The notes under the pieces were generated by a model, which saw nothing but the letters and a program-made list of their open reading frames with translations, made no database searches and was not told the DNA's origin. From NCBI GenBank assembly GCA_945878455.1, contig CAMCUA010000006.1:1-32034 (forward strand): 32,034 bases of DNA, in the 5' to 3' direction. Positions 1 through 32,034 of the stretch are shown here, one piece after another; the first letter of the stretch is position 1; the number at the start of each line of letters is the position of its first letter. This DNA is from Asaia bogorensis. Lineage in GTDB: Bacteria > Pseudomonadota > Alphaproteobacteria > Rhodospirillales > CAMCUA01. The position numbers and the translations under genes were made by a program.

Positions 1-814
1 TCAGGGTTTCGCCAGCCTGCAACTGGCTGAGCCGCTTTTTTTCACGTTCGCGCGCACGCCGGACGGAAGCCAGGCTGCGCGTACGCTCCTCACTGTCATC
101 GAGGGCTTCGGTGATCGTGATCTTGCCGGTACGTCGGCGTGGTTCGCCACGCTTGGCGCCCAAGCTGGGGCGGCGTACTTCAGCCCGACCCGGACGACGG
201 CGCGCCCGTTCGGCGTCATCATCGCCTTCGGTCTCGAGAGATTTTAGTTTGGCGGCAGCATGGGCCGCCGCAACCTTGGCCTGTTCTTCGCGCCGCTTGG
301 CTTCTTCTTCCTCGGCCTTGCGTACTTCGGCTTCGGCCTTGAGCATGGTGTCGACATCGACCGGGGCAGCAATCTCTGGCACCACCACCTCGGAAGCCGG
401 TGCCTCGACCGGCTCTTCCACCGCCGCACTTTCAACCTCGGGATCCGTCCCGGTGGCTGGCGCTTCATCGCCGGCCCGCTTGGCAACCTGCAAGGCGCGA
501 ACACGGGCTGCTTTTTCTTCGTTGGTCAGGCTGGCCGTGGCGGCACGAGCAATTTCCTGCTCTTCCTCGGTCACCACCGTTTCGGGCAGTTCCTCTGGAA
601 CCTCTCGGGCCCGTACCCTGGTCATCTTGCCGGCATCGTCAAGGGCATAGGTACGTTTCTTGCGCACCTCGACGGCGACCACCTTGGTGCGTCCATGCGA
701 AAATTTCTGGCGAACCTGGCCGCCCTCGACCGTCTTTTTCAGCTCCAGCTTACCGGGCCTGCTCAGGCTTAGCGGCGAGGCTTTCTGCTGGTCTTGTTCT
801 TTGATTTCCGTCAT
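1..814 (-). CDS. infB: Translation initiation factor IF-2, N-terminal part (truncated by the window edge)
   Basis: Minus-strand frame from ATG at 814 reads MTEIKEQDQQKASPLSLSRPGKLELKKTVEGGQVRQKFSHGRTKVVAVEVRKKR..., typical of the alphaproteobacterial IF-2 N-terminus followed by a charged Ala/Glu-rich linker. It lies downstream of nusA-ylxR. The frame is open to position 1, so the ORF track did not list it. Confidence 0.92.
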   Translation of the reverse strand, partial: MTEIKEQDQQKASPLSLSRPGKLELKKTVEGGQVRQKFSHGRTKVVAVEVRKKRTYALDDAGKMTRVRAREVPEELPETVVTEEEQEIARAATASLTNEEKAARVRALQVAKRAGDEAPATGTDPEVESAAVEEPVEAPASEVVVPEIAAPVDVDTMLKAEAEVRKAEEEEAKRREEQAKVAAAHAAAKLKSLETEGDDDAERARRRPGRAEVRRPSLGAKRGEPRRRTGKITITEALDDSEERTRSLASVRRAREREKKRLSQLQAGETL

Positions 815-859
815 ATCGAACCAGTTCCAAAGATGTCGATCGGCCGCGCCGATCTGCTA

Positions 860-1582
860 TCAGACCGATGGCGCGGTAATGTCGCGGAAGCCCTCGAGCC
901 GTCCGCATTCCCGCACCAGCTTTTCCGCCAAGGCACCCGGCGCAATCACCACATGAACGGCTTGTTCACGCCCGAATACCGATCCCAATTCCTCTCGGCC
1001 AAACAGCGCCGACACCGCTATTCCGCCGGCTGCGGCCCGCATTTTTGCCGCCTCGCCTGCGGAAGCGTCCGACGCCAGCAACAACAAGCCGCCACGGCCA
1101 GCCTTCAACCACTCCCGCGCCTTATCGTGCCCGGCGACCGCCACACCGGCACGTCGGGCCAAGCCCACCGTGTCGAGACAGCGCCGGGTTAGTGCCGCGG
1201 CCACCCGATCGGCAAGGTCCGCGGGTGTCGTTACCGCCGCACGCGCGGCGCGCGCAAACAGCTTTTTCTTCACGGCTGTATTAACCGTATCGCGACACGC
1301 TCTCAACCACAAACCCCGGCCTGGCAACCGTTCAGCCAAGTCCATCACCGCGCTGCCATCCGGTCCGACGACGAATCGCACCAGAACTTCCTTGGGCAAC
1401 GTGTCGCCACTGACCAAGCAACGGCGCGTCGGCGCGTCCTTGTCCCGCGCCGCACCGCGCCGTTTCGCGTCAGGCCGTTGTTCGGTTGTCGCGAGTTCAA
1501 GCCGTATGGGTCTCTCCTTCAGCCGTGCCGGCCTTAACGTCATCGGCAAACCAATGGGCGCGGGCCGCCATGATGATTTCAT
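860..1582 (-). CDS. ylxR: YlxR-like (DUF448) RNA-binding protein; start uncertain (1543 or further downstream is possible)
   Basis: Contains the RRCLVSGDTLPKEVLVRFVVGPDG... motif and a C-terminal L7Ae-like segment; sits between nusA and infB. The longest ORF overlaps the nusA 3' end by 86 bp, so the true start is probably internal. Confidence 0.85.
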   Translation of the reverse strand: MKSSWRPAPIGLPMTLRPARLKERPIRLELATTEQRPDAKRRGAARDKDAPTRRCLVSGDTLPKEVLVRFVVGPDGSAVMDLAERLPGRGLWLRACRDTVNTAVKKKLFARAARAAVTTPADLADRVAAALTRRCLDTVGLARRAGVAVAGHDKAREWLKAGRGGLLLLASDASAGEAAKMRAAAGGIAVSALFGREELGSVFGREQAVHVVIAPGALAEKLVRECGRLEGFRDITAPSV

Positions 1583-3050
1583 TGGCCCGCTCGATCGTCA
1601 GGCTTCCCGGAGGTACGATTTCGATCAGTTCGTCTCCGGCTAGATCGGCCAAGTCGTCGCGGGTCTTAACGCCTTTTTCGCCGAGCGCGACCAAGACGAC
1701 CGGCGTCAACCCCTCGATACCAGCCACATCGTCGGCAACTCCGAGTTCGCGGCGGCGCTTGGTCAACTCTTCGTCGCGGGCGGCGATATAGGCCCGCGCC
1801 CGTTCACGCAGTTCATGGGCGACATCTTCGTCGAAGCCCTCGATATCGGTCAGATCTTCTAGCGGCACGAAAGCAACTTCCTCGACCGACGAGAAGCCCT
1901 CGGTAACCAATAGGTGGGCGATGACGTCATCGACGTTGAGTGCATCGATGATCATCTGCGAACGCGACCGGAATTCTTCGGTGCGTCGGTCCGATTCCTC
2001 GGCTTCGGTGAGTATATCGATATCCCAACCTGTCAGCTGCGAAGCGAGGCGCACATTCTGACCGCGCCGGCCAATGGCCAAGCTCAACTGGTCATCGGGC
2101 ACCACCACTTCAATGCGGTTGGACTCCTCGTCCAAAACCACCTTGGTGACCTCGGCCGGTGCCAATGCGTTGACAATGAAGGTGGCCGGATCCGACGACC
2201 ATTGGATGATGTCGATCTTTTCGCCCTGCAGCTCGCTGACCACTGCCTGGACGCGAGAACCGCGCATGCCAACGCAAGCGCCAACCGGATCGATGCTCGA
2301 GTCGTTGGACAGCACGGCGATCTTGGCACGTGAGCCGGGATCGCGGGCGACCGACTTGATTTCGATAATGCCGTCATAGATTTCCGGCACTTCCTGCGCA
2401 AACAGCTTGGCCATGAACTGGGGATGGCTGCGTGACAGGAAAATCTGCGGACCCCGCGGCTCTTCGCGCACATCCATGATGTAGGCGCGCAGGCGGTCAC
2501 CAGTGGAGAAATGTTCGCGTGGGATCGCTTCGTCCCGACGCAACAATGCCTCGGCGCGGCCGAGATCGACGACGATGTTACCGAACTCGATACGCTTGAG
2601 CAGGCCGTTGACGATCTCGCCGATGCGGCCTTTGAACTCCTCGAACTGCCGCTTGCGTTCGGCTTCACGAACTTTTTGAACGATGACCTGTTTGGCTGTC
2701 TGGGCGGCGATACGGCCGAAATCGATCGGCGGCAGCGGCTCGATGACGAATTCGCCGACGGCGACGTCCGGATGCTTGCGATGCGCCCGTTCGGGCGTGA
2801 TCTGAGTCGCCTCGTCCTCAACCTGATCGACCACTTGTAGGTAGCGGGCCAGTTTGATGGCCCCCGACGCACGATCGATCCGGGCACGGATATCGTGCTC
2901 CAGGCCGTACTTGGAACGACCGGCCTTTTGAATCGCCTGCTCCATGGCTTCGAGGACTTCCTCGCGGTCGATGCCCTTATCACGGGCAACGGTATCGGCC
3001 ACCTGGAGCAACTCGGGGCGAGTATGAATGATTTCGTTTTCCATGGGCAT
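1497..3050 (-). CDS. nusA: Transcription termination/antitermination protein NusA
   Basis: 517-aa ORF with S1/KH segments (VGACVGMRGSRVQAVVSELQGEKIDIIQWS; LAIGRRGQNVRLASQLTGWDIDI); rimP-nusA-ylxR-infB order. Confidence 0.97.
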   Translation of the reverse strand: MPMENEIIHTRPELLQVADTVARDKGIDREEVLEAMEQAIQKAGRSKYGLEHDIRARIDRASGAIKLARYLQVVDQVEDEATQITPERAHRKHPDVAVGEFVIEPLPPIDFGRIAAQTAKQVIVQKVREAERKRQFEEFKGRIGEIVNGLLKRIEFGNIVVDLGRAEALLRRDEAIPREHFSTGDRLRAYIMDVREEPRGPQIFLSRSHPQFMAKLFAQEVPEIYDGIIEIKSVARDPGSRAKIAVLSNDSSIDPVGACVGMRGSRVQAVVSELQGEKIDIIQWSSDPATFIVNALAPAEVTKVVLDEESNRIEVVVPDDQLSLAIGRRGQNVRLASQLTGWDIDILTEAEESDRRTEEFRSRSQMIIDALNVDDVIAHLLVTEGFSSVEEVAFVPLEDLTDIEGFDEDVAHELRERARAYIAARDEELTKRRRELGVADDVAGIEGLTPVVLVALGEKGVKTRDDLADLAGDELIEIVPPGSLTIERANEIIMAARAHWFADDVKAGTAEGETHTA

Positions 3051-3056
3051 CTGAAT

Positions 3057-3548
3057 TCAATGTTGCTGTTGCTGGCGTGCGGCGGCGAGAAGTTCGTCGG
3101 TGATGACCAACTTGGCGCGGGATACCGCGGCGAATGGAATATCGTGGATGGAACCTTCGGCCTGAAGGCGGACATTGCCATCGGCAACGCCGACCAACCG
3201 GCCGGCGAACCGGCGGCGCCCGTCGAGCAGCCGGTCCGTTTCGAGCTTTGCCTCGAAACCGGCAAACCGTTCGAAGTCGGCAAGGCGCACCAACGGTCGA
3301 TCAATACCCGGCGAACTAACTTCTAGCGCATAGGCCTCTTCGATCGGGTCGTTTGTATCGAGTATGGCGGAAACGGCGCGGCTGACATCGGCGCAATCGT
3401 CGACCGTGATGGGACGCCCGTTCGGAGCCTCGATCATGATCTGCAACCGCTTGTGCGTCTTTCCCATCAGCTGCACCCGGACGATATCGAAGCCCAAGAT
3501 GCCGATTGTCGGTCCGACCAGTTCTTCGATGCGCGCGGAAAGCTCCAT
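3057..3548 (-). CDS. rimP: Ribosome maturation factor RimP
   Basis: 163-aa ORF: GFDIVRVQLMG...LQIMIEAPNGRPITVDDCADVSRAVSAILDTNDPI...YALEVSSPGIDRPL; upstream of nusA; SD TGAGGAGACGGT before the ATG. Confidence 0.95.
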   Translation of the reverse strand: MELSARIEELVGPTIGILGFDIVRVQLMGKTHKRLQIMIEAPNGRPITVDDCADVSRAVSAILDTNDPIEEAYALEVSSPGIDRPLVRLADFERFAGFEAKLETDRLLDGRRRFAGRLVGVADGNVRLQAEGSIHDIPFAAVSRAKLVITDELLAAARQQQQH

Positions 3549-3649
3549 ACCGTCTCCTCAAAAGCCAAACTTGGCAACCGGCATCCGTAGCCATTCCCTC
3601 CCGCCGCGGATCGGCGACCGGCACGGACCCGGACGTTAGGGGGAGGCCC

Positions 3650-3690
3650 AAAACAAAAAGGAGGGCCGCCGGCCCACCTTGTTTTTGCTC
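3650..3690 (-). terminator. Rho-independent, probably bidirectional terminator between trmB and rimP
   Basis: Minus strand reads GGTGGGCC-GGC-GGCCCTCC-TTTTTGTTTT; the plus strand also ends the stem with TTGTTTTTG. Stem of 8 pairs with one mismatch, U-rich tracts on both sides. Confidence 0.7.
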
Positions 3691-3779
3691 CGTCAAGGCA
3701 TTAAGCGATCACGGCGCGGACATTCGATTTGCCCGTGTCTTATACCTGGACGGGTTGGAAAACAAGACAAAACCGCGAT

Positions 3780-4484
3780 TCAGTGGGCAGCTTGGCGCGT
3801 TTGTCGTTGGAACAAGAGATAGAAACAACGCGCCCCGGCGGCAAGGGCCTTGGCCTCGTAGCGGGATTCGACCCAGTCGCCCGGCCGGCGCCAATCGGAC
3901 GGGCCATTGGTCAACGATCGGAAGTCAGGATGATTTGATGCCCGTTCCAACGTCCACCAAGCATAGTCGGCATGGTCGCTGGCAAAGATCAACTGTCCGC
4001 CATCCGCCAGTACGCGCGACAGGGTGGAGAGCACAGGTGGCGAGATAAGGCGGCGTTTGTGGTGGCGTGTCTTTGGCCAGGGATCCGGGAACAGCAGGTA
4101 GACACGCTCGAGGCTAGCATCGGGCAAGCGCTCCAACACCTCGCGCGCATCGCCGTCGTGCACGCGTAAGTTTTGCAGGCCGAGTTGGTCGACGTGGCGG
4201 AGTAGGCTGGCGACACCATCGGCATAGACTTCGCAGCCGATGAACCCGACGTCCGGATGGGCCGTCGCCAGGGTCGCCAGATGTTCTCCGCCGCCGAACC
4301 CGATTTCCAGCCAGACCGATCGCTTCGGCGCGGCAAACAGGCCCACCGTGTCGATAGCACCTGCCGCCGGCACGCGCAGGGCCGGCAGCAATTCCGTGAC
4401 GAGAGCGGAGCGGGCGTGGCGTAGGCGATGCCCGCGGCGGCGGCCGAAGGTGCGTAGCGGCCGCGACGCGGGGTCTGTCGTCAC
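3780..4484 (-). CDS. trmB: tRNA (guanine-N7-)-methyltransferase TrmB; likely GTG start at 4484
   Basis: LEIGFGGGEHLATLA...FIGCEVYADGVASLL...VYLLFPDPWPKTRHHKRRL...FASDHADYAWW; the N-terminal extension in the ORF track overlaps metK and is unlikely. Confidence 0.93.
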   Translation of the reverse strand: MTTDPASRPLRTFGRRRGHRLRHARSALVTELLPALRVPAAGAIDTVGLFAAPKRSVWLEIGFGGGEHLATLATAHPDVGFIGCEVYADGVASLLRHVDQLGLQNLRVHDGDAREVLERLPDASLERVYLLFPDPWPKTRHHKRRLISPPVLSTLSRVLADGGQLIFASDHADYAWWTLERASNHPDFRSLTNGPSDWRRPGDWVESRYEAKALAAGARCFYLLFQRQTRQAAH

Positions 4485-4491
4485 CGGAACG

Positions 4492-5667
4492 TCAGTGAGC
4501 CCCGAACGCGGACTTGAGCGTGGCGACGAGATCGGTGCGCTCCCAAGAGAATCCGCCGTCGGCATCGGGCGCCCGGCCGAAGTGGCCATAGGCGGCGGTG
4601 CGCGCATAGATCGGCTTATTGAGGCCAAGATGTTCGCGGATGCCGCGCGGCGACAAGTTCATCGCCTTTTGCAGGACCATAGAAAGCCGATCCTCGGCAA
4701 CCTGTCCCGTACCCTGAGTGTCGACGTAAACGGACAACGGCTTGGACACGCCAATGGCATAGGCAACCTGGATGAGGCACTTCTCCGCCAAACCTGCGGC
4801 GACGACGTTCTTCGCCAGATAGCGCGCCGCATAGGCCGCGGAGCGGTCGACTTTGGTTGGGTCCTTGCCCGAGAAGGCACCGCCGCCATGTGGTGCAGCG
4901 CCGCCGTAAGTATCAACGATGATCTTGCGGCCGGTCAGCCCGGCATCTCCGTCCGGCCCGCCGATCACAAAGCGGCCCGTGGGATTGACGTAGAATTCCG
5001 CCTCCGGGCACATCCAGCCTTTCGGCAAGACCTTGAGCACATGCGGCCGGACGATTTCGCGGATGGCATCCTGACTGAGGTTTTCAGCATGTTGGGTCGA
5101 CACGACAACACTCGTCGCCCCAATCGGCTTGCCGTTGACGTAGCGTAGTGTCACCTGGCTCTTCGCGTCGGGCCCGAGGCCCGGCTCCGCACCGGAATGA
5201 CGGGCTTCAGCCAGGGACCGCAAGATGGCATGAGAGTAATGGATCGGGGCCGGCATTAACGCCTCGGTCTCGGAGCAGGCGAAACCGAACATCAGGCCCT
5301 GATCGCCGGCGCCTTCGTCCTTATTGCCAGCGGCATCGACGCCTTGTGCGATGTCCATGGACTGGGCATGCAGATAGATAGCGACGTCGGCATGCTTCCA
5401 ATGGAAGCCCTCCTGTTCGTAGCCGATATCCCTCACCGCGTGGCGAACCACTTCTTCAAGCGTCGCCGACGTTATCGAGGCGGGACCGCGCACTTCGCCG
5501 GCCAGCATGATGCGGTTGGTCGTGCACATCGTTTCGCAAGCGACCCGCGAATGCGGATCGGCCGTCAGAAACGTATCGACCACCGCATCGGAAATGCGGT
5601 CGCTGACCTTGTCGGGATGTCCTTCGGACACCGACTCGCTGGTGAACAGGTAATCGGAATTCGCCAT
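4492..5667 (-). CDS. metK: S-adenosylmethionine synthetase
   Basis: [31 protein letters not shown]..., [22 protein letters not shown], etc.; SD-like GGGGG upstream of ATG at 5667. Confidence 0.97.
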
Positions 5668-5746
5668 CGTCGATACCCCCGTCTGACGTGTCATCCTTAA
5701 ACCGGACCGGGGCATCCAATTCTTCCTCTCGTGGGGAAGAACTCGT

Positions 5747-5804
5747 CGCACCCACTTAGAGCCTTTTTTCGCGTGGTAGCAAGCGGTCCAAATCTATCCA
5801 CGCC
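5747..5804 (-). promoter_or_regulatory. Candidate SAM-II (SAM_alpha)-like riboswitch in the metK leader
   Basis: Minus strand: GCGTGG-ATAGATTTGGACCGCTTGCTA-CCACGC-GAAAAAAGGCTCTAAGTGGGT. Perfect P1 (GCGTGG/CCACGC), GATTTGG and GCTTGC in the loop, and a downstream AGGC..CTAA..GGGT segment able to form a pseudoknot with GCTT and ACC of the loop, as in SAM-II. It ends about 80 nt upstream of the metK start. Confidence 0.65.
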
Positions 5805-5925
5805 CTGGACAATAGCCCCAAGGCCAAGCCTCAAGGAGGCGCCCTTTTCGCAATCTTTAGAGGGAACGTCAAGTACGGCTACCACCAGCGAGCGGTCGAA
5901 ACTTGGCCGCCAGGTGGTGGCGCGG

Positions 5926-6402
5926 TTATTCTTCCGACGGCGCGTTGGCTATGGACTTCACCAGTTCGAACAGGCGCTTGCGAATCTGCGGGCTAGTGAT
6001 GCGATAATAGGCGCGAACAAGCTCCAGCGTCTCGCGTTTGGTTAGTGGATCGGGCTCGAAACTGGTTTGGGCCTGATCGGCAAAACCACCAACCGGACGA
6101 CCGGAATTGGCCTTTACGTCGTCGGCCATATCGTCGAAGAAAAAGGATACGGGTATGTCCAACACCTTGCTCAACTCAAAGAGCCGGCTGGCGCCGATAC
6201 GATTGGCACCTCGTTCGTATTTCTGAATCTGTTGAAATGTCAGCCCGATAGCCTGGCCCAGCTTTTCCTGGCTCAGACCCAGCAAGGTGCGGCGTAATCT
6301 GACCCGCCGGCCAACATGCACATCGACGGGCCGCGGCGTCCCCAATACGCGATCTTCATCCGCCCCTGACCGACTCCCCGGCTTTCTTCCACGCTTCGCC
6401 AT
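5926..6402 (-). CDS. XRE-family helix-turn-helix transcriptional regulator
   Basis: MAKRGRKPGSRSG... VGRRVRLRRTLLGLSQEKLGQAIGLTFQQIQKYERGANRIGASRLFELSKVLDIPVSFFFDD; the HTH-metK linkage is usual in alphaproteobacteria. Confidence 0.92.
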   Translation of the reverse strand: MAKRGRKPGSRSGADEDRVLGTPRPVDVHVGRRVRLRRTLLGLSQEKLGQAIGLTFQQIQKYERGANRIGASRLFELSKVLDIPVSFFFDDMADDVKANSGRPVGGFADQAQTSFEPDPLTKRETLELVRAYYRITSPQIRKRLFELVKSIANAPSEE

Positions 6403-6466
6403 CTGCTCATGCCCGCTTCTGAGTGGTTTACCCTGCGTGCCAATCCAGCCCCCTGGAGGCACAGGT

Positions 6467-6508
6467 GCAGATTGCGGTAACAGGCCTCAACCTGCGGGAG
6501 CAATCTAC
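6467..6508 (-). promoter_or_regulatory. Long hairpin at the predicted 5' end of the HTH-regulator transcript, just after a TATAAT box
   Basis: Minus strand: GTAGATTGC-tcccg-CAGG-ttgagg... CCTG-ttacc-GCAATCTGC: 9-bp outer stem (one G.U) and a 4-bp inner stem with symmetric 5-nt internal loops. TATAAT at 6512-6517 overlaps the lnt stop codon. Confidence 0.45.
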
Positions 6509-6512
6509 AATA

Positions 6513-8123
6513 TTATAGTGAGTATTCGCCAATGATTTTAGGGTCAACCCCATTTCTTATAGGGGAATCCCTAAGTTGATTTTGGCGATGACCCACCCAT
6601 CCGCTACCGGCCGCCACCAAGATGAGCAGAGCCGTCACGATATCTCCCATGCCGGCGAAGGGTGGGGGCGGTAGGGCAGTCGGCAGATCGGCGTCGAGGT
6701 AGCCCATTTCGCCAAGTCCGAGCCGGGCAGTAACACGGCCGTAACCATCGACCACACCGCTAATGCCGGTATTGGCGACCCGGACGACCGGCAGACCTTC
6801 CTCTACGGCGCGCAAGCGAGCGGCGGCGAAATGCTGATAAGGCCCGGCGGAATGACCGAACCAGCCATCGTTGGTGATGTTGAGAATCCACTCCGGCCGA
6901 TCGGTTGGCGCGGTGACCGCACCGGGGAAGATGATTTCATAGCAAATCAGCGGACTGACCGGCGGCAGGCCTGGGAGGCGAAGAGTGCGCAGCCCGGGTC
7001 CGGAAGAGAAGTCGAGGCGGCCCTCAGTAATCTTGTTCAGCCCGATAATGCCGCGTAACGGCACGTATTCACCGAAGGGAACGAGGTGGAACTTGTCGAA
7101 GCTGCCAACGACCCGTGCCTTTGAATCGATGGCCAATAGACTGTTCCAGACATGGGCGGTGCCATCGGAGTCGCGTCCGCCACGTGGGGCGCCGGTGATC
7201 AGCAAACCGCCTTCAGGTACGATTCTGCCGACCAATTCGCGGATCGGCGTATCCGTCGCTAGGAAGAAAGGGACTGCCGTCTCCGACCAGATGATGTGTG
7301 TCGGTGCCGGCGATGCCGGTGTCGAGCTCAGCTCTAGATGAGCAGCCAAGTGGCGCTCACGCATGTTGTCTTGCCACTTCAGCTGCTGCGCAATGGCCGG
7401 CTGCACCAGTCTGAGCCTGACGCCCGCGACCCGGGCATCGTCCGCCCATAACAGGCGCAAGCCACCGCCGACGGCCAACAGCAGGAACAGCGCCGTCGGC
7501 AGGCCGATACCCACCCACATACGCCGTCTGAGGGATCCCGGGAGTTGGGCTACGAGCGATGGCGCGGCTGCCGCCCCGACGGTCAACAACCCCAGCCCGT
7601 AGGGGCCGACAAGAGCAGCCGACTGTAGGACACTCTCGACCGGCACCCAGACGGTTGCCATCAGGTTCCAGGGAAAGCCGGTCAATAACCATGACCGTAT
7701 CCATTCCTGAAAGGCCCAGGCCGCAGCGAAGGCCAGCACCCGCGCGCCGCGACGCGGTGCGACACCTACGGCCAGCCAAGTCACGCAACCGGTGAACAGG
7801 GCGAAAAAAGCCGCGAGCCCGAACACGGCAAAGGGAATCATCCAGGCGAAGCGAGCGGCATCGATCAGCAGCGCGACAGAGATCCAATAAAAGCCGCTAG
7901 CAAAATGGCCGAGGCCGAACCACCAGCCCAAGGCAAATGCCGCGCGGCGATTGGGCGCGGCGCCGATCAACCAGAGCAACCCCGTCATAGCAGGAACGAG
8001 CAGGGGAAGCAGATGCAAGGGCGGCAGCGCGGCTGTCGCCAACGTACCCAGGAAAACTGCGATGGCAGCACGCCGCCAGCCGACCATCGCGGTCAGCCGT
8101 TCGCGCCATCTTCCCAGGGCCAT
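6513..8123 (-). CDS. lnt: Apolipoprotein N-acyltransferase
   Basis: 536-aa membrane protein with C-terminal nitrilase-like domain: IIWSETAVPFF, KFHLVPFGEYVPLR, PLICYEIIFPG, ILNITNDGWFGHSAGPYQHFAAARLRAVEEGLPVVRVANTGISGVVDGYGR. Confidence 0.96.
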   Translation of the reverse strand: MALGRWRERLTAMVGWRRAAIAVFLGTLATAALPPLHLLPLLVPAMTGLLWLIGAAPNRRAAFALGWWFGLGHFASGFYWISVALLIDAARFAWMIPFAVFGLAAFFALFTGCVTWLAVGVAPRRGARVLAFAAAWAFQEWIRSWLLTGFPWNLMATVWVPVESVLQSAALVGPYGLGLLTVGAAAAPSLVAQLPGSLRRRMWVGIGLPTALFLLLAVGGGLRLLWADDARVAGVRLRLVQPAIAQQLKWQDNMRERHLAAHLELSSTPASPAPTHIIWSETAVPFFLATDTPIRELVGRIVPEGGLLITGAPRGGRDSDGTAHVWNSLLAIDSKARVVGSFDKFHLVPFGEYVPLRGIIGLNKITEGRLDFSSGPGLRTLRLPGLPPVSPLICYEIIFPGAVTAPTDRPEWILNITNDGWFGHSAGPYQHFAAARLRAVEEGLPVVRVANTGISGVVDGYGRVTARLGLGEMGYLDADLPTALPPPPFAGMGDIVTALLILVAAGSGWVGHRQNQLRDSPIRNGVDPKIIGEYSL

Positions 8124-8128
8124 CGCGG

Positions 8129-9037
8129 TCAGCCTGACCCCCCTGGTGCCGGCGGCAGGCCGCGGATACGCAAACGCTTGATGCGCCTTGGGTCGGCATC
8201 CAACACCTCGAATTCAATGCCGGAGGCATGGCGGATGCGGTCGCCGCGCACGGGTACTCTTCCGGCTTCGGAAAATACCAGTCCGCCCAAGCTATGGATA
8301 TTTTCGCGCGCTTCATCGCTCAGCAGGCGACCGGATATGGCTTCCAATTCTTCCACCGACGCACGCGCATCGGCATCGAGGGATCCATCGGGACGGCGAA
8401 TCAGCAAGGGCCCGGCGGCAGGGTCATGCTCGTCTTCGATTTCACCGACGATTTCTTCAACCAGGTCTTCGATGGTGACCAGACCATCGATCCCGCCGAA
8501 TTCATCGACAACCAACGCCATGTGCGATCTCTTCGTCCGCATGTCGAGCAGCAATTCCATGACCCGCATGGCGGGCGAAACAAAAATAATTTTACGCAGG
8601 ATGCCTGTGAGCGAGAATTCAGCGTCCGCACCGCGCCAAGCTGCTACGTCCTTGATGTGTACCATACCGGCAACGTCGTCGAGCACGCTGCGATAGACCG
8701 GCAGCCGGGAATGGCCCTCGGCGACCATCAGGCCGAAGACCTCAGCCAACGATGCGCCGATGTCAACTGCGACGATATCGACCCGCGGCACCATGACATC
8801 GTGTACCGTGCGCTCGCGAAGGCGCAGGATATTGGACAACATCCTGCGTTCGTCGGCATCGATCGGCGTTTCGTCGATATCGCTTTCCTCGATTAGATCT
8901 TCGAGAGCCTCGCGTACCGTTTCCTCGCCCTCGCGTGACCCGCGCAGACTACGCAACCACCGGCGCAGCATATCGGCGACGGAGGACGGACTGAGCGGCG
9001 GCTCCGCCGGTAGGGCATTAGGTCGTTCGTCGTTCAT
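8129..9037 (-). CDS. corC: CorC/TlyC-type CBS-domain protein (hemolysin-like, transporter-associated C-terminal domain)
   Basis: VHDVMVPRVDIVAVDIGASLAEVFGLMVAEGHSRLPVYR...HMALVVDEFGGIDGLVTIEDLVEEIVGEIEDEHD; between ybeY and lnt. Confidence 0.92.
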   Translation of the reverse strand: MNDERPNALPAEPPLSPSSVADMLRRWLRSLRGSREGEETVREALEDLIEESDIDETPIDADERRMLSNILRLRERTVHDVMVPRVDIVAVDIGASLAEVFGLMVAEGHSRLPVYRSVLDDVAGMVHIKDVAAWRGADAEFSLTGILRKIIFVSPAMRVMELLLDMRTKRSHMALVVDEFGGIDGLVTIEDLVEEIVGEIEDEHDPAAGPLLIRRPDGSLDADARASVEELEAISGRLLSDEARENIHSLGGLVFSEAGRVPVRGDRIRHASGIEFEVLDADPRRIKRLRIRGLPPAPGGSG

Positions 9038-9572
9038 GGCCTGGATTCAACGGGCCCACTGTTTCCTGGGGGCGGTCGGCATAGGGCGAAGCAATGCCAA
9101 GCGATGCCAGTATGTCGGCCTCTAAATATTCCATATGTTCCGCCTCGGCATCGTGCTGATGATCGTAACCGAGAAGATGCAGCATACCATGTACGATCAT
9201 ATGGCACAGATGATCGGCAATCGGTTTGTCATCGCGCTCCGCCTCCGCGCAGACCGTTCCGTAGGCGACGACGACATCGCCCAGCAACAGCCCGGCTCCC
9301 ACGGCGGTCGGCGCGGTCGGCGCGGTGGGCTCGCCGTCCTGCTGCGGAAAAGACAGGACATTGGTCGGTTTATCGATATGGCGATAGCGTGCATTGAGCC
9401 CGCGAACCGTCGCATCGTCGGTGAGCAGTATACTGGCTTCGACGGCGCCGGGCACTCCCGCCGCGACCAGCGTTGCTCGCGCGGCGCGGCGGCAAAGGTC
9501 AACAGCGCCGGGCACGGTCTGCCGCCAATCGGTACAGGCGACACGGACCGCGATGCGGAGGGCTCTAGGCAT
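9018..9572 (-). CDS. ybeY: Endoribonuclease YbeY (rRNA maturation factor)
   Basis: Metal-binding motif HMIVHGMLHLLGYDHQHDAEAEHME; likely start [11 protein letters not shown] at 9572 overlapping the phoH stop. Confidence 0.93.
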   Translation of the reverse strand: MPRALRIAVRVACTDWRQTVPGAVDLCRRAARATLVAAGVPGAVEASILLTDDATVRGLNARYRHIDKPTNVLSFPQQDGEPTAPTAPTAVGAGLLLGDVVVAYGTVCAEAERDDKPIADHLCHMIVHGMLHLLGYDHQHDAEAEHMEYLEADILASLGIASPYADRPQETVGPLNPGHERRTT

Positions 9573-10605
9573 CCCGGTCGCGGTCTGACCCATCGGTCGA
9601 TTCATAGGGAGCGGAACTGCGCCTTCGGCTCTCCGCCTGATCGTAGGCACGGACGATGCGGCCAACCAGCGGGTGGCGCACCACGTCTTTGTCGGTGAAG
9701 GCCATGATGCCCACACCTTCGACATTCGACAGGATATCGATGGCATCGCGCAGGCCGGAACGGGTACCGCGCGGCAGATCGACCTGGCTAAGGTCGCCGG
9801 TCACCACCATCCTGGCGTTTTCGCCGAGCCGAGTCAGGAACATCTTCATCTGCACGGCGGTGGTATTTTGTGCTTCGTCGAGGATAACGAAAGCATTGGC
9901 CAGCGTTCGCCCGCGCATGAAGGCCAAGGGTGCAATTTCGATTTCGCCGTTTTCTAGACGCCGCGCCACCTGATTGGAGGGCAGCATGTCGTGCAGGGCG
10001 TCGTAAAGGGGGCGCAAATAGGGATCTACTTTTTCGCGCATGGTGCCGGGCAGAAAGCCCAGCTGTTCCCCAGCTTCCACCGCCGGGCGCGACAGCACGA
10101 TGCGGTCAACTTCGCCACGGACCAGCCGCTCCACCGCCTTGGCCACAGCCAGATAGGTCTTGCCGGTGCCTGCCGGACCAAGTCCGATGACCAACTCGTA
10201 ATCGTCGATGGCTTGGATATAGGCGGCTTGGTTGGGCGTCCGCGGGGTAATATGACGCTTGCGGGTATGGATGACCTGTTCGGCGCCAGCGGACTTGGGG
10301 CCGACGTGGGTCGCCATGCGCAGGGCGGCGGCGACCTCCTCCGGTCCTACGGGAAGGTGGCGGCGGAGCCTCATGTACAGAGCGTCGAGCACTTGATGCG
10401 TTGCCGCGACGGATTGCGGCTCGCCACTGACGACCACCTGATTGCCGCGGGCGTTGACGGTCACGTCCAGGGCGCGTTCGATGCGCGCCAGATTACCGTG
10501 ATGCGAACCGAACAGATCGGTGAGCAACCCATTGTCGTCGAATTCCAATTCGAGCCGGCGGATTTCGTCCGCACCGCTAGCCGATGTCGTTGCACCCGTC
10601 TTCAA
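9565..10605 (-). CDS. phoH: PhoH-like ATPase
   Basis: [47 protein letters not shown]...[39 protein letters not shown]. Confidence 0.95.
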
Positions 10606-11951
10606 GCAGCCACCCCACGATGGGCCATAAGGGTGCCGGAAAGACTATTGGCATGCGATGCATCAATGAACAAATCGACGATGGAGCCTTGCAAGGCTTC
10701 GGGGACGACGACATGCACCGGTTGCATATAGGGGCTGCGTCCCAGCAGCTGGCCCGGCCGGCGGCCGCGGCGGTCGAGCAATACCGACATCGATCGGCCG
10801 ACGCAGGCGCGATTGAAGTTTTCCTGAATGACCGCAAGACGCGCTTGCAATTGCGCCAGGCGGTCGATTTTGGCCGCCTCGGCAACTTGCCCCGCCATCT
10901 GGGCTGCCGGAGTGCCTGGACGCGGGCTGTACTTGAAGGAATAGGACTGGATGAATCCGATGTCGTCGACCAGAGCCAAGGTGGCTTGGACATCGGCCTC
11001 GGTTTCCCCTGGATAACCGACGATAAGGTCCGTCGACAGGGCCAGATCGGGCCTGGCGGTGCGCAGCCGTTCGACCAGCCGGCGATAATCCTCCGCTGTG
11101 TGTCGGCGATTCATCGACGCCAACACCCGGTTCGATCCCGACTGCACCGGCAGATGCAGGAAGGGCATCAATTGCGGCACATCGCGGTGGGCGGCGATCA
11201 GGTCGTCATCGACGTCGGCGGGGTAGGATGTGGTGTAACGGATGCGCTCGATACCATCGATGTCGGCGACGGCGCGGATCAACCGCCCGAGCGTCCATTC
11301 GCTGCCGGACGCGGCACCGTGATAGTTATTGACGTTCTGGCCCAACAGCGTGATCTCGCGCGCGCCCAGCGCCGCCAGATAGCGGGCCTCAGCCAGCACA
11401 TCTGCCGCCGGCCGTGAATACTCGGCGCCTCGCGTATAGGGCACCACACAAAACGTGCAGAACTTGTCGCAACCCTCTTGGATTGTCAGAAAGGCCGCAT
11501 GGTTTTCGACGCGGCCGGGCGGCGGCAGGCTGTCGAACTTCGATTCAGCCGGGAATTCGGTGTCGAGAACGACGCCACCGGCGCGACTGGCACGCGCCAC
11601 CATTTCGGGCAGACGGTGATAGGTCTGCGGCCCCAGAACGATGTCGACGAACGGTGCCCGTGTACGGATTTCAGCACCCTCGGCCTGCGCGACGCAGCCC
11701 GCAACGGCGACGATCATCGGCTGTCCGACCAGGCGTTTCTGCTCCTTGACCTCGCGCAGGCGGCCGAGTTCGGAAAAGACCTTCTCGGCGGCCTTTTCGC
11801 GAATGTGGCAGGTATTCAGGATGACCATGTCCGCACTGGCCACATCACCGGCCAACTCATAGCCGAGCGGCGCCAGGACATCCGCCATGCGGGCGGAGTC
11901 GTACACGTTCATCTGACAGCCGTAGGTCTTTATGTGGAGCTTTTTGGCCAA
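10602..11951 (-). CDS. miaB: tRNA-2-methylthio-N6-dimethylallyladenosine synthase MiaB
   Basis: [15 protein letters not shown], radical-SAM [16 protein letters not shown]-terminal TRAM-like segment. Confidence 0.96.
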
Positions 11952-12048
11952 GGCTTGGCGATCTTCACGCGGTGCATTCAGCGCTGCGAAGCGACATGTC
12001 GGTCATACTTTAAGTTTCCAAGCTCCGACTCTGGTCTGTTCCAGTCAG

Positions 12049-12076
12049 AGGGTAGCATTCCGCCTTGCCCTGTCAA
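12049..12076 (-). promoter_or_regulatory. Candidate sigma70-type promoter for the miaB operon
   Basis: Minus strand TTGACA (12071-12076), 16-bp spacer, TACCCT (12049-12054), about 100 bp upstream of the miaB ATG. Confidence 0.45.
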
Positions 12077-12169
12077 GGAATGGCGGCAGTCGGATCCTGC
12101 CCCCGGTCTTGCCGCAGGGGCGCAAATCGGCTTATTGGTGATGCAACTGCAAACGAAGGAAGGGTCGCC

Positions 12170-13465
12170 GTGTCGCTGATTTTGGGCTGTATCGCCGACG
12201 ACCTGACTGGCGCCTCCGACCTGGCCAACACCCTGGTCAAGCAGGGTATGCCAACGATACAGACCGTCGGCCTGCCGGCAGGCGGGTTCAGCGCCCCCGG
12301 CGATGTAGCTGCGGCTGTTGTCGTCAGCCTCAAATCGCGGACGATACCGCCCGAGGATGCTGTTGCGCAGTCGCTGAACGCACTTGCTGCGTTGCGGGAA
12401 GCAGGCGCCCGCCAAATCCTGTTCAAGTATTGTTCAACTTTCGATTCAACCGATCAGGGCAATATTGGACCTGTTGGCGAGGCGTTGCTGGATGCCTTGG
12501 GCGCCGATTTCACTATTGCTTGCCCAGCTTTCCCCGTGAACGGCCGGACCATCTATAAGGGTCACCTGTTCGTCGGCAATGTATCGCTGGCGGAATCACC
12601 GATGCGCCAACATCCGCTGACGCCAATGACCGATTCCAATCTCGTCGCCGTGCTCAGCCGGCAGAGCCAGGGCAAGGTCGGTCTGGTGTCCTTTCAAACG
12701 GTCGCATCTGGGGTGGAGGCCATCCGCACCCGTTTCACCGAACTGCGCCGCGAGGGCGTGCGCCAAGCTGTCGTCGATGCTATTACCGACGACAACCTGT
12801 TGACCATCGGTGAGGCCTGTCGTGACCTGCTTCTGATCGGCGGCGGTTCGGGCATCGCGTTGGGCTTGCCAGGCAACTTCCGTGCCGCCGGGTTGCTGCC
12901 GGCGGGAGCCGCCGATACCCGCCTACCACCCGCGCGTGGTCAGGCCGCCGTACTGTCCGGAAGCTGTTCCCAGGCAACGCGCGATCAGGTTGCCTGGATG
13001 GCCGAACGGCGTCCGGCCTTGCGCATCGATCCTCTGAAGGCCGCGGCCGATAGTGCCGGTGTCGCCCGCGAGGCCTTGTTATGGGCGAACCGGCAATTGG
13101 CGGGCGGCCCGGTGCTGATCTATGCCACGGCAGAACCTGAAGAGGTCCGCAGGGCGCAGGAAAAACTGGGTGCGGCCGCCGCCGGCGAGGCCGTGGAACG
13201 AACCCTGGCCACTATCGCCATGGGCTTGATCGAAACTGGTGTCGCTCAATTGGTTATCGCCGGGGGGGAGACATCGGGCGCCGTCATCCAGGCGTTGAAC
13301 GTCGAGCGGCTGCGCATCGGGCCTGAGATCGACCCCGGGGTGCCATGGACCTACAGCCTGGGCCGCCCCAACCTGCACCTGGCGCTGAAATCGGGCAACT
13401 TCGGGGGCCGCGACTTCTTCCTTAAAGCTTTCGACAGGCTGAACGATATGGGAGAGCTACCATGA
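12170..13465 (+). CDS. otnK: Four-carbon acid sugar kinase family protein (OtnK-like, DUF1537); GTG start
   Basis: LILGCIADDLTGASDLANTLVKQGM...; QILFKYCSTFDSTDQGNIGPVGEAL; CPAFPVNGRTIYKGHLFV; LVIAGGETSGAVIQAL. SD GAAGGAAGGG just before GTG at 12170. Confidence 0.9.
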   Translation: MSLILGCIADDLTGASDLANTLVKQGMPTIQTVGLPAGGFSAPGDVAAAVVVSLKSRTIPPEDAVAQSLNALAALREAGARQILFKYCSTFDSTDQGNIGPVGEALLDALGADFTIACPAFPVNGRTIYKGHLFVGNVSLAESPMRQHPLTPMTDSNLVAVLSRQSQGKVGLVSFQTVASGVEAIRTRFTELRREGVRQAVVDAITDDNLLTIGEACRDLLLIGGGSGIALGLPGNFRAAGLLPAGAADTRLPPARGQAAVLSGSCSQATRDQVAWMAERRPALRIDPLKAAADSAGVAREALLWANRQLAGGPVLIYATAEPEEVRRAQEKLGAAAAGEAVERTLATIAMGLIETGVAQLVIAGGETSGAVIQALNVERLRIGPEIDPGVPWTYSLGRPNLHLALKSGNFGGRDFFLKAFDRLNDMGELP

Positions 13466-14097
13466 GCCCGGAAAGCCGCCTGCGCGAAGACATCTGCGCC
13501 ATCGGCAAGTCGCTATTCGACCGGGGCCTGACGTTCGGCAGTTCGGGCAACATCAGCGCGCGAACCGAAGGCGGCTGGTTGATGACGCCGACCAACGTGC
13601 GCCTCGGCAGCCTCGACCCGGCCCGCCTATCCAAGCTCGACGATGGCGGCAATCACATCGGCGGCGACAAGCCGACCAAGGAAACCTTCCTGCACATCGC
13701 CATGTACCGTCACCGGCAGAAGACAGGCGCGGTCGTACATTTGCATTCCACTCATTCAGTGGCCGTCTCTTGCCTGGCCGATGTCGATCCCGCCGACGTG
13801 CTGCCGCCGATCACGGCCTACTACATCATGCGCGTCGGCCGCCTGCCGTTGATCCCTTATTACGTGCCGGGCGACGTGGCCCTGGGCGATGCCATCGCCG
13901 CCTACGCGCCGAAGCATCACGCTGTTTTGCTGGCCAATCATGGGCCCGTGGTGGCTGGCGTCGATCTCGACAGCGCCGCCAATGCGATCGAAGAGCTGGA
14001 GGAAACCGCCAAACTGCATCTGCTACTGCGCGGCGAACGGACCCGATATCTTACGAGTGAACAGGTCGCTGAACTCAACCGCCGCTTTCCAACCTGA
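13462..14097 (+). CDS. otnC: Class II aldolase family protein, 3-oxo-tetronate-4-phosphate decarboxylase-like (OtnC-like)
   Basis: GLTFGSSGNISARTEGGWLMTPTN...VVHLHSTHSVAVSCL...HHAVLLANHGPVVAG; 4-bp overlap with the upstream kinase. Confidence 0.88.
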   Translation: MSPESRLREDICAIGKSLFDRGLTFGSSGNISARTEGGWLMTPTNVRLGSLDPARLSKLDDGGNHIGGDKPTKETFLHIAMYRHRQKTGAVVHLHSTHSVAVSCLADVDPADVLPPITAYYIMRVGRLPLIPYYVPGDVALGDAIAAYAPKHHAVLLANHGPVVAGVDLDSAANAIEELEETAKLHLLLRGERTRYLTSEQVAELNRRFPT

Positions 14098-14124
14098 TCG
14101 CCTGATCCGGCAGGGGCGGTATCC

Positions 14125-14997
14125 TCAGTACGGACGCTCGCCCTTGATCATGCAGCGGTAGAGCAGGCGGGGCTGCGTCGTATCGGCCGGATCGTAGTCG
14201 TAATTGGCCTTGTGCAGGGCCGACCGGTTATCCCACAGCAACATGTCGCCCAGCCGATACTGGTGGCTGTAGACATATTCCGGGCGGATGGCCTGCGCCA
14301 ACAAGTCGTCGAGCAGAGCCTGGGAATCCTCGGGGCTCATACCAACGATGTTTTCCGTCTTGTTCGGATGGAAGTAGAGCGCCTTGGTTCCCGTGCCGGG
14401 ATTAGTGCGCACCATGGGATGCAGGACCGGCTTCGGGTTTTCCCGTTTCTGCCGCTCCACGGCATCCTTATCCTCGATATGCGGCGCAGCACTACTGACC
14501 ATGACATTGACGGTTTGCAGGCGCGCGATCCTCTGCTTGGTCGTATCGGACAACAGGTCATAGCCGGCGCGCATATTGACCACGCTGGTGCCGCCTCCTG
14601 CCGTCGGCAGCTTGACGGCGTAGAGGATTGTGTATTTCGGCGGGTATTCCTGATTGGTGTGGTCGGTGTGCCAGCGCGGACCGAACTTCGGCACCGTGCC
14701 GTCCTGATTGCGGTCAAGGCTGGACAGCTCATGGACGAAGGGCACGCCGGGAATGGCATTGGCATCGTGGTAGCGTGCCATCGGCTCGCCGAAAAACGAC
14801 GATGCATCGAGGAACTGGCGCGGCGTGAACTTCTGATCGCGGATGACCAGGGCGATGTGTTGGGCAAGGGCTTCGTTGAGCCGTAACCGTGTAGCCTCGC
14901 CAAGCGGTTTGGTCAGGTCGATGCCAGTCACCTCGGCACCGATATGTTGAGAAAGCCGGGTGATCTTCATATCCTGCTGCGTGGCGAGGATTTGCAT
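14125..14997 (-). CDS. TauD/TfdA-family Fe(II)/2-oxoglutarate-dependent dioxygenase
   Basis: HIGAEVTGIDLTKPL...; FGPRWHTDHTNQEYPPKYTILYAVKLPTAGGGTSVVNM (HxD motif); GDMLLWDNRSALHKANYDYDP...RLLYRCMIKGERPY (distal His/Arg). Confidence 0.9.
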   Translation of the reverse strand: MQILATQQDMKITRLSQHIGAEVTGIDLTKPLGEATRLRLNEALAQHIALVIRDQKFTPRQFLDASSFFGEPMARYHDANAIPGVPFVHELSSLDRNQDGTVPKFGPRWHTDHTNQEYPPKYTILYAVKLPTAGGGTSVVNMRAGYDLLSDTTKQRIARLQTVNVMVSSAAPHIEDKDAVERQKRENPKPVLHPMVRTNPGTGTKALYFHPNKTENIVGMSPEDSQALLDDLLAQAIRPEYVYSHQYRLGDMLLWDNRSALHKANYDYDPADTTQPRLLYRCMIKGERPY

Positions 14998-15109
14998 GGT
15001 CGTTTCTCCCACTCTACGAATATCCCTTGAAGGAGATGTCGCATCCGACGTTGAGGTCGCGCAGTCTAATCGAATTTCCTACCCGGCACGTAGAGCCTTC
15101 GCAGACGGC

Positions 15110-15859
15110 TCAATAAGTCGCCCGGCCACCCGACATGTCGAAGGCAAAACCCGTGGTAAAGCTGCATTCCGGCGAGACGATCCAATCGATCATCGCCGCT
15201 GCCTCGGTCAGCGTGCCGGTACGCTTCATCGGAATACGGTCCGTCATATAACGCACTTGCTGTTCGGGCATGGCGGCAACCAAGTCAGTGCGGATCACGG
15301 CCGGCGCCAGTGCATTGATGGCTATGCCTGTTTCCGCATAATCCTTAGCGGCGCTTTTGACCATGCCGATCAATCCGGCCTTGGTCGCCGAATAGGCCAG
15401 CATCCCGGCGTTTCCCTCTTTACCGGCGATGGAGGCGACATGCAGAATTCGCCCGTAATTGCGGCTTAGCATCGCCGGCAATACGGACTGGGTGAGCAGC
15501 AGCGCCGACTTGAGGTTGACCCGATAGACCAAGTCGAAATCATCGGGATCGACCTCGTGGGCCTTGATGCCGGTGATACCCGTGATTCCGGCGCAATTGA
15601 CCAGGATGTCGATCCGGCCATGGGTGGCAACGACGGCGTTTGTCGCAGCGGCCAGCGCTATGCGGTCGGTAACGTCTACCGCGTGCGCCGCGAATCGCCC
15701 ACCAGCAGCAGAGATGTCGCGCGCAGCAACGGCCAACCCGTCGGCCAGGCGATCGAAGCCGATGATCGTCATGCCATGACTGGCCAGACGCTCGGCTGCA
15801 GCGCGGCCTATGCCACGCGCCGCACCAACAACAATGGCAACCTCATCGGCGCGGCTCAT
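15110..15859 (-). CDS. SDR-family NAD(P)-dependent oxidoreductase
   Basis: IVVGAARGIGRAAAERLASHGM (Rossmann motif), LVNCAG, SIAGKEGNAGMLAYSATKAGLIGM (S-Y-K); ATGA overlap with the LysR stop. Confidence 0.92.
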   Translation of the reverse strand: MSRADEVAIVVGAARGIGRAAAERLASHGMTIIGFDRLADGLAVAARDISAAGGRFAAHAVDVTDRIALAAATNAVVATHGRIDILVNCAGITGITGIKAHEVDPDDFDLVYRVNLKSALLLTQSVLPAMLSRNYGRILHVASIAGKEGNAGMLAYSATKAGLIGMVKSAAKDYAETGIAINALAPAVIRTDLVAAMPEQQVRYMTDRIPMKRTGTLTEAAAMIDWIVSPECSFTTGFAFDMSGGRATY

Positions 15860-16758
15860 CGGTCGCTGCCCAAATGGTTGGCCAATTGCGTCTTGAAGCA
15901 TTGCACGAACTCCCGGGCCAAGCGCGACAGCGGCCTAAACCGCGGGTAAAGCAGGCCGACGTTGATGCGCGTGGGTGGCATCAGCGGCCGGACCGCAAGG
16001 GAACTGAACGCCGCCGACCGCGAGGTGAATTCGTCGACCAAAGCGATGCCCAATCGCTTCGCCGCCAGCGAGCAGGCAACTGCTGAAAGGTTGGTTTCAA
16101 TCGCCGGGCGCAGCCGCAAGCCGGCAGCACGGAACGCCGCCTCCACCACCTCGCCATAACGGTTCTCGCGGGCATAGGAAATCAGTGGCTGATCGGCCAA
16201 GTCGTGAGGCGTCAATTCCTGCCGGGCGGCCAGCGGATGATCGGCGGGCAGCACGCAAACGATCCGCCCCGAACCAATGACTTCGGCCTGGATCAAGGGA
16301 TCGTCTTCGGTGAAATGAACGATGCCCAGATCGGCTTGTTGGGTATTGATCAGCTCGGCAACTTGTTGCGACAGGCGGACCAGGAGTTCGATATGCACGT
16401 TCGGTCGGTCGGTCTTGAACGCCACCAACGAATCGGGCACCAGATCGAAGGCGATGGCCGGCACCACGGCAAGGCGCAATAGGCCGATCTGGGTGTCGCG
16501 CAGTTCGACGGCCAATCGCCGCAATGTGCTGAGTCCGCCGTAAATAGGCTCGGCCTCAGCGAACAGGGTGCGGGCTTCTGGTGTCGGATAGAGGCCGCCG
16601 CGAATGCGTTCGAACAGCTTGAAACCGAGCAGTTCTTCGGTATGCCGCAGGATTTTGCTGACCGCCGGCTGGGTGACACCCAGCTCGCGGGCCGCTTCGC
16701 TGATGGAGTTCCGGCGCATAACCGCCGTGAACACCTCCAACTGACGGAGGTTGATCAC
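15856..16758 (-). CDS. LysR-family transcriptional regulator
   Basis: MINLRQLEVFTAVMRRNSISEAARELGVTQPAVSKILRHTEELLGFKLFER. Confidence 0.95.
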   Translation of the reverse strand: MINLRQLEVFTAVMRRNSISEAARELGVTQPAVSKILRHTEELLGFKLFERIRGGLYPTPEARTLFAEAEPIYGGLSTLRRLAVELRDTQIGLLRLAVVPAIAFDLVPDSLVAFKTDRPNVHIELLVRLSQQVAELINTQQADLGIVHFTEDDPLIQAEVIGSGRIVCVLPADHPLAARQELTPHDLADQPLISYARENRYGEVVEAAFRAAGLRLRPAIETNLSAVACSLAAKRLGIALVDEFTSRSAAFSSLAVRPLMPPTRINVGLLYPRFRPLSRLAREFVQCFKTQLANHLGSDR

Positions 16759-16818
16759 CGTTCCCGCCCTCCTCGCGGCATGCGAACTGTCGAGCTTCGA
16801 TAGCAGAATCTGGCGCCG

Positions 16819-17262
16819 TCAATTCTTCGACGAACGGCCCCGCCCACGCGATCCTACGGGCACACCGTAAAGCTCCAAACGATGACCAATCAACTCGAAG
16901 CCATGATCCCGGGCAATTTTTTCTTGGAGTCTTTCTATTTCCTGATTTTCGAACTCGATCACGCGTCCCGATTGGATATCTATCAAATGATCGTGGTGGT
17001 GTTCGGTGGTTTCCTCGTAACGGGAGCGTCCGTCGCCGAAATCGTGGCGCTCGACGATTCTGGCTTCTTCGAACAGGCGGACGGTGCGATAGACGGTAGC
17101 GATGCTAATGCGCGGATCGATTCCGGAGGCGCGTTGATACACCATCTCAACATCCGGGTGATCTTCTGATTCCGACAGAACACGGGCGATCAGACGCCGC
17201 TGTTCCGTCATCTTCATGCCTTTGTCCAGGCAGGCCCGCTCGATACGGGACACTTCCGGCAT
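16819..17262 (-). CDS. fur: Fur-family transcriptional regulator (Fur/Mur type)
   Basis: MKMTEQRRLIARVLSESEDHPDVEMVYQRASGIDPRISIATVYRTVRLFEEARIVERHDFGDGRSRYE..EHHHDHLIDIQSGRVIEF. Confidence 0.93.
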   Translation of the reverse strand: MPEVSRIERACLDKGMKMTEQRRLIARVLSESEDHPDVEMVYQRASGIDPRISIATVYRTVRLFEEARIVERHDFGDGRSRYEETTEHHHDHLIDIQSGRVIEFENQEIERLQEKIARDHGFELIGHRLELYGVPVGSRGRGRSSKN

Positions 17263-17338
17263 TATATCGCTCCGCCCAGGTTGGTCGGGCAGCGCCCGTT
17301 CGCGCAATCCGCACTATAGCAGGGCGGTTTCGGACGTC

Positions 17339-17758
17339 TCAACCTGTCTTGCGCCGCCGCTTGCGCGGCTTCGTGCCGAGCCCAATCTTCTTGGCAAGAT
17401 TACTGCGGTGCTTGGCGTAGTTGGGCGCTACCATGGGATAGTCCGAAGGCAAGCCCCAACGCTCGCGATATTGATCAGGGCTCATGTCATAGGCGGCTTT
17501 CAAGTGACGCTTCAACATTTTCAGTTTCTTGCCGTCTTCCAGGCAAACAACATAATCGGGGAAAATCGATTTTTTTACTGGCACAGCCGGTTGAGGCCGT
17601 TCCTGTACCGGTGTCGCTCCAACTGAATCCAGACTTCTATAGACTTCTTGGATGAGTTGCGGCAATTCGGAGAGTGCAACTGTATTGTTACCGACGTGCG
17701 CCGACACAATTTCAGTTGTCAGTTCGAGCAATTCACTTAAATTTGGCTTCTCAGTCAT
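17339..17758 (-). CDS. MucR/Ros-family zinc-finger transcriptional regulator
   Basis: DYVVCLEDGKKLKMLKRHLKAAYDMSPDQYRERWGLPSDYPMVAPNYAKHRSNLAKKIGLG is the diagnostic MucR block. Confidence 0.95.
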   Translation of the reverse strand: MTEKPNLSELLELTTEIVSAHVGNNTVALSELPQLIQEVYRSLDSVGATPVQERPQPAVPVKKSIFPDYVVCLEDGKKLKMLKRHLKAAYDMSPDQYRERWGLPSDYPMVAPNYAKHRSNLAKKIGLGTKPRKRRRKTG

Positions 17759-17830
17759 TTATTATAGGTCCTCACGTCCAAATGAACGGCCCTATATAAT
17801 GATTCAGTCACAGCATAGCAAGAACTTCTC

Positions 17831-18106
17831 ATGAATAGCTTGGCTAAAATCGATGAAGAGCCCCGGCACGATGTGCGTTTGGACATTACCGGCGAGATTT
17901 GTCCCATGACCTTCGTGAAGACGAAGTTGATGTTGGAGCGCATGGAACGCGGGCAGATCGCACTGGTCCGGCTAAAGGGACACGAACCGCTGACCAATGT
18001 GCCGCGCTCGCTGAAGGAACACGGCCACGAGGTATTGTCCTTGGAGCCTGAATCCGCCGCCGAACCTGCCGAAGGCGTGCATCAACTATTGTTCCGCAAG
18101 TCCTAA
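17831..18106 (+). CDS. TusA-family sulfurtransferase-like protein
   Basis: LDITGEICPMTFVKTKLMLERMERGQIALVRLKGHEPLTNVPRSLKEHGHEVLSLE: SirA/TusA fold with CPMT in place of CPxP. TATAAT at 17795-17800 upstream. Confidence 0.85.
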   Translation: MNSLAKIDEEPRHDVRLDITGEICPMTFVKTKLMLERMERGQIALVRLKGHEPLTNVPRSLKEHGHEVLSLEPESAAEPAEGVHQLLFRKS

Positions 18107-18768
18107 CCGACCTGCGGCGTCGCATCCGCACCGCGAATATAGAAGGGGGCGGGCATGCGGGTTCCGATGGTCGCCCGGCTGACCGCCAGTGCCGCCACAA
18201 TCGCCGGATCGGCCGCTATCCGCGTGCTGGCGAGACGGACATCGCGACCGAGCGCCATCGCTGCCGATACCATCGCGGCAGCAGCATCCCCAACGATCAC
18301 CAGGCGTCCTGCCGGGGCCCGCTGGGCTGCCGCCTCTGGACTGGCGGCCAAGGGTGTCGCCAGGGGCTGAAGCGTCGAATCAAAGAACTGGGCAAAGATG
18401 TCACCGCGCTTGCTGTCAATCGCCGCCATGACGATGTCGTCAGCGGATAGGTCGCTGGATGCGCCCGCCGCCAAGGCTTCGAGGTTGGTAATGCCGATAC
18501 AGGGCAGGCTGCGTGCCAAGGCCAAACCGCGTGCGGCGGCTAGGCCTACTCGGATGCCCGTAAAGGAACCCGGTCCGACAGTAACGGCCAGCAGATCGAG
18601 ATCGGCGAAAGCACAGCGGGCTTCTGCCAAAACGTCTTGGACCATAGGCATCAGTACTTCGGACTGGCCGCGTGCCATGGGCACATATCGCTGCGCCAGG
18701 ACCGTTCCATTCCGGCAGACGGCAGCCGAACAGGCAACGGTTGCCGTATCGAATGCCAACACGATCAC
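18103..18768 (-). CDS. tsaB: tRNA threonylcarbamoyladenosine biosynthesis protein TsaB; start uncertain (GTG about 18768)
   Basis: VIVLAFDTATVACSAAVCRNGTVLAQR...LLAVTVGPGSFTGIRVGLAAARGLALA. Confidence 0.92.
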   Translation of the reverse strand: MIVLAFDTATVACSAAVCRNGTVLAQRYVPMARGQSEVLMPMVQDVLAEARCAFADLDLLAVTVGPGSFTGIRVGLAAARGLALARSLPCIGITNLEALAAGASSDLSADDIVMAAIDSKRGDIFAQFFDSTLQPLATPLAASPEAAAQRAPAGRLVIVGDAAAAMVSAAMALGRDVRLASTRIAADPAIVAALAVSRATIGTRMPAPFYIRGADATPQVG

Positions 18769-18932
18769 AGCATGGTGGACCGCACAAGGGTGAACCGTTC
18801 GCGCATTTGACCCCGTATTAGGGCCGAATGGAGGCCGAGGCAATGGCCCGGCAGGATATCGGCAACACGACGACAGGCAACAGCCCGCACCCTGTCGCTG
18901 CGGATCGATTGCGGATCAGGCAGATTGAAACT

Positions 18933-20087
18933 TTAGGTCGTCGGATCGGCCAGATGATCTGTTTCAATCGGCAGATCACCATGCAATTCGGCGGCGTCGA
19001 GCCCGCGCAGGTCGTTCGCCGAAATAATAACGCGCAAGGATTTGATGTAACTCTCGCCGCGTTCCGAATACCGCAGGATGAAGCCGGCAAGGGTGTGGCC
19101 GTCCAGCGGCTTGCCGCGTTGACGCATGGTGCTCCGCGCGATGCGGAAATCACGATAGGCGTTATGGGAATTCAGGTTGCGCGCATAACCGCGCACGGCA
19201 TCCAGAAGATTATCGAAGGCCCTAACCGGCGGCGACCTGCCGTCGCCGAAGGCACCTTCGCCGAACAAGGCGTTGCTTTCGCGGGCGTAGCGAGAGGTAC
19301 CCCAACCGCTCTCCTCCGCCGCTTGCGCCAGGGCAAGAGACGGCGGAATGACATCGACCTTGCGCAACAGGATGTCGACGTTGGCGTCCTCGACCCCATA
19401 ACGATCCGCCATCGACTCCAGCCACTGCAATTCGGCGGCCCGCAGCGCAGTCCCTATAGCGATCTTTTGGTGCAGGCGCCAAAGCAACCGTCGTTCCTGA
19501 GTGATTTCTTCGTTCACCTGCAGGATGAGCGGCAAAACAGCCTTCAGGAACACCGACTTGCGCATCTGCACTTCACGCAGCGATTCCATGTCATGGGGGA
19601 CGTTGGTCAGAAACAGCCGGGGCACCCGATCGCCGCCACCGACCGATTTCAAGTTATAGCCCATGCTGCCGAAGGCTTCGGACAATAGATAAGCACTCGG
19701 CCGCGAAGCCAGGGCGAGGGCTGCTGTCTCTTCGCGGCTAGTGTAGCGCCCAGCGGTTATGTCAGCGGCTGCCCCGTCAGCCGCCGGTGGCGGCAACTGA
19801 ATAACCTCCAATGCCGTAGTGTCCGGCTGGCTGGTGCGCCGCACATTGCTTCGGCGGGACTTTTCCCGGCGCGGTACGGGTTCCGACGAAGCGTCGGCGG
19901 CGGTTTCCTGCGGTGCTCCAACGATTTCTGACAGGGCGATCTGCTTCGGCCCTATCGCCGGCAGTTCCGCGGAAACCCGAGCAATATTCATGTCGACAGC
20001 AGACAGGCGAAGGGCTGTCGCAACCAGGAATACGACAACGCCCGCGAGCAGGCCCATCAGGCAACGTTCGGTATAAGCCATTGGCAT
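18933..20087 (-). CDS. Bax-like glucosaminidase-domain membrane-anchored protein
   Basis: N-terminal TM segment; LALAQAAEESGWGTSRYARESNALFGE...VRAFDNLLDAVRGYARNLNSHNAYRDFR...LRYSERGESYIKSLR. Confidence 0.85.
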   Translation of the reverse strand: MPMAYTERCLMGLLAGVVVFLVATALRLSAVDMNIARVSAELPAIGPKQIALSEIVGAPQETAADASSEPVPRREKSRRSNVRRTSQPDTTALEVIQLPPPAADGAAADITAGRYTSREETAALALASRPSAYLLSEAFGSMGYNLKSVGGGDRVPRLFLTNVPHDMESLREVQMRKSVFLKAVLPLILQVNEEITQERRLLWRLHQKIAIGTALRAAELQWLESMADRYGVEDANVDILLRKVDVIPPSLALAQAAEESGWGTSRYARESNALFGEGAFGDGRSPPVRAFDNLLDAVRGYARNLNSHNAYRDFRIARSTMRQRGKPLDGHTLAGFILRYSERGESYIKSLRVIISANDLRGLDAAELHGDLPIETDHLADPTT

Positions 20088-20097
20088 GCATCAGCGT

Positions 20098-20205
20098 TCA
20101 ACGGATACCGATCATCGGGATCCGGACAACCGTTGAAACGACTTTGACCCCCTTCTTGTCGCCCGCGACAGCAATCGAACCACCGTCACGCGACGCGCAT
20201 CCCAC
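20098..20205 (-). CDS. Candidate small protein, 35 aa: (M)GCASRDGGSIAVAGDKKGVKVVSTVVRIPMIGIR
   Basis: GTG at 20205 preceded by AAGGGG with 5-nt spacing; stop 10 nt before the Bax-like ATG, which itself lacks a clear SD. Not in the supplied ORF track because it is short. Confidence 0.4.
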   Translation of the reverse strand: MGCASRDGGSIAVAGDKKGVKVVSTVVRIPMIGIR

Positions 20206-20320
20206 TATGTCCCCTTAGGATGCGGAACCACCGGCCGGCTAATCGACCGAAAGTGTAGTCGAAAAGTCGCCTGATGCGAGTCGTTTTTTGCCGGCCATAC
20301 AACCGTCGGTTTATAATCAT

Positions 20321-21319
20321 CTACACCCTTAAGAATCCAACAATTTCCTGAACCTCAGCAAGGATCGGGGCGGCTAGGTCTCGGGCTCGGGCGGCACCAG
20401 CCGCTAACACCCGATCGACATGGCCGGGATCGGCCATCAAGCGGCGCATCTCGTCCTGAATGGGGGAAAGCTTGGCGATGGCCAACATTGCCAAGGCTTC
20501 TTTGAAGTCTGAAAAATTACGCCCGGCAAACTCAATGCAAACATCGGCTGGCTCGCGATCCGCGAGGGCGGCGAAAAGACCGATCAGGTTACGCGCTTCG
20601 GGCCGGCTATCCAGACCTTCCATGGATCCCGGCAACGGCTCGGCATCGGTACGTGCCTTGCGTATTTTCTGGGCAATGTCGTCGGCGCTGTCGGTCATAT
20701 TGATGCGCGAGAAATCAGAGGGCTCCGACTTACTCATTTTGCGGCTGCCATCACGCAACGACATCACTCGTGTGGCCCCGCCCAAGATCAACGGTTCGAT
20801 GATGGGGAAAAAGTCGACCTTGAAATCATGGTTGAATTTCAACGCAATATCTCGAGCCAGCTCGAGATGCTGCTTCTGATCCTCACCGACCGGCACGTGG
20901 GTAGCCTTGTACAGAAGAATATCGGCCGCCATTAGATTGGGATAGGCATAGAGCCCGACGGAGGCATTCTCGCGTTGCTTGCCTGCTTTCTCCTTGAACT
21001 GGGTCATACGGTTGAGCCAACCGAGCCGAGCGATGCAATTGAAAATCCAGGCCAGTTCGGCATGTCCCGATACCTGGCTTTGATTGAACAGGACGTTGCG
21101 CTGGGGATCTATGCCGGCAGCAATTAAACCAGCGGCGACTTCGCGGGTGTTGGCGCGCAATTCCGCCGGATCCTGCCAAACAGTAATCGCATGCATGTCG
21201 ACGACGCAGTACAGGCACTCGTAGTCGTGCTGCAACCGCACCCAATTGCGAATCGCACCCAGATAGTTGCCGAGATGGAGATTGCCCGTGGGCTGCACGC
21301 CCGAAAAAATGCGGTTCAT
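20321..21319 (-). CDS. trpS: Tryptophanyl-tRNA synthetase
   Basis: [23 protein letters not shown] (HIGH-like) and [10 protein letters not shown] (KMSKS). Confidence 0.97.
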
Positions 21320-21545
21320 GATGTGCTAATCCGCTGGAGGGAAAGGGTCGCCACACCGCCGCGCCGGCACCGATGCCAAGCAGGCCGCGCCGTTATGGCG
21401 ACTGCTGCCGAAGGGGTCAAGCGGGCTGGCCGGTCGATCCCAGAAATCCTGGATGGGTGGAATTCAATGACGGCTCCTTTGTCATCGGCAATTTTTCAGG
21501 ACATCGCTGGTGCCGATCCTCGCACTGCCAGGCGGCAACGCGAAT

Positions 21546-23099
21546 TCAGCGGCGCAGCAGTGTCTTGATGTCCGACAGGCTAGCCGCGCCCAAACCGTGT
21601 GCCAACAGGGCGAAAGTACATAAGCCACCCCCCACCAACGCGGCCAAGGCCAGTACAGCGGTCGAACCACCCGACTCCAGGTAGGGGACCAGAAGTCCGT
21701 GCCCGACCAACAGGCAGGCCGCCATGCCGGCACTCGCCAATAGTATACGTGGCAAGCGGTTGCGTAGGCGGTCATCCGCCACCAAATGGCCACGCCGGAA
21801 CAGGACGACGGCAAGCAGGCCTGCGTTGAGCCACGAGGCGACGACCGTCGCGATGGCGATACCGACATGCGCCAATGGGCCCATGAGCCATAGGTTCAGC
21901 AGCAGGTTAGCCGCCACGCATAGTCCTGCAATCTTGACCGGGGTGACGGTGTCCTCGCGGGCGTAAAATCCGGGCGACAGTGCCTTGACGGCGACAAAGG
22001 CCGGTATCCCGGCCGCGAAAACCGCGAGAGCCGCTGCCGTCGCCAAGGCATCGGCGGCATCGAAGGCACCACGCATGAACAAGACGACGACCACCGGTTC
22101 AGCGACTACCGCCAAAGCCGCAGCGGCGGGCAGAGTCAGCAGCATGGCCAACTCGAGCGCCCGATTCTGCGCCGACATGGCGGCCTCCATTCGGCCGCCA
22201 CGCAACTCTCGACTGAGCACCGGCAGCAACGCCGTGCCCACCGCCACCCCGACCACGCCCAACGGCAGTTGGGTCACGCGATCGGCATAAAACAGATAGG
22301 AAATGGCTCCCGCCGGCAGCAGCGAGGCCATCATCGTATTGACCACCAGATTGACTTGATAGATGCCGGCCCCCAGCGCCACGGGGACAACGCGGCGCAA
22401 CAGCCGGCTGACATCGGGCGTCAACCGTGGCACCGGCAGACGCAGCGAAAATCCGGCTCGCGCGCACTGAACGGATAGCCAGACGAATTGCGCCGCACCA
22501 GCCACGGCGATACCCCAAGCGAGGGCATGTGCCGCCGTCGGCGCCAGCCGGGCCAACAGCAACACGGCGCCGATCATGCACACATTAAGCAGGATTGGAG
22601 CGGCAGCAGCGGCGGCGAACCGGTGCAGTGAATTGAGCACACCGGCCAATAGCGAGACCAGCGAGATGAACAACAGATAGGGAAAGGTTATCCGGGTCAG
22701 GTCGACCGCCAGGTCGAAGCGTTCGGCATCGTCGACGAACCCCGGTGCCAATGCCTGCATGACGAAGGGCATGGTCGCCAAGACCAATACGGTGAAGGCC
22801 ATGAGGGACCACAACAACGCGGCCAATGCCTGTTCGGCAAAAGCCCGCGCTGCCTGCGGCCCATCCGTTTCCAAGCGGCCCGCGAACAAGGGCACGAAGG
22901 CCATGCTGAAGGCACCTTCGGCGAACAGGCTGCGAAACAGGTTGGGCAGCCGGAAGGCGACAAAAAAAACGTCGGCCAGCGGACCGGCACCGAGCGCTGC
23001 GGCAATCAGCATGTCACGGATAAAGCCGAGGACCCTGCTGACCATGGTCATGCCGCCAATGGTGGCTATATGACGCATAAGTGCCGGTTGGCGAGCCAT
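21546..23099 (-). CDS. murJ: Lipid II flippase MurJ (MviN)
   Basis: MRHIATIGGMTMVSRVLGFIRDMLIAAALGAGPLADVFFVAFRLPNLFRSLFAEGAFSMAFVPLF; polytopic membrane protein. Confidence 0.97.
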   Translation of the reverse strand: MARQPALMRHIATIGGMTMVSRVLGFIRDMLIAAALGAGPLADVFFVAFRLPNLFRSLFAEGAFSMAFVPLFAGRLETDGPQAARAFAEQALAALLWSLMAFTVLVLATMPFVMQALAPGFVDDAERFDLAVDLTRITFPYLLFISLVSLLAGVLNSLHRFAAAAAAPILLNVCMIGAVLLLARLAPTAAHALAWGIAVAGAAQFVWLSVQCARAGFSLRLPVPRLTPDVSRLLRRVVPVALGAGIYQVNLVVNTMMASLLPAGAISYLFYADRVTQLPLGVVGVAVGTALLPVLSRELRGGRMEAAMSAQNRALELAMLLTLPAAAALAVVAEPVVVVLFMRGAFDAADALATAAALAVFAAGIPAFVAVKALSPGFYAREDTVTPVKIAGLCVAANLLLNLWLMGPLAHVGIAIATVVASWLNAGLLAVVLFRRGHLVADDRLRNRLPRILLASAGMAACLLVGHGLLVPYLESGGSTAVLALAALVGGGLCTFALLAHGLGAASLSDIKTLLRR

Positions 23100-23200
23100 A
23101 CACGTCCCTGACGGCTGAAGATGGCGATACCGGTCGTTGCGACCGAGGGGGCGACGCCTGTCTAACGGATTCGCAGGCTCTGCGCCAGACAGCGGGCGGG

Positions 23201-25996
23201 TTATTCCGCAGCCGTGGCCGTAGTAGCCAATGCGGGTCGCTGCTCGGAGATCGCCTCCAGCAAGGACGCACGGATACGTTCTACCTGCTCCGGCCGCTCG
23301 ACCTTTAGGCCGAAGACATCCTTCACATAGAAAGCGTCGACCACGCGCTCGCCAAAAGTCGAGATATGGGCGCTGGCAATTTGCAGGCCAAGCTGCGTCA
23401 GGGCTGCAGTGACGTCGTAAAGGAATCCGGACCGGTCGCGGCCATTGACCTCGATCACCGTGTGCTGGCGGCTGACTTTGTTATCGATTAACACGCGCGG
23501 CGCGACGTGGAACGCTCGCGCCCGTGCCTCGACCGTGCTGCTCTGCCGCGCAGCGGCCAGTTCCCGGCGGATATTGAGGCGTCCGGTCAATGCCTCGTCC
23601 ATGCGGGCACGTAGGCGGCGCAATCGTTCTTGTCCGGCAAAGGCGCCCCCGGCTGAATCTTGCACGGTGAAGCTGTCTAGGGCCATGCCGTTGGTCAGGG
23701 TAACGATCTTGGCATCGACAATGGAAGCGCCACCAAGGGCCATTGCGCCCGCGAGGCGCGAAAATAGGCCCGGATGATCATGGGTATAGACGATGACCTC
23801 GGTTACGTCGTTCTCAGCATCGGTTTTGGTTGCGACGCACAGGGGCAATTGTTTTGCCTCAGCCGTCTGGACGATACGGGCTTGGCGCTCCAGTTCGTCG
23901 ATGTCGAAGGCGAGCCAGTAAGGATCGTAGCCGCGCGCCAAATGCGCTTCGATGTCGGCGGCAGACCAATCGGCCAAGCGGACAGCAAGCGATTTCTTGG
24001 CCGCCGTGACACGTGCTCCGGCCTGGGTGGTCACCGACCCGCCGGTCAACACTTCCATGGTGCGCCAATAGAGATCACGCAGCAGGGTGGCCTTCCAGCC
24101 GTTCCAGACCCCTGGACCGACTGCGCGAATATCGGCCACGGTCAATACCAGCAACAGGCGCAGTCGCTCTGGCGACTGCACGGCCTCGGCAAAATCAGCG
24201 ATGGCCTTGGGATCGTCCAGGTCGCGCTTGAACGCCGTCTCGCTCATCATCAGGTGATGACGAACCAGCCAGGATACGGTGCCTGTCTCCCATTCGCTGA
24301 GGCCCAGGCGTGGGCCCAATTTTTCGGCGATGTCAGCGCCCAATATCGAATGATTGCCGCCGCGGCCCTTGGCGATGTCATGCAAGAATACCGCGACATA
24401 AAGGGCGTTGCGCGATTGGACCTCGTGGATGACCTTGGTGGAGATCGGATGGTCCTCGGCCAACTCGCCGGCCTCGATGCCATGCAGGATGCCAAGCGCC
24501 CGGATGGTGTGCTCATCGACCGTATAGACGTGATACATGTCGAACTGCATCTGCGCCACGACACGGCCGAAGTCGGGAACAAAACGGCCGAAGACGCCGG
24601 CTTCGTTCAACCGGGTGAGAGTCGCCCGTGGACCTTTGGTCGACGTCAGCATGTCGAGAAACAGCCGGTTGGCATCGCCATTCTCGCGCAGCTTGCTGTC
24701 GATCAGATTGAGGTTCTGCCGTACCAACCGAAGGGCGTTCGGATGGATGTCGAGGTCATGTACCTGTGCGGCGTGGAACAACCCGAGCAGCTTAATCGGC
24801 GCCTGGCGGAAGGCCTCCGCATCGTCGATCGTGAGCCGTCCGCCGTCTAGACGGAAGCCATCCACCATCTGCTCGCGTCGCCCTTTGCCCGAGCGCGTGA
24901 ACAGGGCGCGCACTGACGACGTCTGGGGCTTCTTGTGTTGTTCCTCGAGGACAGCGCATAGAATGCGAGTCAGATCGCCAACATCCTTGGCGACCAAGAA
25001 GTAGTGCTTCATGAAACGTTCGACGCCGCGCACGCTGGTACGGTCCGTGTAGCCCAGACGGTGGGCGATAATTGTCTGTACGTCGAATGTCAGGCGTTCT
25101 TCGGGCCGGCTGCTTAGGTAGTGCAGGTGGCAGCGTACCGTCCACAAGAAATTGCGCGCCTTGGAAAAACGCAGGGCATCGTCGCGGGTAAACACGCCAG
25201 CTGTTACCAGATCGGTCGCCGTATCGGCGCGATACAGATATTTTGCGATCCAGAACAGAGTGTTGAGATCGCGCAACCCGCCCTTGCCTTCCTTGATGTT
25301 GGGTTCCAGCACATAGCGGGTGTCGCCCATGCGTTCATGGCGTTCGTCACGTTCGGCCAGTTTCGCCTCGACGTAGGCCAGGCCGGTATTGGCCAACACT
25401 TGTTTGAGGAAACGGGTGCGGAATTGTTCGTAGAGTTCCTTGGCACCGAGCAGCCAGCGGGACTCGAGCACGCTGGTGCGAATGGTGACATCGTCGCGTG
25501 ATAGCCGGATGGCCTCGTCCACCGTTCGCGTGGCATGTCCAACTTTTAGACCCATGTCCCACAGGGTGTAGAGCATGTACTCGACGACCTGTTCGCCGCG
25601 CGGTGTTTGCTTGTAGGGCAACAGAAACATCAGATCGATATCAGAGAATGGCGCCAAGGTGCCCCGGCCATAGCCGCCGGTCGCAATGATGCAGATCGAT
25701 TCGCCCTTAGTCGAACTGGACAGTGGATAGACCTTGTCGGCGGCGATGTGATGGATGACGGTGATCAATTCGTCGATCAGGAAAGCTAGTGCCCGAACAG
25801 TTTCGCCCCCAACCACGTCATCGCTTTCAAAGCGGCGGCGGACTTCGGTCCGGCCCTTGGCCAAGGCGTCCTTAAGATGGGCGAGGACAGCCCCCTGCGT
25901 GCGGCTCGGAGGGCCACCTTGTTCGATCAGTTGATCGAACTCGGTGATCAACGTTTCGCGGTCGATGATGTCTTTGCGCCTACGGATGCGCACCAT
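23201..25996 (-). CDS. glnD: [Protein-PII] uridylyltransferase / uridylyl-removing enzyme GlnD
   Basis: ATGGYGRGTLAPFSDIDLMFLL nucleotidyltransferase motif; HD domain (FLHDIAKGRGGNHS); two C-terminal ACT domains. AAAGGAG SD before ATG at 25996. Confidence 0.97.
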   Translation of the reverse strand: MVRIRRRKDIIDRETLITEFDQLIEQGGPPSRTQGAVLAHLKDALAKGRTEVRRRFESDDVVGGETVRALAFLIDELITVIHHIAADKVYPLSSSTKGESICIIATGGYGRGTLAPFSDIDLMFLLPYKQTPRGEQVVEYMLYTLWDMGLKVGHATRTVDEAIRLSRDDVTIRTSVLESRWLLGAKELYEQFRTRFLKQVLANTGLAYVEAKLAERDERHERMGDTRYVLEPNIKEGKGGLRDLNTLFWIAKYLYRADTATDLVTAGVFTRDDALRFSKARNFLWTVRCHLHYLSSRPEERLTFDVQTIIAHRLGYTDRTSVRGVERFMKHYFLVAKDVGDLTRILCAVLEEQHKKPQTSSVRALFTRSGKGRREQMVDGFRLDGGRLTIDDAEAFRQAPIKLLGLFHAAQVHDLDIHPNALRLVRQNLNLIDSKLRENGDANRLFLDMLTSTKGPRATLTRLNEAGVFGRFVPDFGRVVAQMQFDMYHVYTVDEHTIRALGILHGIEAGELAEDHPISTKVIHEVQSRNALYVAVFLHDIAKGRGGNHSILGADIAEKLGPRLGLSEWETGTVSWLVRHHLMMSETAFKRDLDDPKAIADFAEAVQSPERLRLLLVLTVADIRAVGPGVWNGWKATLLRDLYWRTMEVLTGGSVTTQAGARVTAAKKSLAVRLADWSAADIEAHLARGYDPYWLAFDIDELERQARIVQTAEAKQLPLCVATKTDAENDVTEVIVYTHDHPGLFSRLAGAMALGGASIVDAKIVTLTNGMALDSFTVQDSAGGAFAGQERLRRLRARMDEALTGRLNIRRELAAARQSSTVEARARAFHVAPRVLIDNKVSRQHTVIEVNGRDRSGFLYDVTAALTQLGLQIASAHISTFGERVVDAFYVKDVFGLKVERPEQVERIRASLLEAISEQRPALATTATAAE

Positions 25997-26076
25997 CGTG
26001 GTCTCCTTTATAGCGGCCGTTATAGCAGGTTGCCAGCCGAGGCCCCACAATTTCCCCCGTGACGCTCGGGCCGACG

Positions 26077-27387
26077 CTAGGCCACGTCCCGATCCTTTAG
26101 AGGGTCGCGCACCGTCAAAGCCAACAACAGGCCGCCTAGGACGAACAAAATCACGATCGTCGACATACCAGCACGCTGACTGTCGAAAGCCAATGTCGCC
26201 CAGCCCAGCGCCAAAGGCCCCAAAAAGGCCGTAGCCTTACCCGACAACGAATAGAGTCCGAACATCTCGTTGGTCGTCCCCGGAGGCGTCATGCGCGCCA
26301 TCAGCGTTCGGCTGGCCGACTGGGCCGGACCGACGAAGAGGCCAAGTGGCAAGGCAAACAACCAGAACAAGGTCTTGCCCTCCACCACCAGCAGCAGTCC
26401 GCCGAACAGCACCAGAAGAGCCAAGGCGATGAGGACAGTGCGCTTCGGTCCGATCCAATCGTCAATCCAAGCGAAGGCGAGGGCACCCAATCCGGCGGTG
26501 ACATTGATAGCGATGCCGAACAGGACAATTTCTGTGAAATCCATGCCAAACGTACCGGCGGCATAAATACCACCAAAAGCAAAAAGCGTATTCATGCCGT
26601 CGGCATAGAGCATATGGGCGAGAAGGAAGCGCGCCACCTGCCCGCGTGGGTGAAGGTTACGCAAGGATTTGATCAGGGTCGCCAGGCCTTCGCCTATCGC
26701 CGTGACCATTGTTGCCTGTCGACGGGGTGCATCGGGCACGAAGAGGAACAACGGCAGCGAAAAGCCGGCGAACCAGACCGCGACCAATACAGTAACGGCG
26801 CGAATGTGTTCGGAGGCTGCCCTATCGAGGCCAAACCACGGCGTTTCGGCCTGGACGAATCCGACCAGCGCCACGGCGAGGCAACAAAGGCCCCCGGCGT
26901 AGCCCAAACTCCACCCCCAGCCAGATAGGCGACCGAGATGGCTGGCGGGCACCAAGTCCGGCATCATGGCGTTGTAGAAAACCTGGCCCGTTTCGAAGGC
27001 GATGTTGCCGATGACGGCGAAGGCCAGGCCCCATAGGGACCAAGCAGGGTCAGGCTGGGTAAACCACAACAGCGCCGAGGCCAAAACGCACAAGGCGGTG
27101 AAGGCCGCCAACCAAGGCTTGCGCCGCCCGCCGCGGTCGGCGATGGCGCCGAGTACCGGGGATAACAGGGCAACCGCGCCGGCGCCAAAGCTCATGGCGA
27201 AGGCCCATTCGGCGGTTCCGGCCACCTCGTCTGTCGCCACCGCTTTTGTGAAATAGGCCGCGAAGATGAAGGTGATAACGACCGTCGGATAAGCTGAATT
27301 GGCCCAGTCATAAAGGCACCAGGCCAGCAATACCCGGCGTCGGTTTCTAGGAGCTAGAGAGTCGTTGGGATGTGACTGCACGCCCAC
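26077..27387 (-). CDS. MFS transporter, UMF1/Atg22-like; start probably GTG near 27387/27381
   Basis: VLLAWCLYDWANSAYPTVVITFIFAAYFTKAVA...; 12-TM-like hydrophobicity. The longest ORF start (27438) lies across the dppF terminator. Confidence 0.88.
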   Translation of the reverse strand: MGVQSHPNDSLAPRNRRRVLLAWCLYDWANSAYPTVVITFIFAAYFTKAVATDEVAGTAEWAFAMSFGAGAVALLSPVLGAIADRGGRRKPWLAAFTALCVLASALLWFTQPDPAWSLWGLAFAVIGNIAFETGQVFYNAMMPDLVPASHLGRLSGWGWSLGYAGGLCCLAVALVGFVQAETPWFGLDRAASEHIRAVTVLVAVWFAGFSLPLFLFVPDAPRRQATMVTAIGEGLATLIKSLRNLHPRGQVARFLLAHMLYADGMNTLFAFGGIYAAGTFGMDFTEIVLFGIAINVTAGLGALAFAWIDDWIGPKRTVLIALALLVLFGGLLLVVEGKTLFWLFALPLGLFVGPAQSASRTLMARMTPPGTTNEMFGLYSLSGKATAFLGPLALGWATLAFDSQRAGMSTIVILFVLGGLLLALTVRDPLKDRDVA

Positions 27388-27394
27388 GCCATCA

Positions 27395-27427
27395 AGAAAA
27401 ACGCCGGGCAGAATGTCTGCCCGGCGT
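27395..27427 (-). terminator. Rho-independent terminator of the dpp operon
   Basis: Minus strand ACGCCGGGCAGA-CAT-TCTGCCCGGCGT-TTTTC: perfect 12-bp stem, 3-nt loop, short U tract, just after the dppF stop. Confidence 0.85.
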
Positions 27428-27458
27428 GGACTTAGCAATGAATGGGTTTAGCCGTCAC

Positions 27459-28502
27459 TCAATGCGCCGGCTGTTCCGACAGCGGCTCGGGGAAATGGCA
27501 GGCTGCGATATGCCCGCCGCCATCCGACTGCACGACCAATTCAGGCACGTCGACCTTGCAACGTTCCTCCGCCTTCCAGCAACGGGTACGGAATCGGCAA
27601 CCCGACGGTGGATTGGCGGGGCTTGGCACTTCGCCCTGGAGCAGGATGCGCCGGGACTGCATTTCATTGGTGAAGTTGATCGTCGGTTCCGCCGACAGCA
27701 ATGCCTTCGTATAAGGATGGCGTGGTGCGCCGTAGACTTGGCGTTCGGTGCCAAGTTCAGCAACCCGGCCCAGATACATCACCGCCACCCGATCCGACAT
27801 GTGGCGCACCACCGACAGGTCATGGGCAATGAAGATATAAGCGATCTGGTGACGATCCTGGATTTCTTCCAGCAAGTTGATCACCTGAGCCTGAATCGAC
27901 AGGTCAAGGGCCGACACCGGTTCGTCGCAGATCAGTACCTGGGGATTCAGCGTCATCGCCCGGGCAATGCCGATGCGCTGCAGCTGACCGCCGGAAAACT
28001 GATGCGGATAGCGTTCGGCATGGTCGCGACGCAGACCGACGCTTTCCAACAGGTCGCGCACCCGATCCGGGCGTTCGTCGATGGGCACCACGTCGGGATG
28101 AATAACCCACGGCTCCGCCACGATGTCTTCCACCCGCATGCGTGGGTTGAGCGACGCATAGGGGTCCTGGAAGATGACCTGCATGCGCCGCCGGAGGTGG
28201 CGCATTTCAGCATCGTCCATGGTGAAGATGTCTTTGCCGTCGAACAGCGCTTGGCCGGCGGTCGGCTCTTCGAGGCGGAGCAGCGTGCGCGCCACCGTCG
28301 ACTTGCCGCAGCCCGACTCGCCAACAAGACCGAGGGTCTCGCCGGGATACAGGTCGAAGCTGACGCCATCGACGGCGCGGATGACCTTGGAACGCGAGGT
28401 CAGTCCGAAGCCTCCGCTGGCACCGAAATGCTTGGTGAGATTCCGGACTTGCAGGATCGGCTTTTTGCCCGCGGTAGCGGGGCTAGGCGTGGACGGGTTC
28501 AT
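27459..28502 (-). CDS. dppF: Dipeptide/oligopeptide ABC transporter ATP-binding protein (DppF/OppF type)
   Basis: Walker A GESGCGKSTVART, LSGG-like FSGGQLQRIGIARAM, Walker B VLICDEPVSALD; C-terminal oligopeptide-transporter domain GCRFRTRCWKAEERC. Confidence 0.92.
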   Translation of the reverse strand: MNPSTPSPATAGKKPILQVRNLTKHFGASGGFGLTSRSKVIRAVDGVSFDLYPGETLGLVGESGCGKSTVARTLLRLEEPTAGQALFDGKDIFTMDDAEMRHLRRRMQVIFQDPYASLNPRMRVEDIVAEPWVIHPDVVPIDERPDRVRDLLESVGLRRDHAERYPHQFSGGQLQRIGIARAMTLNPQVLICDEPVSALDLSIQAQVINLLEEIQDRHQIAYIFIAHDLSVVRHMSDRVAVMYLGRVAELGTERQVYGAPRHPYTKALLSAEPTINFTNEMQSRRILLQGEVPSPANPPSGCRFRTRCWKAEERCKVDVPELVVQSDGGGHIAACHFPEPLSEQPAH

Positions 28503-29481
28503 GATGCACGGCCTCGGCGTGATGACATTCGGAAATGCGGCCCTCGGCAACCACTTTGATCGGCGGCGCCTGGCGGCGGCAGATATCGGTGGCGAAGGAG
28601 CAGCGGGGATGGAACGAACAGCCGGTGGGCAGGTTCGCCAAGTCGGGCGGCGAGCCGACGATCGGTTGCAGACGCTCGCCCTTCTCGCGAGCCTGCGGAG
28701 CCGACCGCAGCAAGGCCAGCGTATAGGGATGCGCCGGCTGCTTCAGAACCTCCTTGACGTTGCCGCCCTCGACGACACGACCGGCATACATCACCGCCAC
28801 CGTATCGGCGACGTCGACGACGACGCCAAGGTCATGGGTGATGAGGATAACGGACATGCCGTTTTCTTTGCTGATGCCCTTGATCAGGTCCATGATCTGG
28901 GCCTGCACCGTGACGTCGAGCGCCGTCGTCGGTTCGTCGGCGATCAATAGATCGGGCTTCAAGGCCACGGCCATGGCGATCATGACGCGTTGGCGCATAC
29001 CGCCTGAGAACTGATGCGGAAAGTCCTTTACCCGGTCGCGGGCAGCAGGAATACCGACGCGTTCCAGCAGCTCCGCCGCCCGTTCGAAGGCTTCGGCACG
29101 GTTGCATTCGCCATGGATGCGGAACGTCTCGGCGATCTGCCAGCCGACAGTAAACACCGGGTTGAGCGAGGCCAGGGCGTCTTGGAAGACCATGGCCATC
29201 TTCTTGCCGGACATCGCGCGCCACTCGTCCATCGGCATCTTGAGAATGTCGACGCCGTGGAACATCGCCGTTCCACCGGTAATAGCCCCCGGCGGAATTT
29301 GCAGCAGGCGCATGATCGTTTGGGCGCTGACGCTCTTGCCCGAGCCGCTTTCGCCCAGGATGGCCAGGGTCTTACCTGGAAAAGCCGTAAAGTTGGCGCC
29401 GTTGACTGCCTTGACGATTTCTCGGCCGGTGCGGAATTCGACCCGAAGGTCGCGCACTTCGAGAAGAGCTTTTTCCTCCAT
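28483..29481 (-). CDS. dppD: Dipeptide/oligopeptide ABC transporter ATP-binding protein (DppD/OppD type)
   Basis: [51 protein letters not shown]-terminal [15 protein letters not shown]. Confidence 0.92.
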
Positions 29482-30419
29482 TATTTCTTGTCCTCTTCCT
29501 TCTCGTGCGATTCCAGACGCCAGCGTTGGACGGGATCGGTGGCCAAACGCAACCAACTCGACAGGATGTTGGCCGACAGAGTTGCAAACATGATCATCAT
29601 GCCGGGGAAGAAGGCCAGCCACCAGGCCTGCGCCAGGTAGTTGCGGCCCTGCGCCACCATCAGACCCCAGGTGATCGCCGGGGGCTGAATGCCGATGCCC
29701 AAGAAGCTCAGGCCCGATTCCGACAGCATGACCGAGGCGAAGTCCACCGTCATGATGGTCAGCAAGGTGGGTGCCACGATCGGCGCGATGTGATTGCGCA
29801 GGATGTGGAAGCGACCGCTGCCCAAAGCCCGCGAGGCATCGACGAAGACACGTTCGCGAATTTCCAACACCTCGGCGCGGGTCACGCGCAGATAGATCGG
29901 GGTCCGCGTCGTGGCCAGCACGATGATCAGGTTACCGACCCGAGGCTCGAGCATGTACAGCACGATCACCGCGAGCAGCAGCGACGGGAAGCTCTGCACA
30001 ACGTCGGCCAAGCGCATGATGATGTGGCCAACCCACTTGCCGACATAGCCGGCCAGCATGCCGAGCGTACCGCCGACGCACATTGCGATAAACACAGCGG
30101 TCAAGGCGACCGAGATGGTATTGCGCGCGCCGACGATCAGGCGGGCGAGCAGGCTGCGGCCCAGGGGGTCGCCGCCGAGAATCCACATCGGACCATTTTC
30201 AAGCCCGGGCGCCGCGTTGCGCGCCTTCAGGTTGAGCTGCGTGGCGGTGTCGCCGAGCAGTTCGGGACCGATGATCAGACAGAAAGCAAGGACCGTCAGC
30301 CAGAAGGCAGCCACGCAGGCGAACTTGTCGCGCCAGAGCAGCTGCCACCAGGGTTGAGCCCGGCGGATGATGACCGCTTCCGCGTCTCCGCTTGTCGGTG
30401 TGGTGGTGACCGTCGTCAT
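29481..30419 (-). CDS. dppC: Dipeptide/oligopeptide ABC transporter permease (DppC type)
   Basis: HPLG-like ILGGDPLGRSLLARLIVGARNTISVAL; EAA loop DASRALGSGRFHILRNHIAPIVAPTLL. Confidence 0.92.
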   Translation of the reverse strand: MTTVTTTPTSGDAEAVIIRRAQPWWQLLWRDKFACVAAFWLTVLAFCLIIGPELLGDTATQLNLKARNAAPGLENGPMWILGGDPLGRSLLARLIVGARNTISVALTAVFIAMCVGGTLGMLAGYVGKWVGHIIMRLADVVQSFPSLLLAVIVLYMLEPRVGNLIIVLATTRTPIYLRVTRAEVLEIRERVFVDASRALGSGRFHILRNHIAPIVAPTLLTIMTVDFASVMLSESGLSFLGIGIQPPAITWGLMVAQGRNYLAQAWWLAFFPGMMIMFATLSANILSSWLRLATDPVQRWRLESHEKEEDKK

Positions 30420-30440
30420 GATGATTGCTCTCCCCAGCTC

Positions 30441-31361
30441 TTATCGGTGACGGATGCGCGGATCGAGCGCCACGTATAGGAGATCGATGATGATGAACAA
30501 GAGGAAAATCGCGCTGGCGGTGATGGTAATCGCCGCCTGGACGATGGCGTAATCGCGCTGAATGACGGAATCGACCATTAGCTTGCCGATGCCGGGCCAG
30601 CCAAAGACCGTTTCCACGATCACCGCGCCATTGATCATGCCCACCGTCTGGTCGCCCGCCACCGTGACGATGGTCAGCAGAGCATTGCGCAAAGCATGCA
30701 CATAGATGACCCGACGCTCGCGCACGCCCTTGGCGCGCGCCGTCTTGACGTAGGCCGACGACAAGGCGCCCAACATCGAAGCGCGCACCACCTGCACCTG
30801 CAGACCGAAGGGCCGCAACATCAGCACCGTAACAGGCATGATCCAGTATTCGATGCCGTCGCCCATGCCCGATGTCGGCAGCCATCGCAATGCCACCGAG
30901 AAAACCAGGATGCCGGTGATGGCCACCCAGAAGTCCGGGGCGCTCGCCGTCGACAGGGAGCTGATGCTGGCCACCCGGTCGAAAACGCCGCGTGGCCTGT
31001 AAGCCGCGAGGGCGCCCACCGTCACGGCGCAGGTAATGACCAGCGTCATGGTGACGGCCGCAAGCTTCAGCGTTGTCGGATAGGCTTCAAGCACGATATC
31101 GAAGGCCGGCCGCTGCTTGCGGATCGAGAAGCCTAGATCGCCTTCGGCAATGCCTTTGACAAACTTAATGAACTGCACATGCGATGGCTGGTCGAAGCCA
31201 TGCAGCTTGGCGAATTCCTGCCGGGTCTCCAGATTGGCGTCGATCGGCAGGTAAAGGTTGGTGGGGTCGCCGGTCAGTCGGGCCAGAAAGAACACGGCCA
31301 CGATCAAACCCATCAACGCGATGCTGCTGTGCAGCGCTCTTTGTCCCAGATAGCGTGCCAA
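30441..31361 (-). CDS. dppB: Dipeptide/oligopeptide ABC transporter permease (DppB type); TTG start likely
   Basis: RALHSSIALMGLIVAVFFLARLTGDP...; EAA loop YVKTARAKGVRERRVIYVHALRNALLTIVTVAG; SD AGGAAGGAG 7 nt before TTG at 31361. Confidence 0.92.
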   Translation of the reverse strand: MARYLGQRALHSSIALMGLIVAVFFLARLTGDPTNLYLPIDANLETRQEFAKLHGFDQPSHVQFIKFVKGIAEGDLGFSIRKQRPAFDIVLEAYPTTLKLAAVTMTLVITCAVTVGALAAYRPRGVFDRVASISSLSTASAPDFWVAITGILVFSVALRWLPTSGMGDGIEYWIMPVTVLMLRPFGLQVQVVRASMLGALSSAYVKTARAKGVRERRVIYVHALRNALLTIVTVAGDQTVGMINGAVIVETVFGWPGIGKLMVDSVIQRDYAIVQAAITITASAIFLLFIIIDLLYVALDPRIRHR

Positions 31362-31474
31362 AGGGAATCTCCTTCCTCGCAACGCGCTCAAAACCGGCGC
31401 CATTCGAGGGTTTATTCAGAAGCCGCCTTGCGTTTTGACGCCGACGTTCCTGAGTGATGTATGAGCCTACGTCC

Positions 31475-31495
31475 GATCCATTAGATTAATGGGTC
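31475..31495. repeat. 9-bp-arm inverted repeat GATCCATTA-GAT-TAATGGGTC (candidate operator) upstream of dppB
   Basis: Eight of nine arm pairs are Watson-Crick and one is T/G; AT-rich core in GC-rich DNA; about 115 bp upstream of the dppB start. Confidence 0.45.
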
Positions 31496-31585
31496 AGTCG
31501 CTTGTTTGTCTTGCAGTTTCTTTAAGCAACCTTCTAACGCCCGATCCGCCGAAGCCGACTGCACGCATAGGCCGCTTTAATTTCG

Positions 31586-31642
31586 TTATGCCCAAGCCGA
31601 CACATCGTCGCGCCCGTCGCTGTTAGCGGCGATGAAGGACAT
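31586..31642 (-). CDS. Candidate 18-aa small ORF / leader peptide MSFIAANSDGRDDVSAWA
   Basis: ATG at 31642 preceded by AAGGAG (31650-31655) with 7-nt spacing; two hairpin-forming repeats immediately upstream. Confidence 0.35.
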   Translation of the reverse strand: MSFIAANSDGRDDVSAWA

Positions 31643-31948
31643 TGGCCGTCTCCTTAACTTCCTCGTTCGAGGTGGCACCGAACGAACGGTGCTGATTACG
31701 CAAAGCCCCTTCCACAGTACGACACATTCATTAGCGTACCATCGCCGGCAACGTGTCCTTCGCAGGATCTTTTTGCCACCGGCACGTTTCATCGTGAAAC
31801 ATTGCCCGTCGCAAGTCAAACGGGTCGACTCAAAATTCCCGAACCGACTCTTCCGGCCATTGCCCTTCCGTCGCCCATCGGCTTCAGGGGGCCGGGCCAA
31901 TAACACCACCCGGATTGCGCTGTCAACGATAGGCGCTGGATTCTCACG

Positions 31949-32034
31949 TCAAGTGCAACACCTGATGTTTTCAAGGAATGCCTCGGCGGGAGTTTTGTAT
32001 CCGAGGCATTTTCTGGGCGTTGAGTTGACGGCCC
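31949..32034 (-). mobile_element. 3' end of an IS30-family transposase (truncated by the window edge)
   Basis: Minus-strand frame: AVNSTPRKCLGYKTPAEAFLENIRCCT*, matching the characteristic IS30-type C-terminus (LN.RPRK.LG[YF]KTP.E.F). Confidence 0.82.

Follow-up and report, generated by a model that had tools for sequence, protein, structure and literature searches.

A putative SAM-II-related aptamer variant in the metK leader of Asaia bogorensis and its relatives

The leader of metK in Asaia bogorensis raises the question of whether it carries a SAM-II riboswitch, a variant of that class or another kind of conserved site, and of how such an element would act on the synthesis of S-adenosylmethionine (SAM) synthetase. 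The window analysed here, the whole stretch of 32,034 nucleotides of contig CAMCUA010000006.1, codes for metK on its minus strand (4492–5667), as defined by Pfam PF00438, PF02772 and PF02773 and by tblastn to related metK genes. The SAM-II-type element lies on the same strand at 5804–5750, 83 nt 5' of the metK start codon (ATG, 5667). Note that a gene for an XRE-type HTH regulator (5926–6462, minus) is found directly 5' of the metK leader.

The element and its leader

Read on the minus strand, the element is laid out as GCGTGG-ATA-GATTTGGACCGCTTGC-TA-CCACGC-G-AAAAAAGGC-TCTAAGTGGGT, in which GATTTGG starts at 5794, GCTTGC covers 5784–5779 and AAAAAAGGCTCTAAGTGGGT covers 5769–5750 (base numbers below follow the SAM-II structure 2QWY; PMC3764141). 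The perfect P1 described in an earlier note on this DNA is found as quoted: GCGTGG (5803–5798) pairs with CCACGC (5776–5771), both strands being supported by compensatory changes in relatives and the 3' strand also by the match to RF01726. L1 (GAUUUGGACC, 5785–5794) carries the triplex strand G8-A9-U10-U11-U12, and its C16-C17 begin P2. The 5' strand of P2 continues with G18-C19-U20-U21-G22-C23 (5779–5784) and its 3' strand is U42-C43-U44-A45-A46-G47-U48-G49-G50-G51-U52 (5750–5760), which is recognised by the invariant C43–A46 and by G47, the base found in place of A47 at position 5755. The A-rich L3 strand AAAAAA (5764–5769), an A-run conserved in relatives, would sit in the P1 minor groove as in SAM-II.

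A TTGACG box (5867–5872, minus), likely the -35 element of the metK promoter, was identified from a conserved pattern in leaders, 83 of 100 of which have TTGAC about 58 nt 5' of P1. A simple sigma-70 scan of the window did not call this box. The -10-like hexamer GAAAAG (5844–5849, minus) lies 17 nt past it, and relatives show the same spacing with the hexamers GAAAAG, GACAAG or CACAAA. The position of the promoter pattern 5' of the aptamers therefore locates the aptamer in the 5' leader. A small hairpin, GCCTCCTTGAGGC (5828–5840, minus), is found between promoter and aptamer; many relatives appear by eye to have hairpins of other sequence at the equivalent of 5840–5828, possibly a 5' stabilising stem.

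At the Rfam gathering/curated thresholds nothing was reported in the whole window. When the leader alone (701 bases) was searched with all of Rfam, RF01726 (SAM-II long loop) was the best of 4227 families (30.4 bits, E 0.00098, threshold 44) and RF00521 the second (17.2 bits, threshold 36); RF01727 (SAM/SAH) and RF01826 (SAM-V) had no match in the leader at E≤10. A covariance-model match to a SAM family, put forward earlier as a check on the element, thus exists, though below threshold. The RF01726 threshold is reached by none of 60 relatives and the RF00521 threshold by one of 20 leaders (L211, 38.5 bits). Threshold-based Rfam annotation overlooks nearly all copies of the metK group.

Conservation in relatives and the base at position 47

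Over 60 related genomes RF01726 gives weak, repeated matches, with metK immediately 3' in 26 of the 31 best-scoring loci. In the other five, canonical SAM-II elements precede a metZ-type gene; one of these elements is in the Asaia genome itself (L002, at G000:C39:1489–1554, minus), where it scores 66.4 bits with RF00521 and has A47. The 26 metK leaders were used to build a covariance model (R1), which finds one copy of the metK element in this genome and has matches at E≤0.01 in 195 of the 297 genomes of the order (172 at E<1e-6, as counted from the result table). Outside the order but in the same class, nine genomes in four families match at E<1e-6, and the weaker matches in the class, none with metK adjoining, are mostly canonical SAM-II elements. 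Strong matches are found in only three of 80 named metK relatives, the MAGs L033, L034 and L036, labelled Rhodospirillales, Proteobacteria and Rhodospirillaceae, respectively. The alignment of leaders (A2) was fitted to R1, a model that fixes P1 only, and many of its genomes are MAGs; metK is directly downstream in all 100 aligned leaders.

Pairing across these 100 leaders is kept in 99.4% of cells for P1 and 95.5% for P2, while slid versions of the helices pair at 25–46%. Both-sided changes occur in 15 cells in five pairs against 3.5 in shuffles, of which 0 or 1 in 500 is as high; the shuffles ignore ancestry, and several paired changes nonetheless fall in different families. The compensatory changes are CG to UA or AU, GC to AU and UA to CG in P1, and CG to GC and UA in P2. 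Extension of P1 by U13-A32 and G14-C31 is 81.6% paired in 26 leaders. The conserved P2 joins C16-C17-G18-C19-U20-U21 with A45-A46-G47-U48-G49-G50 and adds G22-C43. In an outlying family beyond the order (L147–L149), P1 is GCGG/CCGC, the tail is CUAAGCCGG and G17-C49 replaces Y17-G49, which is independent support for the extended P2.

The pocket is nearly frozen. U10–U12, U20–C23, C43, U44, A45 and A46 are invariant in 100/100 leaders, as is the whole A9–U12 stretch, and G8 is present in 96. Position 42 is G in 88 leaders, A in seven and U in five; U is the base in the window, where a GC located two bases upstream might take the place of G42-C43. Position 47 is G in 100/100, facing C19 in 98 and U19 in two. 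All 18 canonical SAM-II elements that were examined, the metZ copy of the same genome among them, have A47, and the consensus of both RF01726 and RF00521 reads GCUAAA. A deletion of A47 was also considered and dropped: the SAM-II/SAM-V register sets C19 opposite position 47, and the change is therefore a substitution of A47 by G. The metZ copy, with its A47, offers a built-in comparison within one genome for the G47 form at metK.

The proposal of the earlier note that a SAM-II-like element precedes metK is thus well founded: the RF01726 match, 100 metK leaders in which strong conservation was indeed found, the compensatory changes in P1 and P2 and the near-invariant pocket all agree with it. 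Its idea of a divergent subtype with an altered core also stands, the key change being A47 to G in all relatives; the GCUCUAAG insertion or G42-to-U change is a minority form. The pseudoknot that it drew is right in part, since its GCTT:AGGC pairing is not the conserved one.

Compared with what defines SAM-II, the element has the P1 hairpin, the pseudoknot formed by P2 with the 3' tail, the triplex and pocket bases U10–U12, U20–C23 and G42–A46 save for the variable position 42, and a place in the leader of a methionine/SAM gene. It lacks A47 and an Rfam score above threshold. Because it agrees with the class in fold, gene context and most pocket bases but not in score or at position 47, the metK element is classified, by sequence, as a SAM-II-related variant and not as a typical member.

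The substitution bears directly on ligand binding. In SAM-II, A47 contacts the amino and carboxylate groups of SAM and is completely conserved (PMC3764141). The core of SAM-V superimposes on that of SAM-II; changing the equivalent A50 to inosine, which is G-like, severely cuts SAM binding, and purine at the equivalent position weakens it (PMC6061858). Binding of SAM by an aptamer with G47 is consequently not a given, and loss of the A47 contact together with the SAM-V data implies that the metK group either holds the methionine end otherwise or has another ligand. A charged ligand such as SAM is favoured over SAH because the two bases facing the sulfonium, U11 and U21, are retained. The group amounts to a natural experiment on ligand recognition, in which the base at the methionine end is swapped in every copy with the remaining pocket frozen.

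The region between aptamer and metK

The earlier note had considered the hairpin TTCTTCC-CCACGAGA-GGAAGAA (5720–5741, minus) as part of the expression platform. This assignment is not supported: the hairpin lies in a variable linker, and its sequence is kept in only one genome, of the same genus (L011, same stem with a changed loop). Other relatives have different linker sequences, and a fold of at least 4 bp was obtained for 58 of the 67 linkers tested. The likelier platform is found 3' of the linker hairpin, where a CCCC:GGGG helix that would hide the Shine-Dalgarno (SD) sequence stands beside a GGUCC box. The anti-SD strand GATGCCCC (5709–5716, minus) has its pairing partner at 5680–5672 in GGGGGTATC, which carries the SD GGGGG 8 nt 5' of the metK ATG and is paired in predicted folds. 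The box itself (5704–5708, minus) is the complement of GGACC in L1 and is recognised in 86/100 leaders. A motif CCC(C/T)-x-GGUCC(A), mostly 26–46 nt 5' of the start codon, is together with a G-rich SD region common to nearly all leaders; its CCC segment pairs with the SD, in the window as GAUGCCCC with GGGGGUAUC.

In permutation tests, the match of sequestor segment to SD was better within a leader than after swapping (1/5000 permutations as good; 162/20000 among 54 less similar leaders), and so was that of L1 to its downstream region (0/5000 permutations as good), shared ancestry being not fully removed from these tests. Paired changes of sequestor and SD are seen as CUACU/AGUAG in L152 and CUCCGGU/ACCGGAG in L180-type leaders. 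Likewise, GGAUC loops accompany GAUCC boxes (L004, L239, L223 and L225). Of the leaders whose loop is GGA(C/T), 66/66 keep the box, versus 8/18 of those with other loops, and losses of the box fall on several branches of a rough tree, built from the first ~100 MetK residues, whose resolution is too poor for a firm count of independent events. Sixteen leaders with GACC loops keep the box, with pairing by about 4 bp, and L014 is mismatched, with a GCACC loop and an unchanged box. The joint changes and joint losses of box and loop suggest long-distance control of translation, and on this evidence the balance leans, with reserve, towards L1 and the box being functionally coupled.

Equilibrium folding was rejected as proof of an L1-box switch. 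The SD of the window is unpaired with a probability of 0.21 versus 0.20 with or without L1, which amounts to no effect, and the mean across leaders (0.30 versus 0.25) gives weak support. Since the window's sequestor helix is predicted to be stable whether or not L1 is included, a switch between L1 and the box would need to be kinetic.

Proposed function, alternatives and related riboswitches

The element is probably a SAM-II-type aptamer that senses SAM and lowers MetK synthesis, likeliest at translation. The pseudoknot aptamer with SAM bound would act as a translational OFF switch, so that less MetK is made in feedback by its product. The sulfonium would still be read by U11/U21, and U44, which reads the adenine in SAM-II, is kept here. 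For the amino-acid end another mode of recognition would be needed, perhaps contacts with the major-groove edge of the C19-G47 pair, on which a donor and acceptors would be available. In the bound state, the helix of GAUGCCCC with GGGGGUAUC would hide the SD; without ligand, L1 (UUGGACC) would pair with the GGUCC box in the hairpin and hinder that helix, probably co-transcriptionally.

How far this makes the metK group distinct is less certain. It may be a separate SAM-II-related class, a tentative reading short of an even chance, in which C19-G47 reads the amino-acid end or hardly does so and L1 competes for the distant GGUCC box; weak reading of that end would then alter selectivity. A simpler and somewhat doubtful account is an ordinary SAM-II long-loop riboswitch that falls under the Rfam threshold, G47 substituting for A47 and nothing else being special. 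The fold, the triplex bases, a long-loop junction as in RF01726 and the one leader that exceeds the RF00521 threshold speak for it. It has to accommodate, however, the GCUAAA of both family consensuses, a G47 that is fixed in the metK leaders and missing from the 18 canonical elements, the damage done to SAM-V by the equivalent inosine change (PMC6061858) and the longer continuous helix formed by P2 in the metK group. A changed ligand, be it a SAM relative in which the methionine end counts for less, for instance SAH, decarboxylated SAM or methylthioadenosine, or a different metabolite of the cycle, is improbable: ligands other than SAM are reported for variant SAM aptamers, spermidine among them (PMC10853860), yet the controlled gene is always metK, and the invariant U11 and U21, facing a positive sulfonium, point to a charged ligand such as SAM.

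Two further explanations dispense with the proposed translational switch. The strong primary-sequence conservation and a promoter about 40–60 nt 5' would suit a protein-binding site or DNA-level conservation around the promoter, but what is conserved corresponds to the SAM-II pocket, variation in P1 takes the form of paired changes and the score with SAM-II covariance models is clear, which leaves this reading very little probability. Control by transcription termination, with the TTCTTCC…GGAAGAA hairpin or another stem as platform, would follow the precedent of the many canonical SAM-II elements that are followed by terminators (PMC2258182). It is nevertheless quite unlikely here, because only 9/100 leaders have five consecutive T between the aptamer and metK; moreover, the minus strand of the leader has no terminator-like site and the hairpin sequence is confined to the genus.

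The SAM-II-type reading can be placed among the known SAM riboswitches. RF01726, described from Bacteroidetes and marine sequences, shares with the metK element the additional bases that separate P1 from the GAUUU strand, the P2 pseudoknot, the A-rich L3 and the GCUAA core; the metK element differs from it by a score below the gathering threshold, G47 with C19, a longer P2, its constant association with metK in alphaproteobacteria and a separate downstream platform. RF00521 (SAM-II/SAM_alpha) shares the bacterial class and the pocket bases except 47 (and 42 in 12/100 leaders), but its canonical elements have GCUAAA, are without inserted bases beside P1 and are reported for metA/X/Y/Z, not metK (PMC4239095). 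SAM-V (RF01826) has the same pocket architecture and translational control (PMC6061858), the latter being predicted for the metK element; in SAM-V the SD is within its own P2a, whereas that of the metK element is 70 nt downstream. SAM/SAH (RF01727) is likewise a small pseudoknot at metK in alphaproteobacteria (Rhodobacterales; PMC2864571), and differs in that its model does not match this leader at E≤10.

In a comparative survey with Rfam models, SAM_alpha was confined to Rhizobiales and Rhodobacterales, and control of metK to SAM/SAH in Rhodobacterales (PMC4239095). The metK group is absent from that result; with no paper describing it found in the open-access literature, it is apparently undescribed there. 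Through it, SAM synthetase would come under feedback control in a large alphaproteobacterial group.

A subgroup of leaders (L203, L206, L207, L227 and L232) combines UUUC loops with A at position 42 and lacks the GGUCC box; their downstream organisation is different and may correspond to a different platform.
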